From NCBI GenBank assembly GCA_030529135.1, contig JAUMXO010000007.1, forward strand, positions 1 through 46,129: a DNA stretch of 46,129 nucleotides. Reading direction: 5' to 3'. The notes beneath the pieces are model-generated. The model was not told the DNA's origin and ran no database searches. It saw only the letters and a list, made by a program, of their open reading frames with translations. Within the stretch, counting starts at the first letter, position 1, and every line of letters starts with the position of its first letter. This stretch comes from Candidatus Saccharimonadota bacterium (GTDB taxonomy: Bacteria > Patescibacteriota > Saccharimonadia > Saccharimonadales > Saccharimonadaceae). This document shows, piece after piece, positions 1 through 46,129 of the stretch. The position numbers and the translations under genes are program-made.

Positions 1-66
1 GGCAGGACTTGAACCCACGACACGCGGTTTTGGAGACCGCTGCTCTACCAACTGAGCTACACCCCT
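1..66 (-). tRNA. tRNA-Trp (anticodon CCA), 3' end outside window
   Basis: On the minus strand the molecule starts at 66 with acceptor strand AGGGGTG. It then shows a D-arm with the usual AGCTCAGTTGGTAGAGC pattern, an anticodon stem around the loop CTCCAAA (anticodon CCA, tryptophan), and the T-loop TTCAAGT. The window begins at the first base of the 3' acceptor strand, so the last six acceptor bases, the discriminator and any encoded CCA are missing. Confidence 0.93.
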
Positions 67-96
67 AGGTGCCTGAATACATTTTAGCACAATTGG

Positions 97-105
97 TGTT
101 ATAAT
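97..105 (+). promoter_or_regulatory. Extended -10 promoter, putative leaderless start
   Basis: TG at 97-98 and TATAAT at 100-105. The ATG at 112 begins 7 bases after the last T, where transcription should start, and no Shine-Dalgarno sequence can fit. Confidence 0.7.
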
Positions 106-111
106 AAAAGT

Positions 112-978
112 ATGGAGCTCAGGCGTCGGAATAAAATCAGGATCCATATTGTTGTTTTGGCGGTTTTATTTACATTGCTTGGTGTGCTGCTATTTTCTTT
201 AATCGGAGTCTTAATGGCTTCCGATATAATTGCAGCTGAGGCAAAAACGGGGAAAGAAAACGTGGAATGCGATTTTTGCGCGGAATTAGTGGAACAAATT
301 AGACAAGAAGAAGAGGCGGCAAAGGCGGCAGAGAGGGCTAAAAAACTTGCAGAGGCACGCGGAGTGATCTATTTAACTTTCGACGATGGACCCGGCGATT
401 TTACTAATGCCCTTTTAGATATTTTAGATAAATATGAAGTGAAGGCTACTTTCTTTGTAACTGGACGCGGTGATGACGCAGTAATCAGACGCGAGGACGA
501 GGAAGGGCATACCGTGGCACTTCATACCTGGTCGCATAACTATGCATACATATATGCAAATACAAATAATTATTTTGCAGATCTCTCGCAAGTGGCCGAA
601 AGAGTAAAAAATATTACCGGAAAAGACATTAAGTTGGTGAGATTTCCAGGGGGAAGCTCTAACCTAGTGTCAAGACGTTACGATGGCAAAACCAAAATCA
701 TGACCACTCTATCCCGCGAGTTAGAAGCAAGAGGCTACCAATATTTTGACTGGAATGTAGATTCAGATGATGCTGGGCGAGCTAATTCTTCTGATACCGT
801 ATACACAAATGTAGTTACGCATCTTAAAGATGGACCAAACGTAGTTTTACAGCACGATATCAAGCCATATTCTGTGGAAGCGGTCGAGCGAATCATTCAG
901 TATGGCAACGAGAATAATTTTGTATTTGATAAATTAGAACTTGACTCCCCCACAGTTCACCACTCGCTAAATAACTAA
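112..978 (+). CDS. Membrane-anchored polysaccharide deacetylase (NodB/CE4 domain)
   Basis: This is a predicted extracytoplasmic carbohydrate esterase 4 enzyme, 288 aa. It would remove acetyl groups from N-acetylglucosamine units of peptidoglycan or another polysaccharide. An N-terminal membrane segment (about residues 12-36) acts as anchor or signal. A short charged, Ala/Glu-rich linker follows (62-84), then the NodB domain. Motif 1 is TFDDGP (89-94, catalytic base and metal Asp). Motif 2 is HTWSH (138-142, metal-binding histidines). Motif 3 is RFPGG (177-181). All metal ligands of the family are present, so it should be active. It is transcribed from its own -10 box with no leader. Downstream are an unrelated kinase and protease gene. 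Whether it acts on its own wall or on a host bacterium's wall cannot be told from the sequence. Confidence 0.88.
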   Translation: MELRRRNKIRIHIVVLAVLFTLLGVLLFSLIGVLMASDIIAAEAKTGKENVECDFCAELVEQIRQEEEAAKAAERAKKLAEARGVIYLTFDDGPGDFTNALLDILDKYEVKATFFVTGRGDDAVIRREDEEGHTVALHTWSHNYAYIYANTNNYFADLSQVAERVKNITGKDIKLVRFPGGSSNLVSRRYDGKTKIMTTLSRELEARGYQYFDWNVDSDDAGRANSSDTVYTNVVTHLKDGPNVVLQHDIKPYSVEAVERIIQYGNENNFVFDKLELDSPTVHHSLNN

Positions 979-1002
979 AACTTGCATTCATTATTTTTTT
1001 TG

Positions 1003-1011
1003 TGATATAAT
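1003..1011 (+). promoter_or_regulatory. Extended -10 promoter, putative leaderless start
   Basis: TG 1003-1004 and TATAAT 1006-1011. The ATG at 1021 starts 10 bases after the box, with no Shine-Dalgarno sequence between. Confidence 0.62.
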
Positions 1012-1020
1012 GGATTTTAT

Positions 1021-1515
1021 ATGGAAGGTAATAAGTCTAAACCAAGAGCTTTACTCGTTTTCGGAGCGCCGTGTAGTGGAAAGTCGACTTTCAGCGATAA
1101 ATTTGCAGAAAGGTTTGATTTGGCAGTCTATGATTTCGATGAGCTGAAGGCCAAATATCGTTTGACCAGAAAAAATATATTATTAATTATTAAATTAATC
1201 GCACGCACTGGTAAGACTATTATTATTGAGGGTGGTTTGTCTACCGAAAAAGATCGTGAAGAGATCCGTAATTTACTAAGGGCTGCTGGCTATGAACCGT
1301 CTCTTATTTGGATTCAAACTGATGTTACTACCATTCGTAATCGTTTAAAACTTCGTTATAAAACCGTGTCAAAAGCTAAAGAGGTTTACGATTCTGAAGT
1401 GAGCGCGATGGAAGCTCCTTCTGAATTAGAATATCCAATTATTTTATCTGGTAAGCACACTTTTGAAACTCAGACCAAGCACGTTTTGGCTGGGCTTGCT
1501 GAAGTAGTAAAATAG
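1021..1515 (+). CDS. P-loop kinase-like protein (AAA_33 / zeta-toxin-like fold)
   Basis: This is a 164-aa cytoplasmic protein with a clear Walker A motif, GAPCSGKST (15-23). A YDFDELK stretch (37-43) sits where P-loop kinases of the AAA_33, gluconate-kinase and zeta-toxin group carry the substrate-binding Asp. Later come a hydrophobic strand (IIIEGG, 67-72) like Walker B and an arginine-rich lid region (RNRLKLRYK, 106-114). The fold is that of a small-molecule or polynucleotide kinase. The substrate is not identifiable and no antitoxin partner is adjacent, so I do not call it a toxin. It starts without a leader from the -10 box at 1006. The next gene begins 10 bases after its stop and probably shares the transcript. 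Confidence 0.7.
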   Translation: MEGNKSKPRALLVFGAPCSGKSTFSDKFAERFDLAVYDFDELKAKYRLTRKNILLIIKLIARTGKTIIIEGGLSTEKDREEIRNLLRAAGYEPSLIWIQTDVTTIRNRLKLRYKTVSKAKEVYDSEVSAMEAPSELEYPIILSGKHTFETQTKHVLAGLAEVVK

Positions 1516-1525
1516 AGGCTTCCCA

Positions 1526-2071
1526 GTGATATTCACTGACGATGAATTTGGTGAAGTAGTAGTAAGAAAAAATGCCTGGTCTAGAGGGATAAAATTTTCC
1601 GTCTCTACTTCGGGCAGACTTTCAATGTCGGTACCTAAAAATACGCCAAATTTTTTAATAAAAAGATATTTGAAATTAAATCGTGAGACCATCAAGGAAA
1701 AGTTGCCAGTGAGAGATCCTGCTTCACAAAAAACCCGGGACTATCAAAAAAGAATTTTAATGAAAAAAGCCCGTGAATATTTGCCTTACAGACTAGAATA
1801 TTATGCGAAATTATATGGCTACTCTTATGACAAATGTCGTCTGACCCATGCCAATACTAGATGGGGAAGTTGTTCATCTAGAAAAACAATTTCTTTAAAT
1901 ATTGGACTCATGAAATTGCCGGTGCAACTAAGAGATTACGTAATTTTACATGAATTAGCACATCTTAATCACATGGACCACTCAAAAGCTTTTTGGACAG
2001 AAGTAGGTTCGCATGATAAAAATTATAAATCTCATGATAAAAAATTAAAAATGTTTAGTCCTGGAGTATGA
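1526..2071 (+). CDS. YgjP/SprT-like zinc metallopeptidase (DUF45 family)
   Basis: A 181-aa protein starting at GTG, 10 bases after the kinase-like gene, so probably co-transcribed. It carries HELAH at residues 142-146, followed by H149 and H152 in the NHMDHSKAFW stretch. This is the signature of the YgjP-like metallopeptidase group: HExxH with a downstream third ligand. The TRWGSCSSRK motif (111-120) before the active site is also typical of that family. There is no signal peptide or membrane segment, so it is likely cytoplasmic. In other bacteria the gene is often linked to restriction or DNA-processing functions, but its substrate is unknown. The zinc site is intact here, unlike those in DnaX and RecR in this window. 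Confidence 0.85.
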   Translation: MIFTDDEFGEVVVRKNAWSRGIKFSVSTSGRLSMSVPKNTPNFLIKRYLKLNRETIKEKLPVRDPASQKTRDYQKRILMKKAREYLPYRLEYYAKLYGYSYDKCRLTHANTRWGSCSSRKTISLNIGLMKLPVQLRDYVILHELAHLNHMDHSKAFWTEVGSHDKNYKSHDKKLKMFSPGV

Positions 2072-2107
2072 TTTTTTATTAAACCTCTACCATTTTCATT
2101 TAGCTTA

Positions 2108-2116
2108 TGCTACAAT
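2108..2116 (+). promoter_or_regulatory. Extended -10 promoter with Shine-Dalgarno leader
   Basis: TG 2108-2109 and TACAAT 2111-2116. A strong AAAGGAGG (2123-2130) precedes the GTG at 2135. The predicted leader is only about 12 bases, almost entirely the ribosome-binding site. Confidence 0.6.
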
Positions 2117-2134
2117 TAAACAAAAGGAGGTGTA

Positions 2135-2623
2135 GTGGAGCTAAAGCGCGGACATGATTGGCGTAGGCTTGTGAGCATACTTTATGTGTTGGCTTTTTCT
2201 GTGTATCTAATTATCGGCCTCCAACCAGTCGAGGCTAGAAATTATGATATTTCTGGTGAGGTAACCATTCCTAGTATTAACCTTAATTCTGCCGTAACCA
2301 CACTCACTTTAAATAACAATCGTCTAGATACACCGGATACGATTGTTGGGAGTTATTCTAGAAATAATAAAATTTTCTTAATCGGCCATTCTTCTACGGT
2401 TTTTAAAAACCTCCACCTAGTGAAGCTAGGTGATGTAATTTATTATAAAAACAAAATTTATAAAATTATCGGAACGGAAACTTTAGCAAAATCACAAATT
2501 GATATGAATGAAATACTTACACCTACTAAGCAAAATACCCTAGTAATCATGACTTGCGCTGGTGAAGATCTTGGTGGTGGTGATGCCACACATAGATTAA
2601 TCGTAACGGCAGTTGAAAAATAA
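2135..2623 (+). CDS. Sortase family transpeptidase
   Basis: A 162-aa cysteine transpeptidase that would anchor surface proteins to the cell wall. It has one N-terminal membrane segment (about 11-30), then the sortase barrel. The catalytic residues are all recognisable: His85 in IGHSST, Cys141 in the VIMTCAGE stretch (the TLxTC motif) and Arg154 in HRLIV. It is short, near the minimum for class D/E/F-like enzymes, with no extra domain. The GTG start is fixed by AAAGGAGG five bases upstream. It converges with the GH97 gene, whose stop is 3 bases away. I found no LPxTG protein in the window; the large FISUMP protein ends without such a motif, so its substrates are elsewhere. Confidence 0.9.
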   Translation: MELKRGHDWRRLVSILYVLAFSVYLIIGLQPVEARNYDISGEVTIPSINLNSAVTTLTLNNNRLDTPDTIVGSYSRNNKIFLIGHSSTVFKNLHLVKLGDVIYYKNKIYKIIGTETLAKSQIDMNEILTPTKQNTLVIMTCAGEDLGGGDATHRLIVTAVEK

Positions 2624-2626
2624 ATT

Positions 2627-4588
2627 CTAGATTTTCTTTAGTGACACCGCAAATCCGCCACCTGGCGCCATGTAAATATCTAGACTGTCGCTTCTGCCGA
2701 CATGTTTTTCTAGTATATTGATGCCGAATGGGTTGTCGCGAAAATGGGCGTCTTCAGAATCCGTATAAATAGTAGCATAGTAGCTGCCCTCATCTAGAAA
2801 ATCTAGATTGACATGAACTCTCCGCCCAGTACCATTTGTAACTCCGCCAATATACCAATTTGGCGTATAACGATCTTTCCTCGCTACTATATAATATTCG
2901 CCAATTTCACCGGCTAGCGGCACGCTACGTTCAAAATTTGTAGGGACTTCGCGAATAAAATTAAACACCTTAGGGAAACGTTCTTCGTAAATAAACGGAC
3001 GATCTGCCGCCATCGCCATACCCGAATAGATTGTGACAAAATATGCAGCTTGACGAGCTAGAGTAGTAGAAATGCGTTTGACGCTATTTTTGATATCAAA
3101 AATCCCATTAGTATAGTCCATGCCGCCAGACAAAAGCCGAGTGTATGGCAATAGACAGGCGTGAGAAGGCTGCAGAGCGCCGCCCTCATACTCTTGACCG
3201 CGTGCACCCTCGCGAGATAAAAGATTTGGCCAAGTGCGTTCGATACCCGTGCCTTTAATCGGTTCATGAATATCGAGACAGATTTTTTTCTTAGCTGCAA
3301 GCTCGACGGTTTTCTGATAGTGTTTGACGCCGAGTTGGGAATGATGATATTCACGACGCCCATTGATCGTAATCATACTTCCAGCGTAACCAGTTTTTAT
3401 ATAATGGACGTTGTTAGCGGCGTAATAATTATAGGCATCTTCTAATTGATTTTCGTAATTATCAATAAAACCGACGGTTTCGTGATGGCCAACGATTTCG
3501 ATATTCTTTGCGGCAGCATAGCGTGCGACTTCTGGTAAATCAAAATCTTTTGTGGCGACGGTAAATTTATTATTGATGCCATTTTCAAGCCAATCACCTT
3601 CCCAACCTTCATTCCATCCTTCAATAAGAAGGCCTTTTATACCAAGACGTACTGCGGCATCGATATATTCTTTGGCGTGGGCGGTAGTAGCTCCATGACG
3701 TTCACCGGGCGCCCATGTCCATTCGCCGACATACATAGCCCACCAAATGCCGATAAATTTAAGAGTTTCTACCCAACTAAAATCTTCCGATGGCGGATCG
3801 TTTAAACAATACATCGTACGATTCGTCGTCAGTTCGATAGCGGAGTTTGCAATCATAACTAATCGCCACGGGGTTTGAAATGGCAGGTTAACATGAGCTT
3901 TGCTACCATCAGAAAGTGGCGTAATGTCAGAAGAAAGGATTTGGTCGTGATTTAATTTAATAGTCATGGAACCATAATCGTACAAGGCTGCCTCGTGAAT
4001 CGATAGATAAAAACCGTTTGGAGTCTTGATAGTCAGGGGTGTATGGACAGAATTTTTAAGATCATATACGGTGCAGCGTTCGTAATTATATTCATAACGA
4101 TCAGGTTGATAAGCCGGAATTTGCCAAACGGAGGCATTTAAATCAATATTAAATTCTGTCAATTCATCTTTGATGACGACTTGACTAAACTTTGGTTGAG
4201 GCGGAATTTCGTAGCGAAAAGCCACTGCATTATCAAAAACCCGAAACCGTATCGTATAAATACGATGGGCTTTGCTAGCTTCAGCTAGATAAAAAACACC
4301 TTCTGTATACGTATTGTTAATATACCGATCTTCGCCCCATAGCATTTCAATCATTTCTTGATGGCGACTACTGCGACTACGGATTAATTTAAGACGGTTA
4401 TGTAAAGGCTCTTCACCGCTAATGGTAATGTCTAAACGAGATCTTTTAACAATTGGTTTGTTATCTCTAGTGACGTCATAAAAAACTTGGCTATTTTTTA
4501 AAATAAACTGGCATTTCGTTCTGCCATCAGGAGAAAAAATAGTTTTTTCGGCTTCGTCTTTTTGGAACCATTTTACCCACCACGTCAT
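2627..4588 (-). CDS. Glycoside hydrolase family 97 (SusB-like alpha-glucosidase/galactosidase)
   Basis: A 653-aa protein covering the N-terminal beta-sandwich (about 15-270), the catalytic barrel (about 275-550) and the GH97 C-terminal domain. Family landmarks are EWTWAPGERHG (289-299), GLLIEGWNEGWEGDW (319-333), GHHETVG (367-373) and HEPIKGTG (441-448). The block SREGARGQEY (458-467) follows. By alignment from memory to Bacteroides SusB, Glu370, Glu442 and Glu466 match the bases and acid of the inverting enzyme. It would release glucose from alpha-glucans, or galactose in the retaining subgroup, and I cannot choose between them. It has no signal peptide, unlike the periplasmic Bacteroides enzymes, so it should act on imported oligosaccharides in the cytoplasm. 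A glucan phosphorylase lies at 22.5 kb. It is leaderless from a -10 box only 6 bases upstream. Confidence 0.9.
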   Translation of the reverse strand: MTWWVKWFQKDEAEKTIFSPDGRTKCQFILKNSQVFYDVTRDNKPIVKRSRLDITISGEEPLHNRLKLIRSRSSRHQEMIEMLWGEDRYINNTYTEGVFYLAEASKAHRIYTIRFRVFDNAVAFRYEIPPQPKFSQVVIKDELTEFNIDLNASVWQIPAYQPDRYEYNYERCTVYDLKNSVHTPLTIKTPNGFYLSIHEAALYDYGSMTIKLNHDQILSSDITPLSDGSKAHVNLPFQTPWRLVMIANSAIELTTNRTMYCLNDPPSEDFSWVETLKFIGIWWAMYVGEWTWAPGERHGATTAHAKEYIDAAVRLGIKGLLIEGWNEGWEGDWLENGINNKFTVATKDFDLPEVARYAAAKNIEIVGHHETVGFIDNYENQLEDAYNYYAANNVHYIKTGYAGSMITINGRREYHHSQLGVKHYQKTVELAAKKKICLDIHEPIKGTGIERTWPNLLSREGARGQEYEGGALQPSHACLLPYTRLLSGGMDYTNGIFDIKNSVKRISTTLARQAAYFVTIYSGMAMAADRPFIYEERFPKVFNFIREVPTNFERSVPLAGEIGEYYIVARKDRYTPNWYIGGVTNGTGRRVHVNLDFLDEGSYYATIYTDSEDAHFRDNPFGINILEKHVGRSDSLDIYMAPGGGFAVSLKKI

Positions 4589-4594
4589 GTTTTT

Positions 4595-4617
4595 ATTATA
4601 TCATATCGTGATATAAT
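4595..4617. promoter_or_regulatory. Palindromic divergent promoter pair (GH97 and CapA-like genes)
   Basis: A perfect 9-base inverted repeat, ATTATATCA and TGATATAAT, is separated by 5 bases. It provides an extended -10 box on each strand: TATAAT read from 4600 to 4595 on the minus strand and from 4612 to 4617 on the plus strand. Each is followed 7 bases later by an ATG (4588 minus, 4624 plus). The whole intergenic space is 35 bases. Confidence 0.75.
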
Positions 4618-4623
4618 ATGAGT

Positions 4624-6114
4624 ATGGGAAGACGACGAAAAACTGGATTAAAAATTTTCTTAGGTTTAATAGGGTTCGCAATTGTGTTTGTGGGTGTATT
4701 TTTTGGAGTACAGTTTTTTACTAAAACTGGATTTTTCAAAATTCCGGGGGTAGTTTATTATGATGATAGTTTGAGTTCCGAAGAGAGAACGATACTAGAA
4801 GATATTTTTACGAAAGACGTAGTGCTGGATAAAGACGTACATATAAGTGCTCGTAATTCTTTAGAACTTGGATTGATACCGAAAAATGAATTCTTATATA
4901 ATATATATCTACCCGTGACAGACTTTTATAGTTCCGAGACTGATTTATCCGTAGAGACAGTAGCGGAAGCTTTTGATAGTGGTTTTCAGGAAACCAATAA
5001 TTTTTCTTTGATACCTTTTTCGGACTTAGATTTTTCCAAGAAGCTACTTTCTCTAAACGGTAAATATTATCTCGACGATTTTAATGAAGGCGGAATATAT
5101 AGAGTCATTAGTTTTGAATCCGAAAAATATGACGAGGAAATTAAACCACTAGTAGCAGATAAATTAACCAAAACTTTTCCGACAAAAGATACCGTTTTAA
5201 CTTTCGCACAAACTGGCGTAACCGCACTTTCTAGGCGCATGAACACTAGACTAAATACCGTGGGTGGTGATGCGACTTATTTTGCAGCTGAGATTGGGCC
5301 ATTTTTGTCCGCATTTGATATTACACATACCTCCAATGAATCGTCTTTCACTGACTATGCTTCTGGATCTAATATTTGCTCTGATAAAAGATTTATCGAC
5401 ACTCTAACTACTATCGGTCTAGATATAGTGGAGTTGACCGGTAATCACAATCAAGATTGCGGTAACCAGGCTGCGATAGATACAATTGATACTTATATCG
5501 AAAAAGGTATTGATATCGTGGGTGGTGGCAAAAACGCCGATGAAGCCAAAAAACCGCTGGAACTTTCCAAGAAAAATACTAACATTACAATGTTAGCTTT
5601 TAATCAATCTACTGGTGGGGCAACACGTGGAAATACTCCAGGTGCTAATCAATATTACGAGGAAGTGGCCGCTGAGCAGATTAGGGAAGCGAAAGCTAGA
5701 GGGGATTTGGTGATTGTAGATATACAATATTATGAATGTAGTGCCTATGCTTCCTCCTACGAAGATCCAATTTGCGATGCAGCTGATTCATCGGCGGGAG
5801 ATCAGATAGGATTTTTTAGACACTTGATTGATCTTGGTGCAGACGTAGTAGTGGGGACTAGCGCACATCAGGCTCAGACTTTTGAATTGTATGGTGATGG
5901 AGTAATTTATTACGGCTTGGGTAATTTGTTTTTTGACCAGACCGACTGGCCTGGAACTACTAGAAGTTTAGTATTATCGCATTATTTCTATGAGGGTAAA
6001 TTATTGCAGACTAAACTTGTTGGCACTGTATATGGAAATGATATGCAGACCAAGCTGCTGGATGCTGACACGATGAAGTGGTGGATTGAGAGATTAGTGA
6101 AGGTGAGGCCGTAA
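4624..6114 (+). CDS. Membrane-anchored CapA/PGA_cap family protein
   Basis: A 496-aa protein with one N-terminal membrane segment (about residues 9-32), an unassigned region (about 35-190) and a C-terminal PGA_cap domain (about 195-470). The domain has the metallophosphatase-like fold of poly-gamma-glutamate capsule protein CapA. Recognisable pieces are VELTGNHNQDCG, VGGGKNADEA and VVVGTSAHQAQ followed by YYGLGNLFFDQ. These hold the Asn-His and His-x-x-Gln residues of the family. There is no capB or capC nearby, so a poly-glutamate capsule is not supported; a lone CapA-like protein may hydrolyse or process another surface polymer. I chose ATG 4624 over the ATG at 4618 because 4618 abuts the -10 box, while 4624 is 7 bases after it, at the expected transcription start. 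Confidence 0.82.
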   Translation: MGRRRKTGLKIFLGLIGFAIVFVGVFFGVQFFTKTGFFKIPGVVYYDDSLSSEERTILEDIFTKDVVLDKDVHISARNSLELGLIPKNEFLYNIYLPVTDFYSSETDLSVETVAEAFDSGFQETNNFSLIPFSDLDFSKKLLSLNGKYYLDDFNEGGIYRVISFESEKYDEEIKPLVADKLTKTFPTKDTVLTFAQTGVTALSRRMNTRLNTVGGDATYFAAEIGPFLSAFDITHTSNESSFTDYASGSNICSDKRFIDTLTTIGLDIVELTGNHNQDCGNQAAIDTIDTYIEKGIDIVGGGKNADEAKKPLELSKKNTNITMLAFNQSTGGATRGNTPGANQYYEEVAAEQIREAKARGDLVIVDIQYYECSAYASSYEDPICDAADSSAGDQIGFFRHLIDLGADVVVGTSAHQAQTFELYGDGVIYYGLGNLFFDQTDWPGTTRSLVLSHYFYEGKLLQTKLVGTVYGNDMQTKLLDADTMKWWIERLVKVRP

Positions 6115-6152
6115 TCCGCTGATTTAGCCACTTGTCATTATTATACCGCTCG

Positions 6153-6161
6153 TGATATAAT
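6153..6161 (+). promoter_or_regulatory. Extended -10 promoter with Shine-Dalgarno leader
   Basis: TG 6153-6154 and TATAAT 6156-6161. TAAAGGAGGT ends at 6180, four bases before the ATG at 6185. This is a canonical leadered gene, in contrast to its leaderless neighbours. Confidence 0.68.
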
Positions 6162-6184
6162 AATATACATTAAAGGAGGTTCTT

Positions 6185-7534
6185 ATGAATTTTATTCATG
6201 TTTTGGTTATTGCAGTAGCAATACTAACAATCTTGGCTGCCGTCGCTTTAGTGTTTGGCAGTTCCAAAACTGAACGTACGCATAGCTTGTCTTTCTTCGT
6301 AGCCGCGATTGGTGAAGTTATTTGGGCAGTTTCCATTGCAATATTTTTATCGCTCGGAAATAGCGAATTTGATGCTAGAATTGCTCCGTGGTTAGTGAAA
6401 GGAATCTATATTGGCGCAATCATTATGGACTCTGCAATTCTTGCTTATGTTTCCTGGAAATACCGATGGGGGAAAATATTAACAACTCTATTTTCGATTA
6501 CAGGAATTGCGCTTGCAACGATATTTATTTACGATCCTTCAATTCTGTACTCCGAAATAATTCTGACTGGAGATTCACCATCGGTCAGTATTGATACTAG
6601 CAAGTGGTTTTATTACGCCTACATAATATATTTTTGCCTTTTAATCCCCTCCTTTTGTTTATCACTCTTTTATAGAATTCGCCACACCTCAGACAAAAAA
6701 GCTAAGCGTGGATATCTATTCTTTTTGATAGGCTTAGCGGTGGCTGGTGGACTATCTGGCGTATTTGATTTAATTATGCCACTCAGTAGATATGATTTAA
6801 TTTGGGTAGGACCACTCGCTATTGGATTAATTATTCTTGGTTTTTATTTTGCAATCCTAAAATACAAAATGGTACCAATGAATGCTTCCTGGCTTAAAAC
6901 TTTGTCATCTGTCGTAATCATAAGCGGTGCATTTATATCTTATCTCTTAATTTTTCATTTAGTGTTTATTGCGCTCTTCAAAGTGCCAACTCCGTCTTAT
7001 CAGGTAGTGCTTCTGAATTTTATCATGATTGCAATTGTGCTCTTACTGATGCCAGCGTTCTCGGAAATTATTGATTTAACTAAATCCCTTATTTCGACTA
7101 AACAGATAGATCTCCCATATATAGTAAAGAAGATTTCCGTAATAGACGGGAAAAAATCCACTTTGAAAGAAATTTCATCGTTCTTGGCTGAGCATATGCA
7201 TTTTTCTTATATAGGTTTTATTATTGATGGCAAGTTTTATGTTGCAGATGACTGCAAAATCTCCGCAGAAGTTATTAAAGAAATCGAGGAAATGCCAATT
7301 CCGCAACATGGTGCATGGCAAAATACTTCTTCGCTAAAAAACTCAGCGATAAAAGATTTTAATATTTCTCGTATTGCAGTGTTAACTGGCTCTAATGGCG
7401 AAGTAATTGGGCAAATGATATTCGGGAAATCTGATGTCAAATCTTCTCTTGACAATAAAGAGCTGGCGAAGATCATGATGATAGTTAGTTTAATAGGGGT
7501 TATTATTGAAGATGGCGGCCGCAGCAACTCTTAA
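6185..7534 (+). CDS. Polytopic membrane sensor-like protein without kinase domain (HK-type 7TM region plus GAF-like tail)
   Basis: A 449-aa protein. About seven membrane helices fill residues 3-225 in the pattern of the N-terminal 7TM module of histidine kinases. Two more hydrophobic helices follow (about 232-292), then a soluble tail (about 305-445). The tail resembles a GAF-type sensor: YIGFIIDGKFYVADD, then ISRIAVLTGSNGEVIGQMIFG. No HisKA or ATPase motif, GGDEF or effector domain follows, so it looks like a sensor that has lost, or never had, its output. The Shine-Dalgarno site AAAGGAGGT fixes the start. Its 3' end overlaps the start of the CAP-domain gene by 23 bases, implying translational coupling. 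Function is unknown; the domain reading is by eye. Confidence 0.65.
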   Translation: MNFIHVLVIAVAILTILAAVALVFGSSKTERTHSLSFFVAAIGEVIWAVSIAIFLSLGNSEFDARIAPWLVKGIYIGAIIMDSAILAYVSWKYRWGKILTTLFSITGIALATIFIYDPSILYSEIILTGDSPSVSIDTSKWFYYAYIIYFCLLIPSFCLSLFYRIRHTSDKKAKRGYLFFLIGLAVAGGLSGVFDLIMPLSRYDLIWVGPLAIGLIILGFYFAILKYKMVPMNASWLKTLSSVVIISGAFISYLLIFHLVFIALFKVPTPSYQVVLLNFIMIAIVLLLMPAFSEIIDLTKSLISTKQIDLPYIVKKISVIDGKKSTLKEISSFLAEHMHFSYIGFIIDGKFYVADDCKISAEVIKEIEEMPIPQHGAWQNTSSLKNSAIKDFNISRIAVLTGSNGEVIGQMIFGKSDVKSSLDNKELAKIMMIVSLIGVIIEDGGRSNS

Positions 7535-8477
7535 ACACACAAAGATGACAATCTTGTTATCCGTAAATGCAGCTGCTATTTTGATTGCTGGAGTTTTAAT
7601 AGCTGGAGCAATTTTCTTAAATGGCGGATTAGATTTTAAGGTGGTAGGTGAACGCACTGATGAAGTTAACGAGTCCATCGATCAGGCTGCTCTTATTGAC
7701 GCAGAAAGCAACAGTGAAACAGAACTAACTGAAGCTCAAAAAAATTATGTCACCTCTGTACATACTAATGAAGGAATGGATTCTGAGCCGGTGCCGGATG
7801 GAGAGCTTTGGGCGGGTGATTCAATCATTTTATACCAAACCGCCAATATAGATATTTGCGTAGGAGGCGACTTGCAGAATTTAGGCGATATGTACTGGCA
7901 AACTAGTAACACCGACGTGATATCGGGCTTTTATCCTTCTGCTAGAACATGGCTCGGGTATTCATCAGATACGTGTAGATTTCCAATCGTGAAAGGGGTA
8001 GGAAAAACCACCATTACTGCCGGTACTTACGATGGTACTAGAAGAGATAGTATAGACGTAATAGTACTAGAAGTGCCTATGGATAAATGGAAGTATGAAG
8101 TTCTCTCTCTCGTCAATCAAGAGAGGGTTAGAAATGGACTTTCAAAATTGACCTGGGGTGATACCTGTGCTGATGCCGCGGAAATAAGGGCAGAGGAAAT
8201 CGTACAACTCTACTCACATACCCGTCCTGATGGTAGCTCTTGGGATACTGCTTGCGTAGAGCCAAGTGATAACTATATTGCATACACTGAAGGTGAAAAT
8301 TTGGTAGCAGGTAATTCTGCGGTTTCACCAGAAACAGCAGTGGCAGCCTGGATGAATTCCGAAAAGCATCGTGAAAATATTTTAAATCCTAATTATACTA
8401 AGCTTGCAATAGGTTTTCATTTCGATGAAAACACTAAATATAAAACCCATTGGTCACAATACTTTTCAAATTTCTAG
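7512..8477 (+). CDS. CAP/SCP-domain extracellular protein with Ig-like (BIG2-type) module
   Basis: A 321-aa secreted or membrane-anchored protein. After an N-terminal membrane helix (about 14-36) and an acidic linker comes an Ig-like stretch (about 95-195). It has the BIG2 pattern YWQTSNTDVISG and VKGVGKTTITAGTYDG. The C-terminal CAP domain (about 200-321) has LVNQERVRNGLSKL, the histidine of YSHTRPDG, YTEGENLVAG and HRENILNP. These supply the His and Glu residues of the CAP cavity. Bacterial CAP proteins are surface proteins of uncertain activity. I chose ATG 7512; a TTG two codons earlier (7506) is possible. It overlaps the membrane sensor gene upstream and is followed by a strong terminator at 8498. 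Confidence 0.87.
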   Translation: MAAAATLKHTKMTILLSVNAAAILIAGVLIAGAIFLNGGLDFKVVGERTDEVNESIDQAALIDAESNSETELTEAQKNYVTSVHTNEGMDSEPVPDGELWAGDSIILYQTANIDICVGGDLQNLGDMYWQTSNTDVISGFYPSARTWLGYSSDTCRFPIVKGVGKTTITAGTYDGTRRDSIDVIVLEVPMDKWKYEVLSLVNQERVRNGLSKLTWGDTCADAAEIRAEEIVQLYSHTRPDGSSWDTACVEPSDNYIAYTEGENLVAGNSAVSPETAVAAWMNSEKHRENILNPNYTKLAIGFHFDENTKYKTHWSQYFSNF

Positions 8478-8497
8478 CCATATTCTGGACATTAAAA

Positions 8498-8525
8498 AGC
8501 CCACATTTAAGTGGGCTCTTTTTTT
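8498..8525 (+). terminator. Rho-independent terminator
   Basis: Stem AGCCCAC (8498-8504) and GTGGGCT (8511-8517), 6-base loop, followed by CTTTTTTTT. It lies 20 bases after the CAP gene. The A-run on the other side may also terminate the convergent minus-strand gene. Confidence 0.9.
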
Positions 8526-8538
8526 GAGGGGGGTGGGT

Positions 8539-9591
8539 TTAAACTTTCTGCAATGTTATCATGACTGACGAGGGATGCTGATTATACGTATCCAACGTAT
8601 ATTCGGCGGAAAATTTTATGCCATTGTTCCAGAGCTTTTTCCGAACTGACTCTACAGTCTCGATTGCGATAGTAGAGCTGCTAAACAACTCCATCTTAGG
8701 CCAATCAAAAATACTCATGCTACGTCTTAAATATGGGCAATCGAGCTGATAGTCAAAGAAGAAAACACCGTTCTTGATCAAAAGCTGATAAATAGCTGGA
8801 ATTATCCTCTCCGAGAATACCTCAATTGGTATATAGGAGGCGACGCCTCCTAAAACAACCAGGTTGGCATTGCTGCAATTTGGATTAACCAATTCTTCCG
8901 CTAAATTCCCATGTTTGAAGTGTATATTACACTCAGATTCGAGAGTCTCTTTGTTGACACCAAACAGCTCTCCAGGATCAATCGAAAGATCTGAATCAAA
9001 CGCGTAGATAGCCTGCCAAGCTTTTTCTCTAGGATCATACCCATGCCATCTCGCCCAAGCCAGTCTCCCGGCGCCATAGTCTACTACTTTAGTGTAAGAA
9101 TGGTTCTGTTCACTAATAATAGTAGCAAGGTCGGCAACGTGAAGCTGACGTTCACGATTATAGACGAAAGTTGGATCATTCCTGACAAATGGGACAATCG
9201 GATCATTGGAATCTAATATCTGAAGATCCCAAACCCCGCAAAGATCCGCACCAGCACCATAAGCCATTTCCAGAGCTTTAGATGGCGAAGTAAAAACAGA
9301 GATCAGCCACGGAAAGAAGTAGTCTGATCCAGCACCGTTATAATCCAGTGTGAATTGTGCTAATCCAGGATTCTTAATGATCTTTGGTCCAATGATCCCC
9401 CATATATCGTCAAGGAGAGCTACGTCTATGTCCGAATGACTCGAAAAAAAGATATTACGGATATCCTCGACAACCTTCTCATCTGTGGCTCCTATGCTTG
9501 CACTATTTATATCCACATACTTAGAGAACTCATCTGTTCTCATGGCAGCTGTTCTTTCGACTGGATCAAAAACACTACGAGTTCTTATCAT
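8539..9591 (-). CDS. Class I SAM-dependent methyltransferase-like protein
   Basis: A 350-aa cytoplasmic protein, not recognised as a named family. The C-terminal half has a Rossmann-like pattern. VVDYGAGRLAWARW (about residues 170-183) resembles methyltransferase motif I. NLVVLGGVASYIP then matches the strand 4 and post-motif region, and a strand follows in LIKNGVFFFDYQ. The N-terminal 150 residues show no known domain. The start is set by AAAAGGAGGTGG on the minus strand just upstream of ATG 9591; a longer reading frame upstream (to 9642) would include the ribosome-binding site and is rejected. It has its own extended -10 promoter. It is isolated, with a terminator on one side and a divergent gene on the other. 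Substrate unknown. Confidence 0.62.
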   Translation of the reverse strand: MIRTRSVFDPVERTAAMRTDEFSKYVDINSASIGATDEKVVEDIRNIFFSSHSDIDVALLDDIWGIIGPKIIKNPGLAQFTLDYNGAGSDYFFPWLISVFTSPSKALEMAYGAGADLCGVWDLQILDSNDPIVPFVRNDPTFVYNRERQLHVADLATIISEQNHSYTKVVDYGAGRLAWARWHGYDPREKAWQAIYAFDSDLSIDPGELFGVNKETLESECNIHFKHGNLAEELVNPNCSNANLVVLGGVASYIPIEVFSERIIPAIYQLLIKNGVFFFDYQLDCPYLRRSMSIFDWPKMELFSSSTIAIETVESVRKKLWNNGIKFSAEYTLDTYNQHPSSVMITLQKV

Positions 9592-9630
9592 AAAACCACC
9601 TCCTTTTAAGCTACTCCACCCCTTCATTAT

Positions 9631-9639
9631 ATTATACCA
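9631..9639 (-). promoter_or_regulatory. Extended -10 promoter of the methyltransferase-like gene
   Basis: Minus strand TGG followed by TATAAT (9636 to 9631), with a second overlapping TATAAT (9631 to 9626). The leader of about 30 bases contains AAAAGGAGGTGG. Confidence 0.65.
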
Positions 9640-9670
9640 CATCTTTTGTTAAAAGTCTATGGCAAAATGG

Positions 9671-9679
9671 TGGTATAAT
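9671..9679 (+). promoter_or_regulatory. Extended -10 promoter, putative leaderless start
   Basis: TG 9671-9672 and TATAAT 9674-9679. The ATG at 9688 is 9 bases after the last T. It is divergent from the promoter at 9631-9639. Confidence 0.68.
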
Positions 9680-9687
9680 AGTTATAT

Positions 9688-10641
9688 ATGGGTGTGGGAA
9701 AGACCAAGAAAACATCTAAACAATTTAAATGGGCGGTCTGTCTTATTATTTTTCTTTTTTGCATAGTTATTGGTTTTGAGGCTGCTTTTGGCTGGAGTAT
9801 CCTCTCCTACTTAAATTCTCCTAAAACCGAAGTCGCTTATAATGTTACTGAGGAGCAGCCAGACCCACCACAAATAGACCCTGTGGTAGAAGAGCCGCCT
9901 GAGGAAATTGATTTTCAGTCCGTAGTAGATAGCTGGGTTACTGCCACGAGAGGAAATAAAAGTATAATGATATATGATCTAGCTCTAAAACATGTGGTAG
10001 GAGCCTACAATGTCGAAAGTGACTATAGTATCGCATCTCTATATAAATTATTCGTGGTTTATGAAGGATATAGGCGAGTTTCTAATGGTGAATGGGATGG
10101 TAGTTCCCAGGCTGGTTACACCGGAAAAACTATCATAGAGTGTCTAGATCTCGCCATCAGAGAATCAAATTCAGATTGTGGCGAAACTTTATGGAGTATG
10201 ATAGGACGTGGTACATTAGATGATATTATCGCAAACGAATGGACAATCGTAAGCTCAGCTATTTCTAAATTGGTTTCTAACCCAAATGATATTATGCTGA
10301 TGATGAAAAGATTTTATGACCATCCAGATTTTAATAATCAAGAGCTTCTAAGCAGGATGTGGGATTCTTTCCTAAACCAACCAGTCACAGAATATGATTG
10401 GCGACAAGGACTGCCAAGCGGCTTCTCAAAGGCTTCAGTATATAATAAGGTGGGTTGGAACTATCTTCCAGATGAGGAATATTGGGAAATTTACCATGAT
10501 GCCGCGATTGTCAAATTTCCGCTTGAAAATGGCAAGACTAGAGATTTTGTTGTAGTAGTAATGACTAATGAGATCGATTTTAGAAATATTCGCAAATTTG
10601 GTGAAATGCTGGAAGAAAAATTTTATGAGGGAAAAATTTAA
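9688..10641 (+). CDS. Membrane-anchored serine hydrolase, class A beta-lactamase fold
   Basis: A 317-aa protein with an N-terminal membrane helix (about 14-36), a Pro/Glu-rich linker (about 50-75) and a Beta-lactamase2-type domain. The SxxK motif is SLYK (Ser117 to Lys120). The region of the SDN motif reads ESNSDCGE (159-166), and KVG in NKVGWN (about 250-255) occupies the KTG position. All three catalytic boxes are therefore present in variant form. The family contains beta-lactamases, carboxypeptidase-like penicillin-binding proteins and surface esterases. Without the exact SDN and KTG sequences I would not call it a resistance enzyme; a wall-modifying role is as likely. It is leaderless from the -10 box at 9674. 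Confidence 0.78.
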   Translation: MGVGKTKKTSKQFKWAVCLIIFLFCIVIGFEAAFGWSILSYLNSPKTEVAYNVTEEQPDPPQIDPVVEEPPEEIDFQSVVDSWVTATRGNKSIMIYDLALKHVVGAYNVESDYSIASLYKLFVVYEGYRRVSNGEWDGSSQAGYTGKTIIECLDLAIRESNSDCGETLWSMIGRGTLDDIIANEWTIVSSAISKLVSNPNDIMLMMKRFYDHPDFNNQELLSRMWDSFLNQPVTEYDWRQGLPSGFSKASVYNKVGWNYLPDEEYWEIYHDAAIVKFPLENGKTRDFVVVVMTNEIDFRNIRKFGEMLEEKFYEGKI

Positions 10642-10675
10642 TATTTTTTTAAGGTTTTGAATATATACTATGGAT

Positions 10676-11401
10676 ATGGACGAAAAAGTATTTGACCGAA
10701 TTGAAAAGAAGTATTTAATAGATACTGCTACCAAAAGAAAAATTTTAACCGTTATTAAAGGACGCATGGAAAAAGATGAATATTTCAAGTCTGAGATTTT
10801 TAATATTTATTTTGATACCGAAAATTTTGATCTAATAATTAAATCAATCGAAAATCCAGATTTCAAAGAAAAGTTTAGAGCCCGTGGCTATGGTGGATAT
10901 AATAAGGTTTTTTTGGAAATTAAAACCAAAATGAAGTCTACTGGATATCGCATCGGCCATAAGAGAAGAATCTTACTTACTCATAAAGATTTCCTTAAAT
11001 TTTTAAATGGAGAGAATACTGCGACCGAACTAGTTAGTAAAAATTCAAACGATCAAACCGAGCTTCAAATCGCAAAAGAGATAGATTATTTATTATCTCG
11101 TCTTAATCTAAAACCTCAAATTTTGGTTTATTATAATCGAGAAAGTTATATCGGCGAGAATAATCTAAGAATTACTTTTGATGAAAAACTAAAATATCGT
11201 GATAAAGATTTAAAGATCGTGAAAAAAGCTAGCGATAAACTCTATTTTAAAGATGAAAAAAATATTATAATGGAAGTAAAGATGCAGGGGGTTATGCCAT
11301 TATGGCTAGTGGACACTTTATCAAAAAATAAAGTATATTCGGTACGTTTTTCAAAGATTGGTAAAATATACGAACTAACAAGAAAGGAGAAAAATGTTTA
11401 A
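10676..11401 (+). CDS. VTC-domain polyphosphate polymerase
   Basis: A 241-aa soluble protein made only of the tunnel-shaped VTC catalytic domain. Such proteins make polyphosphate from ATP in eukaryotes and are common but poorly studied in bacteria. Counting from the alternative ATG 10670, the basic and acidic tunnel residues lie in several stretches. These are DRIEKKYLID (9-18), EKFRARGYGG (67-76), FLEIKTKM (81-88), LRITFDEKLKYRD (166-178) and IIMEVKMQGVMPLW (199-212). The set looks complete. A TATACT box at 10664-10669 puts the transcription start near the second ATG (10676), which I chose. The gene overlaps the DUF4956 gene by 8 bases and heads a block with a beta-helix protein, a two-component system and an ABC transporter. 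Confidence 0.88.
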   Translation: MDEKVFDRIEKKYLIDTATKRKILTVIKGRMEKDEYFKSEIFNIYFDTENFDLIIKSIENPDFKEKFRARGYGGYNKVFLEIKTKMKSTGYRIGHKRRILLTHKDFLKFLNGENTATELVSKNSNDQTELQIAKEIDYLLSRLNLKPQILVYYNRESYIGENNLRITFDEKLKYRDKDLKIVKKASDKLYFKDEKNIIMEVKMQGVMPLWLVDTLSKNKVYSVRFSKIGKIYELTRKEKNV

Positions 11402-12068
11402 TAGTATATTTGATTCAAGTACAGCGGGAATGGATATCCAAACCGCTTTGATTGCTGCAGGAGCTTCGCTCTTGATGGGGCTAATACTTGCGGTATCTCA
11501 TAAAATATCTTCGAGGCATACTACTAAAGGTTTCTTAGTCACTTTGACAGTCCTGCCATTGCTTGTCATGGCTGTAATGATTATGATAAACGGCAATCTT
11601 GGGACCTCTATCGCAATTCTTGGCGCCTTCTCTTTGATTAGGTTTCGTTCCATTCGTGGCAATGCCAGAAATTTATTGTCTATTTTCTTTGCGATGATGA
11701 TTGGTCTTTCTGCGGGAATGGGACATGTAATGTTTGGCGCCATTATCACTATCATTGGCGTAGTCGCCATGATATTCTTTTCTTGTACACCTATTCTTGA
11801 GCCCAATAAAAAAGAACGGGTATTAAAGATTGTAGTACCGGAGGATATGGATTATACAGAAATCTTCGACGACGTGTTCAAAAAGTATCTTTCTCGCGCC
11901 GAGCTAATAACTTCAAAAACCATAAATATGGGAAGTTTATACGACTTAACTTATAACGTAAGATTGAAATCGGGCATTAAAGAAAAGGATTTAATGGACG
12001 ATATAAGAGTGAAAAATTGTAACCTAAGAGTTTCACTTAGTCAACCGATTCAAGAAGAGGAGCTTTAA
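11394..12068 (+). CDS. DUF4956 membrane protein
   Basis: A 224-aa protein with about four membrane helices in the first 130 residues. A strongly conserved-looking ILGAFSLIRFRSIRGNARN loop follows the second or third helix, and a soluble alpha/beta tail covers about 140-224. This loop is the hallmark of the DUF4956 family. The family is frequently encoded next to VTC-domain polymerases in bacteria, so a role as membrane partner for polyphosphate synthesis or export is a reasonable inference. A ribosome-binding site (AAAGGAG) lies within the end of the VTC gene. Start and stop overlap on both sides (ATG at 11394 inside the previous gene, stop at 12068 sharing a base with the next ATG). Confidence 0.87.
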   Translation: MFNSIFDSSTAGMDIQTALIAAGASLLMGLILAVSHKISSRHTTKGFLVTLTVLPLLVMAVMIMINGNLGTSIAILGAFSLIRFRSIRGNARNLLSIFFAMMIGLSAGMGHVMFGAIITIIGVVAMIFFSCTPILEPNKKERVLKIVVPEDMDYTEIFDDVFKKYLSRAELITSKTINMGSLYDLTYNVRLKSGIKEKDLMDDIRVKNCNLRVSLSQPIQEEEL

Positions 12069-13495
12069 TGTCTAAAGATTTTTGGATCGGAGGTATATTA
12101 GCCGTTGTCATAATTAGTCTTGCGGTATTTTTGAACCTAAATTATAACCATAATGATGATTTGTCGGCTAATATATCCACTTCGATTGATATCGATAATG
12201 GTGATTCAAAAATTGAATGGGAGCATTACTCTTCCTACGACATTGAGTTAAACGATACTTATAATATTGTTTCTTCCGGGACCTATCATTTTACGGGAAC
12301 CCTTAATGAGGGAAGTATTATAGTAAAAGTTTCCGCAGAATCAGTGGTAAAAATTATACTCGATAATGTAACAATAAAAAATTCTACTGGGCCGGCAATT
12401 GCTTGTTATGGTGGTGATGACCTCGTAATCGAGCTAAAAGGCGAAAACTACATTGAGGATGGTGGTGAATATGATGCGAGGTGGGACGAAGATATAAAAG
12501 GCGCAATTTATTCCAAATCCGATCTAACTTTTCAAGGAACTGGTAGTATGACTTTGCTCGCTAATTATGAAGATGGGATTGTAGGCAAAGATGATCTTAA
12601 ATTTAATGGTGGCACCTACAAAATTACCGCTTCAGATGATGCTATCAGAGGAAAAGATTCGGTATATATAAAAGATGGCGATTTTACGATCGAGAATAAA
12701 GGGGACGGAATAAAGTCCACTAATGAAACCAATATTACGAAGGGTTTCGTCCTGTTAGAAAGTGGTGATATCAGAATCAGCAGCGGTGATGATGGAATAC
12801 ACGCTTATAGAACTTTAATTATAGATGGCGGCGAACTCCAAATAGAAAAAAGCTATGAAGGTTTAGAAGCCCAAAAAATTTCGATTAATAATGGCGAGGT
12901 TACAATTGCGGCCAATGACGATGGAATTAATGCTAGCGGCGGAACTACCACAAATGCCAACCGCCAAAATCCCTTCAATGCTGACGAAAACTGCGTACTG
13001 TTAATTAATGGTGGCGAGCTTTATGTTAATGCGGCAGGCGATGGTCTAGACTCGAATGGATGGATTTATATAAATGGCGGCAAAGTAATTGTGGATGGTC
13101 CGACAAATAATGGCAATGGCGCACTAGATTTTGGTGCTGGTATCGCAATGAATGGCGGTTTTGCGGTTGCCATAGGTGCGAGCGGAATGGCGGAAAATCT
13201 GGGTAATACATCTTCTGTAAACAACGTAAGCATCTATTTTAGCTCTACTTTACCAAAAGAAACTGCAGTAGAAATCAAAAATTCAGCCGGTGAAACTATT
13301 ATTTCCCATACCTCCGCGAAGCCTTTTAGCCATATGGCAGCTGGGACTACTAATTTTGAAAACGGAGAGACATATACCATATATGTAAATGGTGAGGTGT
13401 ATGAATCGTTTGAGATATCTGATGTTTTAACTGTAATTGGTAGTGGTGGCAATAATTTTCAAATGGGTGGTCCTGGGCAGAGAGGACGAAAATGA
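12068..13495 (+). CDS. Secreted Cthe_2159-type beta-helix protein (carbohydrate-binding, DUF4353)
   Basis: A 475-aa protein with an N-terminal signal or anchor (about 7-24). A long right-handed parallel beta-helix follows, built from repeats of the type DDGI..., NGGxYxI and DGGELxI: for example SGDDGIHAYRTLIIDGGEL and NNGEVTIAANDDGINASGG. The Asp-Asp-Gly turns suggest calcium sites. The family founder from Clostridium thermocellum binds acidic polysaccharides. The tail is Gly-rich with no sorting signal. It is the third gene of the VTC block and overlaps the response regulator by 4 bases. Adjacent VTC, DUF4956 and CotH or DUF4353-type proteins recur in other bacteria, so the triad is likely functional, although its purpose is unknown. 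Confidence 0.85.
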   Translation: MSKDFWIGGILAVVIISLAVFLNLNYNHNDDLSANISTSIDIDNGDSKIEWEHYSSYDIELNDTYNIVSSGTYHFTGTLNEGSIIVKVSAESVVKIILDNVTIKNSTGPAIACYGGDDLVIELKGENYIEDGGEYDARWDEDIKGAIYSKSDLTFQGTGSMTLLANYEDGIVGKDDLKFNGGTYKITASDDAIRGKDSVYIKDGDFTIENKGDGIKSTNETNITKGFVLLESGDIRISSGDDGIHAYRTLIIDGGELQIEKSYEGLEAQKISINNGEVTIAANDDGINASGGTTTNANRQNPFNADENCVLLINGGELYVNAAGDGLDSNGWIYINGGKVIVDGPTNNGNGALDFGAGIAMNGGFAVAIGASGMAENLGNTSSVNNVSIYFSSTLPKETAVEIKNSAGETIISHTSAKPFSHMAAGTTNFENGETYTIYVNGEVYESFEISDVLTVIGSGGNNFQMGGPGQRGRK

Positions 13496-14151
13496 GAATT
13501 CTCTATGTAGAGGATGAAAAATTCTTAGCCGAAGCGGTTATTCACGTCTTAAAAAATCATAAAATTATGGTAGACTGGGCTTCTGATGGTAACGAAGGAC
13601 TAGACCTCGCGCTCAAACCGAATTATGACGTGATAGTACTTGACATCATGCTACCGAGTCTTTCTGGCCTGGAAATTCTTGCTACTATTAGGAATCGCAA
13701 TATTAAAACGCCAGTGATAATGTTGTCTGCTTTAAATGAGGTAGAAGATAAAATTAAAGGCTTAGAGACGGGCGCGGATGATTATTTGGCTAAACCATTT
13801 AAAACCGCCGAACTAATCGCGAGACTAAACGCCTTAACCCGTAGACCGCCGATCGCAGAGATCAAGTTTTTGGATTTTGGCGATTTAAAATTAAACACCA
13901 CCGATAGAACTCTAAATGGTCTGGAATTAACCGACAAAGAATCTGAAATTCTAACTATGCTAATGAAAAGTCCAAACCTTGCTGTCACGAAATCCCAAAT
14001 TCTTGCGCATGTATGGGGCGCCGATTCTGAACATGACGAAAATTATGTAGAGGTATACATGAGCTATCTAAGAAAAAAAATAAAGCACTTGAGCTCCAAA
14101 GTTAAAATCAAAACCGTCCGTGGACTCGGTTATAAATTGGTGGAGGAATAG
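13492..14151 (+). CDS. OmpR/PhoB-family response regulator
   Basis: A 219-aa two-component regulator. The receiver domain (1-118) holds the acidic pair E7-D8, the phospho-acceptor Asp51 in VIVLDIMLP, Ser79 in MLSA and Lys101 in AKPF. The C-terminal winged-helix DNA-binding domain (about 128-219) ends with the usual VRGLGYKL. It overlaps the beta-helix gene by 4 bases (ATGA). The kinase gene begins one base after its stop, so the whole run from 10676 to 15082 reads as one transcription unit. A natural guess is that it controls this operon or the ABC transporter that follows; no operator could be identified. Confidence 0.94.
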   Translation: MRILYVEDEKFLAEAVIHVLKNHKIMVDWASDGNEGLDLALKPNYDVIVLDIMLPSLSGLEILATIRNRNIKTPVIMLSALNEVEDKIKGLETGADDYLAKPFKTAELIARLNALTRRPPIAEIKFLDFGDLKLNTTDRTLNGLELTDKESEILTMLMKSPNLAVTKSQILAHVWGADSEHDENYVEVYMSYLRKKIKHLSSKVKIKTVRGLGYKLVEE

Positions 14152-14152
14152 T

Positions 14153-15082
14153 ATGTTTAAAAAACTTCGCAATAAACTAATCTTGATTAACCTTGGGATT
14201 ACGACGCTAATAATCATGATAGTCTTTACGATGATTTACTTGATTTTTACGCGTTCGGCAGAAAATCGCCCACCCAAGATGCCTCAGGATAATTTTAACA
14301 GCGAAGTTGATAGTGAATGGGAAAAAATAGTTCAATCGTCAATAAGAGAAGAAAAGGAAATCGCAGCAAGAGAACTTCTAATCACTTTAATAGTTTCTGG
14401 AATAGCGATTGAGATCGTAGTGGTACTGATTTCTTATTTTATGGCGGAAGAAGCAATCAAACCAGTTAAGGAATCTTACGAAGCACAAAAGATTTTTATT
14501 GCTAATGCTTCGCATGAAATCAAAACACCGCTCGCAGCTATTTCTGCAAATCTCGAAGCTGCGGATATCAAAAACAATAAATGGATTTCTAATATTGAAA
14601 TTGAAACCGATAAATTAGCTCGGCTCAATACTGAGCTCTTAACGCTCGCTAGAACTGATCTGAACCACAAAATTACTTCTTCTGAAGTGGATTTAGGGAA
14701 GAAAATAAATAAAATTTTGGATAGTTTTGAACCGAGACTAAAAACTAAAAAATTAATTCGTAAAATTGATAGTAGTCTAAAAGCAAAAGTCAATCTAGAT
14801 GATTTTGAACAAATTTTATCGATTTTGATAGACAATGCTATTAAGTATTCTGACTCCAGGATTATCGTAACTTTAAATGATCATCGATTGAAAGTAGAAA
14901 ACGACGGAGAGAAAATACCGTCAGACAAGATTAAGTATATTTTCGATAGATTTTATCAGGTAGATAAGAGCACTGATGGTGTGGGACTAGGACTTTCTAT
15001 CGCCAAATCTTTGGCGGACCGAAATAATTACAAAATATCCGCAAAATCAGATAATCTAGTTTCATTTGAGCTAATTTTTTGA
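14153..15082 (+). CDS. Sensor histidine kinase
   Basis: A 309-aa membrane kinase, the partner of the preceding regulator. Two membrane helices (about 8-32 and 76-98) flank a very small extracytoplasmic loop of about 45 residues, so signal sensing may be intramembrane or through the neighbouring transporter. The HisKA box is NASHEIKTPLAAI with His121. The ATPase domain has an N-box (LIDNAIKYSDS), a G1-type box NDGEKIP, an F-box FDRFYQVD and a G2 box GVGLGLSIAKSLAD. The start at ATG 14153 follows GGAGGA. The stop codon TGA (15080-15082) doubles as the TG of the extended -10 promoter of the next gene. Confidence 0.94.
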   Translation: MFKKLRNKLILINLGITTLIIMIVFTMIYLIFTRSAENRPPKMPQDNFNSEVDSEWEKIVQSSIREEKEIAARELLITLIVSGIAIEIVVVLISYFMAEEAIKPVKESYEAQKIFIANASHEIKTPLAAISANLEAADIKNNKWISNIEIETDKLARLNTELLTLARTDLNHKITSSEVDLGKKINKILDSFEPRLKTKKLIRKIDSSLKAKVNLDDFEQILSILIDNAIKYSDSRIIVTLNDHRLKVENDGEKIPSDKIKYIFDRFYQVDKSTDGVGLGLSIAKSLADRNNYKISAKSDNLVSFELIF

Positions 15083-15088
15083 TATAAT
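15080..15088 (+). promoter_or_regulatory. Extended -10 promoter overlapping the kinase stop codon, putative leaderless start
   Basis: TGA (15080-15082) is both the stop codon of the histidine kinase and the TGn of the promoter. TATAAT is 15083-15088 and the ATG is at 15097. Confidence 0.68.
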
Positions 15089-15096
15089 AATATACA

Positions 15097-18000
15097 ATGT
15101 TAGAGCTTAAGGGAATTGTTAAGGTCTACACTGTTGGTGGTGTAAAACAAAAAGTCCTAAAAGGGCTAAATTTGAATTTCCGTGAATCAGAATTCGCAGC
15201 GATTTTGGGGCCTTCTGGCTCAGGCAAAACTACATTGTTAAATATTATAGGTGGACTAGACGAATATAATGATGGTGAATTAAAAATTAATGAGGTATCA
15301 ACCAAAGATTTTAAGGATAAGGATTGGGACGCTTACCGGAATCATCGAATCGGCTTTGTATTTCAAAGTTATAATTTAATACCTCACCAAACTATCCTAA
15401 GCAACGTAAGATTAGCCTTAACACTTTCTGGTATTTCTAAAAAAGAAGGTCTAAGACGAGCTAAAAAAGCCCTTGAGGATGTGGGTCTTAAAGATCATAT
15501 TAACAAAAAACCAGCACAGCTTTCAGGCGGTCAGATGCAGAGAGTGGCGATTGCTAGAGCTTTGGTGAATAATCCAGATATTCTACTTGCGGATGAACCT
15601 ACGGGTGCGCTTGATTCCGATACCTCTTTGCAAATCATGGAACTTTTAAAGAAAATTGCTAAAACCAAGCTGGTAATTATGGTAACGCACAACCCAGACC
15701 TTGCTAGAAAATATGCCACCAGAATTATTACTTTAAAAGATGGCGAAATTACTTCTGATTCCAATATTTATGATGGTAAGAAAGAAACTATCCTAGACGA
15801 AGAAGCTGCCGCAAAAAAACAACACAAAACTAAGATGTCTTTCTTTACCGCCCTATCTTTATCTCTTAATAATTTGCTCACTAAAAAGGGTCGGACAATT
15901 TTAGTAGCTTTTGCTGGTTCAATCGGAATTATCGGAATTGCATTAATCATGGCTGTATCGACTGGCTTTCAGAATTATATTGACAAAATCGAACATGACA
16001 CTTTAACTTCTTATCCTTTAGCCTTAATGAAGGAATCGAGCAATATTGCTGGAGTACTTTTGAGTCTTACTGGTAGTGGAGAGCCCGCCCCGGATGATAA
16101 TAAATTACACGAAGATCCCATAATGTCTTCTGCACTTGGCAATGTCACGAAAAATGATTTGAAGAGTTTTCGCACCTATCTAGACAATCACTATAACGAA
16201 ATTGGCAAGGATATTCGTTTAATTGAGTATGAATATAATATTGATCCAATTATATACACAATAGATGCAACTAATGAGCTAGCTAAGTTAAACCCAAATA
16301 GTCTTTTTTCAACTATTTTAGGGTCTAACTCTTTAATGAATTCTTATTCCAATTTAACTTCGGCCTTTGTACAATATTCGCCTGAGAATATTGAAGCCGA
16401 CATGAAGCTAGTAGCGGGACGCTTTCCTGAAAACTACAACGAAATGGTGGTTTTTATTTCTGACAAAAATCGAATTTCTGATTTTCTTACCTACTCTCTT
16501 GGATTCCATGATACAGATAAGATTAGCGATTCCATTGCCAAGATTATGGGCGGGGAAGATGTCGATCTTGAGGAGGAGCCTCTGACGCTAGAATATGACG
16601 ACATTTTAAATGCTAAACTTAGGCTGATTTTGCCAGCTGATATATACAAATACAATGAAAAATATGAGGTCTATGAAGACATGTCTGAGGACATACCTTA
16701 TATGAAAAGTGTCTATGACACCAAATCCGAAGAGTTGAAAATTGTAGGTATTGTAACTCCTGACAATAGCTTCGGGATGGGGAGTGGAATTTTGTACTTA
16801 CCATCCCTTATTACGCATATTATTGAAAAATCTGAAAATTCTGAAATTGTAAAAAGACAACTCAGCAATCCAACTTTAGACGTCTTCTCTAATACTAAAT
16901 TTGGTGATGAAACTAATGATTTTAACTTTGAATTTTCGGATCTGGTTTCAGTGGACAGCGCAGCGCTCTCAAAAGCTTTTGGAGTAAATATAGACCAGAA
17001 TGCAGTAAATGCAAAAACACAGGAATATGTTTCTGAAATTTCTCAAGACATCACCGCAGATATTTCTCCCGCCAAAGATACTTTTACTAAAAAGTTCGAA
17101 GATTTAGCAAGTAAACTTTATGACGAAATCGCTGGGCTTGATGGCACTGGAACTTTCAAAAATTCTGAGGTAGAGAATATCATAAACGGTTTTATCCAAA
17201 AGCAAAGTTTTGCTGACTTAACGGATCAATACTTAATACCGGAAGAAAACTTTTCGGATACATACAAAGGGCTGCTTACTGGTTTTTTGCATGCCTATGC
17301 AAAAGCTTACGTGACAATACATACTGGAAGCACTGATATTGGCATGGAAAAATTCTTATATAATGGGACTCTTTCAAAGTATCTGGAGATTACCGAAATT
17401 GCCACGGCTTTTGAAAAACTTTCGATTAATGCAACCGAAATAGTAATGAAAAAAGAAATTTTAACTAAAATAGGTGGTCTATCCAGCTATCTCACTTCTT
17501 CTTTTGCGAATGCTTTTCACGTGGATGAATCTGCAATTATTGGCGCCTTTAAATTAAACTTTACGGAAGAAGAGCTATCACGCGTAGTGCAGGCAATGTT
17601 TACCAAAAAGCAGTCTACTCTATCTACTAATCTGGCTTTAATGGGTTATCAACCTTTGGATGATCCAAAAGAAATGGCTTTTTATTTTAGTTCATTCGAT
17701 GGAAAAACTAGATTTATGAAATTCCTAGATGATTATAACGAAAATATGAAATCTCTAAAACAAGACGACAAGGTGGTAGATTATACTGACACGACGGGAA
17801 TCTTAATGTCCTCAGTTAAGACTATTGTGGACGCAGTAAGTTATGTTTTAATTGCCTTTGTTTCGATTTCACTTGTCGTGTCTTCTATTATGATTGGTAT
17901 CATTACTTATATTTCAGTATATGAAAGAACAAAAGAAATTGGAATTCTTAGGGCGATTGGTGCATCAAAACATAACATTTCTTCGATATTTAATGCTGAG

Positions 18001-18240
18001 ACTTTCATTGTAGGTCTTTTATCAGGTTTGTTCGGGATCGGTATTACTTATATCTTTATTCCTATTATTAATATAATCTTACATAGTTTTATCGGCGATA
18101 TTCCACTTAATGCCGCCTTAATGCCAATTTCGGCATTAATATTAATTGGACTCTCGATAATCCTAACCTTAATTGGTGGCTTAATACCCGCAAAAGCCGC
18201 CTCTAAAAAAGACCCGGTAGAAGCCTTGCGTAGTGAATAG
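15097..18240 (+). CDS. ABC transporter, fused ATPase and FtsX/MacB-type permease
   Basis: A 1047-aa fusion. Residues 1-225 are an ATPase with Walker A GPSGSGKT (38-45), signature LSGGQMQRVAIARA and Walker B ILLADEP. The permease part has one membrane helix (about 267-290), an unusually large extracytoplasmic domain of about 600 residues, then three helices at the end (about 905-1035) with FtsX-type sequence (ERTKEIGILRAIGASK). MacB and BceB-like machines share this arrangement and act as mechanotransmitters for antimicrobial-peptide resistance, lipoprotein or toxin export. The external domain is larger than in MacB (total about 650 aa). It follows a two-component system, as Bce-type modules do, but has its own leaderless promoter. 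It ends at a bidirectional terminator. Confidence 0.9.
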   Translation: MLELKGIVKVYTVGGVKQKVLKGLNLNFRESEFAAILGPSGSGKTTLLNIIGGLDEYNDGELKINEVSTKDFKDKDWDAYRNHRIGFVFQSYNLIPHQTILSNVRLALTLSGISKKEGLRRAKKALEDVGLKDHINKKPAQLSGGQMQRVAIARALVNNPDILLADEPTGALDSDTSLQIMELLKKIAKTKLVIMVTHNPDLARKYATRIITLKDGEITSDSNIYDGKKETILDEEAAAKKQHKTKMSFFTALSLSLNNLLTKKGRTILVAFAGSIGIIGIALIMAVSTGFQNYIDKIEHDTLTSYPLALMKESSNIAGVLLSLTGSGEPAPDDNKLHEDPIMSSALGNVTKNDLKSFRTYLDNHYNEIGKDIRLIEYEYNIDPIIYTIDATNELAKLNPNSLFSTILGSNSLMNSYSNLTSAFVQYSPENIEADMKLVAGRFPENYNEMVVFISDKNRISDFLTYSLGFHDTDKISDSIAKIMGGEDVDLEEEPLTLEYDDILNAKLRLILPADIYKYNEKYEVYEDMSEDIPYMKSVYDTKSEELKIVGIVTPDNSFGMGSGILYLPSLITHIIEKSENSEIVKRQLSNPTLDVFSNTKFGDETNDFNFEFSDLVSVDSAALSKAFGVNIDQNAVNAKTQEYVSEISQDITADISPAKDTFTKKFEDLASKLYDEIAGLDGTGTFKNSEVENIINGFIQKQSFADLTDQYLIPEENFSDTYKGLLTGFLHAYAKAYVTIHTGSTDIGMEKFLYNGTLSKYLEITEIATAFEKLSINATEIVMKKEILTKIGGLSSYLTSSFANAFHVDESAIIGAFKLNFTEEELSRVVQAMFTKKQSTLSTNLALMGYQPLDDPKEMAFYFSSFDGKTRFMKFLDDYNENMKSLKQDDKVVDYTDTTGILMSSVKTIVDAVSYVLIAFVSISLVVSSIMIGIITYISVYERTKEIGILRAIGASKHNISSIFNAETFIVGLLSGLFGIGITYIFIPIINIILHSFIGDIPLNAALMPISALILIGLSIILTLIGGLIPAKAASKKDPVEALRSE

Positions 18241-18245
18241 GCGTC

Positions 18246-18275
18246 AAAAATGACCGCATGATGCGGCCATTTTTT
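18246..18275. terminator. Bidirectional rho-independent terminator
   Basis: A near-perfect palindrome AAAAATGACCGCA / TGCGGCCATTTTT with loop TGA, one A-C mismatch, T-runs on both strands. It serves the convergent ABC transporter and diguanylate cyclase genes. Confidence 0.9.
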
Positions 18276-18288
18276 AAAGCGAATTCAT

Positions 18289-19341
18289 CTATCTTCTTGT
18301 GCGATTTTTGTAGTACTCTTTTTTACTCTTGTACATATTTGCTTCAGCCGTCTTGACTAAACTATCTATCGAAAGGTAATGTACACTTGCTTGTTCAATG
18401 CCTATCGCTATATGGTAGCCTTCGTTTTCGATATTGGTGATCATTTCATCTATATCTCCCTTAATATCTGCTTCATTTACGTCTGGGATAAAGACGATAA
18501 ATTCATCGCCACCCACACGAAAGCTCAACTCTTCGCCAAAAAACATTTTAATTTGGCCTGCAATAAAACGAAGCATTTCGTCACCACTTGCATGACCTTT
18601 ATCGTTATTTAGCTCATGCAGGCCATTCACGTCTATATATATGCACGTGAGTGTACGAATAGCGCGTTCCGGGATTTCGCCTAAATCTAGCTCATAGGAA
18701 TTGCGGTTGTTCATTTGCGTGAGTTGGTCAAATCGACTGACTTCTTGAAGTTTATACTCCAAAATATAGCTATGAACTCTGATTTGATTGACCAGCATCC
18801 CACTGATGAGCCCTAAGAACCCAAAAACGATTGCATCAATCACGTCATTTTGTAGCACTGCTCCACTTTTATTTTTAAAACAGAGGTAGATAAAAATAGC
18901 GATGTAGATGCCTGTAGTAGCAATTGAATAGATCGGTCTATCAACAAACAGTATTGGCAAAAAAACTAACATTACGATGAATGTGACCGTTTTTTCTCCA
19001 GGATCCGTGATGGCGCCGATCAATATGCCATATGAATAAAAAACAAAGTATGAGATATGGACCAGTGGCATCACAATCCATTCATGTTTTTTAGCATATG
19101 ATAATGAATACGCCATGATGAACGCTGACATCGCGCCACCTATTGCATAGACACTACGGTTTGACGCCACACCCTCAACAAAAAACGTGATGAAAAACAT
19201 TACTACTATTAAAATTGTGGCGCAAGTAGAAACTAACGCAGTGGTTACTTGGTTAACATGTCTAATTTGTGGCGTTGCTAACTTATAACTAATCTGGTCA
19301 TTTCCCATGTATAATAGGAACTTCTTAATTTTTTCTAGCAT
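18289..19341 (-). CDS. Membrane-bound GGDEF diguanylate cyclase
   Basis: A 350-aa protein with about six membrane helices in residues 32-185 and a C-terminal GGDEF domain (about 200-345). The active-site loop is RVGGDEF (275-281) and the Mg-binding strand is CIYIDVNGLHELN. Both look intact, so it should make cyclic di-GMP. The product-inhibition I-site (RxxD five residues before GGDEF) is absent; the sequence there is FGEE. No EAL or PilZ protein is visible in the window. The start at 19341 is fixed by GGGGGGTG on the minus strand six bases upstream; a longer frame to 19395 lacks a site. A cyclic di-GMP enzyme is notable for such a reduced genome. Confidence 0.9.
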   Translation of the reverse strand: MLEKIKKFLLYMGNDQISYKLATPQIRHVNQVTTALVSTCATILIVVMFFITFFVEGVASNRSVYAIGGAMSAFIMAYSLSYAKKHEWIVMPLVHISYFVFYSYGILIGAITDPGEKTVTFIVMLVFLPILFVDRPIYSIATTGIYIAIFIYLCFKNKSGAVLQNDVIDAIVFGFLGLISGMLVNQIRVHSYILEYKLQEVSRFDQLTQMNNRNSYELDLGEIPERAIRTLTCIYIDVNGLHELNNDKGHASGDEMLRFIAGQIKMFFGEELSFRVGGDEFIVFIPDVNEADIKGDIDEMITNIENEGYHIAIGIEQASVHYLSIDSLVKTAEANMYKSKKEYYKNRTRR

Positions 19342-19424
19342 AAAAAACACCCCCCTATTCTGCTTAGATAAATTCGCTTTTAATTTGCTATCCACTTGTT
19401 GGATATTTTATATTTATATCATAA

Positions 19425-19622
19425 AAATACGAAAAATGCAATGTATATTGGCATGAGAAATATAGATATAGTTTCGCTCTATCTGAACGTTGCCGCGGTG
19501 TATTCAAATTTTATTTTCTGGTGTTTTTACAAAACAAAAAATGGCTGAGCAAAATTAAGCAGGCATTAACAATTTATAAAGAAGATATTAAACAAAAGCT
19601 CAACAATTTCAAACTTGAATAG
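19425..19622 (+). pseudogene. Possible gene remnant, 65 open codons without a start
   Basis: The 234-base gap between two minus-strand genes contains a plus-strand frame open from a TAA at 19422 to a TAG at 19620-19622. It reads as a basic, lysine-rich C-terminal-like stretch, with NKKWLSKIKQ and YKEDIKQKLNNFKLE near the end. It has no ATG and no credible GTG/TTG start with a ribosome-binding site. It may be a decayed fragment or chance in A+T-rich DNA. No family is recognised. Confidence 0.2.
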
Positions 19623-19629
19623 AGTATTT

Positions 19630-20007
19630 TTATACTTTTAATTCATCTACGGCAAAGAGCATACAAACATCACCAGTACTAGCCTTAGTCCAATAATGTT
19701 TGTCATCAATATATCCATCGGCCTTTTTCTTTGCATCTTCTTTGTAAGAAAATACTTTAACTGCACGAAAAGATGCTTGGCTATATGGAAAACCGTCATC
19801 AAATTCAAAGTCATACGGCATTTCAAACTCTTCATAGCCACCTAGATAATCTGCGGCAAGAAGAACGTATTTTGCACCATCCTTATCGGAAAAGATGTAA
19901 ATCATGGAGTCTGGGGTTATTTGCTTTGCGTCATCATAAAGAACTCCTTCAATGCCATAGGAATTAAGAATCTCAGCCAATTCTTCTTGTTCGATTTTAT
20001 TCATCAT
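19630..20007 (-). CDS. Hypothetical acidic cytoplasmic protein
   Basis: A 125-aa protein of no family I recognise. It is acidic and aromatic-rich, with no membrane segment or signal. A central hydrophobic strand YVLLAADYLGG and a Tyr/Phe/Asp-rich stretch (FEMPYDFEFDDGFPYS) stand out. The length and alternating pattern suggest a small alpha/beta protein. It starts with two consecutive ATG codons (20007 and 20004), the first 8 bases after a TATAAT, with no Shine-Dalgarno sequence. It is separated from the upstream minus-strand gene by a terminator, so it is a single-gene transcript. Confidence 0.72.
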   Translation of the reverse strand: MMNKIEQEELAEILNSYGIEGVLYDDAKQITPDSMIYIFSDKDGAKYVLLAADYLGGYEEFEMPYDFEFDDGFPYSQASFRAVKVFSYKEDAKKKADGYIDDKHYWTKASTGDVCMLFAVDELKV

Positions 20008-20014
20008 ATCTATT

Positions 20015-20023
20015 ATTATACCA
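20015..20023 (-). promoter_or_regulatory. Extended -10 promoter, putative leaderless start
   Basis: Minus strand TGG and TATAAT (20020 to 20015). ATG at 20007 is 8 bases from the last T. Confidence 0.66.
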
Positions 20024-20036
20024 TTTCAACAATGAA

Positions 20037-20062
20037 AAGACCAGCCGAAAGCGACTGGTCTT
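20037..20062 (-). terminator. Rho-independent terminator
   Basis: Stem AAGACCAG / CTGGTCTT (8 bp) with a 10-base loop and a short T-run on the minus strand, 23 bases after the coiled-coil gene. Confidence 0.75.
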
Positions 20063-20084
20063 AATAAAAGTGCTTTAGAACAAG

Positions 20085-21248
20085 TTAGATTTTAGTATGA
20101 TCGTCTTTTGACTCGTCAATCAGGTATTGCCCCTGATTTTTATCCTGCCACTGGTCACGCATATAAATCGTGCTTCCATCGCGATCAAGAACAACATGTC
20201 CATGGCCAACACCATCGCCATAATTGCCGGAGTCGGTAAAGAAAATATCCGTTCTTCCGTCTTTACGATGGCGAATCTTTGCTGGTCTGCCATCAAACAT
20301 ATCAGTGCCGACAGCAAGCGTTTTGCAAGTATTCGTACCGTCATCAGTAAAATTCTGATGTCCATGCTCGGCGAATGCGTCACGATCATAGGTTTTGTTG
20401 CCAAACTGATCAAGCGTAGTATGGCCATGGCCTAAACCATCACCTTTGCCAAGGCCACCATGATAAACCTGAGTCGTACCATCGGCTTTTTTGACGATTT
20501 TTGCATCATTACGCTCGGACCAGCGAACGCCGGCTTTATCAAGGGTTCTTTCGCGTTCGCGTTTATTGGCTGATTTAACTTCTTCGAGTTTCCTTTGGAA
20601 CTCCTCTTTGAGATGAGTATGCTCGGCTTGCAGGGAGTCAAATGCATCTTTGAGGCGATCGCGCTCGGCTTTAAGACGTTTAAACTCCGCTTGAGCAGAT
20701 TCGTGACGAGATTTAGCTCTCTCAAAGACTTCTTTTGCTCTGTGAAAAGCAGAAGAATCGGTTTTTGGAGCGCGCCATTCGGCATCCTGTCTGGCAGATT
20801 TTACCTCTTGACAAAGTCTGCTAGCCTCTTCATTGATGCTGTCACGACGATCTTTGTGATCATGTCCTTGAGAAGACCAATACGGAGCCTCGGACTTGTC
20901 ACCAAATTCATAGCAACTGCTTGCCTGCTCGAAACAATCAATCATTTGCTGATGTTCGGAGTCAGCTTCGGCGCGAAGACGTTCAATTTCGTAATTGTTC
21001 TGATCACGGATTCTTCCGTATTCATCCCATACTTCGCGGTAGTTTTCGCTAGCCCTCTGCATTTCCTCCCATTCACGATTCATTTCTTCTTTTGCGCTAA
21101 CTCTTTCTCCCCAAGCAGTCTGCATAGCGTCATGAGCTTCATTGCAACGATCTCTAGCATCTGCGTAGCGTTGGAATGCAGCCTGTTTGCGCTGGAAAGC
21201 GTCTTGCTCTCTGGACTTCAAAGAGTCCAACTCGTAGTTTCTGGACAT
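20085..21248 (-). CDS. Coiled-coil protein with two C-terminal GHGH/YxRD repeats
   Basis: A 387-aa protein with no signal peptide, not recognised. Residues 1-235 are almost entirely charged heptad-like helix (Glu, Arg, Lys, Ala), interrupted near 110-135 by a Cys/Gly/Tyr-containing turn. The C-terminal part carries two related units of about 35 residues (256-290 and 330-365). Each reads DGxT, then GDGxGHGHxxLD, then YxRD. The His-rich turn might bind metal or form a small beta-sheet module. The arrangement suggests a cytoplasmic scaffold or filament with a compact head, but no function can be given. It has its own extended -10 promoter and a leader of about 60 bases with a small hairpin (21287-21304). 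Confidence 0.72.
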   Translation of the reverse strand: MSRNYELDSLKSREQDAFQRKQAAFQRYADARDRCNEAHDAMQTAWGERVSAKEEMNREWEEMQRASENYREVWDEYGRIRDQNNYEIERLRAEADSEHQQMIDCFEQASSCYEFGDKSEAPYWSSQGHDHKDRRDSINEEASRLCQEVKSARQDAEWRAPKTDSSAFHRAKEVFERAKSRHESAQAEFKRLKAERDRLKDAFDSLQAEHTHLKEEFQRKLEEVKSANKRERERTLDKAGVRWSERNDAKIVKKADGTTQVYHGGLGKGDGLGHGHTTLDQFGNKTYDRDAFAEHGHQNFTDDGTNTCKTLAVGTDMFDGRPAKIRHRKDGRTDIFFTDSGNYGDGVGHGHVVLDRDGSTIYMRDQWQDKNQGQYLIDESKDDHTKI

Positions 21249-21315
21249 ACATAGCCACCAACCTTTCTAAATAGATATAAAAATACAAGCCATAGTATAT
21301 GGCTCACCTAGATAT

Positions 21316-21324
21316 ATTATAGCA
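21316..21324 (-). promoter_or_regulatory. Extended -10 promoter of the coiled-coil gene
   Basis: Minus strand TGC and TATAAT (21321 to 21316). The predicted leader contains a 6-bp hairpin AGCCAT/ATGGCT (21287-21304) and GAAAGGTTGG before ATG 21248. Confidence 0.6.
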
Positions 21325-21380
21325 GATTTACGTAATTTCAGCAACAAAAAACAATAGGTCTAGCCTATTGCGATTGTGCT

Positions 21381-21455
21381 TGGCTGGGGTGGTAGGACTC
21401 GAACCCACGAATGACGGGACCAGAACCCGTTGCCTTACCACTTGGCGACACCCCA
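21381..21455 (-). tRNA. tRNA-Gln (anticodon CTG)
   Basis: A complete cloverleaf on the minus strand, 75 bases with an encoded CCA (TGG at 21381-21383). Acceptor TGGGGTG pairs with CACCCCA, discriminator G. The anticodon stem ACGGG/CCCGT encloses TTCTGGT (anticodon CTG). The T-loop is TTCGAGT. Confidence 0.96.
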
Positions 21456-21505
21456 GCGTATATGTTTCTCTGGTATTTTATATTTTACCATATTTATCTA
21501 AAAAA

Positions 21506-21514
21506 TGCTATAAT
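21506..21514 (+). promoter_or_regulatory. Extended -10 promoter, putative leaderless start
   Basis: TG 21506-21507 and TATAAT 21509-21514. ATG at 21521 is 7 bases from the last T. Confidence 0.72.
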
Positions 21515-21520
21515 GAAGTT

Positions 21521-22480
21521 ATGGCTAGAAAGAAAATTTTTACCAAAGAGCAACTCGAGACTTTGTCTGCTAACGAAATCAATCAAAAAATTATTTACGA
21601 AAATTATTCCTTACTTCGTACGCTCGGAGCAGAAGATTTAAGAAAAGAAATGGTTCCCGTAGGAAAAGCCTGTAAAACGGTAGTCGAATATTTTGTCCTT
21701 TCTACAGGACCAAAGAACAATTACGAGAAACATTCTAAAAACGCTCGAAAAAAGCTTGTAAAAGTTTTGTCTAAGATTGCGCCTGGAGAATATAAAGGTT
21801 TTCCTAAGGATACTAGAAATGGGTTAGTAGTTGGTTTTAACCATCCATCGCTTGGGGAGATTGGCCGAATTATGATGATGAAGATAGACGTAATGGGAGA
21901 TTCCACGATGCTTTTTCCAGTAAATCTTCCATGGTATGAAGCTCTAGCTCCTTTTTACGACAAAATTAAAATGCTTGGTATTATTATTACCCCCACCATT
22001 ACGCCCGCCACTTGGAAAAAAATGAAACTAAAAAAGGGCACTCTTCTTTATGAAGCTGGTAATCGTCTAAAACATGAATTTAAGGATATGTACACTAACC
22101 TTTCTCATGAGGTTATTAAAAATGGTGGGGTAATCTTCGTAGCGCCTTCTGCTACAAGGCAGGAAAAAGTCTTCAAGAATAAAGCTGTATATGATGGTAC
22201 CGAGCCGATCATTCCTACAATGTCGGTATTGGCGCTTAGATTATATAAAGACCCCGAGATGAATTGCGATTTTTTGCCAATGGCGGTTTTGCCACCAGAG
22301 AATTACAAACGTGGACTGAATATGCGCAAAAAATACAAACTGATCCCTGGAGAACCGATGACTGCAGAATATATTAGAAAAAAATATTTTGGTGACAAAA
22401 CCCCTGAAAAACTAGAGGGGTTTGATTATGAATTTCATCGTCGCATCGCTGATCAGTTGCCAAAGTCTTTCTGGTTCTAA
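21521..22480 (+). CDS. PlsC-like acyltransferase-fold protein
   Basis: A 319-aa protein. The core (about 105-290) resembles glycerophosphate acyltransferases. VVGFNHPSLGE (about 112-122) sits where the HxxxxD catalytic motif is expected, but the acid is Glu rather than Asp. GGVIFVAPSATRQ (about 205-217) replaces the usual FPEGTRS block. A hydrophobic IIPTMSVLALRLY strand and a C-terminal basic segment follow. No clear membrane helix is present. The N-terminal 100 residues are unassigned. If it is an acyltransferase it could acylate scavenged lipids, in keeping with the acyl-CoA synthetase at 39-40.7 kb. The substituted motifs make activity uncertain. The leaderless ATG 21521 is chosen; an open frame upstream runs through the tRNA gene and is not coding. 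Confidence 0.6.
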   Translation: MARKKIFTKEQLETLSANEINQKIIYENYSLLRTLGAEDLRKEMVPVGKACKTVVEYFVLSTGPKNNYEKHSKNARKKLVKVLSKIAPGEYKGFPKDTRNGLVVGFNHPSLGEIGRIMMMKIDVMGDSTMLFPVNLPWYEALAPFYDKIKMLGIIITPTITPATWKKMKLKKGTLLYEAGNRLKHEFKDMYTNLSHEVIKNGGVIFVAPSATRQEKVFKNKAVYDGTEPIIPTMSVLALRLYKDPEMNCDFLPMAVLPPENYKRGLNMRKKYKLIPGEPMTAEYIRKKYFGDKTPEKLEGFDYEFHRRIADQLPKSFWF

Positions 22481-22487
22481 AAACTTA

Positions 22488-22496
22488 TGATATAAT
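22488..22496 (+). promoter_or_regulatory. Extended -10 promoter, putative leaderless start
   Basis: TG 22488-22489 and TATAAT 22491-22496. ATG at 22504 is 8 bases from the last T. Confidence 0.7.
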
Positions 22497-22503
22497 CATA
22501 AGC

Positions 22504-24252
22504 ATGAATGATGAAGTAGATGGGTATTTTTATCATCCCTTAGATAATATCGAAGATACAGAAATTTTCGAAACTGCAATAGACAGAAAGGTTTTCAGCC
22601 ACAGACTTTCGCCTGAACGTCCTTATACCTATTGGACACTTGAACTATATGATCAAGATAACGGTATTCGTGGTGGCGGTGGCCTCGGAGTGCTTGCAGC
22701 CGACACTAGGCGCGTAGCAGAGCAGGTAGATGTGCCGTTTGTACTGATCACACCTTTTTACCCTTCCGAAACTCATCAGAAATGGGAGGATGGCAAAATT
22801 GTCGACGAGCATACTCCAGTAGATTATAGCGCTTTTGGTTTTAACTTTGTGGATAACGTATATATAAAATGTTGCGGAAATTTATGTAAATTGGACGTTA
22901 TTGAGAAAAAATTTGAATCTACAAGAATTTTAGCGGTGACTGAGCCTAATTTTGGTGAACTTTATTCCGGTCTTTCTGGTTCTGACCATCGTTTATATCA
23001 GGAAGTATCGTTAGGGTTTGGCGGCTACCAGGCATTAAAATTACTAGGCGTAAAACCAGCAATTATGCAGCTAAATGAGGTGGCGACATTTTTCGCTGCA
23101 TTAGTAAGACTAGACGAGCTTGCCTCAAATGGAATGGATTTTTATGAAGCCGTAGTATACACTCGTAAGCATACTCTATATACCAACCACACTCTGGTGC
23201 AAGCTGCGGAAGCCGAATTTTCCTATGAACAATTTGAGAGATTTGTATTCCCAAATCTGAAGTCGAAAGCGGTACGAAAATGGCTTCATGATAAATTCAT
23301 AGACGGCAAAATAAAACTATCTAGTGTGACAATTGAAATCGCCGAGCTTAGGAGTGGCGTTTCAAAGCTTCATGCAAGAGTAGCCAACTATCATGATATC
23401 GCGGGAGAACGGGTAAAATTTAAGGCTATTACTAACGGAATTGATATGAGAAAATGGGTCTTGCCGGAAATAATGAAATTTTATCACGATGACGAAATAC
23501 TAGACGAATTTGACATACCCACCTCTACTTTCTCGGAAAAATTAAAGGCGCTTTCATCTGACGAAATTTTGAGTTTTAAAGAGATTGGGCGAGCAATCCT
23601 AAATAAGACTTTGTCGAATCGCCCAGATCAAAATGGTGAAATTTTACAATTTAACCCGACGGATTTAATATTTGATTTTAAACGTAGATTTGTGGATTAT
23701 AAGCGTCCGAATTTACCATTTAAAGATCCTGTTCGGCTGAGAGCTGTACTAGAGCCTTATAATGCTCATTATATTTTGACAGGCCGAGTTCATACTGGCG
23801 ACGAAAGGATGGCGACAATCCTCTCGGAAGTATTAGAAACTGTATCAAAAGATGATTATTTGAATTCTCATGTGCATTATATTGCAGATTATGACGAGAA
23901 GCTTGCTTACGCTTTATCTGTTGGCTCTAATGTTGCTATTAATGTCCCAATTGTTGGTCTAGAAGCTTGTGGCACTTCTTGGGAGAAAGATGTAGCTAAT
24001 CTCAACTTGCTTATTTCTACTCATGATGGTGGCGTAGCGGATGGCTCGATGAATAGTTATCTAAACGTTTATGGCGCAAATGAAGACGAAGAGAGGGAAG
24101 AGCTCTATCGACGCATGGAAGAGGCTGCTAGCGCTTGGCAAAATGGCTTTGATTTAGAAGTGTTAATTCAAAAACAGCTACAAGAATTCTTGCCTGTAAT
24201 ATCTGGCACTAGAATGCTCAATGACTATCTAAATTACCTCTTGCCAGAATAA
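22504..24252 (+). CDS. Alpha-glucan phosphorylase (GT35 family, short form)
   Basis: A 582-aa cytoplasmic enzyme predicted to cleave alpha-1,4-glucans with phosphate to give glucose 1-phosphate, using pyridoxal phosphate. The glycogen phosphorylase landmarks are present in variant form. GGGLGVLAAD lies at about 57-66. MQLNEVATFFAAL matches the usual HLNEGH region. ITNGIDMRKWVLP matches the TNGVxxxxW region. GLEACGTSWEK (about 485-495) contains the PLP-binding lysine, followed by STHDGGVADG. Classical enzymes are about 800 aa; this is the short alpha-glucan phosphorylase type. The Trp-Glu insertion in place of Gly-Met before the lysine is unusual. With cytoplasmic GH97 at 2.6-4.6 kb it suggests alpha-glucan use. 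It is leaderless. Confidence 0.83.
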   Translation: MNDEVDGYFYHPLDNIEDTEIFETAIDRKVFSHRLSPERPYTYWTLELYDQDNGIRGGGGLGVLAADTRRVAEQVDVPFVLITPFYPSETHQKWEDGKIVDEHTPVDYSAFGFNFVDNVYIKCCGNLCKLDVIEKKFESTRILAVTEPNFGELYSGLSGSDHRLYQEVSLGFGGYQALKLLGVKPAIMQLNEVATFFAALVRLDELASNGMDFYEAVVYTRKHTLYTNHTLVQAAEAEFSYEQFERFVFPNLKSKAVRKWLHDKFIDGKIKLSSVTIEIAELRSGVSKLHARVANYHDIAGERVKFKAITNGIDMRKWVLPEIMKFYHDDEILDEFDIPTSTFSEKLKALSSDEILSFKEIGRAILNKTLSNRPDQNGEILQFNPTDLIFDFKRRFVDYKRPNLPFKDPVRLRAVLEPYNAHYILTGRVHTGDERMATILSEVLETVSKDDYLNSHVHYIADYDEKLAYALSVGSNVAINVPIVGLEACGTSWEKDVANLNLLISTHDGGVADGSMNSYLNVYGANEDEEREELYRRMEEAASAWQNGFDLEVLIQKQLQEFLPVISGTRMLNDYLNYLLPE

Positions 24253-24260
24253 AACTTTTA

Positions 24261-24269
24261 TGATATAAT
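24261..24269 (+). promoter_or_regulatory. Extended -10 promoter with GGGGGTG ribosome-binding site
   Basis: TG 24261-24262 and TATAAT 24264-24269. The leader of about 35 bases ends with GGGGGTG (24301-24307), 4 bases before ATG 24312. Confidence 0.66.
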
Positions 24270-24311
24270 TATATAGTTACTATTGATCTAGTTTTCTCTA
24301 GGGGGTGCAAT

Positions 24312-24887
24312 ATGAAATTAAACGAAGATATAGTAAAGTATATTTTCAATGGAGTTGAATCTGAAGTTGCGCCGGGCGAAGACGGCTATATCGTTTACGG
24401 ATTTAGTTCAGTTTACCCCTATCAATTAGGCATATTTGTACCAATTGATGTGGATAAAAGTAACTATAGCGACGTCTACCCAAAAGGGTTTGAGTCATAT
24501 TTTTCCTATCTTGACTCAGATCTTTCGTATCTTTCAAGATTATTGGAGATGCAGATAGACAATCCGTTTGCCAACCTGCCTATACAATATGTATCTGGCA
24601 GAACCGTGAAGCACGAAAACAGCGACTATACAGTATTTCGATTCGATGAACTACTCAACCCGGATCAGAAAACCGAAATACTGTGCAGAATAAGAAGGGC
24701 AGATATTGGCACTACCAAAGAGCAGGCGAAAATTATTGCTTGTGAACCTTCTTTTATAGCTGAGGCTTGCGATCGAAGTGGCGAAAGGTATCTGTATTTC
24801 ATCACTTCTCTGGATAGCTTGTTTCAAAACACCAGAACACTACTTGCAGCCGCATTTAGCTTCGCGATCAGTACCAAAAAACAGTAA
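24312..24887 (+). CDS. Hypothetical protein
   Basis: A 191-aa soluble protein that I do not recognise. It has no signal peptide. The first half is acidic and tyrosine-rich (DGYIVYGFSSVYPYQLG, YFSYLDSDLSYLSRL). The second half contains a mixed charged segment with two cysteines and ends in a mildly hydrophobic helix (TLLAAAFSFAIS) that is too short to be a sure membrane anchor. It is a single-gene unit between its own extended -10 promoter and a strong terminator at 24895. The GGGGGTG ribosome-binding site is shared with other accessory genes in the window (19341 minus, 26585, 28809). The role is unknown. Confidence 0.75.
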   Translation: MKLNEDIVKYIFNGVESEVAPGEDGYIVYGFSSVYPYQLGIFVPIDVDKSNYSDVYPKGFESYFSYLDSDLSYLSRLLEMQIDNPFANLPIQYVSGRTVKHENSDYTVFRFDELLNPDQKTEILCRIRRADIGTTKEQAKIIACEPSFIAEACDRSGERYLYFITSLDSLFQNTRTLLAAAFSFAISTKKQ

Positions 24888-24894
24888 AAACTCC

Positions 24895-24923
24895 AAAAAA
24901 GCCCTCAAAATGAGGGCTTTTTC
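24895..24923 (+). terminator. Rho-independent terminator
   Basis: AAAAAGCCCTCA / TGAGGGCTTTTT with a 3-4 base loop, directly after the hypothetical gene and before the secE promoter. Confidence 0.92.
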
Positions 24924-24925
24924 CT

Positions 24926-24954
24926 TGCATTTTCTAAAATAGTGCGCTATAATA
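24926..24954 (+). promoter_or_regulatory. Two-box sigma-70-type promoter of secE-nusG
   Basis: TTGCAT (about 24926-24931), a 17-base spacer and TATAAT (about 24949-24954). No TG extension is present. This is the clearest -35/-10 pair in the window; positions may be off by one base. Confidence 0.7.
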
Positions 24955-24960
24955 TTGACA

Positions 24961-24982
24961 AGTCTGGTATCAGACTTTTTTT
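24961..24982 (+). promoter_or_regulatory. 5'-end hairpin with T-run in the secE leader
   Basis: AGTCTG / CAGACT with a GTAT loop is followed by seven Ts, beginning at about the predicted transcription start and ending before GCAAAGGAG. It has the form of a mini-terminator or attenuator, or a 5' stabilising hairpin. Confidence 0.5.
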
Positions 24983-24997
24983 AAGCAAAGGAGATAA

Positions 24998-25393
24998 ATG
25001 GCAAAAATCACTCGGATAAAGGCTAGTGATGGACCGCGGGATGATAAGCCTGCAGATCACATCGATGAGCCGCCTATCACTCGAGAGAAGGTGGTAATAA
25101 AAGACAAAAAAACCGAGAAATCGGCAAAAGCCGCAAAAAAAGCTGAAAAGAAAAAAGAACGCGAAGTCAAAAACGCCGATAGTAAAAAGGTTTTTGTATT
25201 ATTTAGACCATTCGTGGCGCTCGGCCGATATTTACGTGATTCTTGGCGAGAGATTAGACAGGTGAGATGGCCTAATCGTAAAGCTACCTGGAAAATGGTG
25301 CTTGCCGTAATTATTTACACAGCACTATTCGTAGCAATTATTTCATTACTTGATATATTCTTTACATGGTTATTTAGTTTAATTATAAAATAA
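24998..25393 (+). CDS. secE: Preprotein translocase subunit SecE
   Basis: A 131-aa subunit of the SecYEG channel. The C-terminal 65 residues are the standard single-helix SecE: an amphipathic DSWREIRQVRWPNRKATWK segment (about 80-98), then the membrane helix (about 100-128). The first 65 residues are a lysine- and glutamate-rich extension (AAKKAEKKKERE and similar) absent from short SecE proteins. The ribosome-binding site AAAGGAG lies 6 bases before ATG. It is followed by nusG after 9 bases, the usual secE-nusG pairing. The leader carries a hairpin plus T-run that may attenuate the operon. Confidence 0.94.
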   Translation: MAKITRIKASDGPRDDKPADHIDEPPITREKVVIKDKKTEKSAKAAKKAEKKKEREVKNADSKKVFVLFRPFVALGRYLRDSWREIRQVRWPNRKATWKMVLAVIIYTALFVAIISLLDIFFTWLFSLIIK

Positions 25394-25402
25394 GGAGAAA
25401 AT

Positions 25403-25954
25403 ATGGCAGTAAATAGATATGATGATACAAGGGCGTGGTACGCAATTTCTACATATAGCGGGTACGAGGACAAGGTAGCAGATTCTATCAACCAACGCGT
25501 AGGTAGCACAGAAATGGCAAATAAGATTTTTGAGGCGATCGTACCAAAAGAAAAGCAAATTGAGATTAAAAATGGTAAAAGAAAAGTAGTAGATCGCAAG
25601 ATTTTGCAGGGTTATGTATTGGTAAATATGAAATTATCTGATGGTACCTGGTATATTATCCGCAATACTCCAGGCGTGACTGGCTTTATTGGTACTGGCA
25701 CACAGCCAACCCCAGTTTCCGAAAAGGAAATTGCTAAAATCAAGAAACGTATGGGCGTGGAAGATCCAAAGTTCTCTGTTAAATACGAAATTGGAGAAGT
25801 GGTTTCCATCACTGATGGCCCATTTAAAGGCTTCGATGGCACCGTGTCCGAAATTGATGCAGCTAAGGGTAAACTTAAAGTAATGGTGTCGATGTTTGGT
25901 CGAGAAACGCCAGTAGAGCTTGATGCACTTCAAGTAAAACAGCTAAATAATTAA
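25403..25954 (+). CDS. nusG: Transcription termination/antitermination protein NusG
   Basis: A 183-aa transcription factor. The N-terminal NGN domain starts with ARAWYAISTYSGYE-type sequence (here TRAWYAISTYSGYEDKV) and continues to about residue 115. The C-terminal KOW domain (about 128-183) has GEVVSITDGPFKGFDG and ends with the expected beta-barrel strands. Length and motifs are ordinary. AAGGAG precedes the ATG. In most bacteria rplK follows in the same direction; here the next gene is rplK on the other strand, and a long bidirectional terminator separates them. Confidence 0.97.
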   Translation: MAVNRYDDTRAWYAISTYSGYEDKVADSINQRVGSTEMANKIFEAIVPKEKQIEIKNGKRKVVDRKILQGYVLVNMKLSDGTWYIIRNTPGVTGFIGTGTQPTPVSEKEIAKIKKRMGVEDPKFSVKYEIGEVVSITDGPFKGFDGTVSEIDAAKGKLKVMVSMFGRETPVELDALQVKQLNN

Positions 25955-25955
25955 G

Positions 25956-25993
25956 ATATCAAAAAATCACCTCTAGGGGTGATTTTTTGATAT
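25956..25993. terminator. Bidirectional rho-independent terminator between nusG and rplK
   Basis: A long inverted repeat (ATATCAAAAAATCACC and GGGTGATTTTTTGATAT around CTCTAG) with T-runs on both strands, placed exactly between two convergent stop codons. Confidence 0.9.
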
Positions 25994-26425
25994 TTATCCT
26001 TCAACTTCTACGCCCATTGAACGAGCAGTGCCAGCGACAATCTTGACAGCACCGTCGAGGTCTACGGCGTTTAATTGATCCATCTTTTTATTGGCAATCT
26101 CTTCGAGCTGGGCACGGGTGATTCTACCAACTTTGTCTACGTTTGGTTTACCAGATCCTTTTTGAATTTTGATAGCTTCACGAATTAGATCATCTACTGG
26201 TTGACCAAGACAAACCCAATCAAAGCTACGATCATCATATACCTTGATATGAACGATGACGTTTTTACCCATAAATTCCTTGGTAGCTTCATTGAATGGA
26301 TTAATGAAATCCATCATATTAAGTCCCCATTGACCAAGCGTAGAACCTACTGGAGGGCCAGCGGTAGCCTTGCCGCCAGGGATGCGCAATTTTAAATTGC
26401 CAATTACTTTTTTATCGTCAGCCAT
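25994..26425 (-). CDS. rplK: 50S ribosomal protein L11, inverted relative to nusG and rplA
   Basis: A 143-aa protein of the L7/L12 stalk base and GTPase centre. The N-terminal domain has KLRIPGGKATAGPPVGSTLG, with the conserved proline pair, and the C-terminal rRNA-binding domain ends GTARSMGVEVEG. Length is normal. It lies on the minus strand between plus-strand nusG and rplA, whereas rplK normally sits between them in the same direction and is co-transcribed with rplA. It has its own -10 box (26483 to 26478) and AAGGA site, and ends at a bidirectional terminator. It is therefore uncoupled from L1 autoregulation. Confidence 0.97.
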   Translation of the reverse strand: MADDKKVIGNLKLRIPGGKATAGPPVGSTLGQWGLNMMDFINPFNEATKEFMGKNVIVHIKVYDDRSFDWVCLGQPVDDLIREAIKIQKGSGKPNVDKVGRITRAQLEEIANKKMDQLNAVDLDGAVKIVAGTARSMGVEVEG

Positions 26426-26477
26426 ATAAAAATCCTTATTTAACTAATATTTAGAAGCATTTTGCGTAACGTTTATT

Positions 26478-26483
26478 ATTATA
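26478..26483 (-). promoter_or_regulatory. -10 box of rplK
   Basis: Minus strand TATAAT (26483 to 26478), with a leader of about 45 bases that ends with AAGGA before ATG 26425. Confidence 0.55.
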
Positions 26484-26529
26484 CTCTAAGATTGCTTCTC
26501 TGTCAACTATTGATTTTTCGTTATAAGTA

Positions 26530-26538
26530 TGTTATAAT
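26530..26538 (+). promoter_or_regulatory. Extended -10 promoter with GGGGGTG ribosome-binding site
   Basis: TG 26530-26531 and TATAAT 26533-26538. GGGGGTG at 26574-26580 lies four bases before ATG 26585. It is divergent from the rplK promoter. Confidence 0.62.
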
Positions 26539-26584
26539 GAGAAAATTGGTACTCGTAGTGTGTCTGAGCCAAAGGGGGTGTAAT

Positions 26585-26968
26585 ATGACACAAGCATTGT
26601 TTTTGACAGAAGAGGAAGTGAAAAAAAGGAAAAAAAATGAGCTGATAAACCGATGTATGACCATCTGGGCTGAATCAGCTACGGAGTATAGGCTGCTGCC
26701 TTATAAATACTTTTTTCTCTTAAACGAGAAAAGAGCTGCTGGCCTTCCGCTCCGAAAATTAAAGATCGACCTATTGGCCGATTATCCGGAAGTATGTTTT
26801 TTCCGGATATTCGATGAGCCGTCCGCAAAAGCGTGGCTCGAGGATATGGATTTGAATATGCTGGAAAGAGAATTAGATCATCTCGAATCTATTCTCACCA
26901 CGAACTACTCATACGTTTCTTTGAAGTCGTGGGTGTTCGATAGCCTCTATTCATTATCCCGTAAATGA
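26585..26968 (+). CDS. Hypothetical basic protein inserted between rplK and rplA
   Basis: A 127-aa soluble protein of no recognised family. It is helix-rich and charged, with a KKRKKNE stretch near residues 13-20, a central KYFFLLNEKRAAGLPLRKLKIDLLADYP segment and a C-terminal amphipathic helix. The short three-helix look with basic patches could suit nucleic acid or ribosome binding, but nothing specific supports that. The start is fixed by AAAGGGGGTG four bases upstream; a longer open frame from 26462 runs across the promoter and is rejected. It is a single-gene unit with its own promoter and a G+C-rich terminator, interrupting a normally conserved ribosomal cluster. Confidence 0.72.
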   Translation: MTQALFLTEEEVKKRKKNELINRCMTIWAESATEYRLLPYKYFFLLNEKRAAGLPLRKLKIDLLADYPEVCFFRIFDEPSAKAWLEDMDLNMLERELDHLESILTTNYSYVSLKSWVFDSLYSLSRK

Positions 26969-27003
26969 TGACTATTTCCATTTTTTGTTCTCCTTTCTGC
27001 TCG

Positions 27004-27031
27004 GGGGGCGGCAATTAGCCGCCCCCAATTT
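27004..27031 (+). terminator. G+C-rich rho-independent terminator
   Basis: A perfect 9-bp stem GGGGGCGGC (27004-27012) / GCCGCCCCC (27018-27026) with loop AATTA, followed by AATTTTTAT. Confidence 0.88.
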
Positions 27032-27056
27032 TTATCTTTTATTTTTTAAAAATTTA

Positions 27057-27065
27057 TGATATAAT
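27057..27065 (+). promoter_or_regulatory. Extended -10 promoter of rplA
   Basis: TG 27057-27058 and TATAAT 27060-27065, giving a leader of about 55 bases that contains the L1-type motif. Confidence 0.65.
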
Positions 27066-27085
27066 ATTGTTACTATTATTTTAAT

Positions 27086-27113
27086 GTGGGAGGGCCGAGC
27101 CCGTTTGTACCAC
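27086..27113 (+). promoter_or_regulatory. Candidate ribosomal protein L1 autoregulatory leader
   Basis: GTGG (27086-27089) pairs with CCAC (27110-27113) and an inner stem GGGC/GCCC closes a small loop. An asymmetric purine-rich internal loop lies on the 5' side. This is the shape of the L1 binding site on 23S rRNA that is mimicked in rplK-rplA leaders of other bacteria. It lies just before the rplA ribosome-binding site AAGAAAGG. Confidence 0.6.
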
Positions 27114-27127
27114 AAGAAAGGATATTT

Positions 27128-28066
27128 ATGGCCGAAGAAGAGGTCAAAACTAACGAGGGGGAGATAAAAGAGGCTGAGACTGAAAAAGCCACTGAATCTA
27201 CTGAGGAAACCACTGAAAAAACAGATGTTTTTGCTAAATCTGGCAAAAAGTCTAAGAAACATATCGAAGAGGTGAAAGCTGAAGAGGCTCGTCAGGAGCG
27301 CAAAAAAGAACGTGCTCATGAAGAAGCCGCAGCTGTAGCGAAACCAAAAGGTGCTAAGCCGATCACTCGTCCTTTAATAGAACGTCGTGGCAAAAAATAT
27401 CAAGAAGCCCATAAATTAATTGAGAAGGGTAAGGTATATACCTTGAAGGATGCCGTTGAATTAGCCATCAAAACTAATCCAACCAAGTTTGATGCATCCA
27501 TGGAAGCTCATGTTCGCCTTGGTGTAGATCCTAGACAAGCCGATCAAAACATTCGTGCGACTTTAGTTTTACCAAATGGTAACGGTAAAACAATCCGTGT
27601 AGCTGTATTTGCGCCACTAGACGTAGCTAAAACTGCTAAAGCCGCTGGTGCCGACATTGCGGAAGACGAAGAATTTTTGAAAAAATTAGATAAAGGTATA
27701 ATCGATTTCGATGTCTTAATTTCTACACCTCAATACATGCCAAAACTAGGTAAATATGCTAGACTCTTAGGTCCAAAAGGTTTGATGCCAAATCCAAAAG
27801 CTGGCACTGTGACGATGGATGTAGAAAAAGCCGTAAAAGAAGCTAAGGCTGGTAAAGTTGAATACCGTGTAGATAAACAATCTATCGTACATATTGGTCT
27901 TGGTAAATGCTCTTTTGGCGCTGAAAAATTGCTCCAAAATGCAGAAGCATTCTTTGATTCTCTTAAATCCCAAAGGCCAGCCTCTATCAAAGGTACCTAC
28001 GTAAAGTCTGTTTATATTACTACTACTATGGGTCCTTCAATCCAAATCGAAAACCTATATAATTAA
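27128..28066 (+). CDS. rplA: 50S ribosomal protein L1 with long acidic/basic N-terminal extension
   Basis: A 312-aa L1-stalk protein and translational autorepressor. The L1 domain (about 90-312) starts near [19 protein letters not shown] and includes the conserved [10 protein letters not shown] block and the C-terminal [15 protein letters not shown]. Usual L1 is about 230 aa. The first 85 residues are an added Glu/Lys/Thr/Ala-rich, probably disordered tail ([22 protein letters not shown]). The ribosome-binding site AAGAAAGG fixes ATG 27128; an earlier in-frame ATG at 27086 lies inside the putative L1 leader and is rejected. rplK is not upstream in the same direction, so the L1 leader would control only rplA. 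Confidence 0.95.
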
Positions 28067-28074
28067 TATATAAG

Positions 28075-28113
28075 ATATCAAAAGCGTGTCCGTCGTGGCA
28101 CGCTTTTTGATTT
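28075..28113 (+). terminator. Rho-independent terminator
   Basis: ATCAAAAGCGTG / CACGCTTTTTGAT with a loop of about 10 bases, directly after rplA. It is symmetrical enough to work on both strands. Confidence 0.88.
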
Positions 28114-28116
28114 TCG

Positions 28117-28125
28117 TGTTATAAT
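28117..28125 (+). promoter_or_regulatory. Extended -10 promoter, putative leaderless start
   Basis: TGT followed by TATAAT (28120-28125), then AAGCTT and ATG at 28132, a 7-base distance. Confidence 0.7.
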
Positions 28126-28131
28126 AAGCTT

Positions 28132-28728
28132 ATGGAAAATATCGCAGAAGAAACTAAAAAATTCGCTTTGAATCTTACCAATTACGAAGAATGGCAAATG
28201 TGGCTAGTAGGTGCTGCCGGGATAACGTTAATATTCCTTGGCTACAAGATCAAAAAAATTGCTTTTTTTGTAGTCTGGTTTTTACTAGGATATATCTTAA
28301 CTGGGTATTTAATGCCTATTATTAATGGAGCGGTGGCTGACATTGCAAACAGTAGCTTGTGGCAAAGTCTATTACCAATTGGCGGTGGGCTCTTACTGGG
28401 ATTAATGGGTTTTACGGTGGAAAAAATTTGCCTGGGCGGTGCATGTATGGGTCTGGCTCTCACTATTACCGCACAGTATTTTGGAACTGATATCCAAACA
28501 ATGTTGATTGGGGGAGTAATAGGCGCTGTATTAGCGGGAGCGGCAGTAATGATGATGAAGCCAGCGACCATTGTTGTGACCTCAATCGCTGGTGCTTACG
28601 CACTTACTTTGGCGATTCTAAAACTAGCGCCTGGCATAGATGGTGAAACGCTCTATTGGCCGTTGATTTTAGGCTTTGGCGCACTTGGTATAGTTATTCA
28701 ATTCATCACCACTAGACATGATTCGTAG
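28132..28728 (+). CDS. Polytopic membrane protein (DUF4203/TMEM198-like)
   Basis: A 198-aa protein with about six or seven membrane helices between residues 22 and 190. The helices are rich in Gly and Ala (WLVGAAGITLIFLGYKI, GGVIGAVLAGAAVMMM, LGFGALGIVIQF). The pattern resembles the DUF4203 family of small Gly-rich membrane proteins, but I am not certain of the assignment. There is a short charged N-terminus and no large loops, so it may be a channel-like or membrane-remodelling protein. It is leaderless and lies between the rplA terminator and an unrelated gene, so its position in the ribosomal cluster does not imply a ribosomal role. Confidence 0.68.
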   Translation: MENIAEETKKFALNLTNYEEWQMWLVGAAGITLIFLGYKIKKIAFFVVWFLLGYILTGYLMPIINGAVADIANSSLWQSLLPIGGGLLLGLMGFTVEKICLGGACMGLALTITAQYFGTDIQTMLIGGVIGAVLAGAAVMMMKPATIVVTSIAGAYALTLAILKLAPGIDGETLYWPLILGFGALGIVIQFITTRHDS

Positions 28729-28808
28729 GTTAAAATTGACTTTTCTATAATTTTGTGTTATAAATTATATGTGGTGGCGTATTTTAAAATTTAAGGGGGT
28801 GATTATGG

Positions 28809-29723
28809 ATGTATGCATTACGTATACTGAAAAAATCTATTATAACGCATAAGAGATTGATATTAAACTTTGTACCTGTTGTGATATGCTTTATGCTATC
28901 ATACGCAATACTTTATGTCCGTTATGTTAGTGACAAAAAGATATATTGGATTTTTTATATTCTTTCTATTATGCTACTAATAGCAGCGGGGGTTAATTTT
29001 ATATATTTAACTTGTTATGCGCTAGAGATTGGTAAGAAAAATGTAGAACTAAGCTGCAGGTGCTTTTTAAATGGTTTTCAGGTTTGGGAATATGAATGGA
29101 CCGGAGTATTTCCGAGGTTTGGGGCATATCTTAAACACGGACTTTGCTTTGAGGCCACATCGCTTATGATGATGGTTTGGAAAGATCAAGGAGAAACCCG
29201 TTATATTCTAGGGAAAGCCTATATACCCGACCTGAGAAGATGGGAGTTACACTCCTGGATGGAAGTGAAAGCGTATGGAATATGGTGGGCCTTTGATTCA
29301 TCATGGATGTGGCCCACGCATCCTATGCCCAGAATCTATTACTTACTAATAAACCAGGCGTTTTATATAAGAAAAATCTCATCTACAGAGTTTTTTAGCC
29401 ATAAAATCGCTAGAGATTTTGCTAAATCCATTCAAAATCCCAGGACTTCCTATATTTTCCACAATCTCGCTGCTTTCGGCATATCAAGCTGCGGAGACAA
29501 GAAATCTCTAATGATCGAAGTGTACGGAGAATCCAGGTTTAGACATTCTGGAGAATTCGTAGACTTAAGACTAATCAATACAATCGATAGAAAATCGCCC
29601 ATCACCCAGCGAATAATTAAAGAATTTTTGGTCAAGCCCACGCGCAGGCTTCCTAAGAAAAAAAGCTTTAGAGCCGGACTAAAAGTTCAGAAATTCTTCG
29701 CTAAAAAAGCCTCTTCTTCATGA
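28809..29723 (+). CDS. Membrane protein with transglutaminase-like Cys-His-Asp domain
   Basis: A 304-aa protein with two N-terminal membrane helices (about 18-40 and 46-72) and a soluble domain. The domain has the order Cys113 (GLCFEATSLM), His148 (ELHSWMEV) and Asp163 (AFDSSWMW). The spacing and the aromatic residues after each match the catalytic triad of transglutaminase-like and arylamine-acetyltransferase-like cysteine enzymes. The C-terminal 120 residues are basic and unassigned. It may be a protease, peptidase or amide-forming enzyme on the cytoplasmic face; this is inference from the triad only. GGGGGTG (28795-28801) precedes two start choices. ATG 28805, in another frame, encodes only 15 codons. 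ATG 28809 opens this gene. Confidence 0.62.
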   Translation: MYALRILKKSIITHKRLILNFVPVVICFMLSYAILYVRYVSDKKIYWIFYILSIMLLIAAGVNFIYLTCYALEIGKKNVELSCRCFLNGFQVWEYEWTGVFPRFGAYLKHGLCFEATSLMMMVWKDQGETRYILGKAYIPDLRRWELHSWMEVKAYGIWWAFDSSWMWPTHPMPRIYYLLINQAFYIRKISSTEFFSHKIARDFAKSIQNPRTSYIFHNLAAFGISSCGDKKSLMIEVYGESRFRHSGEFVDLRLINTIDRKSPITQRIIKEFLVKPTRRLPKKKSFRAGLKVQKFFAKKASSS

Positions 29724-29741
29724 AGGGGCTTTTCTTTTTTA
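29703..29741 (+). terminator. Rho-independent terminator overlapping the stop codon
   Basis: GCCTCTTC / GAAGGGGC (one G-T pair) with flanking A- and T-runs. The TGA stop of the transglutaminase-like gene lies in the loop. Confidence 0.8.
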
Positions 29742-29749
29742 AAATTTTA

Positions 29750-29758
29750 TGATATAAT
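29750..29758 (+). promoter_or_regulatory. Extended -10 promoter of rplJ-rplL
   Basis: TG 29750-29751 and TATAAT 29753-29758. A leader of about 125 bases follows. Confidence 0.68.
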
Positions 29759-29765
29759 GGAGATA

Positions 29766-29820
29766 GTTACCAAAGACAGTGGCGGCGAAAGCTTAATCAT
29801 GCCACCGAGGACATTCTTGA
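29766..29820 (+). promoter_or_regulatory. Ribosomal protein L10 leader (rplJL autoregulation)
   Basis: The leader contains ACCAAAGACAGTGGCGGC, a CTTAAT loop and GCCACCGAGGAC, with GTGGC pairing to GCCAC. The AAAGACAG and CCGAGGA halves around a stem are the conserved kink-turn-containing core of the L10 leader, to which the L10-(L12) complex binds. It should repress rplJ-rplL translation or promote termination when L10 is in excess. Confidence 0.85.
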
Positions 29821-29892
29821 ATAGATTTTGGTGACGATGTTTAACAACTAGTCGACTTATTTTATATAAATTATTAACCAAAGGAACTTTTT

Positions 29893-30414
29893 ATGGCAAT
29901 TACTAAGGATAAAAAGAACACATTGGTTGCTGATTTGACTGAGCTCTTAACCGGCGCTAAATCTACCGTTTACGCCAAATATCAAGGTTTAACCGTAGCA
30001 GAATTGCAGGAACTTCGCAAAGCTGCTAGGGAGGCTGGCGTAAAAATTAAGGTAGTAAAAAACCGTTTAGTAAAAGTTGCAATGGGGCAAATTGCGGTTT
30101 ATAAAGATACCGATACTACTGGCCTCACTGGTCAACTTCTCTACGCAATTTCTGCCGACGATGAAGTGGCTCCAGCTAAAGTTTTGGCGGAATTCGCCAA
30201 AAAACATGGTGCGCTTTCTCTGGTTGGCGGTTTTAGTGACGAAGGTAAAAATCTATCTGAAGACGAAATCAAAGCCCTGGCTTCGATGCCAAGCAAAAAC
30301 GAGCTTATCGCTCAGGTGGTGGCACAACTTCTTTCACCAGTTACAGATTCTGTTTCTGGACTTACCGGTGGTTTGTCTGGAATTGTTTCTGGGCTCGAAG
30401 CTCACGCAAAATAG
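29893..30414 (+). CDS. rplJ: 50S ribosomal protein L10
   Basis: A 173-aa stalk protein that holds the L7/L12 dimers on the ribosome. The N-terminal rRNA-binding part has the usual TVYAKYQGLTVAELQELRKAARE stretch in two pieces (about 24-46) and VVKNRLVKVA (54-63). The C-terminal helix (about 140-173) that binds L7/L12 is present and Gly/Ser-rich. Length is normal. CAAAGGAAC precedes the ATG. It is co-transcribed with rplL, 41 bases downstream, and preceded by the L10 leader. Confidence 0.97.
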   Translation: MAITKDKKNTLVADLTELLTGAKSTVYAKYQGLTVAELQELRKAAREAGVKIKVVKNRLVKVAMGQIAVYKDTDTTGLTGQLLYAISADDEVAPAKVLAEFAKKHGALSLVGGFSDEGKNLSEDEIKALASMPSKNELIAQVVAQLLSPVTDSVSGLTGGLSGIVSGLEAHAK

Positions 30415-30455
30415 CAACCATATATTAATATATACTACAAAGGAAAGGAAATATT

Positions 30456-30839
30456 ATGGCTACAGATATTAAAAAATTAGCTGAAGAATTGGTAAACCTT
30501 ACCGTTCTTGAAGTAAATGAACTCAAAAATACCCTAAAAGATGAATATGGCATCGAGCCAGCTGCTGCTGCAGTAGCTGTCGCTGCTGGTCCAGCTGCTG
30601 CTGGTGATGCTGCTGCCGATGAAGGCAAGACCGAATTCGACGTAGTTTTGAAAGACGCTGGCGCTCAGAAGATCGCAGTGATTAAAGCTGTAAAGGAAGC
30701 CACTGGACTTGGTCTTGGCGAAGCTAAGGCTATCGTAGATGGCGCTCCTGCAACTGTGAAAGAGAAAGTTGCTAAGGATGAAGCCGAAAGCATGAAGAAA
30801 GCTCTTGAAGAAGCTGGTGCAACCGTAGAGCTCGCTTAA
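30456..30839 (+). CDS. rplL: 50S ribosomal protein L7/L12
   Basis: A 127-aa factor-binding stalk protein. It has the N-terminal dimerisation helices (1-35), an Ala-rich hinge (about 37-55) and the C-terminal domain with [34 protein letters not shown] and the end AGATVELA. Length and motifs are typical. AAAGGAAAGG lies about 6 bases before the ATG. Instead of an ordinary terminator, a 118-base inverted repeat follows (30868-30985). Confidence 0.98.
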
Positions 30840-30867
30840 TTTTTTAAGTCGATTAGTTGTAGCTTTT

Positions 30868-30985
30868 AAAATTGGAATAGTGTTTTTAAGGACATTTCGG
30901 GGCGCGGCAGCGCGAGAATTAGTGCCGGCCGCCCATGGCGATGGGCCGGCTGGACACGTGTCCTTAAAACACCTATTCCAATTTT
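30868..30985 (+). repeat. 118-base long inverted repeat with G+C-rich core (large hairpin, possible terminator or RNA element)
   Basis: The left arm 30868-30894 and the right arm 30959-30985 pair over about 26 positions (AAAATTGGAATAG, then TGTTTT and AAGGACA) with one-base bulges. Between them lies a 64-base core far richer in G+C than its surroundings. The core has its own hairpins: GCGC/GCGC with loop GGCA (30902-30913), and a stronger one at 30924-30950 with GCCGG/CCGGC and CCCAT/ATGGG. T-residues after the right arm give it a terminator-like end. It may be a terminator, a small structured RNA or a miniature mobile palindrome. Confidence 0.75.
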
Positions 30986-30988
30986 TTG

Positions 30989-30997
30989 TGCTATAAT
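30989..30997 (+). promoter_or_regulatory. Extended -10 promoter, putative leaderless start
   Basis: TG 30989-30990 and TATAAT 30992-30997. ATG at 31005 is 8 bases from the last T. The box begins 3 bases after the large hairpin. Confidence 0.7.
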
Positions 30998-31004
30998 TAA
31001 TCTT

Positions 31005-32165
31005 ATGGAAGATTTTGACTATTTAAGTGAGGGTGAAGTATATTTAGACGCGGCTTGCCAAAGCTTGAGACCAAAACCAGTTATTGAGGCTTTGGAAAAA
31101 TATTACACGCGTCATAATTCTTGTGGTGAGCGAGTAAAATACGAGTGGGGGAAAATTACTGATAGTTTGGTAGAGGAAACTAGAGAAAAAGTTTTGAAAT
31201 TCTTAAAACTATCACCTCGCAAGTTTACAACTTCTTTTACGCTCAATACTACTTATGGAATTAATTTAATTTTATCGCAGATTGATGATACTAAATTTAA
31301 AAAAGTCATGACGAGCGAGATAGAACACAACTCGCCGTTTCTTGCTACTTTGGCTTTTTCCGAAAGAACTGGCCTACCACGCGAACTAATAAAAAGGAAT
31401 AATGATGGTTCTATCCCCATTTCTGAATATGATTTTGACAAAACAATTGTAGTAGTGAATTCTGCTTCAAATTTTGATGGACGAAAGCTCCTCAACATAA
31501 AAGACCTATGTAAAGCTGTGCATAAAGCTGGTGGAATTTTAATTATCGACGCTGCACAAGCTATGGCTCACTCTTCCGATATTCTAAAAGGCGTAGAAGT
31601 GGATGCAATTTGTTTCTCGGCTCACAAAATGTATTCCGCTTCACTTGGTGGAATCGTTTGGCGAGATGAATTGGATAAAGTGCTTAAACCTTTGTGGCTA
31701 GGTGGAGGTATGGTAGATGATGTAGAACGCGAAAGCTACATTTTGTCGGCGGAGAATAAAGAACACCGCTATACAAGATTTGAATCTGGTTTGCAGGCCT
31801 GGGGGGAAATAATCGCCTTAGGGCAAGCAATTGATTGGCTTGAACATCTGCCTAAAAAAGATTGGAAAAACTTAGAAAATAATACTAAGGAGATATTTGA
31901 TCTTCTTAGTAATTCTTCGAAAGTCCACTTAATTAACAAAGAGCCTAATCCCACAATGTCATTTTACGTAGATGGGCTCGACTCGCATCTTTTGGGTGAA
32001 GCTTTGTCGCGCGAAAATATTATGGCTAGAACTGGCTATTTCTGCGCACACTATTATCTAGATCATGTCTTAAACTTGCCCCCACTTATCCGTTTTTCAT
32101 TTGGCATCCACAATCGTCCAGAAGATGTTGAAAAAATAGAAAAAGTGATGGCAAAAATTGTCTAA
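31005..32165 (+). CDS. SufS-like cysteine desulfurase (class V aminotransferase fold)
   Basis: A 386-aa PLP enzyme predicted to take sulfur from cysteine, forming alanine and an enzyme persulfide. Visible features are the PLP-contacting IEHNSP (106-111), IDAAQ with Asp182, the Schiff-base lysine Lys208 in CFSAHKMY, and ARTGYFCAHYY (about 342-352). The last of these carries the persulfide cysteine in the position of the RxGHHCAQP block of SufS. It is slightly shorter than typical SufS (about 405-410 aa). No SufU, SufE, SufBCD or IscU gene lies next to it, so it may serve tRNA thiolation rather than Fe-S assembly. It is leaderless, from a promoter immediately after the large hairpin. Confidence 0.85.
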   Translation: MEDFDYLSEGEVYLDAACQSLRPKPVIEALEKYYTRHNSCGERVKYEWGKITDSLVEETREKVLKFLKLSPRKFTTSFTLNTTYGINLILSQIDDTKFKKVMTSEIEHNSPFLATLAFSERTGLPRELIKRNNDGSIPISEYDFDKTIVVVNSASNFDGRKLLNIKDLCKAVHKAGGILIIDAAQAMAHSSDILKGVEVDAICFSAHKMYSASLGGIVWRDELDKVLKPLWLGGGMVDDVERESYILSAENKEHRYTRFESGLQAWGEIIALGQAIDWLEHLPKKDWKNLENNTKEIFDLLSNSSKVHLINKEPNPTMSFYVDGLDSHLLGEALSRENIMARTGYFCAHYYLDHVLNLPPLIRFSFGIHNRPEDVEKIEKVMAKIV

Positions 32166-32188
32166 AATTTCCAAATTAAAAATTTTTA

Positions 32189-32197
32189 TGCTAAAAT
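32189..32197 (+). promoter_or_regulatory. Extended -10 promoter, putative leaderless start
   Basis: TG 32189-32190 and TAAAAT 32192-32197. ATG at 32207 is 10 bases from the last T, with no Shine-Dalgarno sequence. Confidence 0.58.
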
Positions 32198-32206
32198 GGA
32201 AATATT

Positions 32207-33256
32207 ATGGTGTGTATAGCTGCATTTATTATTTTGGCGATTATTGGAGTATTCGTCGCAATTATTTCAATATTTAAACCAAAGGTAGGTAAAAGTTATT
32301 TAAAAATGCTTAAAAAAGCCTGGGGATGTCTTTGGAAGAAAGTACGATTACAAAAATGCGAGACTGGTTTCAAAGACGACGTTAAAAACACTCTACTTTC
32401 GCGCATAATCGTAAAACATCCAAAATGGGTAAAACCTTTGTCGGTAATTATTGAGGTCTTATCTATTATTATCGTAATCATAGCGGTATGGGCTCTGCTC
32501 ACTGCCATTAAATCACTTCTAGCGCTCTGGGCACTTGGTAGTTGTAATGTGACCAAACCTTCTGCCTGTTCACTTGGCGCAGAAGTTTGTTCGATTGATG
32601 AAGCAGAACCGAAAACGCCAATTGAAGCATTTGGGCGTTGGTTTACCGAGTGGGGTGAAATCTTCGAAGCCATACCCGATAAGTTTAAAACTTACAATCC
32701 TGAAGATTATAATTTTAATTATGTTTCTGTCAACTCGGCTACAAACGCCGATAAACCTCTAGCAATTGACATTTTTGACCCCGGCTGTTCTGTATGTATG
32801 GTATCTTATCGCAATCAAAAAGAGGCCGGATTCTTTGACCAATACGATGTACACATGGTGCCATTTGCAATTCAAGATAGTGATGGCAAATATAAATTCG
32901 CCAATTCCGAAATTATAGTTAAATATATGCTAGCCTCCGAACAAATTCGTTCTGGATTAGCAATGGAACTAATGGATCGAATTTTCACAACTAAAAATCA
33001 TGATGGCTATTACTATCAAGATATGTTTAATAATTATTACTCGCGTGAAGAAGCTATAGCAAAATTAGAAAGTTGGCTTAGCGAGGCCAATATCAATGCT
33101 GATGGCGTTAAACAAATTAGAGAGATTACGAATTATCCAGAGACAGCCGATAAAATGGTCAATAACCGTAATATCATAGAAAATCAGCTAAAGGTTAAGG
33201 GCATCCCAACCCTGATATATGATAACAAACTTCACACGGGTTTATGGACAAAATAG
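32207..33256 (+). CDS. Membrane-anchored thioredoxin-fold oxidoreductase
   Basis: A 349-aa protein with membrane helices at about 3-22 and 78-110. A short Cys-containing segment (Cys113, 121, 128) follows, then a C-terminal thioredoxin-fold domain (about 183-349). The active site is DPGCSVC with Cys194 and Cys197, and KGIPTLIYDN near the end supplies the cis-proline. An inserted helical part (about 225-320) suggests a DsbA-like layout. It probably makes or isomerises disulfides outside the membrane, or reduces them if fed by another partner. No DsbB or VKOR gene is nearby. The three extra cysteines near the membrane could relay electrons to the CxxC site. It is leaderless, from a TAAAAT box. 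Confidence 0.75.
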   Translation: MVCIAAFIILAIIGVFVAIISIFKPKVGKSYLKMLKKAWGCLWKKVRLQKCETGFKDDVKNTLLSRIIVKHPKWVKPLSVIIEVLSIIIVIIAVWALLTAIKSLLALWALGSCNVTKPSACSLGAEVCSIDEAEPKTPIEAFGRWFTEWGEIFEAIPDKFKTYNPEDYNFNYVSVNSATNADKPLAIDIFDPGCSVCMVSYRNQKEAGFFDQYDVHMVPFAIQDSDGKYKFANSEIIVKYMLASEQIRSGLAMELMDRIFTTKNHDGYYYQDMFNNYYSREEAIAKLESWLSEANINADGVKQIREITNYPETADKMVNNRNIIENQLKVKGIPTLIYDNKLHTGLWTK

Positions 33257-33437
33257 GTTCTTTAGAAATAAACCATGATTAGACCTGTTTTATTTATGTT
33301 TTTTTTACAACATTATTCTTCTTACATCCGTTACGATGGTGGAAAACTTTAGCATAAGAAAAATAATAATTACTCTTGACTTTGCAGGTAAAAAGATATA
33401 TCATGGTATTAATATTGTATAGACAGGATGCGAGGTG

Positions 33438-33956
33438 ATGTCTGAAATATCAGAAAAACAAATAAAAAGGCTACGGGCTCTCTTAGCGGAGGCAGAGACT
33501 AACTTGTCTGCCGCAAAAGAATTACTAGTCTCTGTCATTGGTGATGGTGAAACAATTAGTGCGCCACGAGATTCGATTGTGTCTAGCCCTGAAGGCAAGA
33601 TTATAGAAGGTATCTTCGATGGGCAAATCATGATTGGCCCTGATGGGAAAAATTATCCAGTACCTGCAAATTACGCTTCTAAATCAAAACTAGTGGAAGG
33701 TGATATTCTAAAACTTACAATTACCGATGATGGTAAATTCTTATATAAGCAGATTGGGCCGGTTGAAAGAAAGACAGTGATCGGTACGCTTATTACACAT
33801 GACGATAAATATTTCGTGGAAGTTGCAGGCAGGGAATATCAGATTTTATACGCTTCAGTTACTTATTTTCACTTGAAGAATGGATCACAGGTATCAGTCG
33901 TAATCCCGGCGAAGAATGATGATGCGGCGTGGGCAGCTGTAGAAGCAGCCCTATAG
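33438..33956 (+). CDS. Hypothetical protein with N-terminal coiled coil and beta-rich C-terminus, upstream of dnaX
   Basis: A 172-aa cytoplasmic protein not recognised as a named family. Residues 1-35 form a charged helix (EKQIKRLRALLAEAETNLSA). Residues 50-172 are beta-rich with two related strands-and-turns units (IIEGIFDGQIMIGPDGKNY; TVIGTLITHDDKYFVEVAG), suggesting OB-like or barrel modules. The start is ATG 33438, in the context GAGGTGATG. A GTG one codon earlier is possible. A promoter with TTGACT and TATCAT 17 bases apart lies near 33375-33404. The stop is directly followed by the ATG of dnaX (33957), so the two are almost certainly translated together. That suggests a link to replication, which is only inference. 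Confidence 0.72.
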   Translation: MSEISEKQIKRLRALLAEAETNLSAAKELLVSVIGDGETISAPRDSIVSSPEGKIIEGIFDGQIMIGPDGKNYPVPANYASKSKLVEGDILKLTITDDGKFLYKQIGPVERKTVIGTLITHDDKYFVEVAGREYQILYASVTYFHLKNGSQVSVVIPAKNDDAAWAAVEAAL

Positions 33957-35285
33957 ATGAAGAGCTTATATCGGAAATATCGACCACTGAAATTAGCGGA
34001 TGTGGTTGGGCAGCCTCAAGTTTCTGAACCATTAGCTAATGCAATAAAAGACGAAAAGATTTCACACGCCTATCTTTTTACTGGACCGAGGGGAACAGGG
34101 AAAACTTCAGTCGCGAGAATTTTTGCGCACGAAATTAATAATTTTGAGTATAAACTAGAAGATGAATATGTAGATATTATTGAGATTGATGGCGCATCTA
34201 ATCGTGGGATTGATGACATCCGTGAAATTCGAGAAAAGGCCGCAATTAAGCCAACACTTAGTAAATATAAAGTTTATATTATTGATGAAGTACATATGCT
34301 CACTCGTGAAGCTTTTAATGCGCTCTTAAAAACCCTGGAAGAGCCACCAGAGCATGTTATTTTCATTATGGCGACGACCGATCCACAGAAAGTTCCAATT
34401 ACAATTTTGTCTAGAGCTCAGACTTTTACTTTTAAACTTGTAGAAACAGATATTATTTTTAAACATCTTGATAATATTTCAAAAAAAGAAAAAATTAATA
34501 TCGATGCTGACGCCCTAAAGATTATCGCTGAACGCGGAGGGGGGTCTTTTAGAGATTCGCTTTCACTTTTAGACCAAGTTTCCACTATAAATGACGAAAA
34601 GATTACCGCAAAAACATTAGAACAAATCTTGGGCTTGCCGCAAGATGATAAAATTCGAAAATTAGAAGAGGCTTACGTGTCTGGTGATATTTCTAAAATT
34701 ACGTCTATTCTAAAAGAGTTTTATACTGTGGGTGTAAAGGCTGAAATAATTGCAGAAGAATTAATAAAATCCATCGTCAAGAATCCTAAGCCGAGCTTCA
34801 TTTCACTTCTTGGTAAATTACCTGAGGTAAGAGCGCCATTTGCGGATGCGAGACTCCTATACGTGTTGTCTAGCAAACTAACCTCTGCAAGACAAACTAG
34901 AACAGTTAATGCACAACCGATTGCAGAGCCGAAAACCGCTGAGTCTGCCACCGTTTTACCTACCGCAAGAAAAGCTATCTTAACGGACTCATTTAACTGG
35001 AATATATTTTTGGAAGAGATGAGAGACATAAATGATGTCATTTACGACCAATTAAAAGAAGCGAAGTGGAAACTTTCAAATAATCAACTTCTAATTTCTC
35101 CGGCTAGGTCATATGCTAAAATTATTTTGGGTAAGCCTAATAATCTTAAAATTATTAGCGATGTTTCTGGATTAGAAGCCAAAATTGATGATGGCAAAAA
35201 TACTGAAATAGACAACCTAAATTCCAAAATTTCTGCTATAATGGGTGGTGAGGTACAAGAATATGGAGGAGGTAGCCCGTTCTAA
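33957..35285 (+). CDS. dnaX: DNA polymerase III subunit gamma/tau lacking the zinc module
   Basis: A 442-aa clamp-loader ATPase. It has YRKYRPLKLADVVGQ at the N-terminus, Walker A GPRGTGKTS, Walker B VYIIDEVHML, sensor 1 region MATTDPQKVP and the SRC-like motif changed to SRA. The four-cysteine zinc module that normally lies between the ALNC-type helix and DLIEIDAAS is absent. It is replaced by a short NNFEYKLEDEYVDIIEIDGAS link. The length is shorter than E. coli tau, and a tau-like C-terminal region follows about residue 300. It begins right after the stop of the upstream hypothetical gene and overlaps dnaB by 23 bases. Function as clamp loader is expected to be kept. Confidence 0.93.
   Translation: MKSLYRKYRPLKLADVVGQPQVSEPLANAIKDEKISHAYLFTGPRGTGKTSVARIFAHEINNFEYKLEDEYVDIIEIDGASNRGIDDIREIREKAAIKPTLSKYKVYIIDEVHMLTREAFNALLKTLEEPPEHVIFIMATTDPQKVPITILSRAQTFTFKLVETDIIFKHLDNISKKEKINIDADALKIIAERGGGSFRDSLSLLDQVSTINDEKITAKTLEQILGLPQDDKIRKLEEAYVSGDISKITSILKEFYTVGVKAEIIAEELIKSIVKNPKPSFISLLGKLPEVRAPFADARLLYVLSSKLTSARQTRTVNAQPIAEPKTAESATVLPTARKAILTDSFNWNIFLEEMRDINDVIYDQLKEAKWKLSNNQLLISPARSYAKIILGKPNNLKIISDVSGLEAKIDDGKNTEIDNLNSKISAIMGGEVQEYGGGSPF
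35234..35242 (+). promoter_or_regulatory. Extended -10 promoter inside the end of dnaX
   Basis: TG 35234-35235 and TATAAT 35237-35242 within dnaX codons. It could start dnaB transcripts either leaderlessly at GTG 35248 or with GTGAGGT as ribosome-binding site for ATG 35263. Confidence 0.5.
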
Positions 35286-36627
35286 AGATGGTGGAAGAAT
35301 TCCACCCCAAGATGTCATTGCCGAGAAGTCTTTGCTCGGAGCGATTATGTTGGATGAAAATGTCTTGCCGGAAGTTGTCACAATAATAAAACCGACAGAT
35401 TTTTATGAGCAAAAACACATCACGATTTTTAATGCTATGATAAATCTTTATGATAGTCATAGACCAATTGACCTTCTGACTCTCACTGACGAACTCAAAT
35501 CACTAAAAAAGTTGAAAGAAATTGGTGGTGCGGTTTATCTTACTGAACTTTCTAATTTCGTCCCGGTAGCATCGCACGCAAAAGCTTATGCTGAAATTGT
35601 AAGAAAAGCTGCCACAAAAAGACGCTTGATTCGAGCAGGTACCGAAATAGCCAATAAAGCTTACGAAAGCGACGCTATGATAGATGAGCTAGTAGGAAAA
35701 GCCGAACAGGAACTCTTTGAAGTGTCAGATAATATAATTAGAAGTGATTATCGTTCGATGGGTGATTTACTTGGCGATGCGTTTGATAGGATCGAGGATT
35801 TACACAAAAACAAAGGAGCCTTAAGGGGTCTTAAGACTGGATTTAGAGATATCGATAAAATGACCGCGGGCTTTCAGAAGGGTGATTTAATTATCGTGGG
35901 GGCGCGTCCGGCAATGGGTAAAACTACTTTCGCTCAAAACTTAGCTTATAATATCGCTAGCATTAATAAAAAAGGTGTATTATTTTTCTCAATGGAAATG
36001 GCAGCAAATGAAATTGTCGATCGAATGATTTCTGACGTTTCTGGAGTAGACAACTGGAGAATTCGTACCGGTAATCTTACTGATGAAGAATTCGCCAAAA
36101 TTGGTGACGCTATGGCTGAAATGGACGAAATTCCGATTTATATCGATGATACTAGTTCGATGACGATCATGGAACTCAGAAACAAGGCTAGGCGTGCCAT
36201 GCACGACCATGACATTGGCGTGGTGATCGTAGACTATTTGCAGTTAATTGCTGGTTCGGAACGTTATGCAGGTAATCGCGTACAGGAGGTGACGGAAATT
36301 TCACGGGGTTTGAAGATTTTGGCTCGTGAACTTTCTATCCCTGTGGTAGCCTTGGCGCAGCTTTCTCGTAATGTGACTGGGAGAGACAATCCAAAACCAC
36401 TTCTGTCCGATCTTCGTGAATCGGGTTCGATTGAGCAGGACGCAGACCTTGTAATGTTCTTACATCGTCCAGATTATTATCATCAAAATGACGAAAATTA
36501 CGAAGAAACTCATATCACTGATTTGATTGTAGCCAAACACCGTCACGGAGGAATTGGTACTATTAAACTCTACTTCCATCCTGAACTCTTGAGATTTATG
36601 TCGCTTGATAAAACAAGAGAAGAATAG
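35263..36627 (+). CDS. dnaB: Replicative DNA helicase DnaB
   Basis: A 454-aa hexameric helicase. The N-terminal domain (about 8-110) begins RIPPQDVIAEKSLLGA. The RecA-like domain has Walker A ARPAMGKTTFAQ, the DnaB motif FSMEMAANE, Walker B VVIVDYLQLIAG and the block LAQLSRNVTGR, with LRESGSIEQDADLV after it. Everything expected is present. I chose ATG 35263 with GTGAGGT 8 bases upstream; GTG 35245 or 35248 would add five or six residues. The gene overlaps the 3' end of dnaX in another frame. The order dnaX-dnaB-glycosyltransferase-ybaB-recR differs from the common dnaX-ybaB-recR run. Confidence 0.95.
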   Translation: MEEVARSKDGGRIPPQDVIAEKSLLGAIMLDENVLPEVVTIIKPTDFYEQKHITIFNAMINLYDSHRPIDLLTLTDELKSLKKLKEIGGAVYLTELSNFVPVASHAKAYAEIVRKAATKRRLIRAGTEIANKAYESDAMIDELVGKAEQELFEVSDNIIRSDYRSMGDLLGDAFDRIEDLHKNKGALRGLKTGFRDIDKMTAGFQKGDLIIVGARPAMGKTTFAQNLAYNIASINKKGVLFFSMEMAANEIVDRMISDVSGVDNWRIRTGNLTDEEFAKIGDAMAEMDEIPIYIDDTSSMTIMELRNKARRAMHDHDIGVVIVDYLQLIAGSERYAGNRVQEVTEISRGLKILARELSIPVVALAQLSRNVTGRDNPKPLLSDLRESGSIEQDADLVMFLHRPDYYHQNDENYEETHITDLIVAKHRHGGIGTIKLYFHPELLRFMSLDKTREE

Positions 36628-36633
36628 TATAAT
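36628..36633 (+). promoter_or_regulatory. -10 box directly after dnaB, putative leaderless GTG start
   Basis: TATAAT begins at the base after the dnaB stop codon. GTG at 36640 is 7 bases from the last T. There is no TG extension and no Shine-Dalgarno sequence. Confidence 0.6.
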
Positions 36634-36639
36634 AAAATA

Positions 36640-38142
36640 GTGAAGAAGATAATCATCTCTAGATTTTTTCTCTACCGGCATAGATTCGTAATAGGATATA
36701 TAGTTTTAATGGCGGCGTTTATAGCGCTACTCTTTACTTTGCCGCTTATTGCCCAAGATGGCTTATCGGAAATGGAGATGGACTCTGCTACAAATTCTTA
36801 TCATTTGTCTGCCGATGCTGCAATAAATGGTAATTTAGTAGATTTGCCATATCGAATATTACAAAAACTTTCAATTAGAGTTTTTGGTTTAACACCTTAT
36901 GCGATAAAATTGCCAAGCATTATTGTGGGGCTAATATTAGGAATCCTTTTGATATTACTATTAAATCGATGGTTCAAAAATAACGTATCACTTCTAGCCT
37001 CATGTCTCGTGGTACTTTCTACGCCATTTTTATTTTTAGCTGGATCTGGCACCCCACTAATTATGCTAGTTTTTTGGCCGACCCTACTACTTTGGCTAGG
37101 TTCTAAAATCCAAGGCGAAAAACGTCCGAAACCGATGTATTCTTTCCTTTTTGCGATTGCTCTAGCGTTTGCTATTTTCACTCCGTATATGTTATATTTT
37201 GCAGCATTTTGTGTAGTCTTCGTATTACTACAACCACATCTCAGATTCGTATTAAGAAGCTTGCCAAAATTACCACTTATGCTCACTGGTTTAATAATTT
37301 TAGCTGGAATGTCAGCGTTAATAATAAATATTATTAACCAGCCAGTAGTTATAAAGGAATTATTGTTGTCACCGAATTTTGAAGGCCAAAATTTCATACC
37401 AAACTTTATGAGTGGGATGACGCCCGCTTTTCAATGGTTTGGGGAAAGCAGTACTATTTTCTTAGCCCCATTAATTGCATTGCCAGTGCTTGCTTTGGCA
37501 TTAGTAGGGCTTCTTTCTACCACTAAAGGCTTCTTTGCATCCAGAAATTCGATTGCTTCGCTCTTAACCATTTTTGTAATAATTATCACCGGTTTAAACC
37601 CACAAGCAGTTGTATTTCTGATTCTGCCGCTTTCTATACTTACGGCTCATGGGCTTAAATATTTGCTCGAAAAATGGTATGGCCTTTTTCCAGAAAATCC
37701 ATACGCCAGAGTCGCTGCTCTTTTGCCATTAACGATTTTGTTTGGAATTATAATAATACCAGGGTTACTCCAATACGTGCATGGCTATCATTATAATTCA
37801 AAAGTAGCAAGTCAATTTGATTATAGTCTTGATATTATCCACCAAAATCTTACAGATGAGACTCTAATAGTAGAAAAAAATTATGATTTTTATAAAATCT
37901 TGGAAGATTCTACTGCTATTGAAGTAGTAAAAAACCTGGAGGATGCCGATACGGACCGCATAGCAGTTTTAAAGACGCAAGCTTCCAACGAAGACTACAT
38001 ACTTTCCCGTATAATTACATCGCCAATGAAAGAAAATTCTGATATAATATATCTATACACAGTAAAAGGAGAAGAAAATGGGACAGACAATAGACCAAAT
38101 GAAAATGATCAACCAGCTACGCAAAGCTCAGAAGGAGCTTAA
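36640..38142 (+). CDS. Polytopic glycosyltransferase-like protein (ArnT/PMT, GT-C type)
   Basis: A 500-aa integral membrane protein with roughly ten helices. The first extracytoplasmic loop (about 38-60: DGLSEMEMDSATNSYHLSADA) carries acidic residues in the position of the catalytic Asp/Glu of GT-C transferases. It continues with LPSIIVGLILGILLILLL-type helices as in the ArnT/PMT family, and ends in a short soluble tail. It probably transfers a sugar from a polyprenyl-phosphate donor to a surface lipid or protein. The GTG start fits the leaderless pattern; an SD is lacking. The last 65 bases overlap the start of ybaB, so its C-terminal polar tail (about residues 479-500) is encoded by the same DNA as the ybaB start. 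Confidence 0.72.
   Translation: MKKIIISRFFLYRHRFVIGYIVLMAAFIALLFTLPLIAQDGLSEMEMDSATNSYHLSADAAINGNLVDLPYRILQKLSIRVFGLTPYAIKLPSIIVGLILGILLILLLNRWFKNNVSLLASCLVVLSTPFLFLAGSGTPLIMLVFWPTLLLWLGSKIQGEKRPKPMYSFLFAIALAFAIFTPYMLYFAAFCVVFVLLQPHLRFVLRSLPKLPLMLTGLIILAGMSALIINIINQPVVIKELLLSPNFEGQNFIPNFMSGMTPAFQWFGESSTIFLAPLIALPVLALALVGLLSTTKGFFASRNSIASLLTIFVIIITGLNPQAVVFLILPLSILTAHGLKYLLEKWYGLFPENPYARVAALLPLTILFGIIIIPGLLQYVHGYHYNSKVASQFDYSLDIIHQNLTDETLIVEKNYDFYKILEDSTAIEVVKNLEDADTDRIAVLKTQASNEDYILSRIITSPMKENSDIIYLYTVKGEENGTDNRPNENDQPATQSSEGA
38040..38048 (+). promoter_or_regulatory. Extended -10 promoter of ybaB-recR inside the glycosyltransferase gene
   Basis: TG 38040-38041 and TATAAT 38043-38048. AAAAGGAG follows about 15-22 bases later and precedes ATG 38078. 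Confidence 0.66.
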
Positions 38143-38374
38143 AAATGAAATCGTAGAAGTTGAGGCTGGTGATGGTGCCGTAGTAGTACAAATTACTGGT
38201 GAGCTAAAAGTGAAAAAAGTATCTATTGATCCAGAGAAGGTGGATCTAGACGATATTCATGAGCTTGAGCGTTGGATAGAAAATTGTATGCGAGATGGTT
38301 TTGCAAAAGCCCAGGAAATTGCTACCGACAAGATGAAACCACTTATGGGCGGGCTTTCTGGACTAGGTTTATAG
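38078..38374 (+). CDS. ybaB: YbaB/EbfC nucleoid-associated protein
   Basis: A 98-aa DNA-binding protein of the YbaB/EbfC family. It has the N-terminal helix LRKAQKELKNEIVEVEAGDG (about 14-33), the central beta-strand VVVQITGELKVKKVSIDPE split by turns, and the C-terminal helix that makes the dimer tweezers. Length is normal. AAAAGGAG and an internal promoter place its start at 38078, inside the last 65 bases of the glycosyltransferase gene. The linkage with recR 9 bases downstream is the classical ybaB-recR pair, which suggests DNA-repair or nucleoid roles. Confidence 0.95.
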   Translation: MGQTIDQMKMINQLRKAQKELKNEIVEVEAGDGAVVVQITGELKVKKVSIDPEKVDLDDIHELERWIENCMRDGFAKAQEIATDKMKPLMGGLSGLGL

Positions 38375-38383
38375 AGGTTATAA

Positions 38384-38989
38384 ATGCTACCACAGGCTCT
38401 TTCTGATGTAATTGACGCACTCGGAATGCTTCCGGGCGTGGGTCCTAAAACGGCAGAAAGATATGCCTACTATCTTTTTAAATCTAGCAATAAGATTTCC
38501 GAGAGTATTGCCTCTTCATTGTCTAATTTACATTCCGGAGTAAAATCCTGCCCGGTGACCTTTGCTCTAATTGATGCAGATATGAAAGTTTCGCCACTTT
38601 ACGACGATCCTAGGCGTGATAAATCTACTATCATGGTCGTAGAAGAGCCACTCGATATTTATGCGATTGAACAAACCAAATCGTATATGGGAACTTATCA
38701 CGTACTAGGCGGAGCAATTTCACCGATTGATGGAATCACGCCAGAACAGTTACACATCGGTGAACTAATTAAGCGGGTAAATGATGATAATGCAAAAGAA
38801 ATAATCATTGCAACTAATCCTTCCGTTGAGGGAGAATCTACCGCTTTACTTCTAGAAAAAATGCTACACGAACAAAATCCAAATCTTAAATTAACTCGAT
38901 TGGCACGAGGATTACCGCTCGGAGTAGATTTGTCATACGCAGATCAGATTACGCTTTCGGCAGCGCTAGAGAACCGTACCGACCTATAA
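38384..38989 (+). CDS. recR: Recombination protein RecR lacking a complete zinc finger
   Basis: A 201-aa recombination mediator of the RecFOR pathway. It has the helix-hairpin-helix LPGVGPKTAERYAYYLF (16-32), a Toprim domain with VVEEPLDIYAIEQT and ATNPSVEGESTA, and the C-terminal swapped region LARGLPLGVDLSYAD. The four-cysteine zinc finger between them is reduced to one cysteine (KSCPVTFALIDADMKVSPLYDD in two parts, about 51-72). Such loss is known in a few lineages, but it matches the missing zinc module of DnaX in the same cluster. It ends at a bidirectional terminator. Confidence 0.94.
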   Translation: MLPQALSDVIDALGMLPGVGPKTAERYAYYLFKSSNKISESIASSLSNLHSGVKSCPVTFALIDADMKVSPLYDDPRRDKSTIMVVEEPLDIYAIEQTKSYMGTYHVLGGAISPIDGITPEQLHIGELIKRVNDDNAKEIIIATNPSVEGESTALLLEKMLHEQNPNLKLTRLARGLPLGVDLSYADQITLSAALENRTDL

Positions 38990-38990
38990 C

Positions 38991-39024
38991 AATAGATAGC
39001 TCTTTTACAAAAGGGTTATCTATT
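38991..39024. terminator. Bidirectional hairpin terminator between recR and acyl-CoA synthetase
   Basis: AATAGATAGCTCTTTT pairs with AAAAGGGTTATCTATT over 16 positions with two G-T pairs. The minus-strand stop codon of the acyl-CoA synthetase (39016-39018) lies within the stem. Confidence 0.8.
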
Positions 39025-40746
39025 CTTTAGGGCTACGAAATCTACTTTGCCGAGTTTGGTTTTTGGAAGCTCGGAAATAAATTCGAGCTCACGCGGAATT
39101 TCGTATTTGGCAAGGTATTTTTTATAAATCTTGTTCAGCTCTTTTTTGGTAGCATGTTCGTGAACTTCTGGTTTTAAAACAATGAAGACTTTAACTTTCT
39201 CGCCACGTAGCTTGTCTGGGATGCCTACACATGCGCAGGCATCTACGCCAGTGGATTTTAGGGTAGCCTCTTCCACATTGCCAGGATAAATATTATAACC
39301 ATTTGATATAATCATTCGCTTTAGGCGAGTTTTGAAATAAACTAGCCCACGCTCATCCACATAGCCGATATCACCAGTTCTAAGATATTTTTTGGTGCCT
39401 ACTTTGATAAAGGCTTTTTCGGTCTCTTTTGGATCTTTTAAATATTCTTTCATTATAGTAAGGCCGCGCACCAAGATTTCGCCATCTTCACCAACAGGGG
39501 CTGGTTTTTTGGTTTTTAGATCCAGAATAAGAGCTTCACTGTCTGGGAGAGGGAAGCCAATAGCGCCAGGAACGTCAGCAACCGAGCGTTCCGAGAATAT
39601 CATGCCACCGGCAGCTTCGGTCAATCCATAGCCGTTCTGGATGACGGCTTTTGAGCCATGCTCCTTGAGGAACTTATTGATGCCGTTTTTGAGGGTGTCA
39701 GAAACAATATCGCCTCCAGAAACTAGACCTTTAACGTGACGAAGGTCGCGTGGGCCAAATTTGATTTTCATCATATACTCGAATACGGTAGGGACACCAA
39801 CTAGAACGTTGACATGATAGTTCATGATGTATTTCTTGAGCTTTTTGGCATTAAACTGCGGAATTAGAACCATACGCATACCACAATATAATGGAATATG
39901 CATACAAACACCAAGCCCAAAAGCGTGAAAATTTGGCAAAAAGCAGAGCATAGAATATTTAGGCTTCAAAAGTTCTGAAACAAGATATTTAGCGCCAAGT
40001 GCTTGAGCGTTGAAATTATGATTGGTCAAAACTACGCCTTTGGGTTTGCCGGTAGTGCCGCCGGAGTAGAGAATGATAGCTGGGTCGTTTGGATTCACGT
40101 GGATATGTGGGTCTTCGGTATATTTAAAAGATTGAAACATGAAACGATCCCAGGTCATGACCTTCTGGGAATGCTTAATATGATTTTTGCGACCCTTGGT
40201 GAGTTTGAAGACTGCTCGGATCAAGAAGTCCATCGAGCGCGTAGGAGAAACTACAATTAGATGCTCTACTTCTGTATTTTTGATGATATTTTCTACGCGA
40301 GGATAAGCAATGTCGATACAGAGCATTACTTTGGATTCGGACTTAATTAGATAGTCTTCGATCTCTTTCTCGGAAGATAGAGGATGAACCATATTAGCAA
40401 TGGCACCGATTTCGTTAACCGCATAAAACATATAAACGGCCTCGGGAGTGTTTGGCATACAGATAGTGACGGTGTCGCCTTTTTCTACGCCGATAGCCTT
40501 CATAGCGGCAGCGGCTTTGTTGATTTTTTTGACCATTTCCTTGTAGGAAATTTCCATTTTGAAATATTCTAGCGCGGTGCGATTTGGATAGCGCTCGGCG
40601 GATTTTAAGATAGCTTCATACATGCTACCTTCGAAATATTTAACTTCTTTAGGTAGTTTTTCGATGTAGCCATATTTAGCGCGCTCGAGATGAATATCGA
40701 GCTTGCGCATGCCACTTCTCAGCTTGTTATAGATAAACTCCAACAT
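39016..40746 (-). CDS. AMP-forming acyl-CoA synthetase
   Basis: A 576-aa member of the adenylate-forming family, predicted to activate a fatty acid with ATP and CoA. Motifs are the P-loop ILYSGGTTGKPKGVVLTN (about 229-246), the NGYGLTEAAG block, RTGDIGYVDERGLVYFKTR (about 471-489), SNGYNIYPGNVEE and the catalytic lysine in LPKTKLGKVDF near the C-terminus. The set is complete. It has no strong signal peptide; a mild hydrophobic stretch may hold it at the membrane. An organism of this type is expected to lack fatty acid synthesis, so the enzyme may activate host-derived fatty acids for re-acylation, perhaps with the PlsC-like protein at 21.5 kb. It is leaderless, ATG 9 bases after TATAAT. Confidence 0.9.
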   Translation of the reverse strand: MLEFIYNKLRSGMRKLDIHLERAKYGYIEKLPKEVKYFEGSMYEAILKSAERYPNRTALEYFKMEISYKEMVKKINKAAAAMKAIGVEKGDTVTICMPNTPEAVYMFYAVNEIGAIANMVHPLSSEKEIEDYLIKSESKVMLCIDIAYPRVENIIKNTEVEHLIVVSPTRSMDFLIRAVFKLTKGRKNHIKHSQKVMTWDRFMFQSFKYTEDPHIHVNPNDPAIILYSGGTTGKPKGVVLTNHNFNAQALGAKYLVSELLKPKYSMLCFLPNFHAFGLGVCMHIPLYCGMRMVLIPQFNAKKLKKYIMNYHVNVLVGVPTVFEYMMKIKFGPRDLRHVKGLVSGGDIVSDTLKNGINKFLKEHGSKAVIQNGYGLTEAAGGMIFSERSVADVPGAIGFPLPDSEALILDLKTKKPAPVGEDGEILVRGLTIMKEYLKDPKETEKAFIKVGTKKYLRTGDIGYVDERGLVYFKTRLKRMIISNGYNIYPGNVEEATLKSTGVDACACVGIPDKLRGEKVKVFIVLKPEVHEHATKKELNKIYKKYLAKYEIPRELEFISELPKTKLGKVDFVALKNR

Positions 40747-40754
40747 ACTTTTTT

Positions 40755-40763
40755 ATTATACCA
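40755..40763 (-). promoter_or_regulatory. Extended -10 promoter, putative leaderless start
   Basis: Minus strand TGG and TATAAT (40760 to 40755), with ATG at 40746. Confidence 0.68.
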
Positions 40764-40774
40764 TAATGGATAGC

Positions 40775-40805
40775 AAAAACGGACTATATATAATATATAG
40801 TCCGT
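40775..40805 (-). terminator. Terminator hairpin of the small minus-strand gene
   Basis: ACGGACTATATA / TATATAGTCCGT with loop TAA. The minus strand continues with TTTT. It lies 22 bases after the stop of the 83-aa gene. Confidence 0.82.
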
Positions 40806-40826
40806 TCTGCTTTCTAGGTGGTTAGC

Positions 40827-41078
40827 CTAATCGATAAGGGTCCAGGAAAGATCAATCGAATTGAATTCGAGTTGCATCTTTTCTCGCCCGACGAGAATGT
40901 CGAAGATATGCAGGGTAGCCTGTCCTGCAAAACGGATCTGAGTCCGAAGAAGCTCTGTCACTTCCGTCTCAGATTCGCCCTTCCGCCGAAATGCCAGCGG
41001 TTGGCATGGCGTCATTTGGTAGCCAAAGAGCGCCATGACTTCGACTCGCTCGGTTTTGTTTTTATTAAAGTTTTTCAT
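40827..41078 (-). CDS. Small hypothetical protein with structured leader
   Basis: An 83-aa cytoplasmic protein with no recognised family. The N-terminus is basic (MKNFNKNKTERVE). The rest alternates hydrophobic and charged residues like a small beta-rich domain, with two Arg/Lys-rich turns (AFRRKGESETE, LVGREKMQ). AAAAAGGAG lies 7 bases before ATG 41078. The gene stands alone between its own extended -10 promoter (41231 to 41223) and a terminator (40775-40805). Its leader of about 138 bases has several stems, one of which would hide the ribosome-binding site, suggesting regulated translation. The role is unknown. Confidence 0.72.
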   Translation of the reverse strand: MKNFNKNKTERVEVMALFGYQMTPCQPLAFRRKGESETEVTELLRTQIRFAGQATLHIFDILVGREKMQLEFNSIDLSWTLID

Positions 41079-41216
41079 AAAAGACTCCTTTTTAATTAAA
41101 TTAATAGAGTCATTTATGTGAGCCTAAGGTTCGGCTCAAAGTCAGGGGTATAAATGACGATACCACGAGACCATTAAACTTTTCTCTATGCCAGTGACCG
41201 AAGTTTAGCATGAGCT
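41079..41216 (-). promoter_or_regulatory. Structured 5' leader with possible ribosome-binding-site switch
   Basis: Read on the minus strand, a TAAACTT/AAGTTTA stem comes first (41207-41201 with 41181-41175). P1 follows, GTCATTTAT/ATAAATGAC, 9 bp (41158-41150 with 41117-41109). P1 encloses a GAGCC/GGCTC hairpin (41137-41133 with 41124-41120). GACTC (41111-41107) can instead pair with GAGTC (41087-41083), which covers part of the Shine-Dalgarno AAGGAG (41090-41085). The P1 and anti-SD helices share three bases (41111-41109), so they exclude each other. Confidence 0.5.
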
Positions 41217-41222
41217 ATTTAT

Positions 41223-41231
41223 ATTATAACA
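41223..41231 (-). promoter_or_regulatory. Extended -10 promoter of the 83-aa gene
   Basis: Minus strand TGT and TATAAT (41228 to 41223), just after the stop of the FISUMP-repeat gene, with no terminator visible between. Confidence 0.65.
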
Positions 41232-41237
41232 TAAAGC

Positions 41238-44200
41238 TTATAAGTTTGCTATGCAGCGGACGTAGAAGGCATTGTTTGGCACACCACTACTTGCGGAATT
41301 AAGAGTGTTAGTGTTCGCATCATAATAGAAATAGTATCGTCTGTCAGTACTTGCATTAATAGAGGTCCAGTAATAGCCGAGTCTAGTTTCGGAAGCTCCT
41401 CCAGCACCATAATGTATACTACCACTTGTAGGCTGGAATTGTGCGACATAACTCAGAACGGTAGCGGCTTCAGTGTTTGTTGGTAGTCTCCAGCCAGATG
41501 GACACAAGCTAGAAACTGCTTTGGCGGTATTTCCATTTCCTGTAATAGTCCCCGCTGTAGTGGCAGCATAATTATACCATGCACCATAAGTATCTGAGCA
41601 ATCTATACGTGGATCCGTGTAAGATCCGCCGCCAACCGAAACAGCAGTTGTTGGAGTAGTGAAATTACTAGTAACGTTTGAATCTGCGCTAGTGAGAGTT
41701 CTAGAGGCATAATCAGACCCATAGGTACCGCCCGAACCATTACAACCAATCGCCAAATTCCTGGTCATCCAAAGATTGCCATTGATTTTAGCGACTGTAT
41801 ATTCCTGATTGTCACGAGTGTCCCTTAATGTCTTCGTAGTATTGTCTACGGTATTCGCTACTATGGTTGGATTAATATCCTGCATATTGCTAATGTCAGA
41901 AACCGTATGTTCGTCTTTTTTGATACAGCGAACACTGTATGCACCTTGACGGCCAAAATACCCTATTTCCAAAGTATTAGATGGCTTGCTATATATCAAA
42001 CCATAACTAGTGTATCCTACTATACCAGGATAGTTTGCCTCCGTTGTACTAAGCCAAGACGTCCTATTGTTACTTTCGTAGCTAGCATTGGCATATAGCC
42101 CGGCTGGATACGGATTATATGAGGAAAAATCGGCGCCCATTGCAGAAAGGAGATTGTCAAAATCGGTCTTAGATGGCATCTTCCAACCTTTTGGACAAAT
42201 GTCTTGGGTGGCTTCGGCTGCGGTCGAACCAGTAATTGTGCCTGCTGTTGCAGCTGGAATATTATACCATACACCTGCCTCTTTGTCGCTACTAGAGTGC
42301 ATGCATGGATTTCTGTAAGCACCCTGGCTACTGACAGTGCCATTTCCATAACAAAGACTGTTGGTGCCGCCATAAGTTGGCTGATCGTATGGGGTGATAG
42401 TTCGATTTGAGGTAACATTACTATCATCTGGAGTAAGTAATATTGGGTTATTAGTACTTGGGTTAGCCGTATTTCTGCCCAATCTTAGATTTTGTATCAT
42501 CCAAACATTCCCATCAGCGAGCTTCCTTATATTGTAATCTTCGTTGTCGCGAATATCTGCAAGAGCTTTAGTTTCACCTATTGACATTGCATCTGCATCC
42601 GCCATAGAAAAGTCTTGCATAGTCGATTTGTTATAAACACAGCGGACAAATAGGCCATAATCACGAGTAGCATAGTTAACCGTAAATGCCGAACCAGTAT
42701 AGCGTGAATCATAACGCTGAGTGGCGTCATATGCAGTTGAAGACCACAAATACCCAATCCCTACATTATTCGCGCTACCATTATAGAAACTACTCGTATT
42801 AACTGGGACAAACTGAGCCGCATAACTACCTATAGCGTTATACTCTGCCGAATTTGGCAAACGCCAACCTTTAGGGCAAATATCCTGAGTTGCAGATACA
42901 GTACTGCTCGAGCCAGTAATTGTTCCTGCAGTAGCCCCCGCATAATTATACCAAACACCAATGGTGGTATTATCGCTGTTATGATATTTTACATCGGTAT
43001 ATGAGTTATAAGGAGTAGTGGCAAGATCTGACCAGTCCAATGTAATCGAAGAATCCACATTACTGTCTGCTGGGGTAAGTTCCGTGCCAGTGAACCTTAA
43101 GTTTTGAGTCATCCAAATGTTGCCATCTGAAAGCCTAGTAACTGTATATTTCTTATTATCACGTGAGTCTTTGAGCACTGTACTGTCGCCAGAATTTGGG
43201 ACTAGCGAATTTAAGGTATTTTGACTGATATTCTGCATTACATTTGAATTTTGATCGTAAATACAACGCACCGAGAAGCCAAGGGAATTGACGCCATAAT
43301 TGGTTGGGTTTACGCCGTTTGAAGTATTGATACTCATAGCATACGAAGCTGTAGAATTATAGGCTATAGAAGTCCAATAAGCAGTACCGGAGGAAAGATG
43401 GCTAGTGTTAAAGTAACCTGGAAGAGCAAAAGCTGCACCGCCGTCACTGACCGGACTACGCATCTTTGCTAGCGTATTGTAGTTAGTAAGACTGTAGAGT
43501 TTCTGGAAGTCGCCATTTGGCCCACCGATTGGGAGTCTCCAGCCTTTTGGACAGATGTCGGATGCAGTGTTTGACGTGGTGGAGTTGCAAGCCGCACCAG
43601 CTGATACTGCGCAATAATTGTAGAGAGTACCATTCTTGGTCTTGGAAGTACTATCCGTGCCTGCGATTGGAAGATATTGCCCTGAAGTGTAAGTAGCCGT
43701 AGGGGAGGAAGTTTGCCAGCTCTTGAAGGTATTAGCACTGAGAGTTTCGTTGGCATCGAGATTGGTATTGGTGCTGTCGAGCTGCGAAGCGGTGATAGTA
43801 GATGAGTTAAGATTGAGATTGTCGATCATCCAGATGTTACCGTCGGCGAGTTTAGCTACTTTGTAAGTTTGATTGTCGCGATTGTCTGATAGAGTCTTTA
43901 GATCGTTCGTTGCCATGCTGGCCGCATTTGCACTAGAGAAATCTTGCATATAAATTGGCGTGGCGTCGTAGATACAGCGGACATAAAACCCATTTACTCT
44001 ACCGATCCCAGTATGATTGGTAAACATGGTGGAAGCGCTATTGTAGCCCAAATATTCCCGAAGCGTAGCATCATAAACCGTAGATGACCACCAGTATCCA
44101 TAGTCAGTATTGCGAAGTGCATTATCGTAGTAGATTCCACCAACGATTGGTTTAAAAGTACTTACATAATTAGTAATATCAACTTGTTCAGAAGCTGTTG

Positions 44201-46129
44201 GCAAGCGCCAACCTGCTGGACAAATACTAGACGCGGCTTCATTAGTATTCGATGAACCAGTGATAGTTCCAGCACTCGCCGCGGCATAGTTGTACCATGC
44301 ACCATAATTTGAATTGTCACTAACATGAATCCTAGCCTCATCAAATGTGTTGCCAGAAGCTAAATCGCCGTAAACCATCGTAGTATCATTCTTAACATTA
44401 GAATCGGTTGGGGTGAGGTTGGTACCGGTAAATCTGAGGTTTTGAGTCATCCAGACATTGCCATCGGCGAGTTTGGCCACTCTATATAGTTCATGGTCAC
44501 GAGAGTCTCTAAGAATTGTAGTGCTGCCAGTGGATGGGACTAACGCATTCAAATCTGACTGCGAGATATTTTGCATGTCTACGGATTTGTCATAGATACA
44601 ACGGAGATTACGTCCGGTTGCACGATCGCCGCCTTCACTGACTATATATGCACTACTGACATAATTCAATCCGTAGCGAGCAATTGAACCGCCAGTGGAT
44701 GAAGAATACCAATATCCACCACTAGTTGTCGCATTGGTGCCATTATACCAATAACCAGTGTTGTTTGTAGGATTAAACGATGTGCTGTTTGCTACGATAT
44801 TTTCTATTTCAATATTAGTTGGAAGTCTCCAGCCAGCTGGGCAGATGTCTTGAGTGGCATTAGAAGAGCTGCTGGCGCTAGCGATTGTGCCAGCGGATGC
44901 CGCGGCGAAGTTATACCAGACGCCTTTAGTTAAATCGCCGCTATTATGGATCAAGGCCTGAGTATATGAATTACCAGTGGTAAGATCACCATAATTCATG
45001 GTAATATTAGAGTCTACATTGGTATCCGCTGGAGTAAGCTCAGTACCAGTGAAACGAAGGTTCTGAGTCATCCAGACGTTACCATCGGCAAGTTTGGTGA
45101 CGGTGTATCGTTGATTATCGCGAGTGTCTCGAAGAGTTGCTGAGTCACCAGTATTTGACACCAATGAGTCGAGTGTGTTGCTGCTAATATTCTGCATTAT
45201 CGGATTTTCGTCTAATATACACCGAATCGAACCACCTATGTTTCGATTTAGATTATTATCGGCGTTGACATAGGTAGTATACAAACTAAAGACTTTCATA
45301 GCTCCAGTTCCATCTACAGTAGATGCCCAATAGTATCCGCGCTGATTGCTATATTCCACTCCGCCATTGTTGAAGAATCCGGCTAGTACAAACGCCCCAC
45401 CGCCGTCTTGTATTGGAGCGCGCATCTTGCTGATTGAATCATATGCAGACTGCGCATATAGATTGGTAAATTCACTGTTTGCTCCGCCGGTAGGAAGTCT
45501 CCAGCCAGCTGGGCAGATGTCTTGAGTGGCATTATTTGAATTAGAACTACCATTAATACTGCCGGCTGACGCTGCGTAGAAATTATATAGCGTAGCATAT
45601 GGAGTCTTAGAAGTAGCGTCAGTCCCTGTCCTTGATATATATTCACCAGCAGTGAGAGTTGAGGAACCGCTAGATTTCTTCCAGTTATTAAAGTCTGAGG
45701 CACTAACTGTAGTAGATATATTAGTATTCTCAGCCGTGAGGTCATTTGCTAGCGTGGTAGCCCCTAGATTTAAGTTCGTCATCATCCAACAATTACCATC
45801 TGCGAGCCGTTGGACGATATAGGATTGGTTGTCACGACTGTCAACCAGAGAAACTGCGGTGGTAGTACAAAGACTTGGATCGAGATTTTGCATAACGTCT
45901 ACTTGAATTGCATTAGCCGTTAATGCTAGAGCGCTAGTCACATTTGTAATGGTCTCTGGGTTGTTAGTATAAGTAGTATCACCGCTCCAGTCTGTAAAGG
46001 TATAACCAGTAGCCGGGGTCGCAGTAATCGTAATCTCGCCGTCATAATAAACTTCTGCGGTAGATGTGGCTCCAGCCGCACCACCACTCTTAACCCCAGA
46101 ACCAGTGATGGCCACAGTATCCATACCAG
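41238..46129 (-). CDS. Giant surface protein with seven tandem FISUMP domains, N-terminus outside window
   Basis: At least 1629 aa of a larger secreted protein. The frame is open to the window edge with no stop or ribosome-binding site, so the start is beyond it. The visible N-terminal part is an InlB-type B-repeat or similar beta module (EITITATPATGYTFTDWSGD). Seven FISUMP domains (Fibrobacter succinogenes major paralogous domain) of 206-245 aa each follow. Their first residues are near M78, 310, 517, 726, 963, 1169 and 1414. Each has MQ(N/D), (S/T)RDNxxY, LADGNxWM(T/I)xNL, DICPxGWRLP and a C-terminal VRCIYD-like end. The last domain ends the protein, without LPxTG or membrane anchor. Such proteins are typical of Saccharibacteria and Fibrobacter surfaces, where they may bind polysaccharide or host cells. 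Confidence 0.9.
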   Translation of the reverse strand, partial: GMDTVAITGSGVKSGGAAGATSTAEVYYDGEITITATPATGYTFTDWSGDTTYTNNPETITNVTSALALTANAIQVDVMQNLDPSLCTTTAVSLVDSRDNQSYIVQRLADGNCWMMTNLNLGATTLANDLTAENTNISTTVSASDFNNWKKSSGSSTLTAGEYISRTGTDATSKTPYATLYNFYAASAGSINGSSNSNNATQDICPAGWRLPTGGANSEFTNLYAQSAYDSISKMRAPIQDGGGAFVLAGFFNNGGVEYSNQRGYYWASTVDGTGAMKVFSLYTTYVNADNNLNRNIGGSIRCILDENPIMQNISSNTLDSLVSNTGDSATLRDTRDNQRYTVTKLADGNVWMTQNLRFTGTELTPADTNVDSNITMNYGDLTTGNSYTQALIHNSGDLTKGVWYNFAAASAGTIASASSSSNATQDICPAGWRLPTNIEIENIVANSTSFNPTNNTGYWYNGTNATTSGGYWYSSSTGGSIARYGLNYVSSAYIVSEGGDRATGRNLRCIYDKSVDMQNISQSDLNALVPSTGSTTILRDSRDHELYRVAKLADGNVWMTQNLRFTGTNLTPTDSNVKNDTTMVYGDLASGNTFDEARIHVSDNSNYGAWYNYAAASAGTITGSSNTNEAASSICPAGWRLPTASEQVDITNYVSTFKPIVGGIYYDNALRNTDYGYWWSSTVYDATLREYLGYNSASTMFTNHTGIGRVNGFYVRCIYDATPIYMQDFSSANAASMATNDLKTLSDNRDNQTYKVAKLADGNIWMIDNLNLNSSTITASQLDSTNTNLDANETLSANTFKSWQTSSPTATYTSGQYLPIAGTDSTSKTKNGTLYNYCAVSAGAACNSTTSNTASDICPKGWRLPIGGPNGDFQKLYSLTNYNTLAKMRSPVSDGGAAFALPGYFNTSHLSSGTAYWTSIAYNSTASYAMSINTSNGVNPTNYGVNSLGFSVRCIYDQNSNVMQNISQNTLNSLVPNSGDSTVLKDSRDNKKYTVTRLSDGNIWMTQNLRFTGTELTPADSNVDSSITLDWSDLATTPYNSYTDVKYHNSDNTTIGVWYNYAGATAGTITGSSSTVSATQDICPKGWRLPNSAEYNAIGSYAAQFVPVNTSSFYNGSANNVGIGYLWSSTAYDATQRYDSRYTGSAFTVNYATRDYGLFVRCVYNKSTMQDFSMADADAMSIGETKALADIRDNEDYNIRKLADGNVWMIQNLRLGRNTANPSTNNPILLTPDDSNVTSNRTITPYDQPTYGGTNSLCYGNGTVSSQGAYRNPCMHSSSDKEAGVWYNIPAATAGTITGSTAAEATQDICPKGWKMPSKTDFDNLLSAMGADFSSYNPYPAGLYANASYESNNRTSWLSTTEANYPGIVGYTSYGLIYSKPSNTLEIGYFGRQGAYSVRCIKKDEHTVSDISNMQDINPTIVANTVDNTTKTLRDTRDNQEYTVAKINGNLWMTRNLAIGCNGSGGTYGSDYASRTLTSADSNVTSNFTTPTTAVSVGGGSYTDPRIDCSDTYGAWYNYAATTAGTITGNGNTAKAVSSLCPSGWRLPTNTEAATVLSYVAQFQPTSGSIHYGAGGASETRLGYYWTSINASTDRRYYFYYDANTNTLNSASSGVPNNAFYVRCIANL
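41241..45893 (-). repeat. Seven tandem coding repeats of about 620-735 bases
   Basis: Minus-strand units start at ATG triplets 45893, 45197, 44576, 43949, 43238, 42620 and 41885. Lengths are 696, 621, 627, 711, 618, 735 and 645 bases. The most constant DNA encodes GNxWMTQNLRF and CPAGWRLP. Units 2, 3 and 5 are close to each other, units 1 and 4 form another type, and units 6 and 7 are more diverged. Confidence 0.85.

Follow-up and report, generated by a model that had tools for sequence, protein, structure and literature searches.

A genus-specific family of probably mobile palindromic elements with host-copied arms in Saccharibacteria

Selfish DNA residing in frame in essential genes has been discussed as an oddity since about 2000; it is known mainly from Rickettsia and Wolbachia, and to our knowledge no mechanism has been described for it. 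Published accounts place Rickettsia palindromic elements (RPE) in frame in queA (tRNA ribosyltransferase-isomerase) and in a gene for an excinuclease ABC subunit (PMC3767692), describe how one site in orthologous genes can be occupied by elements of different families (PMC3767692; review PMC10969869) and report that the arms lose identity over time (PMC6649704). Long hairpins with near-perfect arms are also found in protein genes of Nematomorpha mitochondria, for which no common core has been described, and as byp elements in Magnusiomyces mitochondria, where the ribosome skips them (PMC6649704). MITEs, including RUP and the SPRITE of Streptococcus pneumoniae, are short, non-autonomous, dispersed and structured, and SPRITE resembles a rho-independent terminator (PMC10969869). 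For Saccharibacteria and Patescibacteria, no report of such elements was found in the open-access literature, the coverage of which is incomplete.

The palindromic repeat described here is a dispersed element of 100–150 bp that lies in frame, without stops, in protein genes. As far as published accounts of RPE and their Wolbachia counterparts go, it appears to be RPE-like in kind, a functional likeness drawn from features and not from aligned sequences: both are palindromic repeats of this size with several families, in frame in essential genes as well as intergenic; both have queA and an excinuclease ABC subunit gene among their hosts, with different families at one orthologous site; and both live in small-genome obligate associates.

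The window analyzed is a stretch of 46,129 nucleotides from a Candidatus Saccharimonadota genome (assembly GCA_030529135.1, contig JAUMXO010000007.1, positions 1 to 46,129; the element and the features around it are on the + strand). Between rplL (30456–30839) and a cysteine-desulfurase-like gene (31005–32165), the latter of which served to locate the orthologous site in relatives, is a hairpin element of ~118 bp (30868–30985) composed of a left arm (30868–30894), a branched core and a right arm complementary to the left one (30959–30985). A first-pass annotation, made from the sequence alone, had reported a near-perfect 118-base hairpin with about 26 outer pairs enclosing a 64-base, G+C-rich core with two internal hairpins. 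This description is accurate: the arms, 64 nt apart, form 26 pairs interrupted by a single bulge on either side, G+C is 28% in the arms and 72% in the core, and the two hairpins occupy 30896–30918 and 30922–30957. The RNA fold of 30858–30995 reaches -70.8 kcal/mol compared with -39.1 ± 4.0 for shuffled sequences (z = -7.9; 0 of 200 as good), and the opposite strand also folds strongly (z = -7.3).

The right arm terminates in a T-run (30982–30987) that, read from the sequence together with the stem, would form a plausible intrinsic terminator behind the end of rplL; relatives with an empty site have a plain terminator here. A simple terminator scan does not list the window copy because its loop is too long. 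Just beyond the element is the putative extended -10 of the next gene (TGCTATAAT, 30989–30997), and in relatives, too, the terminator is followed by a similar TATAAT. The closeness of this promoter had been recognized at first pass, with a spacing of 3 bases that needs correction; the extended -10 starts 4 bases, and the TATAAT 7 bases, after the right arm. Other terminators in the window had been sized at 25–40 bases; the best other terminator-type inverted repeat is a near-perfect palindrome of 38 bp between two convergent genes (25956–25993), an ordinary bidirectional terminator.

A search of the window's own genome with the hairpin yielded further copies of the core, the outer stem not recurring, and strong matches were present in many of 35 other genus genomes checked. 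A covariance model (R1) built from 79 copies detected the element in 57 of 60 genomes of the genus (Saccharibacteria, Nanosyncoccus-like), with 0–23 copies per genome and 13 in the own genome; a hunt for copies in the genome and its relatives had been proposed at first pass, and the sequence is clearly not unique. G007, G077 and G005 are rich in copies, and G020, G033 and G082 have none. The sole copy in the window (30875–30978) scores 95.7 bits (E ~4e-31), as one of the 79 sequences used for training. Outside the genus, the model found copies in 1 of about 116 genomes of the same order, and three other families of the phylum have weak but well-formed relatives of the element. The element family is thus a genus-specific, dispersed repeat. 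When the 19-mer CGGAGCGCGGCAGCGCGAG was scanned against 84,980 species genomes, nearly all of the matches listed were Candidatus Saccharibacteria from animal guts, Nanosyncoccus alces among them. Two of the matches from other lineages hold real elements, in a der-like GTPase gene of a genome labelled Nomurabacteria (L130) and in a dprA-like gene of termite-gut Saccharibacteria (L158), both gene names being read from translations. The full element was found solely in Saccharibacteria and other Patescibacteria among the matches examined. Viral spread was rejected, as three viral contigs, along with two Bacteroidales contigs, match the 19-mer alone, without the element; 19-mer matches in high-G+C genomes were taken as chance. 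Hairpins of the same layout, with nearly perfect arms of at least 20 bp and without a long through frame, occur in distant Patescibacteria families (L369 and L371 in G383, L370 in G407).

The 79 copies align without gaps over 104 columns. The core consists of two hairpins. The short one has a GGCA loop and a GGA/GA internal loop (GGG replaces GGA in the window copy); the long one has two bulges and 15 pairs, 7 of which have two-sided changes across copies. Across the alignment, 97.8% of core-pair cells form pairs, and 9 of 22 core pairs have changed on both sides (93 cells vs. a shuffle mean of 22; 0 of 500 shuffles as high). The first-pass annotation had suggested looking for compensatory stem changes and held that a unique sequence with no covariation and no detectable RNA would come down to a plain terminator; the family is dispersed and its stems covary. 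Sequence conservation fades ~10 nt beyond the core, and the outer arms are different in every copy; in the window copy, the inner ~10 nt of the left arm are common to other copies, and its outer part is copy-specific, host-like and A-rich. Pairing between the arms stays at ~0.85 to ~30 nt from the core and is at background farther out (83 copies; arm ends were judged by this per-position pairing, a gapped arm-extension score having given no usable ends). With arm pairing that stops near 30 nt, the unit measures ~118 bp, matching the window copy. Outside the inner 13 nt, the longest perfect run has a median of 13, compared with 6 for arms taken from different copies. The biologically relevant boundary is that between the repeat (core and inner stem) and the copy-specific outer stem, rather than the edge of the visible hairpin.

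In about 70 of the 91 distinct copies, an open, stop-free frame runs through the element and is flanked on either side by coding sequence; this class is defined by the open frame itself. Host genes have housekeeping functions and include, among others, trmD, queA, mnmA, lepA, ligA, uvrC and alaS. A profile check covering ten genes confirmed the hosts as TrmD, QueA, MnmA, LepA, UvrC, LigA, AlaS, TatD, a P-type ATPase and a RarA-like ATPase, in most cases by matches that flank the insert, and NCBIfam profiles for TrmD, QueA, MnmA, LepA, LigA, AlaS and TatD match around the insert in one frame. No frame shift or stop was found in any copy inside a gene. The element occurs in either orientation relative to the gene (30:39, p = 0.34). 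Four of the six core frames are open in 83–90 of the 91 copies; the remaining two are open in 21 and 35, and insertions in genes make little use of phases in which most copies contain stops. Where no through frame exists, the copy usually sits at the end of a gene, frequently between two convergent ones; L192, truncated at the end of its contig, is probably a coding copy. Of the copies in the own genome, 11 are in open frames, the window copy and L349 are not, and L346 is likewise truncated by a contig end. In-frame elements are presumably translated into an Ala/Pro/Gly/Arg-rich stretch (predicted peptides include PAGPSPRAAGANSR), and the open frames are consistent with this. For annotation, it would mean that additional stretches of this composition in proteins of Saccharibacteria come from the element and should not automatically be taken for functional domains.

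Filled and empty sites could be compared at three loci. trmD was recovered from 57 of 60 genus genomes; 17 of these align continuously across the insert region, the others being shorter or different there, and 30 loci were read. At filled sites the insert lies in the loop between AR-FA and HYIILCPHYEG, while at empty sites the flanking motifs are 60–87 nt apart. The inserts are family-1 elements (the family modelled by R1), in both orientations, and other hairpin families; a few long loops (L215–L218) show no evident hairpin. The 16 nt just before the HYI codons are, in eight family-1 inserts, an inverted copy of conserved upstream host codons at 10–16 of 16 positions (16/16 in L202), and a ninth insert (L212) has 8/16 inverted matches in the ungapped test. 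The best inverted match at empty sites is 5–9/16, with scattered positions. The closer inverted match in filled than in empty sites indicates that one arm is host sequence and that the other was newly copied from it. Whichever way the core is oriented, the host-derived arm lies toward the same side of the gene, and arms of orthologous trmD copies show two-sided changes. queA likewise has filled and empty sites within the genus, with the same variety of inserts, and the filled and empty sites of these two genes make the insertion mechanism testable. The rplL site holds a plain short terminator in five relatives (L269, L271, L273, L278, L287), a family-1 element in either orientation in three (L263, L265, L268) and other hairpin families in the same place in four (L266, L270, L281, L284). 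Occupancy of a given site varies among related species. There was no sign of target-site duplication, direct repeats being no longer than in mismatched controls.

Core identity is higher within genomes (0.907) than between them (0.879; permutation p = 0.0002), and some genomes carry, at different sites, copies whose 70-nt cores are identical and whose arms are unrelated (three copies in G026, two pairs in G077). These identical cores with unrelated arms, together with the empty sites, argue for movement inside genomes. In trmD of two species (G006 and G009), identical cores occupy the same site, so part of the pattern is vertical inheritance. Comparing one genome per species, we infer from sequence that the element has moved recently. 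Profile searches of the genus genomes for Y1_Tnp and RVT_1 uncovered no transposase or other partner. Y1_Tnp is absent from the own genome and from 58 of 60 genus genomes; RVT_1 is present in 38 of 60 and absent from G000 and the copy-rich G025, G026, G060, G070 and G079, an absence that is not absolute in draft genomes. As several copy-rich genomes lack RVT_1, a resident reverse transcriptase seems unnecessary. Reverse transcriptases of the genus often lie in open frames of about 380–400 aa, and none was found in the own genome. REP sequences are GC-rich hairpins with a GGAG-like foot and in this resemble the Saccharibacteria element. They are, in general, 20–40 bp long and mainly extragenic (PMC3733652), and a REP/RAYT system was rejected given the distribution of Y1_Tnp. 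The element shares the short, non-autonomous, dispersed and structured character of MITEs, and the window copy is terminator-like as SPRITE is; unlike most MITEs, it has neither conserved outer terminal inverted repeats nor target-site duplications, and in these two defining features it departs from them.

We think it likely that the window hairpin belongs to a non-autonomous family of mobile palindromic elements that is specific to the genus and has host-copied arms. The mobile unit would be the branched GC-rich core, i.e., the short and the long hairpin, closed by a semi-conserved stem of ~10–13 bp; after insertion, site-specific sequence would extend the stem by ~15–20 bp, with host DNA as one arm and an inverted copy of it as the other. 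Within loops of essential proteins, the element could persist in frame because four of the six core frames are almost always open, and at gene ends it would persist as, or within, a transcription terminator, as the window copy may do behind rplL. Movement may proceed as a folded single strand, with the free 3' end of the hairpin snapping back to copy the adjacent host strand; snap-back copying would yield inverted arms without direct target duplication. Because the strands are not alike in structural detail and yet either orientation is found in genes, the folded strand probably matters in DNA and not in mRNA; we also infer that the element is selfish rather than a host tool.

The arms may point to a new mode of DNA insertion, in which a folded strand is joined by one end to a host 3' end and its free 3' end copies ~15–20 nt of the adjacent host strand by snap-back, producing site-specific inverted arms and no target duplication, perhaps with no dedicated transposase; we put this forward as a tentative and rather doubtful proposal. 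A simple polar snap-back insertion misfits the trmD data, in which the side of the host arm does not change with core orientation; this could be explained if the core had inverted between its arms once inserted. If snap-back insertion were true, the same architecture in the G383 and G407 matches would make these elements a phylum-wide class.

Polymerase template switching has been proposed for the coding palindromes of Nematomorpha mitochondria (PMC6649704), and a mutational process of this kind, making or perfecting hairpins at quasi-palindromic seeds while occasional recombination spreads a common core, would fit the near-perfect site-specific arms, the inverted host-codon copies and two-sided arm changes at trmD, and the sharing of single trmD, queA and rplL sites by several unrelated hairpin families. 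We consider it unlikely as the full explanation, since a core of ~70 nt is common to dozens of unrelated sites, and identical within one genome despite unrelated arms, and since arm length stops sharply near 30 nt; template switching may well make the arms, but cannot alone move the core. Insertion into the loops of pre-existing host hairpins would instead make the arms older than the core. The rplL copies do sit where relatives have a plain terminator hairpin; the empty trmD sites, however, are without the needed arms (scattered matches at 5–9/16 vs. 10–16/16 in filled sites), which renders loop targeting very unlikely.

Selection for a functional RNA, acting as a terminator or mRNA structure in host-gene expression, is most easily imagined for the window copy, with its stem and T-run behind rplL at a site where relatives keep a terminator, and both the intergenic copies at gene ends, often between convergent genes, and the strong covariation are in line with it. 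Yet most copies are within coding sequences and lack the orientation preference that an mRNA function would impose, and occupancy of a given site differs among related species; we regard this explanation as decidedly unlikely for the family. Of the three readings offered at first pass, an unusual terminator describes the position and probable secondary role of the window copy, which stands in for the plain terminator that relatives have behind rplL and retains a T-run, and fails for a family that is mostly inside coding genes. A stable small RNA from the rplJL transcript is not supported, given both orientations in unrelated genes, and a dedicated small RNA gene was rejected on the same orientations, the many host genes and the lack of any Rfam family match at the gathering score or at E up to 1. 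The miniature mobile palindrome is supported by the many unrelated sites, the empty orthologous sites, the identical cores with different arms and the covarying stems. Long stable hairpins in essential genes, with an outer stem that draws the flanks together, could also be removed or skipped after transcription, by intron-like splicing or by translational bypassing as in Magnusiomyces mitochondria, and hence stay untranslated. Skipping needs no kept frame, though, and the in-gene copies are free of frame shifts and stops, hardly use the stop-carrying phases and present either element strand in the sense direction, all of which makes this extremely improbable.

The mobile palindromic family with host-copied arms differs from RPE, as described in published accounts, in its defined branched core, its copy-specific host-derived arms and its host phylum, Patescibacteria. 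Unlike Magnusiomyces byp elements (PMC6649704), the Saccharibacteria elements keep the frame, and their common core has no described counterpart in the Nematomorpha palindromes. This second case, more regular and apparently independent, comes from a phylum of ultra-small epibionts and suggests that in-frame selfish DNA is a general outcome in reduced genomes, and the site-specific inverted arms provide a structural clue to the insertion of such elements.

The other hairpin families that share insertion sites with family 1 (trmD loop, L206, L210 and L211; queA loop, L235–L242; rplL site, the four loci given above) have cores unlike that of family 1 and similar GA/GA closing pairs and site-specific arms; together with family 1 they seem to form a superfamily. 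In several lineages, an element occupies the linker that joins the two GTPase domains in a Der-like protein (L130, L343, L088), which suggests that the same tolerant loops are used repeatedly. Compound elements occur in queA (L244) and in two genes of the own genome (L344, L345), each with an extra GC-rich stretch (GCTCGCCCCTTGGGACGCG...) nested, in frame, in the loop of the long hairpin.
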